64,000 nucleotides of DNA from the NCBI RefSeq assembly GCF_900177345.1, contig NZ_FWZT01000017.1:62001-126000 (forward strand), read 5' to 3'. This DNA is from Pseudobacteriovorax antillogorgiicola. Its GTDB lineage: Bacteria > Bdellovibrionota_B > Oligoflexia > Oligoflexales > Oligoflexaceae. The number at the start of each line of letters is the position of its first letter. Position 1 is the stretch's first letter. Below the pieces are notes generated by a model. It was not told where the DNA came from. It was given only the letters and a program-made list of their open reading frames with translations, and did no database searches. Position numbers and translations under genes: made by a program. Below, piece by piece: positions 1 through 64,000 of this stretch.

Positions 1-154
1 GTATTGTAAAAAAGGGTGGTTATGTGTGGAGGTTCTGTCCAAATGCTTGACAGTTCCACCTGCTTAAGTTGCTTTGCAGCTCTTAGAGGCAGGGTTTACC
101 ATGAAAATGTTGAGATTTCAGAGCCTTACTAGATAACAGTTTCGACTCGCCAGC
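1..154. other. gene-free left edge
   Basis: No gene is supported in the first 154 bases. The only open stretch is a 36-codon frame at 22-132 on the plus strand with a weak purine-rich leader, which I do not call. No tRNA, terminator or repeat was recognised. Confidence 0.4.
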
Positions 155-562
155 TTATCCGATGAAATCATCCTTCACTTCACTCACCCGTTGCCAGGTT
201 TGCGTGACGGCTTGTGTCATGATTTCTGTTTCCCAAGTATCCCCTTTGGGGCAGTCCTTAAGTTCGTTCAGCCAACTAAGAAGGTCATCGATATACTTGC
301 CTTTGTCTGACTTCATCGTATGATCGTAAGTATGCTTGAGATGGGCTAACCAAGCATCTCGGTTCGAGGCGAGAAGATTGACAAGGTTATTAAGTCGAAC
401 AGTTCCTTCTTTCTCTTCCCAGCCACCTGCAATGCGAAATGGATACTGATCCTTGTCTTTTTTGTGAAGCCAGAGTTTGAAGTTATTTCCTAGATCTACA
501 ACTTCATAGTCGCTTGGCAGGGCCTCATGGAAGCCATCTGGCCGTTTCCAAACAAGATGCAT
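155..562 (-). CDS. hypothetical cytoplasmic protein
   Basis: A 135-residue protein I do not recognise. The start at 562 is chosen because an AGGAGG ribosome site sits six bases upstream; a start 12 codons earlier has no such site. It has no signal peptide or membrane segment. The N-terminal half is rich in W, K and D and looks beta-rich, and the C-terminal half is helical and charged (a WLAHLKHTYDH stretch, then DDLLSWLNEL). It lies downstream of the PilZ and MltG genes on the same strand, separated by about 100 bases holding a small hairpin, so it may be in the same transcript or separate. Confidence 0.6.
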   Translation of the reverse strand: MHLVWKRPDGFHEALPSDYEVVDLGNNFKLWLHKKDKDQYPFRIAGGWEEKEGTVRLNNLVNLLASNRDAWLAHLKHTYDHTMKSDKGKYIDDLLSWLNELKDCPKGDTWETEIMTQAVTQTWQRVSEVKDDFIG

Positions 563-600
563 CAATATCCTCCTAGTATTGCTAAAGGTACGTAGCAAGC

Positions 601-620
601 GGATTCTATCATAAGAATCC
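601..620 (-). terminator. hairpin downstream of PilZ gene
   Basis: Perfect 7-bp inverted repeat (GGATTCT / AGAATCC) with a 6-base loop, lying between the PilZ gene and the next minus-strand gene. There is no U-tract, so it may be a weak terminator or an mRNA-stabilising hairpin. Confidence 0.3.
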
Positions 621-663
621 CTTAAAAGACCAGCGTCCTCATATGCGTATCTTTAGCGGATTC

Positions 664-1038
664 CTAGGCTGGCTTCGTGCTTTCTCCACTATCGCCACCA
701 TGATATCGTTCAATGAAGTTCTCCATGGTCTTGCGTTGGTCCGCGGAAAACTCGTCAAATTGAACCCCCATACCAGAAGCAAGATCTTTCTCTGGAAGGG
801 CGGTCTGCACCCAAATTACTTTTCCAGACGCTTCGAGAGTTTCTTTGCTATCGGGAAGGGTAAAGGTCAATTTTACTTCGCTCCCCATATCGAGTGGCTT
901 GGACGTCTCGATAAAAACGCCTCCCGTCCCCAGGTCACGGCAGAAGTCAAAAAGGTAACTGCCATTTGGGGAACGGTAATCCACTAGTAATTGGATGGGG
1001 ATTCTTTGGTTGATACGATCGTCTTTCTTGCCGGCCAT
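664..1038 (-). CDS. PilZ-domain protein
   Basis: A 124-residue stand-alone PilZ protein, a family that binds cyclic di-GMP and passes the signal to motility, envelope or secretion machinery. The binding signatures are visible: R8xxxR12 (RINQR) and, at 35-40, DLGTGG, which fits the D/NxSxxG motif except that Ser is Gly. A GMGVQF strand lies near the end of the barrel. The architecture resembles the stand-alone TIGR02266-type PilZ proteins common in Myxococcus-like bacteria. The ATG has a GGAGAGGG leader. It starts 36 bases after mltG ends, same strand, so the two are probably co-transcribed. Ligand binding with the Ser-to-Gly change is likely but unproven. Confidence 0.85.
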   Translation of the reverse strand: MAGKKDDRINQRIPIQLLVDYRSPNGSYLFDFCRDLGTGGVFIETSKPLDMGSEVKLTFTLPDSKETLEASGKVIWVQTALPEKDLASGMGVQFDEFSADQRKTMENFIERYHGGDSGESTKPA

Positions 1039-1074
1039 GGACCCTCTCCTGAAAAAATATAAAAAACGTGCACC

Positions 1075-2097
1075 TTATTTTTGGTTTTCAAGCAGCAGCT
1101 TCACGTACTTATTGTGTTCCTTCAGAGTTTTAGTAAAGTAATGCCGCGTCGTACCAGCCTTCAACACATAATAATAATAGCCTTCATCAGTTGGGTTCAG
1201 CACTGCTTCCAAGGTAGACCCGGAAACGGCTCCAATAGGCCCTGGAGGCAAGCCTTTATGGATCCGAGTGTTGTAAGGGTTCTTAGCATCCTTTAAGTGC
1301 TTCCACTTGATATCCCCCTGATAGTCCTTGATCCCGTAGATCAAAGCGGCATCGATTCCTAAAGGCTCACCCTTTTTCAAGCGATTCCAGATCACTTCAG
1401 AGATCATAGTTTTCTCATCCTCGTGAGTGGTTTCCATCTCAATGAGTGATGCAAAGGTGACTGCTTGTTTTAAACTTAGCTTCTTATTCTTGATACGCTC
1501 TAAGTAGTTCGGAGGCAAGTTTTCCCAAAACGTAGCCACCATTTTCCGGAATACATCTTTTGCGGTGGGGCGACTTGTGAACGAATAGGTCGCCGGATAA
1601 AGAAAGCCCTCTAGGTTTTGATTTTTTATTTTTAGCTCTTTCAGGAAAGCTTGGTCATGAGCCAATGTCCAAAGCTCTTGATACTCCCCCACTGAATTTG
1701 CCACCAGACGATTTACCACCTGCTTTAAAGTGAAACCCTCAGGAATTACAAACTGTAAGGTAATCGGGGTATATGTTTTCCCTAGGGACATTTTTTGGTC
1801 GATATATACGGGAGAAATCTGCCCTGAAAATCGGTACCGTCCCGCTTGGTAGCGATGATAGTGACCAAACATTTTCACCCAAACTTTGAAGTTGAGAGCA
1901 TCATCGATGACGCCAGACGCCTCTAACGCCCCGGCCAGGGCATCGAGCTTCGTGCCCGCAGGGAAATGTATGACTGATGCCTTCTCCACAAAAACCTGCC
2001 TTTCCCCCCAGGACTTCATTTTAAAATAGTAAAATCCCGAACCAACGCCAATAAGACCTACAATAACAATCAGGTAACCGAGCAATCGCTTCAACAC
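1075..2097 (-). CDS. mltG: endolytic murein transglycosylase MltG (YceG)
   Basis: A 340-residue MltG. The family cleaves nascent peptidoglycan strands at the inner membrane and is thought to set glycan chain termination. One N-terminal membrane segment (about residues 5-25) precedes a periplasmic YceG domain. The catalytic glutamate lies in the SLIEMET segment, followed by the family NRL motif and LGIDAALIYGI, replacing the usual SDPTV-type stretch. Start: GTG at 2097 with AAGGAG ten bases upstream; a TTG one codon later is possible. Length matches the family. It lies upstream of the PilZ gene in the same direction and divergent from rnc. Confidence 0.93.
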   Translation of the reverse strand: MLKRLLGYLIVIVGLIGVGSGFYYFKMKSWGERQVFVEKASVIHFPAGTKLDALAGALEASGVIDDALNFKVWVKMFGHYHRYQAGRYRFSGQISPVYIDQKMSLGKTYTPITLQFVIPEGFTLKQVVNRLVANSVGEYQELWTLAHDQAFLKELKIKNQNLEGFLYPATYSFTSRPTAKDVFRKMVATFWENLPPNYLERIKNKKLSLKQAVTFASLIEMETTHEDEKTMISEVIWNRLKKGEPLGIDAALIYGIKDYQGDIKWKHLKDAKNPYNTRIHKGLPPGPIGAVSGSTLEAVLNPTDEGYYYYVLKAGTTRHYFTKTLKEHNKYVKLLLENQK

Positions 2098-2184
2098 AGA
2101 CCCAAGTCTCCTTGAAAAGGGTTTCGTTTCTAGAATATCACAAACTTAAGTACTTCGAGCCTCTTTCGACTCTCAAGTTTCCGC

Positions 2185-2212
2185 TTGATTCTTCTCGCAA
2201 CCTGTATATAAT
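2185..2212 (+). promoter_or_regulatory. sigma-70-type promoter for rnc
   Basis: TTGATT (2185-2190), 16-base spacer, perfect TATAAT (2207-2212), about 58 bases before the rnc start codon on the same strand. It is the clearest housekeeping promoter in the window and probably drives rnc and perhaps der. Confidence 0.6.
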
Positions 2213-2269
2213 GACGCGATTTACGAGAATGCGGAAATTCCCGCAGTCCACGAGAATGAATGAGCAAAC

Positions 2270-3055
2270 ATGCAAAAGACTCCATTATTCCAAAGCCTTA
2301 GTCAAGGGATGCAAGCTCAATTGAGCGACGTGCATCAGCTTTGCGATGGAATCGGCTACCAGTTTAAGAACACCGATTTGCTCGTAGAGGCCTTGACCCA
2401 TAGTTCGGCTGCTCAAGAGCTGCTCCGTCGTAGCCAGGGCGAGCTATCGATCCCCTGGAACGAGCGCTTGGAGTTTCTCGGCGATTCAGTGCTGGGTTTG
2501 GTGCTTAGTACGCATCTGCTTCATCATCCAGAAGGCTTTGCGGAAGGACAGCTATCGAAAATTCGAGCTGCTCTAGTTAACGAATCATCACTCGCCGGCT
2601 TGAGCAAGACGATCGGTTTAGGCCGATTCCTACTAATGAGCGTGGGTGAGGAAAAAGGCCGAGGCCGCCATAAACCGTCTGTTTTAGCAGATGCTTTTGA
2701 AGCCTTGCTCGGCGCAATTTACGTGGATGGTGGCTTTGCTGCTGCAGAAAAGGTGATACTCGATGTGTACCGCGAGAGGCTTGCAAGCCCTCTGGAGACA
2801 CTGATACAAAAGGATTATAAGTCCCGCCTGCAGGAACTGACGCAAGGTACCTATAAGGAAGCACCGGAATATCGCGTTGTGGACCAAAAAGGCCCAGACC
2901 ACGATATTTCGTTTCAGGTGGATGTTAACTTTCGGGGCCAGTTTTTGGGTACAGGTCGCGGACCAAGCAAGAAGGTGGCCTCTCAGAATGCCGCTCGCCA
3001 TGCTCTGGAAACCGTGCTAGAGAACCCCGACATACTAACTGAAGGTATGACCTAA
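2270..3055 (+). CDS. rnc: ribonuclease III
   Basis: RNase III, 261 residues. It cuts double-stranded RNA in rRNA processing and mRNA turnover. The family signature ERLEFLGDSVLGL is at 65-77 (E68, D72), the second catalytic block DAFEALLGAIYVDGG follows at 141-155 (D141, E144), and a C-terminal dsRNA-binding domain spans about 180-255 (GxGxSKKxAxxxAA-type end). The N-terminus is about 25 residues longer than the E. coli enzyme. The ATG at 2270 follows a weak GAGC leader. A good sigma-70 promoter lies upstream. It is followed 55 bases later by der. Domain order and length are canonical. Confidence 0.97.
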   Translation: MQKTPLFQSLSQGMQAQLSDVHQLCDGIGYQFKNTDLLVEALTHSSAAQELLRRSQGELSIPWNERLEFLGDSVLGLVLSTHLLHHPEGFAEGQLSKIRAALVNESSLAGLSKTIGLGRFLLMSVGEEKGRGRHKPSVLADAFEALLGAIYVDGGFAAAEKVILDVYRERLASPLETLIQKDYKSRLQELTQGTYKEAPEYRVVDQKGPDHDISFQVDVNFRGQFLGTGRGPSKKVASQNAARHALETVLENPDILTEGMT

Positions 3056-3110
3056 ATCCGTCTTTAGGATAGATTTATGCCATATCTTCCGCGATATATA
3101 AGGCTAGACC

Positions 3111-4487
3111 ATGAACCAAGGATTAGTAGCAATTGTAGGGCGGCCCAACGTTGGCAAGTCGACGCTCTTCAATCGCCTGACAAAAACAAATAATGCCATC
3201 ATTCACAACCGACCAGGTGTAACCCGAGATCGTCTCTACGGAACTGTCACCTCTGTCGACGAAGACGGCAGCGGTTACTCGATTATTGATACTGGCGGCT
3301 TTGAAACCAAGGATTTATATTATCAGCCTTTCGCCAAAAATATTGTTTGGGAACAAACAGAGATGGCTATTGAAGAGGCTGATGTAGTCCTCATGGTTCT
3401 CGATGCCAAGGCTGGGCTTCACCCGCATGATCGCGAGCTAGTTCAATACCTTCATAAGTTGGAAAAGCGAGTGATCTATGTGGCTAACAAAGTTGATGGC
3501 CAAGAACAAACGCCTGCCATGTGGGAATTCTATGAGCTAGGCTTGGATCACATCTATAACTGTAGTGCTGCACACAACCGAGGCGTCTGGGATCTAGCCT
3601 GCGCGATTGAAGATGAGCTTGAAAAAGTTAATGGTACCAAGCTTCAACTGGACCATGATGGCGCCACTAAGATCGCATTGATCGGTAGACCCAATGCTGG
3701 AAAATCTTCGATTCTTAATCGACTTTGTGGAGAGAATCGATCCCTTGTGAGCGATGTTGCCGGCACCACTCGCGACACGATTGATACCGTGATCAGCTAC
3801 AACAAAAAACCCTATGTGCTCCTTGATACCGCTGGAGTCCGACGTCGAAAAAAGATTTCAGATAAGCTTGAAGGCTTGATGGTCATCAAGAGCTTACGAG
3901 CCATCGAAGATGCTGACATCGTGGTGATTGTGATCACTGCTGATGAGGGCATGTCAGATCAAGACGCGCGGTTAGCATCCCTAGCAGCAGACAAATACAA
4001 GCCTGTTCTAATCGTTGTTAATAAGTGGGATTTAATCCCCAACAAGGACTCGAATACCGCACGGGAGTACGAGCTCGACCTTCGAGAAAAATTAGCTGAC
4101 ATTTCTTACTTCCCTGTTCTCTTTACATCTTGTTTGGAAAACAAGCGTATCCATAAAATCCTTCAAGAAGTGGAAGCTCTGGCAACTGCTTATGATAAGC
4201 GCGTACCGACTGCACGCTTGAACGAAGTACTCGAACGCGCCGTTCATGAACACACACCTGCTTTGATTCGCAAGCTGAACAAGCGAGTGAAGTTCTACTA
4301 TGCGACTCAAGTAAGAACAATGCCTCCAACCATCGTTGTCAAATGTAATGTTGCAGGTGAAATTCAAGAATCTTACAAGCGCTATCTAACCAAGCGTTTC
4401 AGAAAAGATCTAGAGTTTGGCAAAACACCGCTACGGGTCCTATTCCGAGGCAAGAAAGAAGAAAAAGAATTTAAAGCCCAGTCTTAG
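3111..4487 (+). CDS. der: GTPase Der (EngA), ribosome assembly
   Basis: A double-GTPase factor for 50S maturation, 458 residues. The first G domain has GRPNVGKST near residue 10, DTGGF and NKVDG; the second has GRPNAGKSS near 193, DTAGV and NKWD. A KH-like C-terminal domain follows, with a basic tail. In E. coli der lies beside bamB and yfgM; homologues of both are found 4-6 kb away here, so part of that neighbourhood is kept. It ends convergently with the hemoglobin gene, separated by a terminator that serves the opposite strand. Confidence 0.97.
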   Translation: MNQGLVAIVGRPNVGKSTLFNRLTKTNNAIIHNRPGVTRDRLYGTVTSVDEDGSGYSIIDTGGFETKDLYYQPFAKNIVWEQTEMAIEEADVVLMVLDAKAGLHPHDRELVQYLHKLEKRVIYVANKVDGQEQTPAMWEFYELGLDHIYNCSAAHNRGVWDLACAIEDELEKVNGTKLQLDHDGATKIALIGRPNAGKSSILNRLCGENRSLVSDVAGTTRDTIDTVISYNKKPYVLLDTAGVRRRKKISDKLEGLMVIKSLRAIEDADIVVIVITADEGMSDQDARLASLAADKYKPVLIVVNKWDLIPNKDSNTAREYELDLREKLADISYFPVLFTSCLENKRIHKILQEVEALATAYDKRVPTARLNEVLERAVHEHTPALIRKLNKRVKFYYATQVRTMPPTIVVKCNVAGEIQESYKRYLTKRFRKDLEFGKTPLRVLFRGKKEEKEFKAQS

Positions 4488-4491
4488 TATA

Positions 4492-4519
4492 GAAAAAAAA
4501 GGCAGATCCATTCTGCCTC
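4492..4519 (-). terminator. rho-independent terminator of the hemoglobin gene
   Basis: 6-bp GC-rich stem (GGCAGA / TCTGCC, 5-base loop) followed on the minus strand by eight T residues, just after the hemoglobin stop codon. On the plus strand the A-run precedes the stem, so it mainly serves the minus strand. Confidence 0.8.
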
Positions 4520-4522
4520 CAG

Positions 4523-4891
4523 CTATTGATTGCAAGGCGTCCCCTTTACAATCAATGGCTTTAGCCTATCTTCTCGCTCAAGCCACTGCTTTTTAATATC
4601 AGGGTCCACTTGAAATTCATCCAGTACTTCGGCCATAAGTACTTGTCTTCGGCCAAAGTGAGCTTGATTGATTTTTAATTGGCGATGAGCTTGACCGAGA
4701 CTCTTACCCCTATACGGTCCCGGCCCGCCAAGCATGGAAGATGCGAATTGGATTTGCATTTCAGTAAGATGCTTCTGATCAAAACCCCAGAATAGATGAG
4801 CGATCAATGGGTCTTTAAATGCTCGGTCGTAGAATTCTGTGATAATGGCGGCAAGGAAGTCGCCGCCAAGGCGATCGTAAAGACTAGTCAT
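4523..4891 (-). CDS. group I truncated hemoglobin
   Basis: A 122-residue truncated (2-over-2) hemoglobin, a family that binds O2 or NO and is often linked to nitrosative stress. Features: the MTSLYDRLGG start typical of group I, B10 tyrosine (Y21) after F20, the glycine-rich loop GGPGPYRG, and the proximal His in GQAHRQLKI (H69). The start at 4891 is fixed by an AGGGAGGGA leader; an in-frame extension upstream has no family similarity. No membrane segment. It is monocistronic with its own terminator; upstream on the same strand is an unrelated exported protein gene. Confidence 0.93.
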   Translation of the reverse strand: MTSLYDRLGGDFLAAIITEFYDRAFKDPLIAHLFWGFDQKHLTEMQIQFASSMLGGPGPYRGKSLGQAHRQLKINQAHFGRRQVLMAEVLDEFQVDPDIKKQWLEREDRLKPLIVKGTPCNQ

Positions 4892-4982
4892 ATAAGACTC
4901 CCTCCCTCTTAAGCCTTTTTGCTTAGAGCACCTCAGACAGGAATGCAAGCCCAATTGGGATTCAGGCAGAGAGCCACGGCGC

Positions 4983-5576
4983 CTATTTAGAAGGCTTGAG
5001 TTGGCTAGGCTTAAATCGCGCCATATCCATGGACCGAGCAGGACCAAATGGCTCTTGTATATAGAGTTCCACGATGGGTTGGCCAGACTTATTCTTAAAT
5101 TTAATCGCAGTCGTCCCTTTGAAATTGTAGACGAAGCGGCTGCCCTCTAAGATTCCCGCTACATCTGTATAGCCGATTTGCTCCTCTAAGTCGCGGCTCT
5201 GACCGTACTGCTTATAGAGCCTCACTCGATACTTCAACGTCATACTAGCCTTATCCCAAGCCTTCGGCTGTAGCTCAATATGCCAGCGATCGATATAAAA
5301 ATGTGTTGATCGTTCAATACGAGATCTGAGATTACGCTTCAAAGGGCTTGTCTTTGCAAAACCGATGCGATTGACCCCGCCTTTGTCTGTTACAACTAAC
5401 TTCTTATACGGCACCAATTTCACCCCTAGCCTGACTCTAGCAACCTTTTTGGGAGCCTTGGGTAATCTTACAAGGGTATCCCTGCCAGGATTGATGCCTT
5501 TTAACTCGGTACCTAACGCAGTTGCGCTGAGGCACGAGAACGCCCCGATCATAAGCCATAGTCCCATGAATTTCAT
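4983..5576 (-). CDS. exported protein of unknown function
   Basis: A 197-residue protein with a signal peptide (MKFMGLWLMIGAFSCLSATALG, cut after about 22). The start at 5576 is chosen because it begins the signal peptide and has an AGGG leader; an earlier ATG gives an implausible N-terminus. The mature part is basic and beta-rich, with no Cys pairs and no motif I know. It ends in KPSQLKPSK. Likely periplasmic. It lies between the hemoglobin gene and a divergent membrane-anchored protein gene. Confidence 0.65.
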   Translation of the reverse strand: MKFMGLWLMIGAFSCLSATALGTELKGINPGRDTLVRLPKAPKKVARVRLGVKLVPYKKLVVTDKGGVNRIGFAKTSPLKRNLRSRIERSTHFYIDRWHIELQPKAWDKASMTLKYRVRLYKQYGQSRDLEEQIGYTDVAGILEGSRFVYNFKGTTAIKFKNKSGQPIVELYIQEPFGPARSMDMARFKPSQLKPSK

Positions 5577-5701
5577 AATGATACCCTGCTGTTGACGCCT
5601 TGAAGAGACGGTTCGATATGGTAAGTATGTACCTCGTTCATGTATGATTATAACACTAACGACCACTAATTGTTAAATCGCTTGGCAGCTAAGACTTTAA
5701 G

Positions 5702-7003
5702 ATGATGATCTGGAGAATCGCTCACATTGCTTTACTAGTGCTCCCACTACTGTGGATGTTTCTCATTCCAGTTGCCGTGCATTCCTCTTGGAGCCGGGCC
5801 TCTACCTTCGAACAATTAAAGCTGACCGAATTTGCGATTGTACGATACAAAAGCCTTTATAATCGGCTGCCAGATTCCCTAGCAGAAGTGAGAGCGTTCT
5901 TGCGATCGATTGATATCGACTACTCCCCTTACGATAACTATGGGCACCGGCTTCAGTATGTGAAGCTTTCGGCCAATGAGTTTTTTATTAAGTCCTTCGG
6001 CCCCAACCAACGATTGGATACTCAGCTTATAGAAACAGATTTGACCATAGCTCATATGAAAGCACCCAACCGCCAACCGCTGGTTTTAGTTGGCTCAGAT
6101 ACAGGTCCGCTCAGCCTTTACCCGGCCCCTGCTTTGCTGGGGGCCAGTACTCAGGCAAGTGGTGATTACTATGCGCGGCTAGTTGTTGAGCAGTCCAGCT
6201 CCAGCAAAAGACTGATCGTACTTCATAAAGCCCAAAGCAGCTTTGTCATGGCCTCGTTTCACGATAGTATTAGCGAATTCTTTTGGCTTCCCGACGGCCG
6301 TCGGATCGTTTTTTCAGCTACAGGCTCGGAGCGCTATCGGGATGGAATCTATATTTGGAATCTTGAAAACAATGAGACTATCAACCTGCTCGATAATATT
6401 GTCGAGGAGCATTATCCGCAAAAACCCAAGAAATTCTATATCGCTCTAAGCTCAGTGAGCCTTGAAACTGGATCGATCTATGTCCTTCTAAGACCAGCTC
6501 TAACTGCCGAACTATCGCCACGGGAATTCTATCACTTTGAGAACCTAATTGAGATCAACAGCAAAGACGATGAATTTTATTTCCAACAGTTTGATAGTGG
6601 TCCTGACCTGTTTGAATTTGCTCTGAGTCCCTCGAATCAAGTAACTCCTGGAGACGAAGCATTGCCCGACCAAAGAAACTGGGCATCTCTTCCCACAAGT
6701 GGGTCTCTAGAGAATACCATTGAGCAATGGCAGTCCCATTGCGCGGAATACTCTGAATCTCCCACCTTTCCTTACTGTCTTTGGTGGCTGGCTTCACTCT
6801 ATAACGATGCCTACAGAGTCCTTAATCAGGATGCTCCGGACCAAGCTCATACAATCCGTAGTTTTGGTATTGAAGTTTCGAGGCTTCTCGACGAACAAAT
6901 CGTTGCCCCAGAGTATCTACGGGCCATGGGTTTCTACCTTAAAACTCAATTGGAAAACGACCAAGCAAGCGACTACGAAATCTCTGATTTATCATTGCCA
7001 TAA
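5702..7003 (+). CDS. membrane-anchored protein with pseudopilin-like and propeller-like parts
   Basis: A 433-residue protein. The N-terminus has one hydrophobic anchor (about 5-27), then a helix with a low-complexity resemblance to GspG pseudopilins: LPDSLAEV, then SPYDNYGHRLQYV ... FIKSFGPNQRLDT, mirroring the GspG pattern of DPFGNxYxY and SxGPDG. There is no prepilin peptidase site. Around 190-225 is one blade typical of TolB/WD-like propellers (LPDGRRIVFSATG ... GIYIWNLE). The rest is not recognisable. It probably acts on the periplasmic face of the inner membrane. It is divergent from the exported protein gene and followed by the guanylyltransferase gene 80 bases later. Function unknown. 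Confidence 0.7.
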   Translation: MMIWRIAHIALLVLPLLWMFLIPVAVHSSWSRASTFEQLKLTEFAIVRYKSLYNRLPDSLAEVRAFLRSIDIDYSPYDNYGHRLQYVKLSANEFFIKSFGPNQRLDTQLIETDLTIAHMKAPNRQPLVLVGSDTGPLSLYPAPALLGASTQASGDYYARLVVEQSSSSKRLIVLHKAQSSFVMASFHDSISEFFWLPDGRRIVFSATGSERYRDGIYIWNLENNETINLLDNIVEEHYPQKPKKFYIALSSVSLETGSIYVLLRPALTAELSPREFYHFENLIEINSKDDEFYFQQFDSGPDLFEFALSPSNQVTPGDEALPDQRNWASLPTSGSLENTIEQWQSHCAEYSESPTFPYCLWWLASLYNDAYRVLNQDAPDQAHTIRSFGIEVSRLLDEQIVAPEYLRAMGFYLKTQLENDQASDYEISDLSLP

Positions 7004-7083
7004 GACCCGTGGAAAGCCGTTGTCAAGCGCCTGTAGTTGTTCCATTATAGGAAATTAAACTGTGCATGTGAGAGGAGTTTAGT

Positions 7084-8178
7084 TTGACGCATCTAGCCGA
7101 CAATGTTTATGCCGTTATCCTAGCGGGTGGCAGCGGCACCCGATTTTGGCCAAAGTCACGTCACCGCAGCCCGAAGCAGCTATGCACCATAGGCAGTGAT
7201 TCGAAGACAATGATCGAGATCACGCTTGAACGGCTAGACAAATTTATTCCTGTAGAACGTCGCCTGATCGTGACCCACAAAGACCAAGTCGATGACACCA
7301 GAGATATAGTGGGTGATCGCTGCCAGTGGTATTTAGCAGAGCCAGAAGCTCGCAATACGGCCAATGCTCTTACCTTAGCAGCCTTAGAAATCAATGCCCG
7401 ATACAAGGGCGATAAGAAGCCGATCATGGTCTCCCTACATGCTGACCATGTCATTCAAAAGGTAGATCTCTTCCAAGATGCCATCCGTGATGGGGTGCAA
7501 GTTGCAGCAGAAGGTTTGCTAACCTTACTAGGAATTGTGCCTAGCTATCCTGAAACTGGGTACGGCTATATCGAAAAAGGCGAGGCTCTGAGCAACACGC
7601 CAGGCGCCAAAGTGAAGAGCTTTCGCGAGAAACCTGAGCTTTCTATCGCTACGGAATATGTATCTTCAGGTCGCTTCCTTTGGAATGCTGGTATTTTTAT
7701 CTGGAAGACAGAAACACTGCTTCGTGAGCTAGAAGAGAAGCTTCCTATAGCACCTCAAAAGTTAAAAACCTTGCTTGCCGACAAGGGCAGCTTTCAAGAC
7801 CTTCCACCCGAAGATTTAGAGACGGTGTACGGCCAGCTTCCAAAAATTTCCATCGACCACGCGGTTCTTGAAACCAGCAAGCAGGTGGCTGTAATCGATG
7901 CTGATATTGGTTGGCAAGACGTAGGCAGCTGGGATGCTCTAGCCAAGTGCTTCCCCACTGACTCAAACGGTAACCTGAGATATGGCGATGTGATTAGCAT
8001 TGATAGCGAAGGAACCACTATCGACTCAGACGGCCCTCTGATTGCATGCATTGGCCTGAAAGATATGATAGTAGTGACCGCAAAAGGCGCCGTCCTGGTT
8101 TGTCCTAGGGATCGTGCTCAAGATGTTCGAAAGATCGTGAGCTACTTGAAAGAGGGTAATCGCGAGGAATATTTATAA
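7084..8178 (+). CDS. mannose-1-phosphate guanylyltransferase
   Basis: A nucleotidyltransferase making GDP-mannose from mannose-1-phosphate and GTP, feeding polysaccharide or LPS sugars. The nucleotide loop AGGSGTRFWPKSRHRSPKQL lies at about 15-34, followed by EKP and the FLWNAGIF block. At 364 residues it is the single-domain type without the C-terminal phosphomannose isomerase cupin found in ManC/AlgA fusions. Start is TTG at 7084 with a GAGGAG ribosome site 6 bases upstream; no ATG fits. It is the last gene of a short plus-strand run and ends facing bamB across a hairpin. Confidence 0.9.
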   Translation: MTHLADNVYAVILAGGSGTRFWPKSRHRSPKQLCTIGSDSKTMIEITLERLDKFIPVERRLIVTHKDQVDDTRDIVGDRCQWYLAEPEARNTANALTLAALEINARYKGDKKPIMVSLHADHVIQKVDLFQDAIRDGVQVAAEGLLTLLGIVPSYPETGYGYIEKGEALSNTPGAKVKSFREKPELSIATEYVSSGRFLWNAGIFIWKTETLLRELEEKLPIAPQKLKTLLADKGSFQDLPPEDLETVYGQLPKISIDHAVLETSKQVAVIDADIGWQDVGSWDALAKCFPTDSNGNLRYGDVISIDSEGTTIDSDGPLIACIGLKDMIVVTAKGAVLVCPRDRAQDVRKIVSYLKEGNREEYL

Positions 8179-8194
8179 CGAGCAGAGTTTAAGA

Positions 8195-8214
8195 GGTTGT
8201 CTGAAAAGACAACC
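8195..8214. terminator. convergent hairpin with GAAA loop
   Basis: Perfect 8-bp stem GGTTGTCT / AGACAACC closed by a GAAA tetraloop on the plus strand (TTTC on the minus strand), between two converging genes. No U-tract on either side; it probably protects or terminates both transcripts. Confidence 0.5.
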
Positions 8215-8239
8215 CAGAAGATAGCCCCTTATCGCAAGC

Positions 8240-9364
8240 CTAAAGGACCTTGTAGCCGTACAGGACTTTTAAACCAGTGCTGAAGTAAAGGATATCACCA
8301 AATAGTACAGGAGTTCGGCTCAAAGCTCCCTCAACATCATCAGCCCATAAAAGCTGGCCCGTTTTGGTATCAAGTGCGCTGATACGGCCACCAGTCCCAC
8401 CGACATAAACAATTTTTTCACCTGGGGTAATCGACGCGGTAGGCTCTCCAACCTCGCTCTTCCAAAGAACGCGCCCCGAAATACCATCTAAAGCGTAGAA
8501 GTCACCATTCAAACAGCCGATATAATAGACACCATCGCGATAATAGCTATCGGTGATTCCAGTTAAGTCTTTCTGCCAAAGGATGCGACGACGGCCTGTC
8601 GCCACACTCATCGAAAACACCATCCCATCATAGCGAGACACAAGGAGATTGCCATCTAGGCTAGCCATTTGGCCTACAACATCGTTGAATCTAGACGAGG
8701 AGCTTGCAGGCACGAAGTCCCAGATCCGCTTCCCAGTATTAAGGTCCACACCGTGAACTTCACCTTCTGATGTACCAACAAGGACAAGGCTACCCAACAC
8801 TGTTGGCGCTGCTCCGCCATCAAGGATGATATTATTGCTAGAGCCTGCGTTATAGATCCAGCGGGTCTGACCCGTGGTAAAGTCTAGGGCAAACAGCTTC
8901 TGGTCTACCGTTGTAACCAATAAGCTTGATCCTGTAAGAGTCGGACGACGAGATACAAAGCGACCGAGGCGTTGCTTCCAGCTTACCTTGCCAGTCTTAG
9001 CATCAACCTTCATCACAGTGCCATCGCGAAGCCCTACAACTAGATGCTGCCCGATCGAAGCGACTGGTGAAGCCACGGGATTGCCAAGCTCTAGCCACCA
9101 GGCATTGGCTTTCGTCTTGAGGGATGTCGCCTGAAGCCAGCCAGAATATGCTGATCCGATCAGAAGATCATCCACCACAACCCAACCGCCCTCTTCAGCT
9201 ACACCAAGAGGTTTTTGCTGATCAAGATCTCGATTCAAAGAAATCATACCAGCTCGGTAAGGACGACATGGGGTGTCGCCACCGTCTGATGATAGGCAAA
9301 GGTTTTTTGGCTCAATGGAAGCACAAGAACTAAACAGCAAGAATAGACCAGCGAATCGCTTCAT
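8240..9364 (-). CDS. bamB: BamB-like PQQ-propeller outer-membrane lipoprotein
   Basis: A 374-residue lipoprotein: signal peptide with lipobox FSSC (Cys14), then eight-bladed beta-propeller repeats with the tell-tale G-x-L-x-A-L-D-x-x-T-G-x-x-x-W motif (KVDAKTGKVSWK, ALDFTTGQTRW, GVDLNTGKRIWD, ALDGISGRVLWK, ALDTKTGQLLW). BamB is an accessory subunit of the BAM complex that inserts outer-membrane proteins. Its neighbour 19 bases upstream is a YfgM-like protein, the E. coli arrangement, which supports the assignment over other propeller proteins. Confidence 0.87.
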   Translation of the reverse strand: MKRFAGLFLLFSSCASIEPKNLCLSSDGGDTPCRPYRAGMISLNRDLDQQKPLGVAEEGGWVVVDDLLIGSAYSGWLQATSLKTKANAWWLELGNPVASPVASIGQHLVVGLRDGTVMKVDAKTGKVSWKQRLGRFVSRRPTLTGSSLLVTTVDQKLFALDFTTGQTRWIYNAGSSNNIILDGGAAPTVLGSLVLVGTSEGEVHGVDLNTGKRIWDFVPASSSSRFNDVVGQMASLDGNLLVSRYDGMVFSMSVATGRRRILWQKDLTGITDSYYRDGVYYIGCLNGDFYALDGISGRVLWKSEVGEPTASITPGEKIVYVGGTGGRISALDTKTGQLLWADDVEGALSRTPVLFGDILYFSTGLKVLYGYKVL

Positions 9365-9383
9365 TTATCCCCCGAAGATGGAT

Positions 9384-10187
9384 TTAGTTGAGTAGGGCCT
9401 TGAGGCTTCGCGCTTTTTCAGACTCTTGAGAGTTCTCATATGAGCCGATAATCTCGTCGAATGCCTTGCCTGCTCCCTCTAAATCTTTATGAAGATATAG
9501 AATGCGTCCCTTTGCAAGTAGAACTCGTGGCTTGAGTTCCTTACCAACTACCTTAAGCACCTGATCTGCTTGCTTAAGAGCCTCTTCATATTGACCTAGA
9601 TCTTCAAGAATACTGAGAAGAATCATGCCCGCCTGGGCTTGAAGGATGGGCAGGTTCTTAGCATCTTTAGTGATCTCAACTAAAATATCTTTAGCTTCCG
9701 TGAGCTTGTTCTGCTCTGCGATCAGATGAGCGTAGCGAATACCCGCAACTTTGCCCTGCGGACTATCTTTGTACTCTTCATAAACCCGGCGGTACTCTTC
9801 CATGCTCTTGGTGTGATCCGGGCTATCCATGTCATCAAGTCTAGCTTGAAGATCCTTTACCTGAGCCTCGACTTCTGGAGTAGAGGCTTCTTTGCTTTTC
9901 AATTTCAGATCGTCCAGCTCTTTCTCAAGCTTAGCTTTCTTTTCTTCATAAGCTTTGGATTCTTGATCGAAGATCTGATCAGCTTCAGACACAGCAATTT
10001 GGCGATCTTCCAGCTTCTGGCTAGAAACGTAATTAAAACCTAGTGCGACGATAGCACTTAGTGCTACCAAGCCAATAATTCCAACAACTAACTTTGAATT
10101 GGCTTTAAGGTATTCAACTGACTCAGCCGCTCTGACCTGAAATGCATCGGGTCCCTTAAGGTTTAACTCGTCCTTCTTTTTACTCAT
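9384..10187 (-). CDS. YfgM-like TPR membrane protein
   Basis: A 267-residue inner-membrane protein: short cytoplasmic N-terminus, one membrane helix (about 33-55), a charged coiled coil (about 60-125, KAKLEKELDDLKLKSKE), and TPR-type helices to the C-terminus. This is the layout of YfgM/UPF0070, a periplasmic-facing partner of SecYEG and chaperones. The coiled coil is an addition not typical of E. coli YfgM. It lies 19 bases before bamB on the same strand, so it is very likely an operon. Confidence 0.82.
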   Translation of the reverse strand: MSKKKDELNLKGPDAFQVRAAESVEYLKANSKLVVGIIGLVALSAIVALGFNYVSSQKLEDRQIAVSEADQIFDQESKAYEEKKAKLEKELDDLKLKSKEASTPEVEAQVKDLQARLDDMDSPDHTKSMEEYRRVYEEYKDSPQGKVAGIRYAHLIAEQNKLTEAKDILVEITKDAKNLPILQAQAGMILLSILEDLGQYEEALKQADQVLKVVGKELKPRVLLAKGRILYLHKDLEGAGKAFDEIIGSYENSQESEKARSLKALLN

Positions 10188-10322
10188 GTTTTCCTCTATA
10201 GATCCTGTATAGCACTCAGCCTACTGATAGCAAGATGTGATACTATATATAATAGGACTGGTTGACTAGTACATTCCACAGATTTGTTCAAATCACAAAT
10301 TGCAAACCAAAGTGGAGTTTCC

Positions 10323-13300
10323 ATGGGCGCTTCTGGCTTAGGGTCCCTGCTGGTAAAAGAAGGCATTTTGACTGAGCAGGATCGCCAGACTATCACCAAA
10401 ACTTGCGGGCAAAACAGCTGGGCTTTCGCCAAATGTATCCTGGCGATGGGCATGCTGGATGAGGATGAGCTAGCCGCCTTTTTCGCAGATCATACCCGTT
10501 ACCATGTAGCACCAAGGGACTTTTTATCCGATATCGACCGGGACATCTTGCAGCGAATCGATGGTCGAATGATAGCTCGCCTTGAAGTCCTTCCTGTTCG
10601 CGCCACCATGGAGACGATCGAAACTGCCGTTGTCGACCCACTAGATAAGGGAACCATTCGCCAGCTTGAGTTTTTTACCGGCCTCCAGGTTGAGCCGATT
10701 ATCGCCCCAATTTCTCAAATTTACGAAGGTCTACGCAAGCTCATGCCTGACTTCGAACCTCACGGGACGGCGTTGTCAGAGTTCTTGGAAAACCATGCCG
10801 CTACGTCATGGCATAAGCAAAAAATCGAAGAAGATGCTGACGCACTTGAGATGAAAGAGTACAGCGAAGACCTCGACGACGATGAAGATGGCGGCGTGGA
10901 AGACCTGTATGAGGATGACGACGATGATGCAATCGATGAAGATTTGGATGACGAGCTGGATGACTTGGAAGATGACGGCTTGGGATCGAGCAACGCGGAT
11001 GATGACTTCGGCGATCTGGATCTGAATGACGATGATGACGGCGACTTAGATCTGACCGAATCTGAAGACGATGGTCTCGGTGAGGATTTTCCAGCTATCG
11101 ATGATGACCAAGCTTCGGGTGGTATGGATATGGACAATATCTTCGACGAAGGTTCTTCCACAACCGTGCCAGACCCTAGCAACGGAGACAACCTAGGTGA
11201 TGATGACCTTGGTGACTTTGGTGATGACGACGAACAATCTGCTAGGGATGACCAAGATAATGTTGAAGGCCTTGGAGACGATGGCTTGTTCGATGATGGG
11301 GACAACGACAGCTCAGGCCTGGGTGATGATGGCCTGTTTGATGAAACCCCTAGTGTCGAAGACGGTGATGACGACTTATTCCCAGCTGAAACAGAGTCTG
11401 ACACTGACACCACTGCCTCACCATCGGATTCGAGCGATATAGATCTTGAGGACTCCGGTGATACAGATACTGTGGACTCCAGTTTGAACGATCTCTTATC
11501 TGGGGATAACGATCCTCTTTCTGCCGCCGATAGTGAAGACGACAGCATGGATGACCTTCTAGGTAGCGAAGATAAGTCGGACTCCCCTCCGGATATCAGT
11601 AGCCAAACAGGCGTTGGGGATGAAGCAACTTCCGAAACAGACGATCTTTCCGACAATGATGACGACACCATGGATGACTTGTTAGCCGGAAATGATGAAT
11701 CAAACGCCGACTTTGGAGATAAAGCAACTTCCGAAACAGACGATCTTTCCGACAATGATGATGACACCATGGATGACTTGTTAGCCGGAGATGATGAATC
11801 AAACGCCGACTTTGGAGATAAAGCAACTTCCGAAACAGACGATCTTTCCGACAATGATGATGACACCATGGATGACTTGTTAGCCGGAGATGATGAATCA
11901 AACGCCGACTTTGGGGATGAAGCATCACCAGTCGGCGATGACCTTGCTATCGAAGAAAATGGAATGGATGACCTCCTTGCGGACGATGACGAGTCGCAAC
12001 CTGACATCAGTGAAGGGGAACCTGACACAGGCGCTGAGATTGCCGCTGCGAACGATGAAAATGTCAGCGATATTTTAGGTGACGACGAGGACCCCAGCAT
12101 AGCCCAAGCAGATAGTCTATCAGATGGCAATGACTTGGAAGACCTTACTGATGAGAACGAAAGTATAGATGACCTTCTTGCTGGTGACGATGATCTCTCA
12201 TCAGATGACGACGCGAACCTACCTGAATCAGACGAAGCAAGCCTTGGCGACCTAGATAATTCACTGGAGCCTTCTAAAGATATAGCCAGCTCTGAAGGAG
12301 ATTCTTTTGACCTCTCAGATGCAAGCCAAGAATCAGCCCCTGGCGATGTGTCCGCTCTCGCAGCCGAAGACTCCGCTTTTGAATCAAGCGCTTTGGACGA
12401 ATCAGGTGATGACAACCTAGGAATTCATGATGAAATCGACGCAGATGATGACTTGAGCCTTCCCGAAGAGAACGACGCTGACTTATCAGAGGAGAGTTCT
12501 GAAGTGCTTACTGCCAAACCGAACTCAGACGATATAGACTTAAGCGATATGAGCGGAGACGACCTTGAAGGGCTTGATTCCGATGATCATAGCATCGATT
12601 CGGATCTTAGTAACGATCTCGATTTGAGTGAAGATCCAAGCGTCTTAGATACTGATCTTAGTGACACCGAAAGTATTCTTGATCGCGCCAGCACCTCAGA
12701 ACCCGAGCATCATCCATCGGCGTTTTTGAGTGAAGAGGACAGCTCCAAACCTAATGAAGACGATGACCTTCTCGCCGAACTTGAAGACCCAGATGAATCC
12801 GACCAAGAATCTGATGACGACTTTGATTTGAACGATGCTCAAGATCACCCCGATGATGATATGCCTGAATCTGCCGACGACCTTGGGCTAATGGAAAGTG
12901 ATAGAGACGGCAGCGCTGACGAGCTTGAAGCACTAGCTCCTGACGATGATCTCGATTTGTCTAGCGAAGAGACCCCAGATCTCGAAAGTGAAGATCAAGA
13001 CTCAGGGTTTGACGATGCAGAGGATGATACTCTTGATTTAGAAGCTAATGATCTAGGTGAAAAGGACTCTGAACCACCAGGGGAAGATCCTGATGACGAC
13101 ATGGATCTTACCTCCGATTTAGACGGAGACTTCACCTTAGACGAAAATGAAAGTCAGATTAAAAACGAAGAGAGCCCCATTGAAAGCGAAGAAGTGCCGG
13201 ATCTAGCACTAGATAACGATATCGAGCCAACTAACAACGGCGAGGACATCCCAATCTCTGCTTCAGAGGATGCGGACGCAATTGATGATATCGCTATAGA

Positions 13301-13979
13301 GCCTGATGACGATGTTGTTTCTGGAATCGGAGACGATATCAGCCCCCAAGTGGATCTCGCACCACCCGACGAGTCTGAGGCTATGGCCTCTGACGAACCC
13401 GTATTAAAAACTGATATCACACCATTGAACCGACGGGTGGATCGCCAGAGACCAGACCAAGAACTTGGTGGCGATGATGAGCCGTTGCCTGAAACCATGC
13501 CCTATGGTGAGCCTTTGAGAAAAATAAGCAAGGGTAGCAACCGATCTCACCAGGGAGTTGCAGCCATCAATTCGGCGATGGTAAAGCTAAGCCTCGCCAG
13601 TTCACCTGAGAAGGCAGCAAGCCTCGCTGAAGAAACGTTAAGCCAAGTGATTCCCTACGGATTGCTGTTATCTTGGGAAGGCAAAGACGTCACTGTAAAG
13701 AAAGCCTGGCGCCAAGGAGCTAGTAGCCAAGGCGATGCTGTAGATGAACAGGTGCTGCGGAAGCTCAGCAAGCAACTCGGCAAGATACCTCAGGATCAGT
13801 GGCGCTCCATCGCGATGAAGAAAGAACTTGGCGATTGGCCTGCCGATATCCGAGGGACAATCGTAAAAGGACCTGATAAATCCCTAGCAATTGTGTGTGG
13901 GTTTGATGATGATCAAGACTCTGAGGGCTTACTGGACTCAACGCGGCATTTTTTGAATAGCTTACGTGGGCGAATCTAG
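10323..13979 (+). CDS. giant acidic protein with GspE-N/MshEN-like head
   Basis: About 1218 residues. Residues 1-155 resemble the N-terminal domain of GspE/MshE ATPases, with two MshEN-like helices-and-loop repeats (LGSLLVKEGILTEQDRQTI and FAKCILAMGMLDEDELAAF), then a LEVLPVRATMETIETAVVDPLD core. There is no ATPase domain. From about 165 to 1040 the chain is almost wholly D, E, S, G, N and L, with recurring MDDLLAGDD-type motifs and three 33-residue tandem repeats. A basic linker leads to a folded alpha/beta C-terminal domain (about 1085-1218), perhaps GAF-like. No signal peptide or membrane segment. Start: ATG 10323 with GGAG six bases before; a TTG 13 codons earlier is less likely. Function unknown; cytoplasmic c-di-GMP binding is possible, but the key Arg of the MshEN motif is not seen. 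Confidence 0.75.
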   Translation: MGASGLGSLLVKEGILTEQDRQTITKTCGQNSWAFAKCILAMGMLDEDELAAFFADHTRYHVAPRDFLSDIDRDILQRIDGRMIARLEVLPVRATMETIETAVVDPLDKGTIRQLEFFTGLQVEPIIAPISQIYEGLRKLMPDFEPHGTALSEFLENHAATSWHKQKIEEDADALEMKEYSEDLDDDEDGGVEDLYEDDDDDAIDEDLDDELDDLEDDGLGSSNADDDFGDLDLNDDDDGDLDLTESEDDGLGEDFPAIDDDQASGGMDMDNIFDEGSSTTVPDPSNGDNLGDDDLGDFGDDDEQSARDDQDNVEGLGDDGLFDDGDNDSSGLGDDGLFDETPSVEDGDDDLFPAETESDTDTTASPSDSSDIDLEDSGDTDTVDSSLNDLLSGDNDPLSAADSEDDSMDDLLGSEDKSDSPPDISSQTGVGDEATSETDDLSDNDDDTMDDLLAGNDESNADFGDKATSETDDLSDNDDDTMDDLLAGDDESNADFGDKATSETDDLSDNDDDTMDDLLAGDDESNADFGDEASPVGDDLAIEENGMDDLLADDDESQPDISEGEPDTGAEIAAANDENVSDILGDDEDPSIAQADSLSDGNDLEDLTDENESIDDLLAGDDDLSSDDDANLPESDEASLGDLDNSLEPSKDIASSEGDSFDLSDASQESAPGDVSALAAEDSAFESSALDESGDDNLGIHDEIDADDDLSLPEENDADLSEESSEVLTAKPNSDDIDLSDMSGDDLEGLDSDDHSIDSDLSNDLDLSEDPSVLDTDLSDTESILDRASTSEPEHHPSAFLSEEDSSKPNEDDDLLAELEDPDESDQESDDDFDLNDAQDHPDDDMPESADDLGLMESDRDGSADELEALAPDDDLDLSSEETPDLESEDQDSGFDDAEDDTLDLEANDLGEKDSEPPGEDPDDDMDLTSDLDGDFTLDENESQIKNEESPIESEEVPDLALDNDIEPTNNGEDIPISASEDADAIDDIAIEPDDDVVSGIGDDISPQVDLAPPDESEAMASDEPVLKTDITPLNRRVDRQRPDQELGGDDEPLPETMPYGEPLRKISKGSNRSHQGVAAINSAMVKLSLASSPEKAASLAEETLSQVIPYGLLLSWEGKDVTVKKAWRQGASSQGDAVDEQVLRKLSKQLGKIPQDQWRSIAMKKELGDWPADIRGTIVKGPDKSLAIVCGFDDDQDSEGLLDSTRHFLNSLRGRI
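11625..11921 (+). repeat. three 99-bp tandem repeats
   Basis: Three near-identical 99-bp units start at 11625, 11724 and 11823, each encoding a 33-residue acidic block (S-E-T-D-D-L-S-D ... D-E-S-N-A-D-F-G-D). Only a few bases differ between copies, so they arose by recent in-frame duplication within the acidic region. Confidence 0.95.
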
Positions 13980-13991
13980 GACTCTAGCAGA

Positions 13992-14018
13992 CAAGAAAAA
14001 ACCACCCCGAGGAGGTGG
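13992..14018 (-). terminator. terminator of candidate small RNA
   Basis: On the minus strand CCACC...GGTGG forms a short GC-rich stem followed directly by six T residues. No minus-strand gene ends nearby: mrp stops almost 380 bases upstream. This suggests a separate short transcript. Confidence 0.55.
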
Positions 14019-14046
14019 CGGAAGCAAGTTAGCTGAAAGGGTAGCT

Positions 14047-14078
14047 TAGGGAACAGTTAGGAACAGGTAAGAAACAGC
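14047..14078 (-). repeat. 10-bp-phased CTGTTYC motifs
   Basis: On the plus strand GGAACAG, GGAACAG and GAAACAG recur with exact 10-bp phase (14050-14077). On the minus strand these read CTGTTTC, CTGTTCC, CTGTTCC. They could be protein-binding sites on one helix face or repeated RNA seed motifs. Confidence 0.4.
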
Positions 14079-14180
14079 AGGTACTACAACGACAGTTTAA
14101 AATTTTTTCTCTATTAAACCAAAGTGGACAGCTAACGTTTGCTTCCATGTCAGGCCAAAGGTGGCTTGACATTCCCCAGT

Positions 14181-14198
14181 ATGCACCCCTTATGCCAA
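14181..14198 (-). promoter_or_regulatory. sigma-54-type -24/-12 promoter
   Basis: The minus strand reads TTGGCATAAGGGGTGCAT (14198 to 14181). It has GG and GC exactly 12 bases apart and TTGGCA / TGCA flanks, close to the consensus TTGGCACGNNNNTTGCW. It points into the gene-free interval, not at a protein gene. Confidence 0.45.
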
Positions 14199-14395
14199 CT
14201 GGGACTTGCAAAGAAAGTCAAGGCCTTAGGAGCCCTAATAAGTGGTTTTTAGATGGAAAAGATCGGGATTTTTCAAAAGCCATAAAAGGCTCCTAGATCA
14301 CCCGAACATTTCTTGGACATCCTTACCTTTGCTACAGATTTCCCCGATCCCAATGTCAAGGACTGATTTCATAGGACTTCTATCCAAATGGCCCA

Positions 14396-15496
14396 CTACT
14401 GCCGTGCCTGATTCACCACAATCTTCGCCAAATCACTGTAATAACTTGATAAATAACCATCATCCGCTGCGATTGGCCGCCCACTATCAGCGGCTTCTCG
14501 AATCTTTGAAAGCAATGGAATCTGGCCGATAATCGGTAGGTCCCGCTGCTCAGAAAAGGTTTTCACGCCATCACCAAAGATCGCCTCTTCATGACCACAC
14601 TTAGGGCAGGAGAAATGAGACATATTCTCAACAACCCCTAAGACTGGGACTTTGAGCTTCTGGAACATCGTTAAGCCTTTATGGGCATCGAGCAAGGCCA
14701 CATTTTGTGGAGTGGTGACAATCACTCCAGCATGGATCGGGAGTTGTTCGATCATGGTCATCTGAACATCGCCAGTTCCCGGAGGCAGATCAATGACAAG
14801 GTAATCTAATTCTCCCCAAGCAGTCTCATAAAACATCTGCTTCAGAGCCTTGGCAACCATCGGTCCACGCCAGATCACTGGATTCGACTCATCAGTCATA
14901 AAGCCAAACGAAACACATTTCACTCCATGACCTTCCAAGGGCACGATGCGATTGCCACCAATCACTGGCATCGGCCCTGTGAGGCCAAGCATCAGCGGCG
15001 CTGACGGGCCATAGATATCGGCATCGAGGAGACCAACCTTCTGACCAGCCTTTGCCAAAGACACCGCCAAGTTTGTGCTAACGGTAGATTTCCCGACACC
15101 GCCCTTACCAGAAGACACCGCGATAACCTTGCTAACACCCGGTATGGCGCGCTTTTGAATAGGAAAGCCAAATGGCCCAGTTTTGGGCTTGTCCATCGGC
15201 GCGGGCCCAGCACTTTTCACAGATATCCCGGAGGTCTGCTTTAAACGCTTAAAATATATGGAAATATTGAAGTCTTCAGGAATTCCTTCCACCAGAAAGC
15301 CTTCTAGAGCGACCTTGTGATTTAGGTTCAGACCATCAGAAGCAATCTTGACACGATAGCCTAGATCCGTGGCCTCAATAGCAATAATACGATCTTGAGG
15401 ATCGGCATCGGCATCGAGACCCAGCTCCTCTAAGCCCCTGGTATGTTTAAGCCTCTCGCGGACGAGAGTTTCAAGTTGTTGCGTTTGCTCAGTCAT
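14396..15496 (-). CDS. mrp: Mrp/ApbC-type iron-sulfur carrier ATPase
   Basis: A 366-residue MinD-superfamily ATPase that carries Fe-S clusters to apo-proteins. N-terminal DUF59-like portion (about 1-85), then the deviant Walker A loop GKGGVGKST (about 129-137), DADIYGPS, DLPPGTGD, and the C-terminal CPKCG motif that holds the bridging cluster. The N-terminal part is weakly conserved. It is monocistronic; a glutaredoxin gene is divergent 96 bases away, a fitting neighbour for Fe-S or thiol chemistry. Confidence 0.95.
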   Translation of the reverse strand: MTEQTQQLETLVRERLKHTRGLEELGLDADADPQDRIIAIEATDLGYRVKIASDGLNLNHKVALEGFLVEGIPEDFNISIYFKRLKQTSGISVKSAGPAPMDKPKTGPFGFPIQKRAIPGVSKVIAVSSGKGGVGKSTVSTNLAVSLAKAGQKVGLLDADIYGPSAPLMLGLTGPMPVIGGNRIVPLEGHGVKCVSFGFMTDESNPVIWRGPMVAKALKQMFYETAWGELDYLVIDLPPGTGDVQMTMIEQLPIHAGVIVTTPQNVALLDAHKGLTMFQKLKVPVLGVVENMSHFSCPKCGHEEAIFGDGVKTFSEQRDLPIIGQIPLLSKIREAADSGRPIAADDGYLSSYYSDLAKIVVNQARQ

Positions 15497-15592
15497 GGTG
15501 TGTCCTTAACTGGGAAAAGTCGATAAGATGATGAGCGCCCTTGCGAGGCGCTGTACCATTAGGCTTTACAAAATTTTGGAGAAAATGACCAT

Positions 15593-15838
15593 ATGAAGGA
15601 CATCAAACTATACACGACCCGCTACTGCGGCTTCTGCAATCGAGCCAAAATGCTACTAAGCCAACTTAACCTTGAGTATACTGATCACTCCGTGGACAAC
15701 GACCCCGATCTACGCCAAGAAATCTCAGACTCGGTGGGTGGCTTCCCAACCGTCCCGATGATCTTCATTGATGGTCAGTTCATAGGTGGCTACACTGAAT
15801 TAGCTAACTTGCACCGAGAAGGTAAACTCACCAAATAG
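15593..15838 (+). CDS. glutaredoxin
   Basis: An 81-residue glutaredoxin with dithiol active site CGFC at residues 12-15 in YTTRYCGFCNRAKMLL, the cis-Pro loop TVPMIFIDG and the GGYTEL glutathione-binding end. It reduces disulfides or mixed glutathione disulfides in the cytoplasm, GrxC-like. The usual CPYC is replaced by CGFC, seen in some family members. The GGAG leader is 11 bases upstream; a closer ATG is followed at once by a stop. The next gene begins 8 bases after the stop. Confidence 0.95.
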   Translation: MKDIKLYTTRYCGFCNRAKMLLSQLNLEYTDHSVDNDPDLRQEISDSVGGFPTVPMIFIDGQFIGGYTELANLHREGKLTK

Positions 15839-15846
15839 GAGTTCAT

Positions 15847-17196
15847 GTGAAGCCGGCATTCTATCTGTTCATGTTTATCGCCGCTTCACTCTTGATTGCT
15901 CATCACTGGCTCCGAAAACCGTCTGCTTTAAACCAGGAGCCTGTGGTTGAACCCCTGACACCACCATCTCTAGAGTCCCCAGCAGATCTATCACCAAGCC
16001 CCAGTGTGAACAGTGCAATTGAAACCATTGTGGCTCTCTACGAACAAAAAAACTTTGCCGAAGCCCTTAGACTCACGCGCCAAGAACTCAACCGGCCAGG
16101 TATTGATGAGCAGGATGCTACCTGGCTCGAACGACAATTGCCTCGAATTCTTATCAGCCTTGCTTGGGCTCTCGTCCAAGAAAAAAACTGCGGCGAAGCC
16201 ATTCCGTTGTTTGAAGAGGCCTTTCGTTTCGAAAGCCACCCTATGGCACTGAAAGGCCTCGGTGCTTGTTACTACCTGAATAAAGACTATTGGTCGGCAT
16301 CGACCTATATGGGCCGTTACCTTGAGGCCCACTACGATTTTGAAAGCGTCATCGTCCAACTCGAAAGCTTAGAGTCTCTCGGGCAGTATGAGGATGCCTG
16401 GCTGCTGATCGAAAGTAGCCTGGAGCGTGACCTAGACGAGAGACAGCGTCAAGCTTTGCAAAAGCGAAGACTAACCATGAGTGAGAAACGCCGAGAGGCG
16501 GATCACCAAACTCACTTAGATGGCTCTTATGTACGCCTTCATTATCGAGCCATCGATCATGAATCACTCGGCCTTTGGAGTATAGACGTTTTGGATCAAG
16601 CTGTGGAAAGCATTGTCATCCTACTTGACCTTCCCTACCCGAGATCTTTGATTGAAGTTTACCTATACCCAATCGATGGCTTTCAAAAAATTCATCATGG
16701 CCCTAGCTGGGCCCAGGGCTTGTTTGATGGAAGAATAAGGATACCGATCCCGAAAGTGATGAGTGACAGGAACCAAGATCTGCTCTCTCGCACGTTCCGT
16801 CATGAAATTAGTCATGCCCTGCTTGCGGAACAAAACCGTTCAGCCCACCTGCCGACTTGGTTTCAAGAAGGCTTGGCCCAGTACCTGGAATGTCCCGATC
16901 AATGTCGTAGTTTTCAATTTCCTATGAATCGCGGTTCATTCCTGAGCCAAGGCACCTTCGAAAATTCGTTTACCAGCCTCAATCATCAAACGGCAAGAAT
17001 TGCCTATTCTCAGAGTTTATTCTTAGTCCAAAATCTTATTACCCATAGCGGCATTGAAGGGATAAGGCAAATTATCAAAAATCAAAGACCAGTGAAGTCC
17101 AGTAGAGCTGGGAATTTTCTTTCACCTATTAACCTGTCTTTCACTACTTTATACGAAATCTCAAGCCACAATTGGCAAGCTGGAAAGAAACTATAG
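15847..17196 (+). CDS. membrane-anchored TPR protein with HEISH metallopeptidase domain
   Basis: A 449-residue protein: N-terminal membrane anchor (about 4-20), Pro/Ser-rich linker (25-55), TPR-like helices (55-200), then a peptidase MA/gluzincin-like domain with the zinc motif H319-E-I-S-H323 and a downstream glutamate in FQEGLAQYLE (E341) as the third ligand. It is probably periplasmic, a peptidase or a binding protein derived from one. Start is GTG at 15847 with TAGGAG upstream; an ATG two bases earlier runs straight into a stop. It follows the glutaredoxin by 8 bases, so it is translationally linked. Substrate unknown. Confidence 0.8.
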   Translation: MKPAFYLFMFIAASLLIAHHWLRKPSALNQEPVVEPLTPPSLESPADLSPSPSVNSAIETIVALYEQKNFAEALRLTRQELNRPGIDEQDATWLERQLPRILISLAWALVQEKNCGEAIPLFEEAFRFESHPMALKGLGACYYLNKDYWSASTYMGRYLEAHYDFESVIVQLESLESLGQYEDAWLLIESSLERDLDERQRQALQKRRLTMSEKRREADHQTHLDGSYVRLHYRAIDHESLGLWSIDVLDQAVESIVILLDLPYPRSLIEVYLYPIDGFQKIHHGPSWAQGLFDGRIRIPIPKVMSDRNQDLLSRTFRHEISHALLAEQNRSAHLPTWFQEGLAQYLECPDQCRSFQFPMNRGSFLSQGTFENSFTSLNHQTARIAYSQSLFLVQNLITHSGIEGIRQIIKNQRPVKSSRAGNFLSPINLSFTTLYEISSHNWQAGKKL

Positions 17197-17385
17197 AAAT
17201 CATGTAGCAAAGGCCATGAATTCTAAACATATGGTAAGAATAGTTTTCCCAGTGCCCGTTCGTTGATATACAATCTGAAAAAATCCTAATAAAATGTGTA
17301 TTGTAAATTCCGTATGGTTAACATTACTTGCTACAATCGTTTAAGTGATGTTTTTGTATTTATCGAGGTGTATGGAGGCGCTCGT

Positions 17386-18843
17386 ATGAAAGGTACTTCT
17401 GTTTCAAGAAGCATCCGCTTAGGCTTACTCACAGGGGTGCTAGGCCTATCGCTAGGATCTTCCCCCGTATTTGGTCAGGATGACGAAAGTGAAAACGACA
17501 GCGAGATGGGAAGCGAGAGTGACATTGAGATGGCTAGCGATAGCGATGAAGGGAGCGAAGGCAAGAGTAGGAGAGAGCGACGTCGGGAGCGCCAACGTAA
17601 AGCATTACCAAAAGTAGGTAAACGTGATGAGTCCCCTGATAATAAGTTTTACTCTGCGATTGGTGCTGGTAAGACCTTACCGCAGGGTGTGATGCGGGTT
17701 CGATTGCCTTATCAGAATGTATACGGTAAAGAGGGTTTCGATGAAGATGGCAATAAAGAAGGTTTAGGCTTTGAAGTAAATATTAATGCAATGGCTTTAG
17801 CGGTTGAGTATGGCTTAACTGACAAGATATCTCTCGCCTTCGTCGCACCATATATCATCAGCAATAAAGCCGCTTTAAATGCTTATGACATCCGCAACAA
17901 CAACAGAAAGTTTAAACGGGAGTACGGGCGCTACAAAGATGCGGTTATTGCTATAATGTTGGATCAGAATTTATGTTCTACGACAGCCGAATGTGAAACT
18001 AAGGTCGCTGACCCAAATTATGCCATTCCAGTGAATCAAAACGTTACGCTTACAACTGGTGAAACAGTACTTGCCGCATCTAACGAGCCTGTTGCAAGAC
18101 AAATAGACGCTTTGCTTCGTCAACCAATCACTCCTACGGACGGTAAAACAGGGCTTGGAGACATTCAATTAGGAGGTCTCTATAACTTCTATGATGACAA
18201 CTCTATCTCGATGTCAGTCGGAGGTGGACTTAGATTTCCAACAGGAGAATTTTCTGAGGTGCCAGCAGGCATGAGAGCAACCGGAGGAGGTGTCACCGAT
18301 CTTGGACTACGCTTCAATTTCGATTACAGAGTTATGCCTTGGATGGTTATTGCGCTACAACATCAATTTGAGCAGATGATTGCCAAAGGTACCAAGAAGA
18401 AGAATAGCGGAATTTACAATGATCGGACCAATACAGGAGATCCAACAATTGCTGCCGCTATAGCCATTGGATCTAACGGCAAGGACAATGACCAAGAGTT
18501 TGAGAAGTGGGGCCTGGGACATGACGGCTTCCTTAGAATCAACTTTGGATTTACGCAGTTTGCTGAAGTCTTAGCTCCACTGGGAGCAGGGATTCAATAT
18601 GGCTGGTTCGAAGGGCGTGAGAATCGATATGATGGCGATGCGTATGAAACTAATGGCTGGCGATATGATGAAGTTACCCGTCTTAGAACCCTGGGGCTAA
18701 CTTTGAGCTGGGACGGGCTGGGAATGAAACCACTGCTACCATTCAGCCTTGTTTATGATTACAAGATGCCACTAGAAGGTACATTTGCAACCGTTGCACC
18801 TGTCATAAACACATTTCAACTAATCGGATACTATAAGTTCTAA
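17386..18843 (+). CDS. outer-membrane beta-barrel protein
   Basis: A 485-residue protein with a signal peptide ending near SSPVFGQ. The mature N-terminus is a low-complexity acidic run rich in D, E and S, followed by a very basic patch (RRERRRERQRKALPK). Then comes a beta-rich barrel with alternating aromatic strands and a C-terminal terminal-strand signature ending IGYYKF. It resembles the MetA/transporter-like barrels often labelled phenol-degradation OMPs, but no substrate can be read. Start at 17386 (GGAGG eight bases upstream); an upstream in-frame ATG lacks a signal peptide. The next lipoprotein gene follows 15 bases later. Confidence 0.75.
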   Translation: MKGTSVSRSIRLGLLTGVLGLSLGSSPVFGQDDESENDSEMGSESDIEMASDSDEGSEGKSRRERRRERQRKALPKVGKRDESPDNKFYSAIGAGKTLPQGVMRVRLPYQNVYGKEGFDEDGNKEGLGFEVNINAMALAVEYGLTDKISLAFVAPYIISNKAALNAYDIRNNNRKFKREYGRYKDAVIAIMLDQNLCSTTAECETKVADPNYAIPVNQNVTLTTGETVLAASNEPVARQIDALLRQPITPTDGKTGLGDIQLGGLYNFYDDNSISMSVGGGLRFPTGEFSEVPAGMRATGGGVTDLGLRFNFDYRVMPWMVIALQHQFEQMIAKGTKKKNSGIYNDRTNTGDPTIAAAIAIGSNGKDNDQEFEKWGLGHDGFLRINFGFTQFAEVLAPLGAGIQYGWFEGRENRYDGDAYETNGWRYDEVTRLRTLGLTLSWDGLGMKPLLPFSLVYDYKMPLEGTFATVAPVINTFQLIGYYKF

Positions 18844-18858
18844 ACATCGAGGTGATCC

Positions 18859-20895
18859 ATGAAGCTTATTGATAATTTACTATTACTTAGTTTAACAACT
18901 GGATTTATAATATCCTGCGGGAGCGACCCAGAAAACAAGGGGCTCGATGACGACGATGCCACTGATGCATTTTACGAGAACGAACAAAGCGGAAACGCCG
19001 CTTCGTCAGGCAGTCAGATCTGGCTTTCAATCTCTGACTTTTTTGGCTTCCCTCAAGCTGAAGATGCTGAATCCTCATCCATCGTCACAGCCCTTGGCAC
19101 AGCTCCTACCCTATACTCTGAAAATATAGGTAGCTCTACACCTTCAGACAACTATAGCTCTCTGTTGACAGCATTTGGCACAAAAATGGTGCAGTCTGCT
19201 GTAAATAGCCAGTGTGCATCCATCACTGGCATAAGCCAGTCCTTTACTGGATTTGGGTCAACGGGCAGCGCACTTACGAACTCAGTTCGATATATGTCTT
19301 ACAGGCTGTATGGAACCGATGGTGTTGCCGAAACCACCGATAGATATGCCGTTTTATCAATTCCAGCCGGTGCAACCCCTCAGCCACTCATAATGTATGC
19401 GCATGGTTCCACAGTTGGCTTGAGCTATAGTGAAATTGCAGGAACATTCGATACCCTTCAAGCTGGTAACTTTATTGCTGCCCCAACTTTTCCAGGTGAA
19501 AAGCTTTGTAGCCCTACTGTAACTCTATCGACTGAAACTTGTAGTGATTCAAACACAGTTGCAGCAGCCACATCTACTCAATCAGGAGCTGATGTCTGGG
19601 ATGGTGACGTCCGAGAGTTAATGGGTCTATGGAATTGCCTCGCAACCCTAAAAGCAGCAGCAGATGCCAGCGCTGGCCTTTATACCTCAGTTGCCGAGTT
19701 GAATGCATCTACTCTAGCGACAACTGGAGGAACGGTGAATATGGAAGCACTAGTAGACACAGAAATGGCTAGCGTTAATGTAAGTATTAGTACTACCGAT
19801 GTTCCATATACTCTACTGATCGGCGCTGACCGAGGAGGATTGACTGCTACATTGGCTGCTGCCCGATCGGGTTACTTCTTATATGATCAATCACTTGGCG
19901 ATAATTCGACAATTGCTTCTTACAAAACACAAATCAACTCGACATTAACAATTTCAAGCATATTGCCAATTGCTGTTGGCACACTTGGATCAAATTACTC
20001 TCTGACAATGGGCTTAAATCGCGTGGGACTACACTCAGCAATTACAAGCAACACTGTTTTCGATGCACTACCGGGATGGGCACTTCTAAAGGCTTTCTTT
20101 TCACAGTATCAATCGGCTGACTCCACTGCTACGACTGCTCAGATCGCTGCTGAGATTGCTTCCCGGGATATGACCTTCATGGAGCAATTCATGCCTGTTT
20201 CATTAAGGAACTGGGGAGCCACTGACGCGAATGAAACCACTAGTGACGGAGCTGGAACTTTTATAACACTTCACCCTATCGATGACATTGTGGTTGCCTA
20301 CAGCCAAGCTCAAATTGGTGATGGCGTTCGTGAAAATATACTTACAGGCCTTGAAGCTTCCAACAGCGCTGGAACTACGGCACTCCCAGGCTACAATCAT
20401 GCTGTCTACGCCTTCCAAGCCTCTGATGACTTCTACGTCGAATGTGCGAATGACGATGGTACATATAGTGAGTCCTGCGCATCAGATGCAGATGGCTATG
20501 TGTATACCGGTGGAGGTGATAGTAATAACGACGGTATCGTTGACGACCTAAACCATGTATCCAATTCCAGCTTTCTAAACGGTCAGCTTGTGAGTCTCAC
20601 TGAGTCTCAGTCAGCAATTGCAGCAGGAACAACAGCAAATACAGCGGTCGATGCTGCTACTCCCTGTGTAACGGCATACACAACTGGAGCGGGCTCTACC
20701 GTACCTTCCACAGCAAGTGGCGCTCTATTTGCTCCACTTCTTGCGAGAGCCGACGGTGAAAGTGCTTACTCAGGTGCCTATAGCTCTACGAAATACTCTG
20801 TCACACCTGCTGTTATCGCTGGAAGTCTTATCAGCTATCACGCAGGTATAGCAAGTGGGGCGCTAACAGGTTCTGGATGCCCCAGTTTCGACTAG
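18859..20895 (+). CDS. alpha/beta-hydrolase-like lipoprotein
   Basis: A 678-residue lipoprotein: lipobox IISC (Cys20), acidic linker, then a hydrolase-like core. An HG oxyanion-type turn (IMYAHGS) is followed by a nucleophile-elbow-like G322-A-D-R-G-G327 with Asp324 in the nucleophile position, as in dehalogenases or epoxide hydrolases rather than Ser esterases. At 554-562, D-S-N-N-D-G-I-V-D is a dockerin-type calcium loop. The chain is rich in S, T and A with several Cys. Likely at the outer membrane or cell surface. The gene is 15 bases behind an OMP gene, so the two probably act together. The enzyme call is inference. Confidence 0.7.
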   Translation: MKLIDNLLLLSLTTGFIISCGSDPENKGLDDDDATDAFYENEQSGNAASSGSQIWLSISDFFGFPQAEDAESSSIVTALGTAPTLYSENIGSSTPSDNYSSLLTAFGTKMVQSAVNSQCASITGISQSFTGFGSTGSALTNSVRYMSYRLYGTDGVAETTDRYAVLSIPAGATPQPLIMYAHGSTVGLSYSEIAGTFDTLQAGNFIAAPTFPGEKLCSPTVTLSTETCSDSNTVAAATSTQSGADVWDGDVRELMGLWNCLATLKAAADASAGLYTSVAELNASTLATTGGTVNMEALVDTEMASVNVSISTTDVPYTLLIGADRGGLTATLAAARSGYFLYDQSLGDNSTIASYKTQINSTLTISSILPIAVGTLGSNYSLTMGLNRVGLHSAITSNTVFDALPGWALLKAFFSQYQSADSTATTAQIAAEIASRDMTFMEQFMPVSLRNWGATDANETTSDGAGTFITLHPIDDIVVAYSQAQIGDGVRENILTGLEASNSAGTTALPGYNHAVYAFQASDDFYVECANDDGTYSESCASDADGYVYTGGGDSNNDGIVDDLNHVSNSSFLNGQLVSLTESQSAIAAGTTANTAVDAATPCVTAYTTGAGSTVPSTASGALFAPLLARADGESAYSGAYSSTKYSVTPAVIAGSLISYHAGIASGALTGSGCPSFD

Positions 20896-20916
20896 CATTG
20901 CCATTTCAATAGATCA

Positions 20917-20943
20917 ACTTACCTAGGAGGTACCTAGGTAAGT
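20917..20943 (+). terminator. 27-base perfect hairpin after OMP/lipoprotein pair
   Basis: Perfect 11-bp arms ACTTACCTAGG / CCTAGGTAAGT around a 5-base loop, 22 bases after the stop codon. There is no U-tract, so it may be a terminator, an mRNA-end stabiliser or an operator for a dimeric regulator. Confidence 0.45.
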
Positions 20944-21178
20944 CTTCCCTGCTAATCCGTCCTATTTCCCAAACGATTCCCAGCCAATTATGCGTTCCCC
21001 CGCCCATAAACGGGCCAGGTGAAATACACACAACTCACAACTAAAGTGTTCCCAGGAAAACTAATTTTTTTGGGAGAACAGATGTTCTACATTGGCCTCG
21101 TCTATCAATCTGCAATAAATAACCAATTGAGTTGTCGCATCAAAGAATAAAAGCAATCAATAAGTTACAGGAGCTTTC

Positions 21179-21667
21179 ATGAGCCTAAAGAACTACCACA
21201 AACAACTAACATCAAAATCTCAGTCAGGAATGTCGATCATTGAAATCCTAATTGTTATCGCCCTTATGGGAACAGTGATGGCTCTCTTAGTAACCAACCT
21301 GACAGGCACCCAGGAAGAAGCCAACAAAGACCTCACCAAACTTGCCATAGGCAAGCTTGAGAAAGGCTTAGAACTGTATCGTGTTCACATGATGCGCTAC
21401 CCTCGCGAACCTGAAGGCTTGGAAGTCTTACTAAATTCAAGTCACCGCAAGTGGCGAGGACCTTATAGTACAGAAGATTCATTGTACGATCCGTTTGGCA
21501 ACAAGTTCGTTTATAAGATTGAGAACGGCAAGCCTATCGTTTTTTCTGTTGGCCTTGATGGCATTGTTGATACTGAGGATGATATTTATCGAGACGATGA
21601 TGCGGTTGACGACGAGCCTGTCTCCTTCGAAATGGAAGTTCCTACTGAGGGGCAAGATTCTCATTAA
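21179..21667 (+). CDS. GspG-like type II secretion pseudopilin
   Basis: A 162-residue pseudopilin. The prepilin signal is at QSG17|M18SIIE22 followed by a hydrophobic helix (to about 40), with Glu at +5 as required. The C-terminal part matches the major pseudopilin GspG: YPREPEGLEVLL, WRGPY, YDPFGNKFVYK, FSVGLDGIVDTEDDI, including the acidic calcium-loop residues. An unusual acidic tail (DDDAVDDEP...) is added. RBS: AGGAG before ATG. No other type II secretion genes are nearby, so it is an orphan. Confidence 0.85.
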   Translation: MSLKNYHKQLTSKSQSGMSIIEILIVIALMGTVMALLVTNLTGTQEEANKDLTKLAIGKLEKGLELYRVHMMRYPREPEGLEVLLNSSHRKWRGPYSTEDSLYDPFGNKFVYKIENGKPIVFSVGLDGIVDTEDDIYRDDDAVDDEPVSFEMEVPTEGQDSH

Positions 21668-21842
21668 GACTTTTCCCTTCACAGTCTTCAATCGAATATA
21701 GAGTCTTCGATCAGCTATAGTTGATTTTCAGTCGCTGCTTGAAAACTGCAAACTGCGTCTAGCGCGCCTTCAAAGTGATCGTAAAATCTCATCTGATACT
21801 GACTTTCATAGCCTAGCGGCAAGCCAAGGAAGTTTCGAAGCC

Positions 21843-21894
21843 CCCACCCCAAGCCACGGCATCGGCCCCTTAAAGGATACCTGCCTGGGGTGGG
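21843..21894. repeat. long GC-rich inverted repeat
   Basis: Perfect 9-bp arms CCCACCCCA / TGGGGTGGG separated by 34 bases, themselves able to fold (GGCATCGGCC, CCTTAAAGG). It lies between converging genes. There are no U-tracts; it may be a transcript end structure for either side. Confidence 0.35.
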
Positions 21895-21914
21895 TCAAAG
21901 AGTCCAGAAAAGGA

Positions 21915-22358
21915 TCAACGTTCTAAAGGAGCAGCAACGTATCCCGCAATCTCCTGCTTAGGATCTTGCTCCGGGGGTGTATGATCGGGATTGGGGTTCT
22001 TGATTAAGATCGTGCAGTATTCCGAACGATAGGAATACTGGCTTAAGTTCAAGCGGATCTTACTAACTCGCGCATCCGTGTGAAAGTAGTAACCTCCCAA
22101 TCCATAGTCTGTAGCCAACCATTCGTCAGCCCCCTCGTACTGCACCTCTACACCTGTGGCTGGAATCGAGGGACAGCTCGGTGTTCGTTTATACAAAACA
22201 CGAACGGGATTTATCACCTCGCCTTCTGCGAGATGATAATCCACAATACTTTGCCCATAAGGTACAGTTACCGAGAATTCTCTGGAAAGACCCGCTTCGT
22301 GAGCAATTGATAGAGTTGAAACTGATAGCAAGGTGGCGGCGATCATGGATAGCTTCAT
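21915..22358 (-). CDS. small exported protein of unknown function
   Basis: A 147-residue protein with a signal peptide (cut near SIA|HEAG, about residue 19). The mature domain is beta-rich with three Cys: two may pair (C62 region in TPSCPS, and SEYCTI). It ends in an Asp/Pro/Glu-rich tail. I see no catalytic motif. Its upstream region has a bulged hairpin and a perfect palindrome. Probably periplasmic or released. Confidence 0.65.
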   Translation of the reverse strand: MKLSMIAATLLSVSTLSIAHEAGLSREFSVTVPYGQSIVDYHLAEGEVINPVRVLYKRTPSCPSIPATGVEVQYEGADEWLATDYGLGGYYFHTDARVSKIRLNLSQYSYRSEYCTILIKNPNPDHTPPEQDPKQEIAGYVAAPLER

Positions 22359-22409
22359 ACAAAGCTCCTCATCAAGTATTTAAGAAATCGGTGCAAGATA
22401 AAATCCCCT

Positions 22410-22437
22410 GGTGATGCTCCGATAAAAATCGGTCACC
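22410..22437 (-). terminator. bulged hairpin upstream of small exported protein gene
   Basis: GGTGA-tgct-CCGAT / ATCGG-TCACC folds into a 10-bp stem with a 4-base bulge and AAAA loop. On the minus strand it lies after the TIGR02147 gene and before the next gene, followed after a short gap by TTTTATCTT. It could be the terminator of the former or a leader structure of the latter. Confidence 0.35.
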
Positions 22438-22450
22438 TAAACTCATAGTG

Positions 22451-22460
22451 TTGACGTCAA
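22451..22460. promoter_or_regulatory. TTGACGTCAA palindrome
   Basis: Perfect 10-bp palindrome about 90 bases upstream of the small exported protein gene. It could be a dimer operator or a -35 element, but I found no matching -10. Confidence 0.2.
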
Positions 22461-22571
22461 TGGCATTGGAGAGGCTATATCTTTAGATCTAGGTTTAGCG
22501 AACCATGGAGCGAGAGTAAATTATTTAGTGGGAAACTTTTTTGAAGAGTTTTTCCTTTTTAGAGAACTGCT

Positions 22572-23417
22572 TTAGAGATCCTTGCTGCCCCCACTCTCCT
22601 GAGCCCAAGTTAATAGCTCAAAATTCATCTGCATGGTCCGTTCAGGCTTGGCGTCGATGACCTTTGACTCTGTTGCTTTCAAAAACTCTAAAAACCTTTC
22701 CTGAATTTCTATCTGACTGTTGGCATCAGAACAGAATATCGCGGAGAATGAATAATTGTCACTTAGGTCGTGAGAAAGGATCTTATGTCTGCTGAGCTGT
22801 TGAATCTGATTGATCCAAGGTCGATAGAATTGTGAATTTTTTGAAAGGTGTAGATTTTTTACAAGCAATTCTGTCTTACAACCATCCACATGCACCAACT
22901 TCATCTCGTCTAGATTATCCATGATCCTATCTAATCGCTCACAACTTAAATGAAGATGTGTTGCCAGTCTTCTATAATCTTGGCGAAACCAAGGTATATC
23001 AAGGCAGATGTGAACAATCTGGTGGATGGGATCAAGGTAGTATTTGGCTTGATCCTTCTCGTCAAGAGGGCCATCGCCGAGGCGCAGATAGTCCTCTGTT
23101 CGCCTCATTTGTTTCTGCCGATCCTTAATCTTTTTAAATAACTCCTTTCGGCGTTCTTCTATTGAAGAACGATCGTACTCCAGAAGTAAATGTAAGTAAT
23201 CTTTATGGAACTTCGAAATAGGAAGGTGTTTACAAATCAAGTAAAGCTGATCATGACTCAGTTCTGCCTTGTGATTCATAACCTTTGACAGATAGGATTT
23301 CGGAATACGAGCTGATTCCGCTAGCTGCTGAAACGTGAGAGATTGCGAACTCTGTTTGCTTCGCTCCACTAACATCTTTAAAATTTTTCGATAGCAAAAA
23401 CCTGAAAACACGCTCAT
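22572..23417 (-). CDS. TIGR02147-family regulator (HTH + DUF4423)
   Basis: A 281-residue protein of the TIGR02147 family, found in multiple copies in Bdellovibrio- and Fibrobacter-like bacteria. The N-terminal helix-turn-helix (LTFQQLAESARIPKSYLSKVMNHKAELS) is followed by a basic linker and the DUF4423 core (YYLDPIHQIVHICLDIPWFRQDYRRLATHLHLS), then a long C-terminal sensor-like part. Presumed transcription factor. Start at 23417 is preferred because AGGGGA lies five bases before; an ATG five codons earlier has a poor leader. It is divergent from a metzincin protease gene 92 bases away, its likeliest target. Confidence 0.82.
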   Translation of the reverse strand: MSVFSGFCYRKILKMLVERSKQSSQSLTFQQLAESARIPKSYLSKVMNHKAELSHDQLYLICKHLPISKFHKDYLHLLLEYDRSSIEERRKELFKKIKDRQKQMRRTEDYLRLGDGPLDEKDQAKYYLDPIHQIVHICLDIPWFRQDYRRLATHLHLSCERLDRIMDNLDEMKLVHVDGCKTELLVKNLHLSKNSQFYRPWINQIQQLSRHKILSHDLSDNYSFSAIFCSDANSQIEIQERFLEFLKATESKVIDAKPERTMQMNFELLTWAQESGGSKDL

Positions 23418-23509
23418 AGTTCCCCTAATCATCTAGATCACTCGTCTTAATACTTCGTAGCAAGACACCTAGCCTACGGGCTACAAAAAGTAAAGTTCTG
23501 GAGGCAATC

Positions 23510-24637
23510 ATGCTCTATCAAACCCTAGCATCATCCACTCTGCTGGCAGCTCAAGTTATGGGCTCTTGGAGTAGTGGTGGTGGAAAAATACTACAAGATG
23601 AACGAAACCCGTGGTTCCTAAAAAGACATGGTTCTATTTACTATTGCATTGTCAACGAGCAGAGCAAGAGTGGCTTGAGTGACGATGAGGCAAATACTAG
23701 TATCCGAGAATCATACTTCTGGTGGCAGGATCAATTTCGCTTGGGCTCTTACCCCGAACAAAGCTATTACCTTGCAGAAAATGAGATTCAGCAAATTGCC
23801 TGCGATAACGAGGCTCACTCACCGGATATTATATTTCAATTTGCCTGGCTTAGTGAACGACAACGTGACTATCTGTCGTCACCTGAAAAATTCGTTTCTA
23901 TTGCCGTTCGCACATCTTATGACGCCCAACTGATGAAAGGCAAAGGCTTCATATATGTAAGGCCTCAAGGCTCGTTTCACGATAATAAGGCTCATATCAA
24001 TTGGCAAGATAAAGCGAAGCTAAATGCCGTGCTAAGCCACGAGTGGGGTCACGTTTTTGGGATTCCTCACTCAAATACCACGAACAAAGTCATGTCTCGC
24101 GATTTTGTAGAGAGCATAGTGCTAAACCAAAACGAGCTTCATTGGCAAAACAATGTGTTCATTGTTAATAAGAACCCCCTAGGGGATCTACCCCGTTTTG
24201 GTTGCTATGCAGACTTCACACGCAAGGATGCGGTATCCCACTTTTTTGGCATTTTCGAACCTTGGGACTGCCTTGGCTTCAAACTCAACTCTAAGTCTAT
24301 CGAAATTTGGATCTCTCATTCTCACAATGTGTTCCATGGAGGACGACCTATTGGAGAAATTCGTTTTCTTCATGAATCAAGGCAGCTAATTCCAGTAGAT
24401 CGCATTTGGTTTCCCGATCAGCAAACACAGTTTCAAGTCTCTGAACGGCGCTTTTGGGGGCCGGCATACAAGATTCGTGAAGTTTCCGGTACCTATCGCA
24501 AGTACGGGGATCCCTACCAACGGCCAGTCGGGCTCATTCTAGACCCTAGCAAAGACGATCCGTTATTTAGGGATCTTAAGATCTCTGGAATTCTAGATGG
24601 TCGTTTCATAGTCAATGTTTTGCATGAGCTAAAATAA
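23510..24637 (+). CDS. exported metzincin-type zinc protease
   Basis: A 375-residue protein. N-terminal hydrophobic signal (to about 18), then a matrixin-like domain with the complete metzincin zinc motif H177-E-W-G-H-V-F-G-I-P-H187 and a Met-turn candidate M195 (TNKVM). The C-terminal 170 residues are beta-rich and unassigned. Likely a secreted protease acting on peptide or protein substrates outside the cytoplasm. RBS TGGAGG before ATG. It is divergent from the TIGR02147 regulator, which fits local control. Confidence 0.82.
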   Translation: MLYQTLASSTLLAAQVMGSWSSGGGKILQDERNPWFLKRHGSIYYCIVNEQSKSGLSDDEANTSIRESYFWWQDQFRLGSYPEQSYYLAENEIQQIACDNEAHSPDIIFQFAWLSERQRDYLSSPEKFVSIAVRTSYDAQLMKGKGFIYVRPQGSFHDNKAHINWQDKAKLNAVLSHEWGHVFGIPHSNTTNKVMSRDFVESIVLNQNELHWQNNVFIVNKNPLGDLPRFGCYADFTRKDAVSHFFGIFEPWDCLGFKLNSKSIEIWISHSHNVFHGGRPIGEIRFLHESRQLIPVDRIWFPDQQTQFQVSERRFWGPAYKIREVSGTYRKYGDPYQRPVGLILDPSKDDPLFRDLKISGILDGRFIVNVLHELK

Positions 24638-24662
24638 AACTGGTAACAGTCTTACGATTTCC

Positions 24663-27017
24663 CTAAAGAGTGATAAGCTCTCTCAGACTTCCACGGAGCT
24701 TGTCACTCTCAGCTTGAAAGTCCTCTCTCAAATTCGATAGTTCGTCGACATGTTCGCAGTTTTCAATTCTGGAGCAAATCTGGTCCATCTTTTCCGCTCC
24801 GATGATTCCACAATTGGTTCGAAATTTGTGGCTGTGTTTTTGTAGAGCTATGAGATCAGAGGGACTGTCTCCATTCTTTTTTAGATCAGACTCAAATTTG
24901 CTCAGAGCAAGATTGAAATTGTATAATTGGCTGACAAGAAACTGCTCTCCATAAGCCATAAGAGATTTGATCATCGTTTCATTAATCGTTTCTAGGACCT
25001 TGTCCTCACTGGCATCTAATGTTCTGATTATATCTAATACACTAGATTCTACCTCGGATTCTTGGCCATTCTTCAGACTCGATTCTTGGCCGACCTGATG
25101 TTCGATATCACAAACCTCCACAGAGTTTAGCCATCGTGTAAGAAGATTCTGAATCTGTGTCTTATCCATTGGTTTCGCGAGATAATCATTCATTCCTGCT
25201 GCATAGCACTCCGATATTGACTGCCTCGTCGCATTCGCTGTCATAGCGAGAATAGGAATATTTGCCCAGGTTTCATGGCTCCTGATGATTCTTGTAGCTT
25301 CAATGCCCCCCATGTTAGGCATCTGACAATCCATACAGATTAGATCGAATGACTCACGTTCCAAAGCATCGATTGCTTCTTGACCATCGTTGGCTATTTC
25401 AAAACTCAGAGAAAACGACTTAAAAATGACTTTCAATAGCTCTTGATTCGCCGTGTTGTCTTCGGCAACCAAAACTCGATACTTCTGCCATTCAACATCC
25501 TTGTGGCATACTGCGGGGCGTGGATCTCCCACAGCTTGCAAAGTAGTATGAGACGTCTCCTCAACCACAATTACAAAAGAGAATTCCGAGCCCTTGCCCA
25601 GTTCCGACTGAACTTGGATTCTTCCCCCCATCAACTCGCATAAGTGCTTACATATTGCCAAACCAAGTCCAGTACCGCCATACTTGCGAATGCTTGATGA
25701 ATCGCCCTGACCAAAGCGCTGAAACAAGCGATCTTGATCTTCTGGTTTGATTCCAATGCCCGTGTCTCTTACTGAAAAATTGACCAACCACTTGCCATCA
25801 TCCCGTTGATGACTACCAATTAGCAGGCGAATGCTACCCTCCTCAGTAAACTTCATGGCATTTCCAATAATATTAATGAGCACTTGCTTTAATCGGAATG
25901 CGTCTCCCAGAACATGATCTACTTCGCAGGATGAGCTTTCCACTGCGAACCTGATATTCTTGGCGAGGGCCTGCTGAACGAAAATACTCTTCATATCTTC
26001 AATGATGTCATTCAAACTAAACTCACTAAGTTCGAGTGTAATCTCACCCGCCTCGATTCTAGAGATGTCGAGTATGTCATTCACCAATGCTAGCAAAGAT
26101 TGTGATGATGAGTGTATGGAGTTTACATATCTATGATGTTCCTCGGTCATGCTTTCATCTTGCAATACGCTTGTCATACCAATAATACAGTTAAGAGGAG
26201 TTCTTATTTCATGGCTCATATTAGCCAGAAAGGTGCTTTTCATCTCATTAGCTTTTTCTGCTTTTGCTCTTGCTTTCTCCACTGCCAAAGTATGTCGTCG
26301 TCTCTCACTGATATTTCTCGCAAGTAAGACAATATCGCCATCGCTACTTTCAAGCTTAAAGCTCGAAAAAAGAAATGGAACGTACTGCATCCATTCGTAG
26401 CTGAAAATACTCGCTTCCCAGTAGCTCGCTTTCTTGTCGTTGACCAGGGCCTTTTCATAGAATTCTGACTTCGTTAGATCTTCCTCAAATTTCAAGAGAT
26501 TATAGACTTCATTTCCAAAGGCTAGGTTGCCATCTATCCGGAAAAATTCTTCTACCGAACGATTAATCCGTTTAATAAAACCTTCTTTGTTAATAATGAA
26601 AACCAAATCTGAGATCGTATTGAACACACTCTCCATATATTGCCGAGATGCCGTTTCGTAGTCCAGCGCGATACGAGCCGCATCAGACTCTGTCGTTTCC
26701 ATTCCATAAATGTAGATAGCTCGACTGCGATGGAAAGGAACCAATTCAAAATTGAAAGTCTTTCTGCCTATCTTTAGGTTAACAGATTGCCTTTCTTGAC
26801 AACTAATCATGACTTCTATTTTGTCTTTTAGGCTGTCGGGAGCCCGATCACCCTGCTGGCAACCCCAAACTTTCATAATTTCCTGGGCTGATGGATTAGA
26901 TCCTAAGATAATGCCATTATACCCTACTATGATCGTGGGATAAGGATTTAAACTGAAGACTTCTTGAAACTGTTCAGATTGATAACTCATAAAATAACCT
27001 ACTGCAGACATCAACAT
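24663..27017 (-). CDS. hybrid histidine kinase PAS-PAS-HisKA-HATPase-REC-Hpt
   Basis: A 784-residue soluble hybrid sensor kinase. Two PAS-like domains (about 15-115 and 125-240), a helix, HisKA with NMSHEIRTPLN (H269), HATPase with N386, DTGIG (418-422) and GTGLGL (448-453), a receiver with phospho-acceptor D563 and K615, and a C-terminal Hpt domain with H730 in the KHSHKFRTNCGIIGA block. All phosphorelay residues are present, so output goes to a separate response regulator not in this window. No membrane segment: it senses a cytoplasmic signal. Start at 27017 has GGAGG seven bases upstream. It is convergent with the metzincin gene. Confidence 0.93.
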   Translation of the reverse strand: MLMSAVGYFMSYQSEQFQEVFSLNPYPTIIVGYNGIILGSNPSAQEIMKVWGCQQGDRAPDSLKDKIEVMISCQERQSVNLKIGRKTFNFELVPFHRSRAIYIYGMETTESDAARIALDYETASRQYMESVFNTISDLVFIINKEGFIKRINRSVEEFFRIDGNLAFGNEVYNLLKFEEDLTKSEFYEKALVNDKKASYWEASIFSYEWMQYVPFLFSSFKLESSDGDIVLLARNISERRRHTLAVEKARAKAEKANEMKSTFLANMSHEIRTPLNCIIGMTSVLQDESMTEEHHRYVNSIHSSSQSLLALVNDILDISRIEAGEITLELSEFSLNDIIEDMKSIFVQQALAKNIRFAVESSSCEVDHVLGDAFRLKQVLINIIGNAMKFTEEGSIRLLIGSHQRDDGKWLVNFSVRDTGIGIKPEDQDRLFQRFGQGDSSSIRKYGGTGLGLAICKHLCELMGGRIQVQSELGKGSEFSFVIVVEETSHTTLQAVGDPRPAVCHKDVEWQKYRVLVAEDNTANQELLKVIFKSFSLSFEIANDGQEAIDALERESFDLICMDCQMPNMGGIEATRIIRSHETWANIPILAMTANATRQSISECYAAGMNDYLAKPMDKTQIQNLLTRWLNSVEVCDIEHQVGQESSLKNGQESEVESSVLDIIRTLDASEDKVLETINETMIKSLMAYGEQFLVSQLYNFNLALSKFESDLKKNGDSPSDLIALQKHSHKFRTNCGIIGAEKMDQICSRIENCEHVDELSNLREDFQAESDKLRGSLRELITL

Positions 27018-27265
27018 TCAACTGCCTCCACATCTTATGGATCGTCTCCTTCCCCTATTCTAGGCATTTACTTCCGAGTAATTGTCAAAGACTCTTTCCG
27101 ACATCTGCAAAGTTATGGATTTTGTAAGCTTTCCAGCATCGTTTTGATGCTCTCGATATTTGATAGATTTAAAATCGGAGCTGATATTTAGATTTTGGGG
27201 GGAAGGCTTGTATCTTAGCTAGTTCGATTAAGCTAGGCGGAAAATATAATTTTGTACCTAAGGGT

Positions 27266-27297
27266 AAGCTTCAAAGGGACTATGCCCTTTGAAGCTT
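27266..27297 (-). terminator. 13-bp-stem hairpin ending the exported-protein cluster
   Basis: Perfect 13-bp arms AAGCTTCAAAGGG / CCCTTTGAAGCTT with a 6-base loop, 13 bases after the stop of the last cluster gene. No U-tract on the minus strand, but stem strength and position mark it as the transcript end. Confidence 0.65.
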
Positions 27298-27310
27298 TGA
27301 ATCTTGTTTT

Positions 27311-27661
27311 TCAGAGTTGAAAATAGCATTCGCTTGTTTGAGTAGAATCATCATTGACAGTAAAAGAGAACCTATAGGTCAGACTATTAGGACCCTTTTG
27401 ATCTTGATACCTCTTTTCAAGTTCTTCAACACCCTCCTTGGAAAATATATGAGACAAGTCCAGGCAATCTTTGCGTGTTAACCTTATTTGTTGACCCGGT
27501 CCAGGGCCTTCTGGAGTTTGCGGATCAACATTTGGAGGACTTTCTGGCCTTGGTTCAGCGGGATCGTCGTCTGACGAGCACGACAATATAGAACCAAAAC
27601 ATAAAACAATGCATACCAGGGTTTGTAGCCAGCTATCTGCTACTTTGAAAGATACCTTCAT
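27311..27661 (-). CDS. small lipoprotein, last gene of exported-protein cluster
   Basis: A 116-residue lipoprotein: lipobox ILSC (Cys28) after a hydrophobic segment, acidic and Pro/Gly-rich linker (about 30-58), then a small domain with two Cys (KDCLDL and SECYF) that could pair. Unrecognised. It lies 82 bases after the preceding cluster gene, same strand, and is followed by a strong hairpin. Likely anchored in a membrane on the periplasmic side as part of the VWA-containing module. Confidence 0.65.
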   Translation of the reverse strand: MKVSFKVADSWLQTLVCIVLCFGSILSCSSDDDPAEPRPESPPNVDPQTPEGPGPGQQIRLTRKDCLDLSHIFSKEGVEELEKRYQDQKGPNSLTYRFSFTVNDDSTQTSECYFQL

Positions 27662-27743
27662 AAGAGTCCCTCAATAGCCTATATAAGAATCTAAGAATAA
27701 ATTTCTATGCCCGATCACTCTTGAAAGTGAAAGGACTCTTTCT

Positions 27744-28832
27744 CTATAAGTCTTCGAAAGAAATAAATCCAGAGTTTAGGAAATCGGCCAACTTTTCATT
27801 GACCTCCTCTTCTATCTCCACTCTCCAATCTGAGCCATTGAGATAGCCCTCAAGAGCATTAACAACTCCTGACGACAAAGAGCCTGTATCATCGATTTCA
27901 ATCGAGGTGAAATCTACCGACACATCTGATACCTCTTTCAAGGTCTGGGAAAAAACTCCCTCCAAATTCGCTTCAAAATCAACTTTCAGATCAAGCCCGA
28001 AAGGGGCTATTCGAAAGCTCAGACTTCCGAAGAGGTTAGCATCACTCTTAGCCGAAAACTCTATATTATCGCCATTCTCATTAAACCGAGTACTCTTCTC
28101 ATCAATCTTGACCGTGTATTCACTATCTTCTATCTCGACATCAATCTTGAAAAACAGTGCGTCAACTTCAAAGCTGCCATCTAATTTACCGGTTTCGTGA
28201 AAAGTCGTTCTTTCAAAGAAAGCCCGATACCAGCTAGAATCAAATCCTGTTGGAGGAGTGTCATCTAAGAACATATTGCTTGGTAGCTGCAAAAATAGAG
28301 GTACTGAAATGGGAATGGTATCACCGTTGAAATCGATCAAATAGCGAACCGACCCTGTGATAATTTCTGCCTCTCCGCTGATTGCTTTGACGATCTCATA
28401 CTGGTTCCTATTTAATCGAAGATTGTAATAGAATAAGTCGATGTTGGGGCTCTTTGAGCTGGGAGTTAGGTTTAGATTGACAGTTCCGATGCTGTCTGAA
28501 ATCACCACATCAGAGTTAAGCTCTTGTATGGGAATAGGCAGGAAGAAGGATGCTGGATTATTCCTTCTGATATTTCGAATCTGAGGAATCGACTTCGCAT
28601 AATTTGGAGCTAAGATGAAGCGAAGAAGATAGGAATCATTGGTCTCTTTAACTATATATGCTTGATTTTTATAGAGAGACCATTCTTGAGGGATCGTATA
28701 GTAGGCAAGAGGGTCTTCCGTAGCCAATAGTACGATTCGTCTGTCCTGACCATAGATAAGATCATTAGCCTGAACAGCAAGCAATTTACTAGTGAAGAAC
28801 GTAAGAGATATAAATAGAATGTGCTTTAGCAT
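27744..28832 (-). CDS. exported protein of unknown function (cluster gene 6)
   Basis: A 362-residue protein with a signal peptide (cut near LLAVQA, about 20). The mature part is beta-rich without Cys. The C-terminal third alternates long beta strands (FEVDALFFKIDVEIED, SLSFRIAPFGLDLKVDFEANL) and ends in an amphipathic helix (VVNALEGYLNGSDWRVEIEEEV), a pattern loosely reminiscent of tubular lipid-binding folds; this is only a guess. The ATG at 28832 has AAGGTGA upstream; a GTG two codons earlier is less likely. A terminator-like hairpin separates it from the VWA gene. Confidence 0.65.
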   Translation of the reverse strand: MLKHILFISLTFFTSKLLAVQANDLIYGQDRRIVLLATEDPLAYYTIPQEWSLYKNQAYIVKETNDSYLLRFILAPNYAKSIPQIRNIRRNNPASFFLPIPIQELNSDVVISDSIGTVNLNLTPSSKSPNIDLFYYNLRLNRNQYEIVKAISGEAEIITGSVRYLIDFNGDTIPISVPLFLQLPSNMFLDDTPPTGFDSSWYRAFFERTTFHETGKLDGSFEVDALFFKIDVEIEDSEYTVKIDEKSTRFNENGDNIEFSAKSDANLFGSLSFRIAPFGLDLKVDFEANLEGVFSQTLKEVSDVSVDFTSIEIDDTGSLSSGVVNALEGYLNGSDWRVEIEEEVNEKLADFLNSGFISFEDL

Positions 28833-28842
28833 AATCACCTTA

Positions 28843-28879
28843 ATTTAGAAAAACTCACTAGAGATGAACTCCAGTGAGT
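28843..28879 (-). terminator. internal terminator after the VWA gene
   Basis: 11-bp arms with one mismatch (ACTCACTAGAG / CTCCAGTGAGT, 5-base loop) followed on the minus strand by TTTTTCT, between the VWA gene stop and the next start codon. It is a canonical intrinsic terminator, so downstream genes are either read at reduced level or have their own promoter. Confidence 0.7.
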
Positions 28880-28893
28880 CAGTTACAGCAAGA

Positions 28894-29682
28894 TTAGTTT
28901 CCAATAGAACATAGGCGAGGATTTATTGTGCAGGGATCAGGAGCACAGAAATCTGGATCATCCTCACATGGATCAGTATCCGTTTCACAATATGGGTTGT
29001 TTGGTCTAACTTTACAGGTAATTTCCACTGCCCTCGGAAACCAGTCCTGATAGATTGAGCTATAGATGCCCTGGAGCGAAGCAGGCTGCTCGGCAAAGTA
29101 TAAGTCCCCTCCCGATTTATCAGCCAAATAGCGGAGATCTTTAGAAGCCTGCGAAGATTGGCTCAACTGAAAGCCAACCGGATTGAACTCATATAGTCCA
29201 TCAATCGCATTTCGATCTGCTTGATCGATCATATTACGAACACTTCCACAGGCTGTATCGTCGCCGTCAGAGAGTACAACAGCCATTGCTGATGGACTAT
29301 TTTTGTATCTTTGCATAAATAGGTTTGCGTCTCGAATCGCACCACCTAAAGGAGTCCCGCCGGACGCTGTAATCGTCTCAATGAAGTTGCCAATTTCTTC
29401 AATATTCATTGTAAAGTCAAGGCTTCTAGTGATTGGCCTTGAGCAGGATGACCCAGAAAATGTTTTTACTGATACTTCGACTCCGGATAGAATCGCTTGA
29501 ATTGCTGTGGCAGAAGCTGCTTGTTTAGCAGCTTTGATCTTTTCTCCAGACATGCTTCCCGAAGTGTCGATAACTAGAACCATACTACCGATGGGATCAA
29601 ATAGACCTCCAAACTGAGCATAAGCACCAGAGGAAACTAAAAAACTTAGGCTAGCAGCCTTAATGAGCGATTTAAATTTCAT
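28894..29682 (-). CDS. exported von Willebrand factor A protein with Cys-rich tail
   Basis: A 262-residue protein. Signal peptide (to about 22, SSGAYAQ), then a VWA domain with an intact metal-ion-dependent adhesion site: D39-T-S41-G-S43, T110 in ASGGTPLG and D139 in LSDGDD. The tail (223-258) has six Cys in a D/P-rich setting, suggesting disulfides or a protein-contact knob. VWA domains bind protein partners through the metal; here it is periplasmic or surface-exposed. Its start overlaps the preceding gene's stop by ATGA, so translation is coupled. Partner unknown; the co-encoded exported proteins are the obvious candidates. Confidence 0.85.
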   Translation of the reverse strand: MKFKSLIKAASLSFLVSSGAYAQFGGLFDPIGSMVLVIDTSGSMSGEKIKAAKQAASATAIQAILSGVEVSVKTFSGSSCSRPITRSLDFTMNIEEIGNFIETITASGGTPLGGAIRDANLFMQRYKNSPSAMAVVLSDGDDTACGSVRNMIDQADRNAIDGLYEFNPVGFQLSQSSQASKDLRYLADKSGGDLYFAEQPASLQGIYSSIYQDWFPRAVEITCKVRPNNPYCETDTDPCEDDPDFCAPDPCTINPRLCSIGN

Positions 29683-30551
29683 AGAACGAGATCCTTTCCT
29701 TGTTCAAAATTGATATAAAATACATCGTAGCGATCTTTGTTAGAACTATCTCTATATTCAATGGTGAAAAAACTAGGAATGCGTACTCGATGGTCGACAC
29801 AGTATTCAAAGCCATTGATCAACCTTTGGCCCATAATCAGCCCATCTCCAGCAAAACGAAAGTCCTGAACAATACTTGGAAGCAGCTCACTTTGTTCGGA
29901 CCCTACCTCATCATTCCAGGTACCTTCTCTTAAAAGCACTTGTCCAAAGTCTTTGGCGATCACAGACTTAACTTGCTGAACATCAAAGTTTTGGTAAAGC
30001 GTATTGGGAACTCCGTCCACCTCCTTCTCGTAGACATTCCAAAGATAAGTGACAAGGCGATCTTTACTTTGCCAAAGCGGAGATGAAATCTCGTTCATAT
30101 CCTCATTGATCACTCGAATTCTGTCCTGAATCTGAAGAACTCGTTGCCATTGTCTATCTGTGTATTCCCCATCACTGCTTTCAAGAATACTAATCAACTC
30201 AACATCGAGTTGCTCAGCTTCCTTTCTAAGAGATGGAATGCTTTCGTAGATGTTATAAAGACGATCGCAATTTAGTGGTGCAGAGCCTGGAAGGGAGTCC
30301 ACCTTTGCACGGCCAGTATGGTAGATTGGCTCTAAAATGTCTGAAGGCAGAACCTTAAAGACATCCACTTCGATAGGACCACTAAAAAGAGCTTCTAAAG
30401 CTTTTTTCCGATCATCAGCGATACCTCTAATTAGTCTCGATCGAAGTTCTTCGATCTCTTTTTCAACTTTTCGAGCGTAAGAATCATAGTCGTAAGCCAT
30501 CACTTGGCCCGCAACACCAAAGCACAGGGCAGCACTGATAAGTCTTTTCAT
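29679..30551 (-). CDS. exported helical protein (cluster gene 4)
   Basis: A 290-residue protein. Signal peptide MKRLISAALCFGVAGQVMA; the start at 30551 is fixed by this and by AGGAGA upstream, while a longer frame starts inside the previous gene. The mature N-terminal two-thirds are helical and charged (ARKVEKEIEELRSRLIRG, VQQVKSVI); the C-terminal part is beta-like with FFTIEYRDSS. Two Cys. No recognised family. It lies 11 bases after the preceding gene and overlaps the VWA gene by 4 bases. Confidence 0.68.
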   Translation of the reverse strand: MKRLISAALCFGVAGQVMAYDYDSYARKVEKEIEELRSRLIRGIADDRKKALEALFSGPIEVDVFKVLPSDILEPIYHTGRAKVDSLPGSAPLNCDRLYNIYESIPSLRKEAEQLDVELISILESSDGEYTDRQWQRVLQIQDRIRVINEDMNEISSPLWQSKDRLVTYLWNVYEKEVDGVPNTLYQNFDVQQVKSVIAKDFGQVLLREGTWNDEVGSEQSELLPSIVQDFRFAGDGLIMGQRLINGFEYCVDHRVRIPSFFTIEYRDSSNKDRYDVFYINFEQGKDLVL

Positions 30552-30562
30552 GATGCGTTCTC

Positions 30563-31600
30563 CTATCGACCAGATCTTGCTTCTAGCCAAGGAAGGCCCA
30601 ATTCTGTCAGTGATGAACCAAATTCCGATGAAAGAATCTCAACTCGATTTTCAGAGAATTCGTATCTATTAAGGTAGTAGCTAAACGGGCCCGTTCGTAA
30701 AACCATTCGAGCGACAAATTGCCCTTGGCTCACATACGATCGAATTGCTAAGTCGGGAATATATCGTTTCGCTTTTATACAGGTGGCTGATAGATCATTG
30801 CAGCTATCAACCAGCTGACTATTGCGAGCCACTAGGTATTGAGTGGAGTCAACATTGGCAATATCGAACATGCTGAATAGATCGACAGGCTTTAACTCTC
30901 GTGAAAAATCTACATCTGCATTGATGATGAAGCTCTCAAAATTCCCTTGGTCATTGGTGCTCTGAATTTTTATCCACGGTTTCAGGCCAGAGGCATCGCC
31001 TGGATTCTCAATGGACAGTGCTAGAGCTTGGATGTTTTGCGTATCTCCAAGTTTCCTATCTAAAATCTCGGTGTTATCGTTGTTCAATCCTAACCGGGCA
31101 ATTTCATGCCTATCGTATGATGGTGGCACCCCTGGAATTTCCTCCAAGAACCAAAAGAAAGCCTTGCGACCAGCAATATTGGAATAGACTCCAGCGCGCG
31201 ACTCCTCTGTTCCACGGATAAAATAGTCTTTTACCGCGTGAGGCACCTTTAAACCAACTCTAGCTTCTAAAGCAATTGTAAAAGATTTTGGAATGTCACA
31301 TTCAACTTGAACAGTTTCAAGTTTCTTATTGGTCGGGCTAATGATTTCAAACGAAGCGGAGAGCTTATCTCTGGAAGATAGATCCAGCTCGAAACCTTGC
31401 CCCTTGAAATTCCACGAGTCACCATTGTCTCTAAAAAAGTCGTATCGACTTGATAGAAGTTGGGGGTTTATGGAAGGTCTAACAAACTTTGCAAAATCAA
31501 CACACTCCTGGGTGTTAATATGAGACCTTTCAGGGCTCGATGAGCCAAAAACCGTTGGGGATATTGCCAGCAGCCCCAAGGTATAGAATAGATTTTTCAT
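30563..31600 (-). CDS. exported protein of unknown function (cluster gene 3)
   Basis: A 345-residue protein with a signal peptide (cut near TVFG|SSSP, residue 19). The mature domain is beta-rich with Cys in QECVDF, VECDIP, DSCNDL and SATCIK, which could make two disulfides. No motif recognised. It overlaps the upstream coiled-coil gene by 4 bases (ATGA) and lies 11 bases before the next gene, so it is co-translated with both. Confidence 0.68.
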   Translation of the reverse strand: MKNLFYTLGLLAISPTVFGSSSPERSHINTQECVDFAKFVRPSINPQLLSSRYDFFRDNGDSWNFKGQGFELDLSSRDKLSASFEIISPTNKKLETVQVECDIPKSFTIALEARVGLKVPHAVKDYFIRGTEESRAGVYSNIAGRKAFFWFLEEIPGVPPSYDRHEIARLGLNNDNTEILDRKLGDTQNIQALALSIENPGDASGLKPWIKIQSTNDQGNFESFIINADVDFSRELKPVDLFSMFDIANVDSTQYLVARNSQLVDSCNDLSATCIKAKRYIPDLAIRSYVSQGQFVARMVLRTGPFSYYLNRYEFSENRVEILSSEFGSSLTELGLPWLEARSGR

Positions 31601-32133
31601 TGTGACTCCATGAGTTCAACTAGTTTTTCGTATGCTTCACTACCATGTTCATCTTGCGCCTTCATGTAAGCGATATAGGCTTCGTTCATCTTCTCCTTGT
31701 AGAGTACGACTTGCTCCTCTAACTCTTTATATTTCTGATCTAAAACTAGATAGTCTTGCTCATTTTCCTCCATCGCAAGCTGCTGCAGTTTGTCGCTGAT
31801 GTCCCTCATATCTTGGACAAGTTCGATCACTTCATTTTGACGAGACTCTAGCTCTCTCGCTTGCTTTGAAACCTTAACTTTGAAGTCATCTATGATAGCT
31901 TGGTAGTCCTGAGGGAGCTCTTGCTGCTTTGCCTGCTCCATAATTTTGTTAAGTCGATTCTTGTCGATAGTTTCAACAACTTGCTTAAGTTCTGGCACAT
32001 TTTTACTGGCTTCTGAGATAGTCTCTGCAATATCTTTCTTTGATTCCAGCTCCTCTGAATCACTAAACCAAATATGAAAAGACATTAAAGAGACGAGCCC
32101 TATCATGCCTAGGCTTGCATAAACTTTCTTCAT
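31597..32133 (-). CDS. membrane-anchored coiled-coil protein (cluster gene 2)
   Basis: A 178-residue protein: one N-terminal membrane anchor or signal (about 5-22), then almost pure charged helix with coiled-coil heptads (about 85-165, ARELESRQNEVIELVQDM ... YKELEEQVVLYKEKM). Probably a periplasmic rod or oligomerisation element of the module. No signal-peptidase site is obvious, so it likely stays in the inner membrane. It overlaps the next gene by 4 bases. A strong hairpin separates it from the first gene of the cluster. Confidence 0.7.
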   Translation of the reverse strand: MKKVYASLGMIGLVSLMSFHIWFSDSEELESKKDIAETISEASKNVPELKQVVETIDKNRLNKIMEQAKQQELPQDYQAIIDDFKVKVSKQARELESRQNEVIELVQDMRDISDKLQQLAMEENEQDYLVLDQKYKELEEQVVLYKEKMNEAYIAYMKAQDEHGSEAYEKLVELMESQ

Positions 32134-32151
32134 GGTTCGATCCTATAACAT

Positions 32152-32173
32152 CTGGGCCTTTGTCAAGGCCCAG
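32152..32173 (-). terminator. strong intergenic hairpin inside the cluster
   Basis: Perfect 9-bp GC-rich arms CTGGGCCTT / AAGGCCCAG with a 4-base loop, in the 48-base gap between the first and second cluster genes. No U-tract follows, so it looks like an mRNA-stabilising or attenuating hairpin that would keep the first gene's message in excess. Confidence 0.55.
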
Positions 32174-32181
32174 TTTGAAAA

Positions 32182-33945
32182 CTATTCAAAAAATATTTCA
32201 ATGGTACTAGAGCTTGGCTCCACCGTGAAGCCTGTGTAGTCGTAATTGCGGTAGAACTTAAAGTCACGATTTACAGTAACATTCCGTCCGGCACTCGTTG
32301 ATCCGAAGAGCTGCGGAGCATTTTGGATTGCAATCGCTCCAATTTGACAATATGGATTGGTTCCACATAGGCCTTTCATAGCGCTACCAGCATCATTGAA
32401 GAATCGTTGGTGCTCGGTAGGAAGTACCGCTGGAGAGGTATCTACTTTGTAAGAGAAACCAGAGATTTGCGTCAAGTACTCAGCTGCGATCTCTTGAGAG
32501 AATTTCTGCCGAAGGTCCTCAACATTGATACCATTGCCTGGACTTTCAAACACTGTACAAGAAATACCGGCCTTTTGGATATCAGTAAAGGTTTCAGATG
32601 ACTTCTTTTTCCTCCAGAATAGAAAACCACTGTTCTTCTTGGTCGACAAGAAGCTTTGGAACTTCGCACCGTCCAAAGTGCACGACACCTTTGTAGGCTC
32701 AGTTCTTAGGTAGTAGGAATAGTTTAATGCAACCGTCTGAGCCAGAAGGCTTGTGTTACGGCGCGTGAAGTCGCTGAATACGAGGGGTTGGACAGATGAC
32801 TGCACTGGGCCATACTTAGGCACTGAGACCAAGGCTGTTCTTAATGCTGGGATGGCACACAATGCCCCTTGAGAAATGGGAATGGAAATAACTCCCGCTC
32901 CATTGTTCTTAGGAGTATTAGTTTTTACCTTAACAGCCATGTCTTCGCCCGTTTGAGGGTCCTTCGCTGTAAGTGCTGAGCTGACAGTTGCATCATCAGT
33001 TAGGTTTTCATTTAGAGGCGCACCACCAAAAGTTCCAGTCTCTATAGTAGGCAGGGGAACTGAATTGCTTGGCAGTGGCACAGGACTTTCAGGCGGAAGA
33101 GTATCTGGAGCGGGACTTGGATTTGGGACAGTGTTGTCAACTAAGTCTCCTAGCGGGTTCAATGTCTGTTCAGGCTGACGCTCTAAGGAAAATGAAATCT
33201 GAGAACGAATATCAAAAATCGGTAGCCGTCTCACATTGAGGTTTCGATAGTCAATATTTCTTGATCCAAGGGCGTTCACTACATTTTGTAGCTCTGCCTC
33301 CTCATTTCCCCAAACGGTCCAGGCTGCATTACCTTTACCAACGACTTTATTCGATTGAGTATCAGTATCAAGTTTTGCAACCTTGAATGTTTTGGCAGCC
33401 GTTTCATTAAACGTCGCGAACAGGTTTGAAAGTGCTGTAATGTTGTTAATCTTTATTGAAAAGGTTGGATCAGATAGATCTGTCTCGCTAGCTTCTACTA
33501 GAGTATTAGCCAACCTATCCAGAATCGTCTGATAGCGCACATAGTTACCGTACTTCATATCAAAGTATGGTGAGAAAGGAGATTGAGCATAGGTTTTAAG
33601 CTCTTCCGATGAGATGTTGTCTATGTTGCTGGGATAAACATAGGTTGTCCTAAACGAGGCTTCATAAGCATTACAGTTCGGCGCGTCTGTTAGCTGGAAG
33701 AGTGATCCAACCCTTCGTTTATTAGCTGGACTCACATAGATAGTTTGGTCCACTTCGCTATCAGAGAATATAGCGACCCCCTTCAGGACTTCGCTTTCGG
33801 CTCTTGCCTTAGCTTGGAGTGTACTGAGAATGCTTACTTGATTTGAATTCGATGGAATTCCATAGCTCACTGATGAGCCTAAGCTTGCACTCGCAACTAT
33901 AGATGCAACAATCTGCCGTTGAGACTTCTTTGGAATGAACTTCAT
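32182..33945 (-). CDS. large exported protein with Pro-rich linker (cluster gene 1)
   Basis: A 587-residue protein, first in the cluster. Signal peptide (basic n-region MKFIPKKSQRQ, cut near SVSYG, about 29). An N-terminal domain to about 255 is followed by a Pro/Ser linker (about 273-300) and a C-terminal domain of about 285 residues with a very basic patch (FWRKKK) and Cys in ALCAI, VSCTL, ISCTV, GLCG and PYCQ. No family recognised. It ends IEIFFE. Two domains joined by an extended linker suggest a structural or adhesive envelope protein. A long AT-rich region upstream probably carries the cluster promoter. Confidence 0.7.
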   Translation of the reverse strand: MKFIPKKSQRQIVASIVASASLGSSVSYGIPSNSNQVSILSTLQAKARAESEVLKGVAIFSDSEVDQTIYVSPANKRRVGSLFQLTDAPNCNAYEASFRTTYVYPSNIDNISSEELKTYAQSPFSPYFDMKYGNYVRYQTILDRLANTLVEASETDLSDPTFSIKINNITALSNLFATFNETAAKTFKVAKLDTDTQSNKVVGKGNAAWTVWGNEEAELQNVVNALGSRNIDYRNLNVRRLPIFDIRSQISFSLERQPEQTLNPLGDLVDNTVPNPSPAPDTLPPESPVPLPSNSVPLPTIETGTFGGAPLNENLTDDATVSSALTAKDPQTGEDMAVKVKTNTPKNNGAGVISIPISQGALCAIPALRTALVSVPKYGPVQSSVQPLVFSDFTRRNTSLLAQTVALNYSYYLRTEPTKVSCTLDGAKFQSFLSTKKNSGFLFWRKKKSSETFTDIQKAGISCTVFESPGNGINVEDLRQKFSQEIAAEYLTQISGFSYKVDTSPAVLPTEHQRFFNDAGSAMKGLCGTNPYCQIGAIAIQNAPQLFGSTSAGRNVTVNRDFKFYRNYDYTGFTVEPSSSTIEIFFE

Positions 33946-34654
33946 ATAGATTCCTTAGTTGTTGAGAAAAACGTTTCTGATGCCCTGATAGAACAATCGA
34001 CGATCAAGTCTCGTATCTAGAATCTGAGAGCCAAGGCATCTCTACGCTGCAATAGAGAGCCCTTGATCCATAAACCTCTATCAAAATGCACTTTTTATCA
34101 CTATTTTTTCCCTCCCATTGCAACGTTCGAACACCTTGCTGTTGGAGATCAAAAGTAGCGAACTATTAAAGCACTGCATTCTTTCAAGCACCTGACACTG
34201 CATGAATTGATACCGAGGATTGCAAGCTTATTGCGGTTAACAAACCTAAAAGGGTTCCTTAACTAAGTGGCCATAATCTTGCAGATTTTCTAATAGACTA
34301 AAGCAGTGTGGCTACTTTCATTAAAAATTAGTTCGATATTTTTGGACTAGAATAGAACTATTTTTAACGTTTTTAAATGAGGCAGGCCTCCCAGAGTACC
34401 CAAAAAAATTTGAATTTTTCTTTCTAATTAACCGTCTTCTTGGAACAAGATTCTGCCTTCCATCAACTTTCCAGGCTAATGTCACGAATGGCTGAGCCAA
34501 TCAGTAGGCTCAATCCGTAAGCTTTACCAAATTGAAATTTTTGACTTTAGCCTTCCTAGGTTAGCCATTAATTACTAGGACAGACTATTTTTGGAACATA
34601 CTGAAAACAGATCTTTTTTTGGGGATTTGAATTCTTACTTTAGAGTTTGGAGCG
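33946..34654. other. 709-bp AT-rich divergent intergenic region
   Basis: No coding frame is credible. It separates the minus-strand exported-protein cluster from a plus-strand lipoprotein gene, so it should hold both promoters. On the minus strand TTGCAA - 17 bases - TGATAA (RC of about 34095-34125) is a possible sigma-70 site. Small inverted repeats are present (TAGTTC...GAACTA around 34329-34359; GAGCC...GGCTC around 34493-34510). None is conclusive. Confidence 0.4.
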
Positions 34655-36265
34655 ATGATCCCGATAGAGACATTACACAATCCGGGAGAAATTGTTTTGA
34701 ATCTCATAACCACCGTATTTCTGTGTTGCATGACTTTGGTCGTCGCATCCTGCTCAAAAAAGTCGGGTGATAGTGTGGATGAGACTCCGACCACCACAGT
34801 CGCTGATACGAATGACATCGAAGAAAATCAGACCGGTGCCCAAGGCGAGCCTGCAAGCAAAGCTAACATAACACCAGAAGAAATCGCAGCTCTTGAAGAC
34901 ATGATGAGCGATACAAGCTCAGATGTAGAAAGCGATGTGGACTTCCCTGGACTCAGTGCCATCGATGTTGTCTCTGGGGTGTCCCTTGAAATCCATTGGG
35001 ACCAAGTTGCTGATGTATCGCGATATATAATTATTCAAAGCACAGATGGCCAAGACTCTGTTATTGACGTGGCTGAAAGTAACCAGAGTAGCTACGTAGT
35101 TACTGGTCTAAGCCCAAACACCTCCTACTCATTCAAGGTTCGTATTTTGGATACCAGTGGTCGCATTGATAGCAACAATGTGGTGGTAACTGCAACGACT
35201 GCCACCTTTTATCCCCCGACTATTATTTCCGCCAGTATCAGCCCAGGTGTCCATCGCATGACCTCAAGCCAGGATCAAATTATCATCACTCTTAATTTTG
35301 ACTACGATATCACTATCAATGATTCACCCAGGATTCCAATTACGATCGGCGATCGTACTGTCTATGCCCTCTACAACGCAGGAGATGGCACAGATACGAT
35401 CACCTTTGCTTATGATGTTGAAAGTGATGACATGGACGTAGACGGCATAAGCGTTGGTTCCATCGACCTCACATCAGGTAGCTTAGATGGCCCGGGAGGT
35501 TCGCTATCATCGGGGAGTCTGAGTATCGACGGTTCCGCAAGCCTTGTCGTTCCTAACAGCACCCGTCTCTGGCTCGATGCAATGCAATCAAACTCACTGG
35601 ACCTGACAGGCACTTCCGTAAACACATGGAACGATCGATCACTAAATAGCTATTCCGTGTCCGCAGCGTCTGGCGAAGAGCCATTCTTCTTGAGCGACGA
35701 TGGCGATGGTCGCCCTGGCATCGACTTCTCTCTCGGCAGTAAGTATCTTCGAGGATCGGCTGTGATTTCTGGGAGTGTCGCTCGACACGTATTCATAGTG
35801 GCAAGACCTTACTCTCTCGGTAGCGGCACGACCAATTGTGCCTTCGCTTTATCAGGTAACGAAAGCACCAATGGTACCGGTTACGGTATCTTCATGGAGA
35901 GCCCTGGTGGTAGTAACGGACTAGCGCTTAGAGTCTCGGGCAATCGTGTTATGAATCATGAGATGGATACAAGTAAACCTTCCGTACTTTCATTATCCTC
36001 TGCCGCTAATTCGGATGTCTTGGATGCTAGCTTCCATGTCAACGGCGAAGCCATCACATCTGAGCAAAGTTCTTCCTCAGCAAGCCTAAGCACAGAAACC
36101 CTCTCCGGTGTTATACTTGGTGGATTTTCTGTTAAAAGCGCAACCCCTAACAACGCCTATGACTATAACGGCATTATCTACGAAGCCTTGGTTTTTGAAG
36201 ATGTGCTTAGCAGCAGTGAGCGCCAGCATGTTGAGCAATACCTATCAGACAAGTGGTCTATTTAG
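34655..36265 (+). CDS. lipoprotein with FN3 and LamG-like domains
   Basis: A 536-residue protein: lipobox VASC (Cys33), an acidic low-complexity linker, a fibronectin type III domain (about 105-190; GVSLEIHWDQVADVSRYIIIQS ... VVTGLSPNTSYSFKVRILD), a beta-sandwich middle, and a C-terminal concanavalin/LamG-like domain (about 300-536, LWLDAMQSNSLDLTGTSVNTWNDRS ... GIIYEALVFEDVLSSSERQHVEQYLSDKW) typical of surface carbohydrate- or protein-binding proteins. The ATG at 34655 has GGAG only two bases away and an acidic n-region; a TTG near 34696 with a GGGAG leader is an alternative start. Confidence 0.72.
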   Translation: MIPIETLHNPGEIVLNLITTVFLCCMTLVVASCSKKSGDSVDETPTTTVADTNDIEENQTGAQGEPASKANITPEEIAALEDMMSDTSSDVESDVDFPGLSAIDVVSGVSLEIHWDQVADVSRYIIIQSTDGQDSVIDVAESNQSSYVVTGLSPNTSYSFKVRILDTSGRIDSNNVVVTATTATFYPPTIISASISPGVHRMTSSQDQIIITLNFDYDITINDSPRIPITIGDRTVYALYNAGDGTDTITFAYDVESDDMDVDGISVGSIDLTSGSLDGPGGSLSSGSLSIDGSASLVVPNSTRLWLDAMQSNSLDLTGTSVNTWNDRSLNSYSVSAASGEEPFFLSDDGDGRPGIDFSLGSKYLRGSAVISGSVARHVFIVARPYSLGSGTTNCAFALSGNESTNGTGYGIFMESPGGSNGLALRVSGNRVMNHEMDTSKPSVLSLSSAANSDVLDASFHVNGEAITSEQSSSSASLSTETLSGVILGGFSVKSATPNNAYDYNGIIYEALVFEDVLSSSERQHVEQYLSDKWSI

Positions 36266-36283
36266 ACATTGACATCCTTACCC

Positions 36284-36310
36284 GTCATTTGGCTTCCATG
36301 ATCAAATGAC
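36284..36310. terminator. hairpin at convergent gene ends
   Basis: Perfect 8-bp arms GTCATTTG / CAAATGAC with an 11-base loop overlap the last codons of the minus-strand HEIAH gene and follow the plus-strand lipoprotein stop. Possible bidirectional transcript end; no U-tract. Confidence 0.35.
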
Positions 36311-37571
36311 CTTGGCTCTCGAAGAATTTGTAGGCCCCAGGTGACACCCTTATCAGGGCCTTGGGGTCGAGGTGATAGAGGGCAAAGCTCTCCGCAAATG
36401 ACTCGGAAATCGACACTCTACCATAGCGCGTTGGGCCATTGCTCACATCAGGAATGCTCGCGTACTTCGCTAAAATTGGGTTTCTTTCACTAAACTGACT
36501 AAACTCCTGCTGACTCACAAGATCAAAGGGATTCACAGTGCGAAGAAGATCGACTTGTTGATTGCTGAGGCGCCCCTTGATCACATCAAATATCTTTCTC
36601 TGCTGCTGCCACCGAATGAATACTTCATGGCTTTCTAAAATATAGCGACTGGCGATAGCATGGGCTATTTCATGAAGAAAGACCATACTAGAGAGCAGAA
36701 TAGGGCTTTCCGGCTCACCTATAAAGCTGCTTTTTCGTTCCACTGCATTGTCTCCGACCCGAATCACAGCAATGTTATTGAATCGCTTATAGATCGCAGC
36801 ACGACGAGGATCTCTTTCGGCTACTGACTTCACCCGTTCAAAGACAAGACCCTGCAAGTTTCGAAGCTCTCCGGGAGAAAGCTTCGATAGCGCAAGATCT
36901 AGGCTTTGGAGCTGAAAGATATTCCAACGGCTGGTTGTCTCTTTCAGGCGAATTCCACGATAGGTGTCTTCAATATAGGCTTTTCCTGCTCCTATTGACT
37001 TAAAATTCCGACCTCGAAACAGCTTCGGGTTTCTGACTGCTTTTACCTCAATACGATTGAAGTTATTGGTCACTGTGATGGCCCAGTAGCGGCCTGAGGT
37101 ATCTTGCAGAATCGTATCCAATTCAAATCCTCGATAGTTTGCCTGACTTATCGCTTTTGCTGCAAAAAGTACGGTTTCTGGCACCCCTTTGAATGACGAA
37201 AATGAAGGATTGTTGAAACGCAGTACTTTCTTACCTTGAGCATAGACAATCTGGCGAATGCCATGCTTGCGGCAAGACTGCCTTAGATCCTTCACAAGAT
37301 TGCTTCTGAACCTGGGTCCCACCGGGTTGAAGGTATAAACCACGCGGCTATAGAGAGGTGTCCTACCAATTGGCTTGTTGGGACGTAACATCTGGAGTTT
37401 TGGATCGACTCCCCGAATCACTGCCAGGCGCTGTTTCAAGGTTTCCATGTGCTGGCGAATCACAGCAAACTGCTGCTCCCATCGACCCAGTTCTAAAGCA
37501 GGATCGATTTGACTATGCAAAGAATTTGTGAATGCTAGCAATAATACTAGGCAAGCCATGCGATATATCAT
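36285..37571 (-). CDS. exported HEIAH zinc-metallopeptidase-like protein
   Basis: A 428-residue protein with a signal peptide (about 1-20). A basic N-terminal half carries no motif. The C-terminal half has H300-E-I-A-H304 in MVFLHEIAHAIASRY, and about 100 residues later SESFAESFALYHL, a plausible third ligand glutamate and helix, as in gluzincins of the anthrax lethal factor/Mlc-type class. Likely a periplasmic or secreted zinc enzyme. It is monocistronic, divergent from the desaturase gene. Confidence 0.72.
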   Translation of the reverse strand: MIYRMACLVLLLAFTNSLHSQIDPALELGRWEQQFAVIRQHMETLKQRLAVIRGVDPKLQMLRPNKPIGRTPLYSRVVYTFNPVGPRFRSNLVKDLRQSCRKHGIRQIVYAQGKKVLRFNNPSFSSFKGVPETVLFAAKAISQANYRGFELDTILQDTSGRYWAITVTNNFNRIEVKAVRNPKLFRGRNFKSIGAGKAYIEDTYRGIRLKETTSRWNIFQLQSLDLALSKLSPGELRNLQGLVFERVKSVAERDPRRAAIYKRFNNIAVIRVGDNAVERKSSFIGEPESPILLSSMVFLHEIAHAIASRYILESHEVFIRWQQQRKIFDVIKGRLSNQQVDLLRTVNPFDLVSQQEFSQFSERNPILAKYASIPDVSNGPTRYGRVSISESFAESFALYHLDPKALIRVSPGAYKFFESQGHLIMEAK

Positions 37572-37921
37572 AGAACCTTGCCAACGACGTTACACGACTG
37601 GAAATCGTATCGGCAGGTTTTAAGAGTGGCATGCCATGATTTTGGTACATAGTTATAATTACTAGCGTAATTTTTTTCATGGTTTAGAAGGCCCGCAACC
37701 ACTGCTCTATGGGGTGGACGCTTGCTTCAGCATTAGGTTTGAGTTAATTTGTGCTATCTTTAATGACAGTTCATTGGAATTAGGACTATTGGAGCTCTGC
37801 ACTGAAAAGATGTAAAATGATTGTTCATGAATAGCTCCCCGTTTCAAAAAGCTCTCGCACTTGTCAAGTTGCAGTCGTCATAAAACACATCGAATCAACA
37901 ATTAGAAGGAAGTCAAGGAAG
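37572..37921. other. 350-bp divergent promoter region
   Basis: Gene-free region between the HEIAH protein gene and the desaturase gene. Apart from the promoter candidate listed separately it holds a TTCATGAA palindrome near 37824 and AT-rich stretches. No RNA gene seen. Confidence 0.4.
37789..37818 (+). promoter_or_regulatory. possible sigma-70 promoter of desaturase-lpxD
   Basis: TTGGAG (37789-37794), 18-base spacer, TAAAAT (37813-37818), about 100 bases before the desaturase start codon. Moderate match only. Confidence 0.3.
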
Positions 37922-39046
37922 ATGCCTGGAACCACTGTAGATAGGGAATTCTCCGATTCACTGCCGCAGATCATACGAACGATTCCAAAAGAATGTTTCC
38001 AACCACAACTCGGAAAATCTCTCTTGTATGTAGCTCGTGATCTAGGGATCGTTGTTGCTACCGCTGCTCTTATTGTTTGGGTCGACTCGTGGATCTTGGG
38101 TCCCGTAATCGCCATTCTCATGGGTTGTGGCTTAGGGGGGCTTTTTGTTATTGGTCACGACGCCGGTCATCGATCTTTCTGTAAATCCACCCGGCTTAAT
38201 AACGTCATAGGTCACATCACCACAAGCCCAGTATTCTGGCCTTTTCATATCTGGCGCTTGGATCACGACAAACATCATCGCCACAGCAGCCACATCGATA
38301 AGGACACCGCTTGGCGCCCGACAACTTACAAACTGTGGAAGAGGATGCCAAAGAACCAAAAATACATTTACAAGAAGATCAGATCTGGCTTTTTCTTCAT
38401 GGGTTCCCTGTATACGACATATCAATTGATCAAAGATGGCCTCAAAGCCGACTCATCCCCACTTTACTCAGACATTGAAAAGCAACAGGTTAAGTTTTCC
38501 CTGCGGCTTACGTTCTTAACGGTACTGATATACGTAGTCCTATCGTTTTATCTGGCTGGCTTCTACGGATTTATTTGTTTATTCATCATTCCCAACCTCG
38601 TATTCCACTTTCTGCTAAGCACCTTAACTTATTTTCATCACACAGCCCCCGATGTGAAGTTCTTAGGCCGGCATGAGTGGGATGCAGCCAAAGCTCAATT
38701 GCAAGGAACACTGCACGTAGGCTACCCCAGGGTCTTGGAGTCCCTGATACACGACATCAACTGGCATGTACCCCATCATGTGTGCGTCGGCATTCCACAC
38801 TACCACCTTCGAAAGGCCCATATGGCGTTGAAATCTAGTTACCCCGATGATGTAAGGGAGTACACCTTAAACTTGGAGCACATCAAAGCCGTCACAAGCA
38901 AGTGTCACTTTATAACATCACGCAATCGAGCTAACCCCGATCTATCTTGGATGAGTTTCGATGAGGCGCTTGCCCTGGAAAAAACTCCAAAAAAAGAAAC
39001 CAGCACTCCAATCAACACAACAGTTCTACAAGGATCAGAAATATGA
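37922..39046 (+). CDS. membrane fatty acid desaturase
   Basis: A 374-residue di-iron desaturase that introduces double bonds in acyl chains at the inner membrane. The three histidine boxes are clear: H79-D-A-G-H83, H115-D-K-H-H119 (with more His following), and HVPHH before a further HYHLRKAH. Hydrophobic pairs flank the boxes (about 35-80 and 170-215). The pattern is that of acyl-lipid (delta-12/omega-type) desaturases. It overlaps lpxD by 4 bases (ATGA), so production is coupled to lipid A biosynthesis. Regiospecificity cannot be read. Confidence 0.9.
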   Translation: MPGTTVDREFSDSLPQIIRTIPKECFQPQLGKSLLYVARDLGIVVATAALIVWVDSWILGPVIAILMGCGLGGLFVIGHDAGHRSFCKSTRLNNVIGHITTSPVFWPFHIWRLDHDKHHRHSSHIDKDTAWRPTTYKLWKRMPKNQKYIYKKIRSGFFFMGSLYTTYQLIKDGLKADSSPLYSDIEKQQVKFSLRLTFLTVLIYVVLSFYLAGFYGFICLFIIPNLVFHFLLSTLTYFHHTAPDVKFLGRHEWDAAKAQLQGTLHVGYPRVLESLIHDINWHVPHHVCVGIPHYHLRKAHMALKSSYPDDVREYTLNLEHIKAVTSKCHFITSRNRANPDLSWMSFDEALALEKTPKKETSTPINTTVLQGSEI

Positions 39047-40125
39047 AGCTCATAGAAATTGCTAGTCATATCAAAGCCACGATCAAAAACCAGATGATTG
39101 CAGATGACTTTGAAGTCCTCGACATCAAGGCGCTTGAGTTTGCAGGTGAGCAGGACATTAGCTTCCTCACCAACACCAAATATCTCAAGTACCTCAAAAA
39201 TACTAAGGCCTGTGCTGTGATTTTGGCAAAAGAAGATCCCAGCCTCCCCCTCACACAGTTGATTCACCCCAATCCTTATGCGGCCATGGCCATCGTTTCC
39301 CAAGCCTACTACCAAAGGAGTCACTCCTATGACCAACAAAGCTCCATGGCTTTTGTGCACCCAACCGCAAAGGTAGATGAGAGCGCAACACTATACCCCT
39401 TCACCTATATCGATCAGGGAGCCACCATTGGCGCTGAAGCAGTGATTTATCCTGGCGCTTTTGTAGGCAAGGATGCTTACGTCGGCGACCGCACGATCCT
39501 ATATCCTGGGGCCGTGGTACTCGAAGAATGCCGCCTGGGTAAGGATTGCATCTTACATCCCAACGCAGTGATCGGTGGCGATGGCTTTGGCTTCGCTCCT
39601 ACAGGTGGCCCACTAGAAAAGATCCCACAGATTGGCAAAGTTGTGATAGGTGACGACGTAGAGATCGGCTCAACGAGCACGGTTGACCGGGGGGCTTTTG
39701 AAGATACTACTATCGACAATGGCACCAAGCTGGATTCCCAGGTCCATATAGCCCATGGGGTAAAGCTAGGGAAATACGGAATGTTGTGTGGTCAAACAGA
39801 AATCGCTGGCAGCACTAAAGTGGGGGATAATATTATCATGGCTGGTCAAAGTGCGATCGGCCCGAGCCTTGAAGTTGGCTCCCATATCACGCTAGGGCCA
39901 CGTGCTGGGCTGACGAACTCTCATTCCAAGTCGGGAACCTATATGGGAATGCCAATCAGCCCGATTAAGGATTGGCGTCGACAAGCAGTCGGATTCAAGC
40001 AACTTCCTGATGTTCTATCACGTTTGCGAAAAATGGAGGCAGAGCTAGAAGAGCTTAAAGCCGAGCGAGAGATACGCAACCGGCGATCAGCTCGTGAGGC
40101 AAAAGACATCACCTCAGATTTTTAG
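39043..40125 (+). CDS. lpxD: UDP-3-O-acylglucosamine N-acyltransferase LpxD
   Basis: A 360-residue LpxD, the third step of lipid A synthesis: transfer of a 3-hydroxyacyl chain from ACP to the amino group of UDP-3-O-acyl-glucosamine. N-terminal uridine-binding domain, then left-handed beta-helix hexapeptide repeats (about 105-320, e.g. GATIGAEAVIYPGAFVGKDAYVGD), the catalytic His in VHIAHGV, and a C-terminal coiled helix (RKMEAELEELKAE). The start codon overlaps the desaturase stop. It is unlinked to lpxA/fabZ/lpxB here, unlike the usual cluster. Confidence 0.96.
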   Translation: MKLIEIASHIKATIKNQMIADDFEVLDIKALEFAGEQDISFLTNTKYLKYLKNTKACAVILAKEDPSLPLTQLIHPNPYAAMAIVSQAYYQRSHSYDQQSSMAFVHPTAKVDESATLYPFTYIDQGATIGAEAVIYPGAFVGKDAYVGDRTILYPGAVVLEECRLGKDCILHPNAVIGGDGFGFAPTGGPLEKIPQIGKVVIGDDVEIGSTSTVDRGAFEDTTIDNGTKLDSQVHIAHGVKLGKYGMLCGQTEIAGSTKVGDNIIMAGQSAIGPSLEVGSHITLGPRAGLTNSHSKSGTYMGMPISPIKDWRRQAVGFKQLPDVLSRLRKMEAELEELKAEREIRNRRSAREAKDITSDF

Positions 40126-40150
40126 TGATTGCGAGGGCTCACATTTGAGC

Positions 40151-40798
40151 CTACTCAAACCACCAAGAAAGAACAACTTCATCAACTTCATCGTTGAATT
40201 TAGGCATCACCTTCAGAACCAGCTCGTCGTCAAATTCGGACTTCTTTTTAAAGCAAAGCTCAGTTTCAAGAAAGAACTGCATATCATTCTTCACATGATC
40301 AAAAGTTCGATCGACTGAAGCAAATACACTATTAGGTGTCTGTTCTTTAAATTCGGCAATCTTACGTCTAGTTGCCTTATTCTTGCCTTGCTTCAAGGTA
40401 ATCTTCCAAGTTTTTGGATCAGTCGCGGCCTTGTCATTGCTCTTGATTAAAAGGTCGAAACACACCTTCTTTTTGTAGGATTTTTTAACCCCACCGAGCT
40501 TTTCCTTGATTTGCTCATCAGTCCATTTTTGAGCCGTGGCTTCCTGTTTCAGCTTTTGATACTCAAGCACGGGAGTTTTTAGCATGGCTTCTATATAAAG
40601 TGACTGGTAGATACCACTTTCATGGAGGTAGCTCCTCGACAAACTTGAAAGGAGCTCCTTCTTCTCTAAAGGCTTTTCCACATCTTTGCCGATGGTGTCA
40701 GCCTTAGCGTAACCCCGGGGTTTTGTTTCAATTGGAGTCACGCAGGCATTGAGTGCCAGACATAAACTCGCCAGTCCTATCGCTCGCTTGAACCACAT
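40151..40798 (-). CDS. lipoprotein of unknown function
   Basis: A 215-residue lipoprotein: MWFKRAIGLASLCLALNAC with lipobox LNAC (Cys19). The start at 40798 is set by the signal and by GGGAGG upstream; a longer frame is unlikely. The mature part is Lys-rich and helical, with a beta-like middle (KVCFDLLIKSND ... WKITLKQGK) and KNDMQFFLETELCFKK. Unrecognised. It faces lpxD tail to tail with 25 bases between. Confidence 0.65.
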   Translation of the reverse strand: MWFKRAIGLASLCLALNACVTPIETKPRGYAKADTIGKDVEKPLEKKELLSSLSRSYLHESGIYQSLYIEAMLKTPVLEYQKLKQEATAQKWTDEQIKEKLGGVKKSYKKKVCFDLLIKSNDKAATDPKTWKITLKQGKNKATRRKIAEFKEQTPNSVFASVDRTFDHVKNDMQFFLETELCFKKKSEFDDELVLKVMPKFNDEVDEVVLSWWFE

Positions 40799-41017
40799 TT
40801 TAAACCTCCCTATTTCTTCTAACGTCACAGTTAAAAGAGTTGCAATCCCTGTGCCCGATACTCATACCTTCACGACTTGAAAAAACTTCGTCATCTTCGG
40901 ATACTAAGAGCAAAAATTCGAAAATCTTACCAAATATACGGATGTCTGAAATTCTAACACCTGTTTATTTTATGACGAATTTAAACAAGGGGCCAAACAG
41001 GGTTTTGCCAGAAAATC

Positions 41018-41995
41018 TTAGTTTTTAGGCAGAGTATCCCAAAATTTTTGCATATCTTCAGGCATCGGGCAACGTACAGTGACTTCCTGATTGGTCTCAG
41101 GATGGAGGAAGGTCAGGGATGCAGCGTGTAATAAGCAGCGACGAAAGCCTATCTGCTCGATGACGCGATCTGTTTTGCGGCCGTGTTCAAACCACTCCAG
41201 AAAAACATCTTCATCGGGATGATATAACATATCACCGACCAGTGGCAGACCGTTGTACGCGGCATGAATCCGAATCTGGTTGGTACGCCCCGTCTTTGGC
41301 CTGGCGCGAAGCAAGACATACTCACCTTTGGTATCGAGAACTTTGAAGTGAGTTTCCGAAGGCAAGCCGTGAGGTAGAACCCATTTTTTAATGCGAATCT
41401 CACTGCTATCTAGATCAGCAATAGGTCCAGACTCCACCCAGGCATCTTTCTTAGGCTCACCTCGGGCAATGGCGAGATATTCCTTTTCTAAGACCCGATC
41501 AGCTAGAGACCTTGAGAGTTCATGGCGAACTTCAAGGCTTGAACCACAAAGCACGATACCGCTCGTCTCGCGATCAAGGCGATGCACAGCTGCCCACTGG
41601 TCGCCTAAGTCTTGCTTCACAAAGTAGGCAAAGGTATTTTTGCGGTAGGGGCCATTCTCATGCATTGGCAAGTTACCGGGTTTATAGACAGCCATCACCG
41701 AGCCTTGCTTCCACAGTGGATAAATATCCCGGTCCACATCGGGTTCGGCTACCTGAGGATGATAAATCTGGATAATCTGCCCCTCACTAAGCCTATATGA
41801 CGCTTTTATAGGTCTGCCATCCACAATCACCAGGCCATTCCGCATTCGCTTTTGCCAAGTAGCCCTTGAATAAAATGGAAAATGTGTGGAAAGATAGCCG
41901 TCAGCTCGAAGCCCCACATGATCCTCTTTGACAGGGGGACCTAAGGGTCTGAATTCACCGGAGCTTCGATCTATTTTGGGTTTTGTGGGAGGCAT
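41018..41995 (-). CDS. RluA-family 23S/tRNA pseudouridine synthase
   Basis: A 325-residue enzyme. N-terminal S4 RNA-binding domain (about 30-80), then the synthase core with the HRLDRETSGIVL signature (catalytic Asp about residue 141) and RPKTGRTNQIRIHAAYNGLPLVGD. It isomerises uridine in rRNA or tRNA; which site (RluA/C/D-type) cannot be told. The start at 41995 has GGTGG five bases before; an ATG six codons upstream (42013) has no ribosome site. It is divergent from smpB. Confidence 0.92.
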   Translation of the reverse strand: MPPTKPKIDRSSGEFRPLGPPVKEDHVGLRADGYLSTHFPFYSRATWQKRMRNGLVIVDGRPIKASYRLSEGQIIQIYHPQVAEPDVDRDIYPLWKQGSVMAVYKPGNLPMHENGPYRKNTFAYFVKQDLGDQWAAVHRLDRETSGIVLCGSSLEVRHELSRSLADRVLEKEYLAIARGEPKKDAWVESGPIADLDSSEIRIKKWVLPHGLPSETHFKVLDTKGEYVLLRARPKTGRTNQIRIHAAYNGLPLVGDMLYHPDEDVFLEWFEHGRKTDRVIEQIGFRRCLLHAASLTFLHPETNQEVTVRCPMPEDMQKFWDTLPKN

Positions 41996-42056
41996 TGATC
42001 CACCATCAACCATTTCAAATTAACGCAGCGCGGGACGTTATCACACTAAAGGCACC

Positions 42057-42509
42057 ATGGGAATTAAAATCATAAGCAAGAACCGTAAAGCTTTCCACAA
42101 CTTCGAGATTGGCGAAAAACTCGAAGCCGGGATTGAATTACAGGGCACAGAAGTCAAAGCCCTCCGAGCGACAAAGGTCAATTTAGGAGAAGGCTGGGTT
42201 GATATCGACAGCGGTGAGGCGATTCTAAAAGATTGTCATATTGGGCACTACGAGTTCGGCAACCGCATGAATCACGATGAAACCAGACCCCGACGTTTGC
42301 TCCTTAATAAGCGAGAGCTTATTAAGCTTAGCCGTTCGGTAAATGAAAAGGGCTTTAGCATTGTTCCCCTAAAGATCTACTTTAAGGGGCGCTATATCAA
42401 AGTCGAAATCGGTCTTGGTAAAGGCAAGAAGCATTTTGATAAACGAGAGTCGTCGAAGAAGAAAGACGCCAGCCGAGAAATGGCTCGGGCTCTCAAGCAC
42501 AAGGGCTAA
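42057..42509 (+). CDS. smpB: SsrA-binding protein SmpB
   Basis: A 150-residue SmpB, the tmRNA partner in ribosome rescue. Full oligonucleotide-binding barrel: NRKAFHNFEIGEKLEAGIELQGTEVKALR, GHYEFGNRMNHDETRPRRLLL, KIYFKGRYIKVEIGLGKGKKHFDKRE, and the basic C-terminal tail that enters the ribosome channel. Length canonical. It ends two bases before the convergent gene's stop. The tmRNA gene is not in this window. Confidence 0.97.
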   Translation: MGIKIISKNRKAFHNFEIGEKLEAGIELQGTEVKALRATKVNLGEGWVDIDSGEAILKDCHIGHYEFGNRMNHDETRPRRLLLNKRELIKLSRSVNEKGFSIVPLKIYFKGRYIKVEIGLGKGKKHFDKRESSKKKDASREMARALKHKG

Positions 42510-42511
42510 GC

Positions 42512-43666
42512 CTAGAACTTAAGATGCACAGGTTTCAGCTTCTTCATAGGCACATCGTAGATGGACACGGCTCCCAATGAATAATCTACGATGTGCTTTG
42601 CCAGAATAACAATATGATTGCCATCGGGACTCATGGTAGCTGTGGCAAAATAGTGATCTTTTGGCGGCTTAACTTCCTGCAATAGCTTGTCTTTCAAACC
42701 ATCATAGATCTCGATAAGCTTCCATTCCCGTGCCACCATATCCAAGTTTCCAGTTATCAAGCCCAGGCCCGAATCAAAGTCTACAAGCAGGCGAGCCTGC
42801 GTAACATCCAGCTTTTTACTCTGATAGCGAAGTGTTCGATAGCTACGCCCTGACCAGCCTTTGATTTGATTGACGGTGATTCGGCCAGCCTCTTCGTTGA
42901 CTTTGGCCACTCCAAAGCGTTCCTGCTGCTGCACAACCTTCATCCCCTCTGCAAGCTTCATCTGGCTATCGAGCTTTTGTTTTAAGACATCATACTTCAT
43001 TACAGAACCATGTCCGTCTTGATCATAGTGAAACGAGACACCCTCTTCCATATCCAGATATAGGGGCATCCCTTTTTTGGGCAAAGAATCTGTCACACGC
43101 CGTTGCAATGTATTCAAATCAAAATCTCTTACCACATTATCTTTGCGATTGAGAACCTTGACTCCACTCTTGCTCGGCAGCAATTTATAGTAGGCTTGCT
43201 CATAAGTTTTAATAATTCTCCGTTTGCCAACCCACTTGACACCTAAGCCCTTAGCATTACCTTGGCCACAGCCTGGAGTACCTCCTCGAAAACTCAAGAG
43301 GGTTATAGCTTCTACGGGAGACTTATGGGCAACGAGTTTCGCAGTATGACTGACTTTAAGGCTAACGATCTTCTTCATAGTGAGATCTTTGAGATCAAGC
43401 TCGATAAGCTGCGACTTCACCTTCTGGTCAGGACTCGCTAATTTGTGGTGGCCTAAGAAGTATACTTTATGATTCTTCGGATCAAATGCCAGATCACCTG
43501 CTTCAGGGTTCATATGATAGGTGTGGCAATCGATATCACTGTCTTTTGGTGAGACGAATTTAAATTTTTTCCCGGGACCAGGAGCACTTCCGCGAGGAAG
43601 TTCTGAACTCAGTGCCTGACAAGCGATCACCCCGAACAGGCAGCTGACTGTGATTATCTTTTGCAT
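42512..43666 (-). CDS. beta-propeller-like exported protein, likely lipoprotein
   Basis: A 384-residue protein. Short signal with a lipobox-like VIAC (Cys16). The mature part has repeated strand patterns with LIELDLKDLTMKK, VSIYDVPMKKL and GNLDMVAREWKLIEIYDG, suggesting a seven-bladed propeller without enzyme motifs. Conserved-looking end: ATMSPDGNHIVILAKH, a TolB/WD-like blade. It is on the same strand as, and 36 bases after, the AstE-like gene. Role unknown, periplasmic. Confidence 0.68.
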   Translation of the reverse strand: MQKIITVSCLFGVIACQALSSELPRGSAPGPGKKFKFVSPKDSDIDCHTYHMNPEAGDLAFDPKNHKVYFLGHHKLASPDQKVKSQLIELDLKDLTMKKIVSLKVSHTAKLVAHKSPVEAITLLSFRGGTPGCGQGNAKGLGVKWVGKRRIIKTYEQAYYKLLPSKSGVKVLNRKDNVVRDFDLNTLQRRVTDSLPKKGMPLYLDMEEGVSFHYDQDGHGSVMKYDVLKQKLDSQMKLAEGMKVVQQQERFGVAKVNEEAGRITVNQIKGWSGRSYRTLRYQSKKLDVTQARLLVDFDSGLGLITGNLDMVAREWKLIEIYDGLKDKLLQEVKPPKDHYFATATMSPDGNHIVILAKHIVDYSLGAVSIYDVPMKKLKPVHLKF

Positions 43667-43702
43667 CGAGCCTCCAAAGTTAGCGACCGCGGAGGCTAGA
43701 AA

Positions 43703-44692
43703 TTAGTCCTTACCAAGCTGCTCGGCAGTCACACGCTTCATGATCCGACAAATCTCTTTTGGACGAACTCCACCTGAACTTTCTCGGATGTATTTTGGAA
43801 ATAAAATGGGGCCACTTTGTGAAGCCTTCAGATCATCACCATTGACGAAACCAAGCCGCTGGCCCTCATCCACCCACTGAAAATTATACCATCCTTCATC
43901 GAGAGCTGCTTCACCTTCAGGGTAAGGAATGACTTCAGCCCAGGTATAGATTTCAGCCTCTTCTTCGTTTGCTTCCAGCGACTCTTGTCGAAGGTAGGAC
44001 TGCACCACATCAATAGCCTTAAGCCCCACTTGAACCCCCACGCCTTCGGAAAATACATTGAAGCCCTTCTGCCCCAACTCGATGGTTAGTCCAACTCCAC
44101 CATGACGATTCACAAACTCATCGGAGCAAGCTCCATCCTTTGAAAAGCCTCCTCCCCAATGGGTGACAACAGGAATATCCGGCGCTAGATGTCGGGCGAA
44201 TTGAAAGCCACGTTCATCATAGGGAAAGATAAAGAACGGCCGATGGCTTGGTTCGATGGTCTGATGGAAATCGACGAGGTATGCTGTGGATTTCAGAAGC
44301 GGCTCCAAGTCCTTTGCCCGTTTATCTTCTAGAGTATCCATTGCACTTCGGCCAAAGGATCGATTGAGATCTCTCTCAACAAAGCGGCGATTTTTGCGAG
44401 AACCCCACGGGTTCGCCAGAGCTAGGTTGATGGCATAGGGTAAGACGATCACATCAGACAACAGCAAGTCCACGATCTTATTAAGAATAGCAATTCCTGC
44501 TACCTCGTCACCATGGGTGACTGCCATCAGGGTAAGGGCTGTACTCTTTCCATCTGGCGGTGTCAATTTCGGTTTTTTCGGAGTCAATTGATAGCCATAA
44601 TCGCATAGCTTAGATACGGTAAATGCTTCGCTGCTACTTTGTTCTAGTCTCGATGTAAATTTTTGAATTTCCTGCTCTAATCTTTGACTCAT
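43703..44692 (-). CDS. succinylglutamate desuccinylase/aspartoacylase-family protein
   Basis: A 329-residue zinc hydrolase of the AstE/AspA family (carboxypeptidase A fold). Motifs: H60-G-D-E63 and H143 in DFHQT as the zinc ligands, R-D-L-N-R-S-F-G (107-114) for substrate carboxylate, and ELGQKG (205-210) with the catalytic Glu. The C-terminal third is longer and acidic. It cleaves an N-acyl amino acid, but no arginine-succinyl pathway genes are near, so the substrate is unknown. It follows the pseudo-receiver/TPR gene by 67 bases. Confidence 0.88.
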   Translation of the reverse strand: MSQRLEQEIQKFTSRLEQSSSEAFTVSKLCDYGYQLTPKKPKLTPPDGKSTALTLMAVTHGDEVAGIAILNKIVDLLLSDVIVLPYAINLALANPWGSRKNRRFVERDLNRSFGRSAMDTLEDKRAKDLEPLLKSTAYLVDFHQTIEPSHRPFFIFPYDERGFQFARHLAPDIPVVTHWGGGFSKDGACSDEFVNRHGGVGLTIELGQKGFNVFSEGVGVQVGLKAIDVVQSYLRQESLEANEEEAEIYTWAEVIPYPEGEAALDEGWYNFQWVDEGQRLGFVNGDDLKASQSGPILFPKYIRESSGGVRPKEICRIMKRVTAEQLGKD

Positions 44693-44759
44693 GAAAGACC
44701 CTCAGCGTTTTTTATGGATCAACTGCGGGGGCCATCTTAGAACAGCTATTTTGATTTGC

Positions 44760-45980
44760 CTAGGAGGCTTTGGGATTGGTTTTTCCCTTACGCTTCTTAG
44801 ACAACTGATCGGTAACTGTGTCTTTGGTTCGCTTTGCCTTGTCAAAGTTGGGACGCAGTGCCAATGCCCGGTTCAGGTACTCAAGGGCATATTCATGGTG
44901 GCTGCGCTTTTTTTTGCTGATATGTGCTAATGCTATATTATAGAAAATACGATAGTTTTCTTTGAACTTCGGGTAGAGCTTTAGAGCTCGTTCGTACTCT
45001 AGGATCGCCTCATCCACCTGACCAGACTTAGATAAAGCCACCCCTCGATTGTTGTAGTAGCGCACCACTTCCATAGGCGATGCCGTTTCGTGACAAAGAG
45101 CCTGCGCTTGCAAATCGAAGCCCCTTTCGTACAAGCGACTTAGCATGTGGAACTTCAGGTCTGGATTATCCGGATTGAAGTGAATGAGCTGCTTCATCTT
45201 TGTAACGCCTCGATCGGGATCGTTGACGTCCAGATAGGCGATACTCATTTGATCAATACGCTCAATATTATTCGGAGCCAAAGAATCACACTTTTCCAAG
45301 ATCATCAGCGACTCTTTAGCTTTGCCTAGCTTGAGAAGAATACGCCCCTTCGCATTCATCAAAGCGATGTTTTGGGGAAATCTTTGCAATATAGAATCGA
45401 CAACCGCTAAGCACTCCTCCCACATTCCATGCTGCTCATAGATATCCATCATGAGGCGAATCCCATGGTTACCAAGCTCTTTGAGGTTCTTTTTAACCAT
45501 GCCAACGGCTTTGTCTACTCGATCACGTTTCTGGCCGATCCTTATTATGCTATACCCAAGCTCATCGATTTTCATATTGCGCTGACGGACATTGTAGGCT
45601 CGCTGAAGAATGGGTAGAATTTGAATGGCATTGAAGGGCTTGTAGATAAGTTCGATGCCCTCAAGTTCTTGCTTGAGCTTGGCTTCCTCTGGCTCGCGAT
45701 CGTTGCGGTTACCGGCTGCCATAATCAGGCCCACGCAGCGACGCTCACGACTCTCATGTTGGCGCCATTTTTGAGCAAATACCAAACCCGGCAACTCTTC
45801 AAAAGCTAGCTCGATAATTACTACCGGATAAATGTTTTGGTTAAACAAATAGAGTGCAGATTCCGCGGTGTCAGCCACATCAACTTTGATCTGATGGCGT
45901 TCTAACGGCAGCTTCATCCCTTGACCAATAGACTTATCACTATCAATAATAAGGATTTTGTTGGGTAAGTTATCTGACAA
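44760..45980 (-). CDS. pseudo-receiver domain fused to TPR repeats
   Basis: A 406-residue protein. Residues 1-125 form a response-regulator receiver fold: acid pocket D13/D15 and K114 (YKPF) are kept, but the phospho-acceptor is Glu57 (VVIIEL) and the Thr/Ser switch is Ala88. It cannot be phosphorylated normally; Glu may mimic the active state. Residues 165-395 are TPR repeats (LMNAKGRILLKLGKAKESLMILEKC, VRYYNNRGVALSKSGQVDEAILEYERALKLYP). A basic tail ends it. No DNA-binding domain: it likely scaffolds protein contacts. Divergent from pfkA. Confidence 0.87.
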   Translation of the reverse strand: MSDNLPNKILIIDSDKSIGQGMKLPLERHQIKVDVADTAESALYLFNQNIYPVVIIELAFEELPGLVFAQKWRQHESRERRCVGLIMAAGNRNDREPEEAKLKQELEGIELIYKPFNAIQILPILQRAYNVRQRNMKIDELGYSIIRIGQKRDRVDKAVGMVKKNLKELGNHGIRLMMDIYEQHGMWEECLAVVDSILQRFPQNIALMNAKGRILLKLGKAKESLMILEKCDSLAPNNIERIDQMSIAYLDVNDPDRGVTKMKQLIHFNPDNPDLKFHMLSRLYERGFDLQAQALCHETASPMEVVRYYNNRGVALSKSGQVDEAILEYERALKLYPKFKENYRIFYNIALAHISKKKRSHHEYALEYLNRALALRPNFDKAKRTKDTVTDQLSKKRKGKTNPKAS

Positions 45981-46070
45981 GCCGCAATCCTAATCCTGAA
46001 TAAATTCGGTGAGAGGGATGCTAAAATTCTAACACAAATGGAAATATCACCATAGATCAGGGGATTAACT

Positions 46071-47138
46071 GTGAAAGTAGGAATTTGCACCGGTGGCGGC
46101 GACTGCCCCGGACTTAATAGCATCATTCGTGCAGTGGTTCGTCATGCTGCACAATTCGAAAACGTCGAACTCTGGGGCATCAAAGACAGCTTCAATGGCC
46201 TGATGTCTGAGCCTTATGGCGTGCGAAAGCTGGACTGCGAAACCGTATCGGGAATCCTCATGAAAGGGGGCACGATCCTTGGTACTACCAACGCTGGCAA
46301 TCCGTTTAGCCTTAAGAACCCCGGTGGGGGAGACCCTGAAGACAAAAGCCAGAAGGTCATCAAAGCTTATCAAGAGCTGAATCTAGACGGTGTGATCGTA
46401 ATTGGTGGCGATGGCACTCAAGGGATCGCTTATGAACTAGCGAAGCTGGGTATGAATATCGTGGGTGTCCCCAAAACGATCGACAATGACTTAGCATCTA
46501 CCGATCAAACTGTCGGCTTCGACACAGCAGTCGAGGTGGCAGCAGAAGCCATTGCTAGACTACAAACCACTGCAGAATCTCACGAGAGAGCTATGGTTCT
46601 AGAGGTAATGGGGAGAAATGCCGGCCATATCGCACTGCATTCAGGAATCGCTTCAGGAGCGCACGTTATTTTGCTCCCCGAAATCCCATTCTCCTACGAG
46701 GCTATCATCCAAAAGCTGGACGAACGCAAGCAACGGGGAAAACACCACTCGGTGATCGTTGTCGCTGAAGGGGCGTATCCGAAAGGGGGAGAGGAGTCGT
46801 TCAAGGTATCATCTGGCCGAAAAAATCTGGGCGGGGTAGGTCATATGGTCGCCGAAGAACTGTTCCAGCGGACTAATATTGAAACCCGTGTGACTGTCCT
46901 AGGGCATATTCAGCGTGGTGGGGTTCCGTCTCATGTGGATCGGGCTTTGGGAACCGCTTATGGCGTTAAGGCTATGGATCTGGTGATGGAGAAAAAATTT
47001 GGTACGATCATCGCCCTTAAAGGGGGCCGACTAACAGAAATTGACTATCAAGATGTAGCGGGGAAATTTCGACCTGTCCCGGCAGATGACCTTTACCTAC
47101 AAGCTGCGAAGGGCGTTGGTATCTGCCTAGGTCAATAA
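46071..47138 (+). CDS. pfkA: 6-phosphofructokinase
   Basis: A 355-residue phosphofructokinase for glycolysis. GGGDCPGLN at 8-16, GGDGT at 112-116, PKTIDND at 134-140 with the catalytic Asp, and EVMGRNAGHIA. The discriminating residues are mixed: Gly in GGDGT (ATP-type) but Lys in PKTIDND (often PPi-type), as in the ATP-dependent clade that includes trypanosome and plant enzymes; ATP use is therefore likely but not certain. Start: GTG at 46071 with AGGGGA nine bases upstream. It is divergent from the pseudo-receiver gene. Confidence 0.94.
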   Translation: MKVGICTGGGDCPGLNSIIRAVVRHAAQFENVELWGIKDSFNGLMSEPYGVRKLDCETVSGILMKGGTILGTTNAGNPFSLKNPGGGDPEDKSQKVIKAYQELNLDGVIVIGGDGTQGIAYELAKLGMNIVGVPKTIDNDLASTDQTVGFDTAVEVAAEAIARLQTTAESHERAMVLEVMGRNAGHIALHSGIASGAHVILLPEIPFSYEAIIQKLDERKQRGKHHSVIVVAEGAYPKGGEESFKVSSGRKNLGGVGHMVAEELFQRTNIETRVTVLGHIQRGGVPSHVDRALGTAYGVKAMDLVMEKKFGTIIALKGGRLTEIDYQDVAGKFRPVPADDLYLQAAKGVGICLGQ

Positions 47139-47148
47139 GCAGTAAAGC

Positions 47149-47265
47149 TTACTTGCAGCGTCTGCCATGTGGGCTCAAGCGCTTCTTGCGAAGAATTCTT
47201 GATTTTTTCTTTGCCTTGAGGCGTGCTGTCTTACGTCGGTTACGAGGTGGTCTATTTTTTTTCAT
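47149..47265 (-). CDS. tiny, extremely basic protein (38 aa)
   Basis: A 38-residue protein; 20 residues are Lys or Arg. MKKNRPPRNRRKTARLKAKK begins it and HGRRCK ends it. The start at 47265 has AGAGGAAG nine bases upstream; the same frame runs further upstream without a ribosome site. It is probably an RNA- or ribosome-associated protein. It is unlike L34/L36 in pattern. Its stop lies ten bases from the convergent pfkA stop. Confidence 0.6.
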   Translation of the reverse strand: MKKNRPPRNRRKTARLKAKKKSRILRKKRLSPHGRRCK

Positions 47266-47512
47266 CGTGCTTCCTCTGATGATTGCATCTTGTCGTGTAT
47301 CATAGGTGGCGGAAGGACCGCGCAGAAGACGTCTATATACAAAAACTACCTGAGGTGCGCAAGGCTTTCCTGGCCTAACAGTTATATAGCGCCACTTATG
47401 CATATATATCGCGCCATGACTCTGGTATTTACCCCATTTTTCTGATTAATTAATGATGCGTCCTGATACGAAACCAGCTCCCTACGGGCTTAACAGCCAT
47501 TTTGGATAATCT

Positions 47513-48040
47513 ATGCAAGCACCAGAAAACCTTGATTTTTATATAGAAACGATCAAACCAGATGATGTTCCGGCAATGATCGATATGATTCGTGATACCC
47601 TCGACCCTTTTGAAGAAGCCGGATCGGTTCTAGCCGCGACCTACCGTCGCTTGAACAACTTCGAACAGGTTTACGATGGAAAACACGGGATCTATTTCGT
47701 CGTGAAGGATCGCTCCAATCATAAATTGGTAGGGGGCGCCGGGTTTGGACCGTTTGCTGGCCTGCCACCAGCTGAAAAAATTGGAGAAATTAGAGAGTTA
47801 GTGATTAGCCCTGTGTATCGCGGCAAGGGTGCTGGAAAGGCGATTATCGGCCAGTGTGTAACACATGCCAAAAAAGCTGGTTATAGCCGTATTTATTTAG
47901 AAACCACCCCTAAGATGGAGCATGCTCAGAACTTGTTTCGGCGATTCAAGTTCAAGCCCGTTACCCACAAGCTCGAACAGCACGAAGAAGGGGAAACCGT
48001 CCCCTGCTACTTCATGCTTGAGGCACTTGATGAGGCTTAG
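47513..48040 (+). CDS. GNAT-family N-acetyltransferase
   Basis: A 175-residue GNAT enzyme transferring an acetyl group from acetyl-CoA. Core motif A: IREL VISPVYRGKGAGKAIIG with the R-G-K-G-A-G CoA pyrophosphate loop, then AKKAGYSRIYLETT and AQNLFRRFKFKPV. The N-terminus (DDVPAMIDMIRDTL) is the usual first helix. Substrate cannot be told. ATG at 47513 directly follows an AT-rich leader. Confidence 0.88.
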   Translation: MQAPENLDFYIETIKPDDVPAMIDMIRDTLDPFEEAGSVLAATYRRLNNFEQVYDGKHGIYFVVKDRSNHKLVGGAGFGPFAGLPPAEKIGEIRELVISPVYRGKGAGKAIIGQCVTHAKKAGYSRIYLETTPKMEHAQNLFRRFKFKPVTHKLEQHEEGETVPCYFMLEALDEA

Positions 48041-48065
48041 GGAGCAACCTGAGCCTCGGTCTAAT

Positions 48066-48674
48066 TTAGAGACGGTATCTAACCTGTCCGTATATGGCGG
48101 GAACGTTAAGCTGGAAGCTTTCTGAATCGATCCCTGTGGCACTATCAGGATTGACCGCATACGTTCTCAGATTCAAACCGGCAACAAAATCAAGACGCTC
48201 ATTGGCAGGGTAGACCACATCCCAGCCGATCATGCCGATCATCGCTGTAGCATCAGTCGATAAAGTTCTCCCATTAACCGATGCCTCTAACTCTCCACTG
48301 GCCATACCCACACCAGCTCGGAAGATACCGAAAACATGGTCACCAAGGGAGTAGCCGTAGCCTGCTTTGAATAAAACTTGCGGCATTGCTTCAACATCAA
48401 AGTCGGTGTTGTCGGATTCAAAGCTTAAATTGGCGGTCCCTAGCTCGACTCCAAGCTCAATCCGATTCCATGTATCTCTTTTAATAATGTAGCCCACATC
48501 GAGTCCAAGACCGAAAGCTGCACCTGCAGAGCTGTCGCCATCAGCTTTCGAAGCCTGACCGAACATAAACCCTGCTCCGACATATGGACCTGGGAAGTTT
48601 TTATCCACAGGCTCAGATATAGCATTTTGACTTATTGCAAGTGTCAGACCGGTAGAAAGTATCAAAGTCCTCAT
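48066..48674 (-). CDS. outer-membrane beta-barrel protein (OmpA/Opa-like size)
   Basis: A 202-residue protein with a signal peptide (cut after about 20, AIS|EPV). The mature chain is an eight-stranded-barrel-like series of alternating strands (PYVGAGFMFG, FGLGLDVGYII, RIELGVELGTANL, QVLFKAGYGYSL, FGIFRAGVGMA) ending in the aromatic-Arg-Leu terminal strand YGQVRYRL recognised by BAM. Function unknown. Convergent with the GNAT gene. Confidence 0.75.
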   Translation of the reverse strand: MRTLILSTGLTLAISQNAISEPVDKNFPGPYVGAGFMFGQASKADGDSSAGAAFGLGLDVGYIIKRDTWNRIELGVELGTANLSFESDNTDFDVEAMPQVLFKAGYGYSLGDHVFGIFRAGVGMASGELEASVNGRTLSTDATAMIGMIGWDVVYPANERLDFVAGLNLRTYAVNPDSATGIDSESFQLNVPAIYGQVRYRL

Positions 48675-48860
48675 ATTTATTCCTTATTTTAGCTAACCAT
48701 CCGTATCGCCCCATTTCGGGATGACGGATCGACAATGATAAACACACCATGGCTCCTGAACCATGAGACATGCCTAAGCGAATTGGGGGTTGCATTCTAG
48801 GGCAGAATCCAATACCCTCTCACGACTTAAGTGGACTAACTCTCTTCTGAGGGACAACAA

Positions 48861-49028
48861 ATGGCATCAACGACCAAGAAACTAAAAGTAAGACGCGCAC
48901 TTAACAAAGCACGTGCCGGTAAAAAGCGTAAGAATGCACTCCGTCGCAACGGATCGACTGCGGTAAGTCTTCCTCTCGATAAGCCTAACGCTAACGAGAA
49001 GGCACAGAAAGCTGCAAAGCAAGCTTAA
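48861..49028 (+). CDS. small basic protein (55 aa)
   Basis: A 55-residue protein, too short for many gene callers: 17 Lys/Arg, mostly in the first 30 residues (KKLKVRRALNKARAGKKRKN), followed by LRRNGSTAV and an Ala/Lys-rich tail ending KQA. The RNGST block recalls short basic proteins seen in Bdellovibrio- and Myxococcus-like bacteria. ATG at 48861 follows a GAGGGAC site seven bases upstream. It lies 65 bases before the CoaBC-like gene, same strand. Likely an RNA- or nucleoid-binding protein. Confidence 0.7.
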   Translation: MASTTKKLKVRRALNKARAGKKRKNALRRNGSTAVSLPLDKPNANEKAQKAAKQA

Positions 49029-49093
49029 CATTCCGACGGTTGCGGGTTAGAATCCTATCGCAATGGAAATCCCTAAAATTAGGCAGGTGCGAG

Positions 49094-50287
49094 ATGGCAA
49101 GTTCCGACCTTACGGTTGAGCGCATATCTGATGCGCTTCTCGGGAAGCACATAGATGTGATTGTCTCTGGTTCTATCGGAGCCGTCGAAAGTACCCGCTT
49201 TGTTCGCAGCCTCCGTCGTTTGGGGGCTCGCGTCACACCTTGGCTCACCGAAGGCGCTAAGCAATTTACCACCAATACAGCACTTTCCTGGGCTTCTGCA
49301 GAAAAAGTCGTCGAATCCTTCTCAGGTGACGCATCCCATATCGGCTTGGCGGACGCCTGTGTTATCGCACCAGCCTCTGCAAATATCATAGCTAAGATTG
49401 CCCGTGGTATCACCGATACTCCTGCATCAGCACTTGTGGCCTCCTATTTGGGTCAGGGTAAACCTGTCATGTTTATCCCAAACATGCACGAAAGCCTCTC
49501 GCACTCACCTTTTGTCAAATCGAATACCGAAAAGATCGAAGCTTACTGCACCAAACTCCAGCCGCGCATGGAAGAGGGTAAGCTTAAGTTTCCCGAACCG
49601 GCTGTCTTAGCTGATCAGATCGCCCATTCATTAAACTCCGTCGCAGGCATGTTCCCAGCGATGGTGGCAATGGGCACAACACGGGGCTATATCGATGATG
49701 TTCGCTATATCTCTAACTATTCATCGGGAGCCCTCGGCTCCAAAATCGCTGAAGAGCTATATCGTCAAGGCCTTACCACCTATGTTGTAGCTGGGCCTAG
49801 TCCGATTCGCCCTAAAGCTTATTCAAAATTGATAGAAGTGGATACCAACGACAGCTTAGAACGCACCTCCCTACAGCTTGTGGAGGAGGAAAAAGCCGCC
49901 GTTGTATTCGCATCTTCTGTCTTGGACTTTATTCCTGATCAGAAGCAAGATGGCAAAATTAAGTCTTCTGAAGATCTGCAGGTGTCCTTTGTCAAAACAG
50001 ACAAAATCATTGCGAAACTAAAGCCTGAGCACGGCATCAAGGTTGGCTTTAAATTGGAAGCTGACTTGGATGAGGCCAAGGCCAAAGCTATCGCAACTGA
50101 TTATATGGAAAAGTACTCGTTAAGCCTCATGGTTTTGAACTCGTTAAAAGAGGTCACGGCTACTGCTCACAAGGCTTATATAGTGTCTAGGAATGACAAA
50201 GGCGATCTGCAATGGACCCAGAAAGATGGGAAACAGCAAATCGCCGCAATGATTGCCAAGCATATTAAGCTTGCTAGCCTCAACTAG
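49094..50287 (+). CDS. CoaBC-like flavoprotein, divergent
   Basis: A 397-residue protein with the CoaBC two-domain layout: an N-terminal flavin decarboxylase-like half (SGSIGAVESTRFVRSLRRLG, H82 in SHIGLAD, IAPASANIIAK) and a C-terminal CoaB ligase half (D202-V-R-Y-I-S-N208, SSGALG, DGKIK, VKTDKII). CoaBC makes 4'-phosphopantetheine in CoA synthesis. Two CoaC motifs look altered: PxMNxxM is PNMHESL (129-135), and the LACG catalytic-Cys clamp is not seen (EEGKLKFPEP). It may be a ligase-only or repurposed enzyme. Start 49094 has AGG leader; an upstream TTG is unlikely. Confidence 0.78.
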   Translation: MASSDLTVERISDALLGKHIDVIVSGSIGAVESTRFVRSLRRLGARVTPWLTEGAKQFTTNTALSWASAEKVVESFSGDASHIGLADACVIAPASANIIAKIARGITDTPASALVASYLGQGKPVMFIPNMHESLSHSPFVKSNTEKIEAYCTKLQPRMEEGKLKFPEPAVLADQIAHSLNSVAGMFPAMVAMGTTRGYIDDVRYISNYSSGALGSKIAEELYRQGLTTYVVAGPSPIRPKAYSKLIEVDTNDSLERTSLQLVEEEKAAVVFASSVLDFIPDQKQDGKIKSSEDLQVSFVKTDKIIAKLKPEHGIKVGFKLEADLDEAKAKAIATDYMEKYSLSLMVLNSLKEVTATAHKAYIVSRNDKGDLQWTQKDGKQQIAAMIAKHIKLASLN

Positions 50288-50296
50288 CCCACACTA

Positions 50297-51619
50297 TTAT
50301 CGCTTCATGTTTACTACTTCTTCAATCATCGTATCGGTCGTTGTGATCGAACGTGAGTTGGCTTGGAAGCCCCTCTGGGTTCGAATCATTTCAACAAACT
50401 GCTGAGCCATGTCCACATTCGACTCCTCAAGTGTTGAGGCGTAGATAGATCCTCGAACACCTGACTGAGGCACTCCAGTTCGCGGCGCACCTGATTCCAC
50501 AGTCGCAAAGAACTGATTTCGCCCGGCTTTCATCAAACCGTCAACATTCTCAAAGGTTGATAGAGCAAATGAGGCTAGAAGCTTCTCTACTCCATTGGTA
50601 TAGTAGCCCTTGATTTTGCCATCGAGGTCGATTTTAAGGGATTTTATGTTACCAGCCTCGTAACCGTTTTGACTGTGGAACACCGTAACTGCATCAGCAG
50701 CGACCGCGGTGGAGGCACCTACTCCGTTGCCTTCCTCTTCCCCAATGTTGTTACCAAAGTCAATCTCTATATACTGGTTCGGTAACGCACCTTTCGTGAA
50801 ATTTGCGTCGAACTCAGTGGTTTCTTCTGCTAGCAGCACTCCAGCAGCATTAAACTGCACCTTCCCCCGGCCGATCACTTTAATCTTGGCATCGTCGTCT
50901 GCATCGGTGACCTCCTTAGAGTCTGCCGTAGCAAACCATTCGTAGCTAATGCCCTCATCATCCTCTACTCGTCGGAAGTAGGTGGTCATCGCATGCTTGG
51001 TACCGTGACTATCGAAGATATTCATACTATTCACGAAGTTGGATGTACCTTGGGGATCTTGGATATCAAACTCTTCCTCAATGACCTCATCACGGGAGTC
51101 CAGATTCACATTCATCTTCACCACACTGGTAGATACGGGTGGAAGGTTATTAGTGACGATTCGGACGTCGTCTAGCTTCGGCGACAGCCTCCCTTTCTCA
51201 TCAGCCATATAGCCTTGGAGGCGGCCACCTGTTTTATCCGAAAGATAGCCATCCTTGTCAAAGTTGAAAGCACCTACCCGGGTATAGAACATACCACCGG
51301 CTTCCTGCTTTTCACCGAGGGGGTTTCGCACTATAAAAAAGCCATTCCCCTGAACCGCTAAGTCTGTGAGGCGATCAGTAATGGAAAGGCCACCCTGGGT
51401 ATGAATGGTTCTTACATCGGAGAGTCGAGCACCACGACCAATCTGCGCTTGACCCGTTGAGGTTCCTAAGTCCATTGAAAGAAGATCATCAAACTCTGCA
51501 CGGTCATACTTGAAGCCCTTTGCGTTGGCGTTTGCCAAGTTGTTGGCTACCACCGACATGGTGTCTGACATGACTGAAAGCCCTGTAACACCGGTGTAAA
51601 GCGCTTGAGTAATCGGCAT
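50297..51619 (-). CDS. flgE: flagellar hook protein FlgE
   Basis: A 440-residue FlgE forming the hook. The N-terminal rod/hook signature (LYTGVTGLSVMSDTMSVVANNLANANAKGFK) and C-terminal helix (VDMAQQFVEMIRTQRGFQANSRSI ... DTMIEEVVNMKR) are both present, and DLAVQGNGFFIV is family-typical. The middle is longer than FlgG, favouring FlgE. RBS GGAGGG. It is on the minus strand with fliS and fliD but about 157 bases after fliS, with a hairpin between, so it may have its own promoter. Confidence 0.92.
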   Translation of the reverse strand: MPITQALYTGVTGLSVMSDTMSVVANNLANANAKGFKYDRAEFDDLLSMDLGTSTGQAQIGRGARLSDVRTIHTQGGLSITDRLTDLAVQGNGFFIVRNPLGEKQEAGGMFYTRVGAFNFDKDGYLSDKTGGRLQGYMADEKGRLSPKLDDVRIVTNNLPPVSTSVVKMNVNLDSRDEVIEEEFDIQDPQGTSNFVNSMNIFDSHGTKHAMTTYFRRVEDDEGISYEWFATADSKEVTDADDDAKIKVIGRGKVQFNAAGVLLAEETTEFDANFTKGALPNQYIEIDFGNNIGEEEGNGVGASTAVAADAVTVFHSQNGYEAGNIKSLKIDLDGKIKGYYTNGVEKLLASFALSTFENVDGLMKAGRNQFFATVESGAPRTGVPQSGVRGSIYASTLEESNVDMAQQFVEMIRTQRGFQANSRSITTTDTMIEEVVNMKR

Positions 51620-51746
51620 AGATCCCTCCGAGTGACCGTTTTAAAACTAAGGTGACGATGTATCTAGATTAAGACTAGCAAGGCTTGGCTGGCCTGTGGG
51701 AAATGTTGCAAAGATTCAAGAATTGGGAAAACTTGAGGATAGACTT

Positions 51747-51767
51747 TGCCTAGCAGATAGCTAGGCA
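51747..51767 (-). terminator. hairpin after fliS
   Basis: Perfect 8-bp arms TGCCTAGC / GCTAGGCA with a 5-base loop, ten bases downstream of the fliS stop on the minus strand. Probable end of the fliD-fliS transcript; the U-tract is weak. Confidence 0.5.
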
Positions 51768-51776
51768 GTGTGATGA

Positions 51777-52274
51777 CTAAGCTGATATCTTTTTGCCCAA
51801 TTCAGATTTCTGGCCCTGACCAGGTTTAGTTGCTTCATGACCTTTCTCACTGACGAAACTCTGATACTCTTGAGGTTGTAATTTAGGTGACGGTACCCCG
51901 TCAGCCCTTGGGTTCTCGATCACATCTTTCCAAGCGGTGTAGAGAGTTTTGAGTAACTTCTCTACAATAGCCAAAGACTCACGATCGTTGTTGATGTTGC
52001 CATCGATAAGCTTATCAATCATAAAAACATAGAGATTTTCTAAGTCTGTTGCGAGTTGGCCACCCACTTTAAAGTCGAGTGTCGCCATAAGCTCAGAAAG
52101 GATGGCTGTGGCTTTGGATATGTAGCGGCCTTTGTCAGCAAGATTATTCTCTTCCATGGCCTTGTCAGCGTGTTTAACAAAGCGAATTGCTCCCTCATAG
52201 AGCATAAGTAAGATCTTCTCCTGGCTAGCAGTAGTTACCTGGGTCTTTTGGTAATTACTATAAGGATTATTCAC
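51777..52274 (-). CDS. fliS: flagellar export chaperone FliS
   Basis: A 165-residue FliS, the cytoplasmic chaperone that holds flagellin before export. Core: NPYSNYQKTQVTTASQEKILLMLYEGAIRFVKHADKAM, then KATAILSELMATLDFKVGGQLATDLENLYVFMIDKLI. It has a non-helical, Lys/Gln/Pro-rich tail of about 40 residues beyond the usual length. Start: GTG at 52274 with GGGAGA upstream. It follows fliD by 15 bases, an operon. Confidence 0.95.
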   Translation of the reverse strand: MNNPYSNYQKTQVTTASQEKILLMLYEGAIRFVKHADKAMEENNLADKGRYISKATAILSELMATLDFKVGGQLATDLENLYVFMIDKLIDGNINNDRESLAIVEKLLKTLYTAWKDVIENPRADGVPSPKLQPQEYQSFVSEKGHEATKPGQGQKSELGKKISA

Positions 52275-52289
52275 TTTGTTAAATCTCCC

Positions 52290-53642
52290 TTACTTTTTGT
52301 CCCCCTTATCTTGTTGGCCAAAACGCTGAGCAAGGAAGTCTCCCTGTGCCTTGAGTCCTGACAACTGACCTTCGAGGGCTGTGAATCGACGTTTGATCGA
52401 CTCGGTTTTCTTCTCTAGTGCCCTCTCTTTCAATTCAATTTCCTTATCCTGATTGGCGATGATAGCATCCATGGTTCTCAGCTTAGTTTTGAGAACACCG
52501 CCTTGAGGATCGCGAAGCCCCTTGATTGCCTCTGCCATGCGCGCGGCAACACCCAATGAGCCTCGTTGCTGAATAAAAAGATCGGCAACACTATCATAGT
52601 CTTCGGCAAGGGATTGCTTGACTTTAGCTTCGTTCATATCAAGGCGACCGGTTTTGGGGTCGGTTGTGATACCTATCTGACTAAGAGTATTCCACTTTCC
52701 ACCAGTGCTTACCGAACCACCAACCGCACTTTGCACGCGTCTCATCACGGTTCTAGTGCTGCTATCACCGGCGAGAATTCCAGCCTTATTGGTATCCGCA
52801 TCGATGATGTACTGATCGTTGATAAAGGTGGCTAGTTCGTTATACTTTTCAATGAACCCAACGATAGATTCCAGGGTTTTCTCGATGTCATGAACGATAT
52901 TGACTTGAACACGGGTGCCAGGCTCAGCACGCTTCACATTGAAAACGACGTTATCGACCAATTCCTCTAGATTATTGTCTTCATCGGTGACAGGAACATC
53001 TTCAAACAATACATCAAGGTTCCGCCCACGAACCTGCTCTTTAAACTCTAGAAAGGTGGTATCCTCGTCAATCTTGACCTTGGCTTCGTTACCAGATTGT
53101 TCACTCACCACCAGCAAGCGGTAGGGATCGGGCTTGTATTTGGTGTTGATAACCATCGCCTTAACACCAGCCTCGGCGTCGTTGATTTGGGTCGCCACAT
53201 CCTGCAACGTAGAGCCGGGCTCGATGATGACTTCAAAATCATCCATATCTTCCCGCTCGATCAACATGAAACCAAAACCAACTGGAGTCTCATTTTTATC
53301 AGGAAAGCCGTAGGCAAGTTCCTTCTCTGCCTTCGCAAGGCCTCGAACTTCAAACTCATAGGTGCCGGTCAATGCCACACCTTCTACCAGTCCATCAATG
53401 ATGTCTGGATGAGATGATTCGACCTTCAATTTATAGAAATCAGTCCTGTTTTTGAGGGAATTTAGGGTAGTATCGAGACCATTCACTAAATCTCGAACTT
53501 GGGCAAACTCATCTTTTTCGGCAACAATCGTCTCGCGACGTCGTTTAGCAGCGTCAATCGGAAGCTTTTCCACTTCGATAAGCTGCTTGACGATATTGGG
53601 ATCGAACAAGCCGGTGGTAGCACCTGGAAGTCTAATACCCAT
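52290..53642 (-). CDS. fliD: flagellar filament cap protein FliD
   Basis: A 450-residue FliD (HAP2), the cap that guides flagellin assembly. N-terminus LPGATTGLFDPNIVKQLIEVEKLPIDAAKRR is the family start, and LESIVGFIEKYNELATFINDQY with the C-terminal coiled coil (KEIELKERALEKKTESIKRRFTALEGQLSGLKAQGDFL) completes it. The central domain is of average size. It lies directly upstream of fliS. The upstream strip shows a CCTAGAATAGG near-palindrome but no sigma-28 match I trust. Confidence 0.95.
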   Translation of the reverse strand: MGIRLPGATTGLFDPNIVKQLIEVEKLPIDAAKRRRETIVAEKDEFAQVRDLVNGLDTTLNSLKNRTDFYKLKVESSHPDIIDGLVEGVALTGTYEFEVRGLAKAEKELAYGFPDKNETPVGFGFMLIEREDMDDFEVIIEPGSTLQDVATQINDAEAGVKAMVINTKYKPDPYRLLVVSEQSGNEAKVKIDEDTTFLEFKEQVRGRNLDVLFEDVPVTDEDNNLEELVDNVVFNVKRAEPGTRVQVNIVHDIEKTLESIVGFIEKYNELATFINDQYIIDADTNKAGILAGDSSTRTVMRRVQSAVGGSVSTGGKWNTLSQIGITTDPKTGRLDMNEAKVKQSLAEDYDSVADLFIQQRGSLGVAARMAEAIKGLRDPQGGVLKTKLRTMDAIIANQDKEIELKERALEKKTESIKRRFTALEGQLSGLKAQGDFLAQRFGQQDKGDKK

Positions 53643-53730
53643 AATCTAGTTCCAAAAAAGAAATCCTATTCTAGGATCACGATGATCCACTATAATAATT
53701 AACAGTCATGTTCAACTAGCGAGACCAACG

Positions 53731-54651
53731 ATGGCCATTGCTTGCCCTCAAACTGAGTCCCACATTGCGCTGCGCAACCAGCTCCTACAAAATGCTCTGC
53801 GCCCAGAGCCTTTGCCATTTAAGATTCAATCTGAATATCCGATCGTATTAGGAGAAAAGGGGACAGAGTTTAGCCATTGTCTGTTCCACGATGATCGGAT
53901 TGTGGCCCATGCGAATCTGTGGCCACGAGACCTCATGGATAGCCTAGGTCAACGAGTCGCAAAAGTAGGACTCATTGGGAACGTTGCCACCGACGAATCC
54001 TATCGTGGCCAAGGCTTCATGAAGCAACTCTTTCAATCACTTGAGTCGAAAGCCATCCTAGCCGACTTGGAAGCTCTAATTTTATGGAGCGATCTGAGTC
54101 TATTCTATCAAAAACTAGGTTTTCAGTCACTATCACAGGAATGGCATCACCAGTTCGATCTTCGGCATCGTCGCGGGGCAGGCAATTTTAGACTGATTCC
54201 TTCTGATGAAATTCATCTCGTTGACCCAACGACGCTCCTTGCCATCCGCACCTCAACTCGCTACACCCTTCATCGTAGCCCCAACGAATTTTTAGAAATG
54301 TTACATATTCCAAATCTTGATCTTTGTCTTGAATATGGGATTCACAATGAAGTGATTGCCTACTGTATCACTGGCAAAGGGTACGATATGATTGGTGTGA
54401 TCCATGAATGGGGTGCCCCAAGCATTGATCACCTTGTGAACATGATTCGCTTTGTTCAGGAGAGCTTTAAGTTTCCTGAGATAATTTTACTGTCTCCTGG
54501 CACCCTAGCCAAAAGCCGACGCAAGCAGCTCGATGCTCGCGCCACCAAAACGGTGAAGGGGCCGATGGGGCTGGTTAAGCTCTTAAAGCCATCCAAGTCC
54601 ATCGAGCTGGCCTTGGATCAGTGTTTTATATGGGGTCTTGATTCGATTTAG
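53731..54651 (+). CDS. GNAT acetyltransferase, Eis-like first domain
   Basis: A 306-residue acetyltransferase. The first half has the GNAT core: LIGNVATDESYRGQGFMKQLFQSLE with R-G-Q-G, then LILWSDLSLFYQKLGFQSLS. The C-terminal half is a second, less clear domain (RNPNEF, YCITGKGYDMIGVIHEWGAP). The order resembles Eis-type or tandem GNATs. Substrate unknown. It sits alone on the plus strand between fliD and flagellin and overlaps the flagellin stop by 4 bases tail to tail. Confidence 0.8.
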   Translation: MAIACPQTESHIALRNQLLQNALRPEPLPFKIQSEYPIVLGEKGTEFSHCLFHDDRIVAHANLWPRDLMDSLGQRVAKVGLIGNVATDESYRGQGFMKQLFQSLESKAILADLEALILWSDLSLFYQKLGFQSLSQEWHHQFDLRHRRGAGNFRLIPSDEIHLVDPTTLLAIRTSTRYTLHRSPNEFLEMLHIPNLDLCLEYGIHNEVIAYCITGKGYDMIGVIHEWGAPSIDHLVNMIRFVQESFKFPEIILLSPGTLAKSRRKQLDARATKTVKGPMGLVKLLKPSKSIELALDQCFIWGLDSI

Positions 54652-55490
54652 CCCTGCAATAGAGTGAGAGCCATTTCTGGTATTGAGTTTGCCTGCTGAA
54701 GAACCGAGGTTCCCGCCTGCATCAAGATATTATTTTTCGTCAATTCGCTGGTTTCATCAGCAATATCGACGTCTTTGATTCGAGATTTGGCGGCTGACAA
54801 GTTTTCAATGGATACTGCTAGGTTTCGCACTGTTTTCACTAATCTGTTATCGATGGCACCAAGCTCACCACGAACTGATGATACATGTTGAATAGCGTCA
54901 TCAATGAAGGCTAGGCTGCGCTGAGCGTCTTCTTTCGTTCTTAGACCTAGCTCTTCGAGACCAAGCTTGTCCACATTTACGTCGGAACGGAAAGCATCAA
55001 AGGAAATTCTATCCACACCTAAGAGATTCAAGCCACCAGTGTTGACTTGAATATCAAGAGTTCCGCCAGTACCATCAAGGAGAACAGTACCATTGAACTC
55101 AGTAACATTGGCGATTCGATCAATTTCTTCTTTCAGAGACTGATACTCTTCGTCGAGGTATCGTCGTTCCTCAGGACCGATCGTATCAGAAGCAGCCTGA
55201 ACCCCCAACTCACGAAGGCGGATAAGAATATTTTGAACTTCTGACAAGCCGCCTTCCGCAACCTGGATCAGTGAGATACCATCAGAAGCGTTTCGTTGTG
55301 CTTGGATTAGACCTCTCGTTTTTGCACGGAGTTTCTCAGAAATAGCAAGACCAGCAGCGTCATCACCAGCCTTATTGATTCGATAGCCACTAGCTAATCG
55401 TTCAATAGAGCGATCTAATAGCCGCCTTGTATTTCTCAAGTGACGCTGAGACGTCAACGATGAGACATTGGTTGCAATTCGCAAACCCAT
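54648..55490 (-). CDS. fliC: flagellin
   Basis: A 280-residue flagellin. D0/D1 N-terminus (ATNVSSLTSQRHLRNTRRLLDRSIERLASGYRINKAGDDAAGLAISEKLRA) and C-terminal D1/D0 (ALTLLQG end) are canonical; the variable D2/D3 part is almost absent, giving a short thin-filament type. Start at 55490 has GGAGG seven bases upstream; an ATG six codons earlier is less likely. Export chaperone fliS and cap fliD are nearby. The 5' leader has a 7-bp hairpin. Confidence 0.96.
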   Translation of the reverse strand: MGLRIATNVSSLTSQRHLRNTRRLLDRSIERLASGYRINKAGDDAAGLAISEKLRAKTRGLIQAQRNASDGISLIQVAEGGLSEVQNILIRLRELGVQAASDTIGPEERRYLDEEYQSLKEEIDRIANVTEFNGTVLLDGTGGTLDIQVNTGGLNLLGVDRISFDAFRSDVNVDKLGLEELGLRTKEDAQRSLAFIDDAIQHVSSVRGELGAIDNRLVKTVRNLAVSIENLSAAKSRIKDVDIADETSELTKNNILMQAGTSVLQQANSIPEMALTLLQG

Positions 55491-55533
55491 TCGCAGTCCT
55501 CCGGACAAAAACCAAACAGAATTTCAGCTTCTA

Positions 55534-55560
55534 AATGCGCGTGAGAGGAAAGAGCGCATT
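55534..55560 (-). promoter_or_regulatory. hairpin in flagellin leader
   Basis: Perfect 7-bp arms AATGCGC / GCGCATT with a 13-base loop, 44-70 bases before the flagellin start codon. It could be an operator or a 5'-UTR structure affecting flagellin translation. Sigma-28 elements were not recognised. Confidence 0.35.
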
Positions 55561-55589
55561 GACAACATTGTGGTCATTTAAAAGTCTAA

Positions 55590-55618
55590 CAAAAAAGAGG
55601 CGCCACAACAACGCCCCT
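55590..55618 (-). terminator. intrinsic terminator of the ABC/DUF4340 operon
   Basis: Stem AGGGGCG / CGCCTCT (one G-U pair) with a 9-base loop, followed on the minus strand by six T residues, about 27 bases after the DUF4340-like gene stop. It separates that operon from the flagellin gene. Confidence 0.75.
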
Positions 55619-55645
55619 AAGAAAAACTAATAGAATCTTGCTAAC

Positions 55646-56602
55646 TTACATCAAGAAATTGCTTAAATCCTGTACCAGTGTCTTAGCCCTATTGCTGTCC
55701 ACGAGCACGTACGTCTTCACATAGTTGGACTTCAACCAAAACTGTTCAAGCTCATCACCACCTGGATTCAGCTTGAGTATACTCATCGATTCAACGTCAT
55801 TTTTTTGACCTTTAAACCCAATGGTCACAAGTGCATCAGCCTTGTCAAGATTTTGGCGTTCGACTGGGGTAGCATACTTCTTAACTTGCAGCTTTAGGAC
55901 CTTCTCCAACCAACTTGCTTCCGAATCAGCCTTGTCATCTTTATCGCTCCTCTTCCAAACTACCTTACCTTTTTCCGATCGTCCTTCCTTCACAAGCTCT
56001 AAACTCTTATCTCCACGTGAAATTTGGACTGCCACTACATCGTCATTGAGATCAAAGTTGTAGGGTTTTCTTTCATATAGTCTGGCTTTAGCGTTACGGA
56101 GAATATTAATCGCTGATCGTGAAACTAGGATCACCTCATCCCGCTTCATGTCTCGAACAAAAACGTTGGATGTTTGAAAGCTGCGCTTACCGATTTCAAA
56201 GCTATACTCTTCGTTCTTCGTTTTTATGATGAGAGTTGTTTTTTCCTCACCTGCGAAACCATACTCCTCAGCGGATACTTCTGAGAACTTACCGATGGTC
56301 TTCAAAGCTCTGAGGGTTTCCAGATCTTCCAGAACGTTTTCAAAAGCCTTGCCAGCTTTATACTCAACAGGGGGCAGGTCTATCCCATCCTGCATCTCAG
56401 CTTCTGTCACCCAACGCTGGTCCGCATCAACAATCACTCGTTTCTTAGGGTCCTGATAGGTAATCAGCTCTATTTTACCATCAATGTTGAGCCAAACCTG
56501 ACCACGATCAACCTTATCCTTTGGTCCAGAAGCCCAATAGGCACCCGCCAAACCAATCAAAAAAAGTACGAAGTAGGGTAATACACGAGAGTTCACAGCC
56601 AT
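55646..56602 (-). CDS. DUF4340-like membrane-anchored protein
   Basis: A 318-residue protein, last of a four-gene ABC operon. N-terminal anchor (SRVLPYFVLFLIGLAGAYWAS), then a beta-rich domain matching the DUF4340 pattern (WVTEAEMQDGIDLPPVEY, LETLRALKTIGKFSEVSAEEYGF, FEIGKRSFQTSNVFVRD, LVKEGRSEKGKVVWKR). DUF4340 proteins commonly accompany gldA/F/G-like transporters. Start 56602 (AAAGGAG) overlaps the upstream stop in TGATG, so translation is coupled. Function unknown. Confidence 0.83.
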   Translation of the reverse strand: MAVNSRVLPYFVLFLIGLAGAYWASGPKDKVDRGQVWLNIDGKIELITYQDPKKRVIVDADQRWVTEAEMQDGIDLPPVEYKAGKAFENVLEDLETLRALKTIGKFSEVSAEEYGFAGEEKTTLIIKTKNEEYSFEIGKRSFQTSNVFVRDMKRDEVILVSRSAINILRNAKARLYERKPYNFDLNDDVVAVQISRGDKSLELVKEGRSEKGKVVWKRSDKDDKADSEASWLEKVLKLQVKKYATPVERQNLDKADALVTIGFKGQKNDVESMSILKLNPGGDELEQFWLKSNYVKTYVLVDSNRAKTLVQDLSNFLM

Positions 56603-58428
56603 CACTCCTTTCGACGATTGGCAAAATAACCGAATAACAGCACAAGACAAGGCACCAGATAGATCGAACCATGAAAGACCACTAGATCTCGACTCTTAGA
56701 GTGCTGAATTTTGATGTCTTCCTCTGACGCGACTTCTCCCATAATTTCCGCCTGCCCCGCTAGCCACCGCACACTATCCACCACTGCTAGCTGATTGCCA
56801 GGATTGAGAATCACTGGATCAGAAAGCATTGTGGCATCTGAAAAAACGAGGACCTTACTCTTTGATGACTCAGCGACCATTGCCACCGGATAGTTTTTAC
56901 GAATCTCGCCTTTATCGAATTTGGTATTCTTGTTGAGATCAATAAATGTGGTATTGAGAGTTTGAATCACCGGTGACGCCTTCCAATCGTCAGCCATCTT
57001 TTCAGCAATTTTCAAGTGTCCTGACTGGAACGTGAGAAGTCCCATTTTATCGTCGTTCTTGGTCAAGCTGCTCATAGCCACATGGGAGGAGAAATTATTG
57101 GTGAAAAGAAAGAAGTGATCGATCGCCTTACGAGTGCTACGCACAAATTGCTTGTCATTGGCCAAAAACTGAGGCTCAAATACAATCCCAAAGGAAGCCA
57201 GCAGCTCTTCTAGTTGATTGGCTCCATCCAGCCCTTCGATACCTCGATCTTCTCCTGAAAACTCTACATCCAAGAACACCAAGAGACTACCACCACCGGC
57301 TAGATATGCCTTAAGAACTTGAATTTCTTGACTGGTAAAGGGCTTTGATGGTCCTGGTATCACCACCAAGTCGGTATCATCAGGAAGCTCCGAAAATCCA
57401 CCTTGTTCAAGCCCTAAGGTACGAATATTGTAATTGAGCTGTTTTAAGATTTTATGAAAGTTCTTGATCTGTCGTGTGGCAGCCCTTTTGCCTTTCCAGC
57501 TCATTTCACCATGACCAGAAGTTACATAAATAGTTTTTTTCGCTTCAGAGATCCCCAAAAAAGCTTTTTGAAATAGCTGATCGAATTTCTTAAGTTTCTT
57601 TCGAGCAAAGGATATGTCTTCACCAACATCGATCCGCTGCCTTTTCTTATCCTTGAGAAGAATCACTTGACCATCCCGAGCCACGCGAAACTCCTCCGCT
57701 TTTGCTGGATAAAAGTCTTTGCTGTAAAAATTCAGCTCGACATTGTCATTAAGGCCAGCGACCTGCTCAAGATATTCCCGAACAAATGGCTCTACCTCAC
57801 TGTCTCTGGCAAAAAAAGCTCCGATCTGCACTGGCTCGGTTAGTTCTCCAACCATCTTGACTGTGGACTCTCCTGGCTTTGTTGTTTTGAGGTAGGACCA
57901 ATCCCAAACCATATCCATCTTATTGGCGGCAAAGTTTATACAAACCAAGGCGGCTAGCAGAAAGCCGATACCGAGCCAAGTTTGAGTTGCCAATACCAAG
58001 CGATAAGGCTCAGCACGATCACCTTCGCCACTGGATCGAATACCAATCTCTGCTCCAATTCCTGCAAATAGAGCAACGATCACAGCAGTTAACCAAGATA
58101 CTAAGAGAACCTTTTGGCTTAAGGTTTCTACAGCACCACGATCACCTAGGCTAGCATCAAAAGCAAAGTAAAGACCGAGACCTAGGATCACAACAGACAT
58201 CCATAGGCTACTGAGGAGCCAATTCTTAGCCTCCTTTTCGAATCCTTCGTTTTTCTTAGTAATGTATAAGCCTGCGGTCATACCCGTTCCCACTAGCATC
58301 AACAAAAGCCCTAGGCCGTCAATCAGCAGCCTGGAATCGTACTGTGAGAAATATCGTTCGACAGCAAAGATAATGACTAATCCCAGAAGGAATAGGCCTA
58401 GTCGTAAGTTTTTAAGCTGGTTTATCAT
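56602..58428 (-). CDS. GldG-like ABC transport auxiliary protein
   Basis: A 608-residue membrane protein. About five hydrophobic segments in the first 190 residues, then a large extracytoplasmic domain (about 195-570) with an ABC_transp_aux pattern (VDYLEQVAGLNDN..., ETKKTIYVTSGHGEMSW, LPDDTDLVVIPGPSKPFTSQEIQVLKAYLAGGGSLLVFLD), and a C-terminal membrane helix. It is the GldG class of permease-associated proteins, gliding-linked in Bacteroidetes but widespread elsewhere. Overlaps its upstream neighbour by 4 bases. Confidence 0.85.
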   Translation of the reverse strand: MINQLKNLRLGLFLLGLVIIFAVERYFSQYDSRLLIDGLGLLLMLVGTGMTAGLYITKKNEGFEKEAKNWLLSSLWMSVVILGLGLYFAFDASLGDRGAVETLSQKVLLVSWLTAVIVALFAGIGAEIGIRSSGEGDRAEPYRLVLATQTWLGIGFLLAALVCINFAANKMDMVWDWSYLKTTKPGESTVKMVGELTEPVQIGAFFARDSEVEPFVREYLEQVAGLNDNVELNFYSKDFYPAKAEEFRVARDGQVILLKDKKRQRIDVGEDISFARKKLKKFDQLFQKAFLGISEAKKTIYVTSGHGEMSWKGKRAATRQIKNFHKILKQLNYNIRTLGLEQGGFSELPDDTDLVVIPGPSKPFTSQEIQVLKAYLAGGGSLLVFLDVEFSGEDRGIEGLDGANQLEELLASFGIVFEPQFLANDKQFVRSTRKAIDHFFLFTNNFSSHVAMSSLTKNDDKMGLLTFQSGHLKIAEKMADDWKASPVIQTLNTTFIDLNKNTKFDKGEIRKNYPVAMVAESSKSKVLVFSDATMLSDPVILNPGNQLAVVDSVRWLAGQAEIMGEVASEEDIKIQHSKSRDLVVFHGSIYLVPCLVLLFGYFANRRKE

Positions 58429-59153
58429 CCTTGCAACCTCCTAGACTCCAAGGCTCTGACGGAACATTCCAGAAAGAATAGGATCACACTTACATAATAG
58501 ACTAGGTCCTTAAAGTGCACGATCCCTTTCGAAAATGGTCTAAACCTGAGATTATGAATGGATATATACGAAAAAATACTAGCAAAAGGCTCGTCCACCC
58601 TGCCTGAAACAAGCCAAAGCAGAAGAAAAACCACAGTGATAGAGGCCCCAATTACGGCTGCCAAAAGTTGATTAGGCGCGATAACGCTACCAAACAATGC
58701 AATCGCCAGCACAGAAGCACCCAGGAGAGTCACTCCCAAATAACCTGCTGCCATGTGACCAATAGACACTTTGCCTTCAATGAAAATCAGAGCTGGTAGG
58801 TAAATGGTTAAAGACTGGAGAATTAAAAACATCACAAGACTAGACAAAAACTTGCCGTAGATCAATTGCCGTTCTGTTATGGGAGAGGTGTAGAATAGGG
58901 TGATCGTTCCAAACTGCTTTTCCTCGGCGAGCAGCCTCATGGCAAGAAAGATAGCAGCAACCATACCGATACCACTGCTAAAAAAGAAGAAGTCCTTCAA
59001 AACATCGGCAGAAAACTTAGCCTTATTACCAATGGCAAACGCGTTGAATAGAAGACCATCGATGAGAAGTGCTGCAAAGACGATAATGTAGCCCATCCAA
59101 GTCTTAAAGTATGAGTTTATCTCTCGCTGCGCAATCAACCAGATTTTACTCAT
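58425..59153 (-). CDS. ABC-2-type permease, GldF-like
   Basis: A 242-residue permease with six predicted membrane helices (about 18-38, 55-80, 100-125, 140-160, 165-190, 220-238) and the ABC-2 LLAEEKQFGTITLFYTSPITERQLIYGKFL block. With the ATPase and GldG-like protein it would form an exporter of unknown substrate. Overlaps genes on both sides by 4 bases, a tight operon. Confidence 0.9.
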   Translation of the reverse strand: MSKIWLIAQREINSYFKTWMGYIIVFAALLIDGLLFNAFAIGNKAKFSADVLKDFFFFSSGIGMVAAIFLAMRLLAEEKQFGTITLFYTSPITERQLIYGKFLSSLVMFLILQSLTIYLPALIFIEGKVSIGHMAAGYLGVTLLGASVLAIALFGSVIAPNQLLAAVIGASITVVFLLLWLVSGRVDEPFASIFSYISIHNLRFRPFSKGIVHFKDLVYYVSVILFFLECSVRALESRRLQG

Positions 59154-60082
59154 CGTCGCGACTCCGTATTAATCAGTTTAAAGAATAAGCTTTCTAACTC
59201 AGCCTGCTTTTTCTGTAAGGCTAGAAGCTGAACTCCAGACTCCACCACACATTTGGCGATTTGACCTCTCAGGTCTAGGTTGCAAGCAATATCTAGAGTC
59301 GTTGTGGCTTCCTGGCGATGATCGGTCACGCTTTGCACCCCTTCGATGCCCATGATTTTATCACCCAACCCGTCGTCCCAACGATCGACCTCGATAGCAA
59401 TATCCATAGCGCCATCCATATTGCCCATAAGCTCCTTCTCGTTGCCCTCGGCAACCAACTGCCCTTTATCGATCACAAGAATGCGATCGCAGGTTTTAGT
59501 GATTTCAGACAGAATATGGCTCGACAGGATTACTGTATGCTTGCCTTTAAGAGATAGAATCAGATCTCTCATCTCTGCAATTTGTATCGGGTCGAGGCCA
59601 TTGATAGGCTCATCAAGAATGAGGACCTTGGGCTTATGGACAATGGCTTGGGCAATCCCGACCCGTTGCTGGTAGCCGTGGGATAGCTGCCCCAACTGCC
59701 GATCGTACACATCTTCTAGATTTGCCTGCTTTATTGCATCTTCGACATAGCTAGCAATCTGATCTCCCGGCGCATCCTTTAATTTGGCGACGAAGCTTAG
59801 ATAAGCTTCAACGGTCATTTCATGGTAGAGAGGTGGCCTATCAGGCAGATAGCCAATGAGCTGCCTCACCTTCTCCGAGTCGTGAGTGACGGAGTAACCG
59901 CCAATCCTAGCTTCACCTACCGATGGCAAAAGAAAGCAGCCGAGAACCTTGAGAATCGTGCTCTTCCCTGCTCCGTTAACCCCCAGCAGGCCAACTATCT
60001 CACCGTCAGAGATCTTGAAGCTCAGGTTCTCTACGGCTTTTTTCTGGCCGTAGAATTTGCAGATACCATTGACTTCGATCAT
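59150..60082 (-). CDS. ABC transporter ATPase, GldA-like
   Basis: A 310-residue ATPase, first gene of the four-gene operon. Walker A GVNGAGKST, Q loop GYLPDRPPLYHEMTVEAYL, signature LSHGYQQRVGIAQ, Walker B VLILDEPINGLDP and H-loop SSHILSE are intact. A C-terminal extension of about 90 residues follows, as in GldA and drug-exporter ATPases. Drives the neighbouring permease. Confidence 0.94.
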   Translation of the reverse strand: MIEVNGICKFYGQKKAVENLSFKISDGEIVGLLGVNGAGKSTILKVLGCFLLPSVGEARIGGYSVTHDSEKVRQLIGYLPDRPPLYHEMTVEAYLSFVAKLKDAPGDQIASYVEDAIKQANLEDVYDRQLGQLSHGYQQRVGIAQAIVHKPKVLILDEPINGLDPIQIAEMRDLILSLKGKHTVILSSHILSEITKTCDRILVIDKGQLVAEGNEKELMGNMDGAMDIAIEVDRWDDGLGDKIMGIEGVQSVTDHRQEATTTLDIACNLDLRGQIAKCVVESGVQLLALQKKQAELESLFFKLINTESRR

Positions 60083-60177
60083 GGACTTTGCACCCTACAT
60101 GTTCAGTTATTTTAAAAAGACATCTTAGAAAAATATCAGACATAGCGTGCAAATCAAGACAGGAAAGCTTTGGGCCG

Positions 60178-60198
60178 GCAAGGCTTAACATGCCTTGC
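60178..60198 (-). terminator. hairpin after the Pro-rich anchored protein gene
   Basis: Perfect 7-bp arms GCAAGGC / GCCTTGC with a 7-base loop, 12 bases downstream of the minus-strand gene ending at 60210. No clear U-tract. Confidence 0.45.
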
Positions 60199-60209
60199 TC
60201 GATTGTAGG

Positions 60210-60845
60210 TTATTGGAGGTAAAGCATTGGGGTCTGGTCAAGGTAGTTGCCTGGCTGAATCTGGCCTTGGAAGGCACCCACTTGGATCACAACTCCGGTA
60301 AGAAGAACACCGCGACGTCCAATCGGCTGACAGATATCATTTCGGCAGGTTTCAATCTCCTCGGAGCGATCGAACTTATCTAGAGTGCTAGAAGGAATCG
60401 GTAGCCACTTTTTGCGAAACTCTTGGTGGGAATTCTTTGGCACAACGCTCGCCGTAGTTATTTCCTTTTCACCTGCAACCCTACCAACAGGTGTAGGAGG
60501 TTCATCCAAGTCTGCCTTTGTTACAGGCTTAAGTCTATTTCTAGGCGTCGGCTTGCTCCTCGGGACTCTAAACTTCTTCTCGGCAGCAACCTCATTTTTG
60601 ACGTGGGAGTAGTCTTGGGTAGTACGCTGAAAGCGCGGCTCAGCGAATACGTTAGATTTATTGACTTGCTCGTCTTCAAAAGGTTGATACTCGGGTTCTG
60701 CAATCGGGGCAATATCTTGGGGATCAGGTGTTAGCTGTCCACTTTCGGAAGGAGGCGATACTTGCTCCAGCTCGCTTTGGTGTAGCAGTCCCAAAAGACC
60801 AAGTGAAGATAACAAGACAAGCGCAGCAATAATCAACTTATTCAC
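60210..60845 (-). CDS. membrane-anchored Pro-rich periplasmic protein
   Basis: A 211-residue protein. N-terminal anchor (KLIIAALVLLSSLGLLGLL), then an extended P, E, Q, S-rich segment (about 25-130), basic R/K/P patches (RVPRSKPTPRNR), and a small C-terminal domain with a Cys pair (CRNDIC) and GVVIQVGAFQGQIQPGNYL. The layout resembles periplasm-spanning proteins of secretion or pilus systems, but no such genes are adjacent. Start GTG at 60845 is fixed by AGGAGG five bases upstream. Confidence 0.65.
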   Translation of the reverse strand: MNKLIIAALVLLSSLGLLGLLHQSELEQVSPPSESGQLTPDPQDIAPIAEPEYQPFEDEQVNKSNVFAEPRFQRTTQDYSHVKNEVAAEKKFRVPRSKPTPRNRLKPVTKADLDEPPTPVGRVAGEKEITTASVVPKNSHQEFRKKWLPIPSSTLDKFDRSEEIETCRNDICQPIGRRGVLLTGVVIQVGAFQGQIQPGNYLDQTPMLYLQ

Positions 60846-61168
60846 AAGAACCTCCTTCAAAGCCGGTAGGGCTTCTCCGGAAGTTATCATGCAAAAACTA
60901 TGTCACAAATGTAGTAGACGGTCTTCAAATCAGTTATCTCAGGAGCCCAAAGCCTTCGGGAAAGCACCACTTTTAACCATAACCTACTGATACTACGATG
61001 CTATTATCAGCTCCACAACCTTCAAATGGACCAAAAACATTGTTATCCTAGTAGCTTACCCTATTCCTCAGACCAAGGTCGTGACAAGTTTTGAACGTAG
61101 CCAACCGTCGCTCTAGCTGACAGTCAAGCCACCTAATTCTTTGACCAACCATATGCCTTGAGCCAAAC
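60846..61168. other. 323-bp gene-free interval
   Basis: Between proC (ending 61169) and the start of the Pro-rich protein gene, both minus. I see no convincing frame, RNA gene, hairpin with U-tract or strong promoter; the promoter of the downstream gene must lie here. Confidence 0.4.
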
Positions 61169-61981
61169 CTACCTCGACTCACCTAAAAACCGTGAACGAT
61201 CAGTTGCTTTTTCCACAGCAGAAACAAACATGGATCTTAAGCCTCGCTCCTCAAGCTCGTGAAGAGCCGATATAGTCGTCCCAGCCGGAGTAGTCACTTG
61301 GTCCTTTAAAATCGCTGGGTGTTGACCGGTGTGCTTGACTAAGGCCGCCGCACCGAGAACTGTCTGCGTTGCCAGGTTTTGGGATAGACTTCGAGGTAAG
61401 CCCATTTTCACACCACCATCGGTCAAAGCCTCAATGACCATATAAATATAGGCAGGACCGCTACCAGAGAGGCCAGTAACCGTATCCATCAGAGATTCTT
61501 TAGTCCAGTAGGCTTCTCCCACTGCTTGAAAGACCCGCTCAGCAAGCTCCTTCTGATCTTTGCTACAATTAGCATTACAGCACATAGCCGTTGCTGCTTC
61601 TCCGATTGTTGCTGCGATGTTTGGCATCGCCCGAACCACTCCACCTTGGAAGTCCAGCTCCTCCTGGATGGTCTCGATTCGCACTCCTGCAAGAATTGAA
61701 AGGACAAGGCAATCAGGATCGATCTTGCCACGTAAGGTTTCTGCTAGGCTTTTTAAGTCATGGGGCTTAACACAAAATATCAGGCATTCACCATCTTTTC
61801 CAAGCAGACTTAAATCTTCAACTCCTTGACAAGTTTCCATTTCTGCAAACTGATCCTTGATGTCCGGGTGAAGATCAAAAACCTTAAGAGGATGCTGGTC
61901 TTTCAACGGTGACTTAAGCAGCCCTTTAACCATGGAGCCACCCATATTTCCCAAACCAATCACCGTTAATGCTTTTGCCAT
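61169..61981 (-). CDS. proC: pyrroline-5-carboxylate reductase
   Basis: A 270-residue ProC, the last step of proline synthesis: NAD(P)H-dependent reduction of pyrroline-5-carboxylate. Rossmann GLGNMGGSMVKGLL at 9-22, SGSGPAYIYMVIEALTDGGVKMGLPR, and the TTPAGTTISALHELEERGLR signature. Length canonical. Monocistronic. Confidence 0.97.
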   Translation of the reverse strand: MAKALTVIGLGNMGGSMVKGLLKSPLKDQHPLKVFDLHPDIKDQFAEMETCQGVEDLSLLGKDGECLIFCVKPHDLKSLAETLRGKIDPDCLVLSILAGVRIETIQEELDFQGGVVRAMPNIAATIGEAATAMCCNANCSKDQKELAERVFQAVGEAYWTKESLMDTVTGLSGSGPAYIYMVIEALTDGGVKMGLPRSLSQNLATQTVLGAAALVKHTGQHPAILKDQVTTPAGTTISALHELEERGLRSMFVSAVEKATDRSRFLGESR

Positions 61982-62112
61982 CTTAGGACCTTTCTATCTT
62001 TAATTCTCAGAGCCTTCAGCCTTGACTCTGAAGCTTTCCGCGATGATGCAGACCAGACTTTCAATATGCTAAAATGATACCAGAGGGAATCTGTGAACTG
62101 TAGGAGCTTCCG

Positions 62113-62841
62113 TTGGGTAAGACGTTACTAGCATTCATTCTAAGCTTGTCATTTGGACTACCCGCCGAAGCCCAAGAAATCGAAGACTTCTCACTGGACC
62201 AACCGCCAAGTTATTCGTCTGAGCCGAAAAAGACAACTCGGAAAAAAACCTATCGGAAGCGAAGCAGACAAAGGCGTATTCATCATATCTCCGGCCATGG
62301 AATTTTAAACTACTTTGGCAGCGGCGTTGGCCTAGGCTATGAATACCGCACCAACTCGTTTTTCTCTTGGGGAGTCTCGGCCTCATACACCCAGGCACAT
62401 TTAGAAGCAGCGGTAGGGGTCGGTGTGAATGAAATATTGGATGCAACCAACACGAGAGCCAGCGGCTTCATAAAGTTTTTCATATGGGATCTGGTATATG
62501 CTGGATTAAAAATCAATGGCTCCCAAGTCTCCGGAGACTATAGCTTAGACGATGAAAACCAAACTGAACAAGCAGCTGATGTCCCCTTTACTGCCACGGA
62601 GATTCATCCTGATCTATTTTTGGGAACTCACTTCGATCTTAAATCGAACTTTTTCTTAGCCATCGACTGGGTGGGTTTTGGTGTCCCTGTAACTTCTGGG
62701 TTAAGTACCAAAAGCACCGAAAGTAGTGACCAAGCTGTAGAGTTTCTCACTCAAGAGACGCCCGCAGAGCGTATTCGCAGCGAGATCGATCAACAACTTG
62801 GTCTACACTATGTCGTTGTTCACTTTGGATACCGCTTATAA
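62113..62841 (+). CDS. outer-membrane barrel-like exported protein
   Basis: A 242-residue protein, first of a three-gene set. Signal peptide cut near AEA|QEI (about 20), a basic low-complexity stretch (KKTTRKKTYRKRSRQRR), then barrel-like strands (GSGVGLGYEYRTNSFFSWGVSASY, DLVYAGLKINGS) ending HFGYRL. Start TTG at 62113 with AGGAG upstream. Twelve bases before the next gene. Unrecognised. Confidence 0.7.
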   Translation: MGKTLLAFILSLSFGLPAEAQEIEDFSLDQPPSYSSEPKKTTRKKTYRKRSRQRRIHHISGHGILNYFGSGVGLGYEYRTNSFFSWGVSASYTQAHLEAAVGVGVNEILDATNTRASGFIKFFIWDLVYAGLKINGSQVSGDYSLDDENQTEQAADVPFTATEIHPDLFLGTHFDLKSNFFLAIDWVGFGVPVTSGLSTKSTESSDQAVEFLTQETPAERIRSEIDQQLGLHYVVVHFGYRL

Positions 62842-62853
62842 GAGGACAGCTTC

Positions 62854-63258
62854 ATGACAACCAAGGTTTCAAAAGTTTATAGTATCGATCAAGCCAGCAG
62901 ACACCTCGGCCTGTCTGAAGCCGATATCTGGCAGAAGGTTGAATGCGGGCAACTTATCTGCCGTATGGTGCATGGGCAATTGATGGTCTACCCGTCAGAG
63001 TCTGAAGAGCCGAATATTAACAGTCAGCCCCAATTGATTACCTCAGGGGCCACAGGAGCACAGGATGAAACGCTGCGACGCCTTGCCTCAATTGAAAATA
63101 CCTTGGCAGGAGCTCTTTCCTCCACTGCTAACCAGCGGGAAATCGATCATCTCAATCGCGCGGTTGTGGAAAAAGATGATGAAATCAAGAGACTTAAGCA
63201 CGACTTAGAAGATCTTTCTATTTTGGCTAATACCTTACAATCAAGCCTTGAAAGCTAG
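62854..63258 (+). CDS. HTH-like and coiled-coil protein
   Basis: A 134-residue cytoplasmic protein. Residues 8-50 (VYSIDQASRHLGLSEADIWQKVECGQLICR) look like the MerR/excisionase winged helix. A Ser/Thr/Gln linker follows, then a coiled coil (about 95-130, NRAVVEKDDEIKRLKHDLEDLSILANTLQ). It may bind DNA or be a polar/scaffold adaptor. Sandwiched between two envelope-protein genes. Confidence 0.65.
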   Translation: MTTKVSKVYSIDQASRHLGLSEADIWQKVECGQLICRMVHGQLMVYPSESEEPNINSQPQLITSGATGAQDETLRRLASIENTLAGALSSTANQREIDHLNRAVVEKDDEIKRLKHDLEDLSILANTLQSSLES

Positions 63259-63323
63259 GAAAAATCTTACCTTAAGCTCATAGAGACCTCTCCGATAGAG
63301 GCACTGAAAGACTTGAGGTAACT

Positions 63324-64000
63324 ATGATACGACTTTCTAAAATGCTGATTCTTACTGGCTGTCTTGCAATAGACCCGGCATACAGCCAAGAGGTTCCCGA
63401 GTCCTTTGTCCCAGTGAGATCCAACGGCATGGGTGGAGCATTCACAGCGATTTCCAACGACGAGAATGCAGTGTGGACCAACCCAGCTGGTATCGCTCGC
63501 GTACGAAAAGCCCGTAGCCGCTCCACGGTTCACATCGTGAAAATTCCGAATATCGTGGTCGGCATCAACACCAATAGCCAAGAGTTTATCGATGGTATAA
63601 GCGAATCGGGAAATGAAGAAAACGCGCAAGGCCTGTCGAGCAGCGCGACAGATCTCGCCGACAAGCCCCTTTGGTCAACCCTATCAATGTTTCCTCTGAT
63701 GATGCTGGACTTGGGCAGCATGCCGTCCATTGTTGGAGCCTATTCTCACACCAAACTAAAAGCGGTCATTGACTCTGAAAACACCGATCAAGCACGAACC
63801 GAGGCCATTTCCGATGTGGGTGGGGTCTGGGGCCTAGCCTTTACCAATCGCACGAATAGGCTAAACTTCGGCCTAAACCTGCGCTATGTAGCCCGCTATG
63901 CTTATGAAGACACCTTGCTCGTCACAGAGCTTCAAGATGCCAACACCTTGCAAACTCGAATCAAAGAAAACTCCAACAAGTCATCTGCCTTCGCGGTAGA
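63324..64000 (+). CDS. FadL/UPF0164-like outer-membrane protein, cut by window edge
   Basis: Partial: it starts at 63324 (TTGAGG leader) and runs off the window with no stop. Signal peptide ends near PAYSQ. The mature N-terminus VRSNGMGGAFTAISNDENAVWTNPAGIA is the FadL/PorV/UPF0164 signature: barrels that transport hydrophobic compounds or act as secretion scaffolds. Barrel strands (GVWGLAFTNRTNRLNFGLNLRYVARY) follow. About 225 residues are visible. 65 bases after the HTH/coiled-coil gene. Confidence 0.75.
   Translation, partial: MIRLSKMLILTGCLAIDPAYSQEVPESFVPVRSNGMGGAFTAISNDENAVWTNPAGIARVRKARSRSTVHIVKIPNIVVGINTNSQEFIDGISESGNEENAQGLSSSATDLADKPLWSTLSMFPLMMLDLGSMPSIVGAYSHTKLKAVIDSENTDQARTEAISDVGGVWGLAFTNRTNRLNFGLNLRYVARYAYEDTLLVTELQDANTLQTRIKENSNKSSAFAV

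Follow-up and report, generated by a model that had tools for sequence, protein, structure and literature searches.

Seven consecutive genes on the minus strand of the window (the whole stretch of DNA analysed here, 64,000 nucleotides long) are a real, tightly packed operon for predicted cell-envelope proteins. Comparison with related genomes indicates that they very probably belong to a conserved, undescribed envelope module found across Bdellovibrionota and in the related phylum to which the window belongs. The invariant centre of the set, as judged from its recurrence, is the 587-aa gene (gene 1, family A), and the VWA protein encoded by gene 5 is best read as a local extra, not as the core. 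Several families for which there is no Pfam or NCBIfam model travel together in these two related phyla. Envelope genes in this group are largely unannotated, so the role of a defined set with one evident anchor gene can be put to a direct test.

Organization of the gene cluster

The operon occupies positions 27311–33945. All seven ORFs proposed by the sequence-only reading are present and tightly packed, as follows.

Gene 1 (family A), 32182..33945, minus strand: 587 aa, exported; homologues in other genomes
Gene 2, 31597..32133, minus strand: 178 aa; N-terminal transmembrane anchor and coiled coil
Gene 3, 30563..31600, minus strand: 345 aa, exported; four Cys
Gene 4 (family D member), 29679..30551, minus strand: 290 aa, exported, helical; conserved C, W and ExC
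Gene 5 (VWA), 28894..29682, minus strand: 262 aa, exported; intact MIDAS and six-Cys tail; accessory, in this cluster only
Gene 6, 27744..28832, minus strand: 362 aa, exported, beta-rich; residues 32–170 conserved
Gene 7, 27311..27661, minus strand: 116 aa; probable lipoprotein with two further Cys
Inverted repeat after gene 7, 27266..27297, minus strand: perfect 13-bp stem, 6-nt loop, no T tract

From gene 1 to gene 7, the distances between neighbours are 48, −4, 11, −4, 61 and 82 bp, so that exactly two pairs (genes 2/3 and 4/5) show the ATGA overlap described earlier. Two start codons were reassigned: gene 4 begins at the ATG at 30551, which has a good ribosome-binding site, in place of the TTG start of the ORF list (303 aa), and gene 6 begins at the ATG at 28832. 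The hairpin said to close the set does have its perfect stem; lacking a T tract, it is not a classical intrinsic terminator. A promoter and terminator scan gave nothing above chance level.

Export was called by a hydropathy scan and inspection, which together amount to a crude test. Signal-like hydrophobic N-terminal segments were seen in genes 1, 3, 4, 5 and 6, a single N-terminal transmembrane segment in gene 2 and a lipobox-like ILSC at the N-terminus of gene 7, supporting the claim that every product carries a signal peptide, membrane anchor or lipobox. The same N-terminal hydropathy test was passed by 22 of the 49 other window ORFs of at least 110 aa (∼45%), which makes seven exported products in a row suggestive, not proof. 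The exported run is unremarkable by itself; what gives the cluster its significance is the synteny kept in other genomes. Export signals are found throughout the A operons.

Several genes in the surroundings were recorded. Upstream of the cluster and on the same strand, 36285–37571 (minus) encodes an exported 428-aa protein that carries a HEIAH metallopeptidase motif and matches PF07737 weakly (ATLF; E 0.0038, below the cut-off). Between the two, 34655–36265 (plus) encodes a lipoprotein-like protein of 536 aa with an fn3 domain, transcribed away from the cluster. A matrixin-type metallopeptidase (PF00413, 2.7e-6) lies at 23510–24637 (plus), and a small exported protein adjoining an A cluster elsewhere (L031, 9925–10548) carries an HExGHxxxxxH-like motif resembling that of the matrixin-type gene. 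Genes for TIGR02147-family regulators occur near A operons in the window (22572–23432), in L062 (6016–6876) and in L118 (8445–9248), being divergent from and directly adjoining the A gene in the latter two; these are possible candidate regulators of the gene set.

Family A and its distribution

Family A proteins start with a signal peptide, followed by an N-terminal domain, a coiled-coil region and a C-terminal domain bearing the motif C(G)xNxYC; the family alignment shows two invariant Cys and another two that are almost invariant. The window copy has a shortened coiled-coil region, a Pro-rich linker, the motif in the form CGTNPYC in its C-terminal domain, and six Cys. Profiles for the family were built stepwise (A1, A6, A10 and A13). 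Gene 1 matches the family profile with an E-value of 5.8e-83, being itself among the 28 rows of that profile, and its membership is also seen in independent phmmer and tblastn matches.

Within the class of the window, family A was found in 10 of 58 genomes, and these 58 are also all the sampled genomes of its phylum; two of the relatives counted there, C4 and C8, are further copies from the genome of the window itself. In the sister phylum, to which the genome G325 belongs, it was found in 50 of 369 genomes, a few of the weakest of these being coiled-coil matches in ORFs longer than 1200 aa that are to be discounted, and 27 of the 144 genomes in the class of G325 carry it. Up to three A loci occur in one genome. 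Outside the two phyla, profile matches of family A are to coiled coil only. The gene set is present in G325 (L089) and in G427 (L114). The A operons of G325 (L089, 5336–12676) and of G433 (L119, 2692–10555) lie in the cell-division gene cluster, directly behind ftsI, as judged from translations. In g25 genomes, family A genes at L058 (8380–10079) and L060 (7619–9319) are either divided between two ORFs or interrupted by in-frame stops, so that some A copies look broken.

A single-sequence search with gene 1 found two other genomes among 144: G027 (contig CAIYRB010000147.1, locus L016) and G006 (contig SEDW01000547.1, locus L017). In a scan of genome contigs, gene 1 as a single protein gave no match and the alignment recovered two metagenome bins. 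The clusters of G027 and G006 share the order 1-2-3-7-6, with all genes on one strand; in G006, gene 1 is cut by the contig end. Gene 1 is 27–38% identical to its two counterparts. Homologues of gene 6, which was found in 3 of the 58 genomes, are present in L016 (4e-18) and L017 (3e-12); gene 3 has a homologue in L016 (E 7e-5) and a positional counterpart in L017; and genes 2 and 7 have counterparts at the same place and with the same layout in both. Neither gene 4 nor the VWA gene is found in these two closest clusters, and single-sequence searches of the 58 genomes of the class gave no close counterpart of either. Gene 5 has a single relative in the class at E ≤ 1e-6, an ordinary VWA domain that lies on a different contig and shares 27% identity.

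Partner families of gene 1

Clustering of the genes in the neighbourhoods of 36 A operons defined four partner families, with the following layouts.

Family B: ∼320 aa, exported
Family C: one N-terminal membrane segment, a linker and a helical or coiled-coil tail
Family D: helical, with an ExC motif
Family E: small lipoprotein

Family B is present in 25 of these operons, C in 15, D in 10 and E in 8. The complete order A-B-C-D-E is seen in L114, L115, L116 and L118, and in other operons (e.g. L123, L124, L126 and L128–L131) two A genes flank B. Conserved Cys come in even numbers in A, B, D and E. An independent test, in which all 144 genomes of one class were searched for B, gave 16 matches, every one of them within ∼0.7 kb of an A gene. 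That all 16 fall in the 27 A-bearing genomes of the 144 corresponds to p ∼2e-14 (hypergeometric, by hand, assuming random placement), a value that is too optimistic given the kinship among the genomes.

Comparison of the window genes with these families showed that, at the level of sequence, gene 1 belongs to family A and gene 4 to family D. With a D profile made from eight proteins and excluding gene 4, gene 4 itself scored an E-value of 8.9e-7 and the next window ORF 1.4; gene 4 was also aligned in alignment A12, and hhalign against family D gave 44%. Gene 2 has the layout and place of family C, with no match to the C profile and 1.1% in hhalign. Gene 7 likewise has the layout and place of family E, with no E profile match and 46% in hhalign, in the signal segment only. 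No window ORF matches the B profile (best E 1), and an attempt to detect family B in gene 3 or gene 6 was unsuccessful.

The VWA protein and other accessory genes

Gene 5 encodes a genuine VWA domain, as the sequence-only reading had recognised. It matches PF13519 (3.1e-12, 47.5 bits; cut-off 27) and PF00092 (1.6e-10, 41.9 bits; cut-off 23.8), the MIDAS is intact (D39-T-S-G-S, T110 and D139) and six Cys follow residue 220. The further proposal that the cluster is built around this protein fared differently: no other examined cluster carries a VWA gene, and it is the 587-aa gene that recurs instead. A neighbourhood scan and Pfam scans of operon members found the VWA gene absent from all other sampled A clusters, and neither of the other two A loci in this genome gave a PF00092 match. 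The neighbourhood scan, effectively one for the window sequence plus a MIDAS motif, has lower sensitivity than Pfam; its outcome agrees with the Pfam scans of operon members and with the PF00092 result. Of the co-occurrence expected for the two genes, the half concerning the 587-aa gene held, in that it recurs with exported genes, and the half concerning the VWA gene did not, as no other examined cluster contains it.

Operon neighbours with recognisable domains vary by locus. A neprosin gene follows the A gene in L057, a C25 peptidase gene stands at the end of the operon of the C8 copy in the window's own genome (L062; PF01364, 9e-48), and LRR proteins are encoded in L126 and, weakly, in L123, all by Pfam. 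The VWA gene is missing from these other clusters; we take its product to be one accessory among several that can replace each other. Most A operons contain no accessory gene with a known domain. Downstream of the C4 copy (L061, 3376–5838) are genes for two related Cys-rich exported proteins, one of which has a weak match to a Hint module (E 0.0034).

Searches for known families and folds

None of the six non-VWA window products matches a known family in Pfam, NCBIfam or PHROG, in line with the sequence-only reading, which recognised none of them; PHROG returned VWA and coiled-coil matches only. For families A and B, Pfam, NCBIfam and PDB yield coiled-coil matches and nothing further, those of family A being to generic coiled coils. 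Weak matches of gene 2 in three libraries were likewise set aside as coiled-coil noise. Structure predictions with AlphaFold2 used only window sequences and related loci, which kept the alignments shallow: the model of gene 1 was uninformative (pLDDT 33.6), and for gene 6 only the domain of residues 23–189 was modelled, mostly with pLDDT of 50–80. A PDB fold search with the gene 6 model gave nothing convincing (best E 0.021).

Literature searches found no description of the gene set. Judged by sequence searches, whose reach stops short of distant fold relationships, it appears to be new as a set. The idea of an undescribed envelope gene set is supported by conserved co-occurrence, dozens of genomes having a relative of the 587-aa gene within a cluster of exported genes.

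Possible functions of the module

We tentatively propose, at a little less than an even chance, that the products of families A to E make up an envelope-spanning complex whose task is to hold a variable accessory protein on the cell surface or to present it there. Family C would sit in the inner membrane and reach into the periplasm through its linker and coiled coil; A, B and D would be disulphide-containing extracytoplasmic subunits; and E would be an outer-membrane lipoprotein. The accessory would be the VWA protein here, which may bind a partner through its MIDAS, and LRR proteins or peptidases elsewhere. The conserved order, the tie of B to A, the assignment of gene 4 to D, the export signals, the even Cys counts, the layout of C and the variable operon genes with known domains are consistent with such a complex. 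Against it stand genes 2 and 7, whose likeness to C and E is confined to layout, the lack of a window B, the failure to recognise an outer-membrane barrel or energy-supplying part, the many A operons in which no accessory gene has a known domain, and structure predictions that gave no help.

The inner-membrane anchor of C and the lipoprotein layout of E would also suit a structural scaffold that tethers the inner and outer membranes, the VWA, LRR and peptidase genes being unrelated neighbours that share its promoter. The many A operons with no accessory gene of known domain point the same way. However, a patchy distribution (27/144 and 10/58 genomes) with up to three loci per genome is unusual for a housekeeping structure, and the accessory genes are tightly coupled to the operon in the window (by a 4-bp overlap) and in L062. 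We regard a scaffold, which together with a secretion system is the chief rival of the presentation complex, as unlikely on balance.

A bolder form of the presentation complex is distinctly doubtful: A to E could be an undescribed envelope-spanning machine that presents or exports interchangeable surface proteins in cell–cell contact, including that of epibiotic predators. Pseudobdellovibrio exovorus JSS and Ca. Bdellovibrio qaytius are named as epibiotic predators in PMC11656739. A function specific to predation was rejected: only 2 of ∼20 listed g324 (Bdellovibrio-like) genomes carry family A, yet many genomes of the window's class do. Present in only those two g324 genomes and in many others, the set is not a general predation marker.

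The peptidase genes that follow A genes in L057 and L062 would fit a secretion system dedicated to moving peptidases, VWA and LRR proteins across the outer membrane, but no ATPase, channel or outer-membrane barrel, nor any energy-supplying part, was recognised among the operon genes, and each part has an export signal of its own; this makes such a system improbable. The version first put forward, in which the VWA MIDAS is the centre of an adhesin or contact apparatus, draws on the intact motif and the Cys-rich tail, and is rendered more improbable still by the absence of the VWA gene from every other examined cluster, the two closest included. A chance run of unrelated exported genes, for which the ∼45% background of the export test might speak, is scarcely credible given an order conserved across genera and a B gene beside A in 16 of 16 cases.

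Comparison with known systems

The proposed presentation complex shares single features with several known systems. Gene 5 resembles VWA domain proteins (PF00092, PF13519) in scoring above the Pfam cut-offs with an intact MIDAS, but it is one of seven genes only, and the set is independent of it. Its VWA stretch also matches the sortase-target VWA proteins of TIGR03788 in part; the match is confined to that stretch, and its 33.5 bits lie far under the curated cut-off of 551.65, so that gene 5 falls outside that family. C25 peptidases are associated with the Type 9 secretion system, whose core parts include the SprA-type outer-membrane channel. The C25 gene that ends the C8 operon recalls this system, whereas the window operon has no C25 gene, searches of the libraries linked neither family A nor family B to a known secretion part, and no Type 9 core part, such as the SprA-type channel, was found among the operon genes scanned with Pfam. 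TonB- and GspC-like proteins are bitopic. Family C has no sequence match to them, and no energising partner genes were seen; the likeness is one of layout only, namely one N-terminal membrane segment, a long linker and a folded or helical C-terminus.
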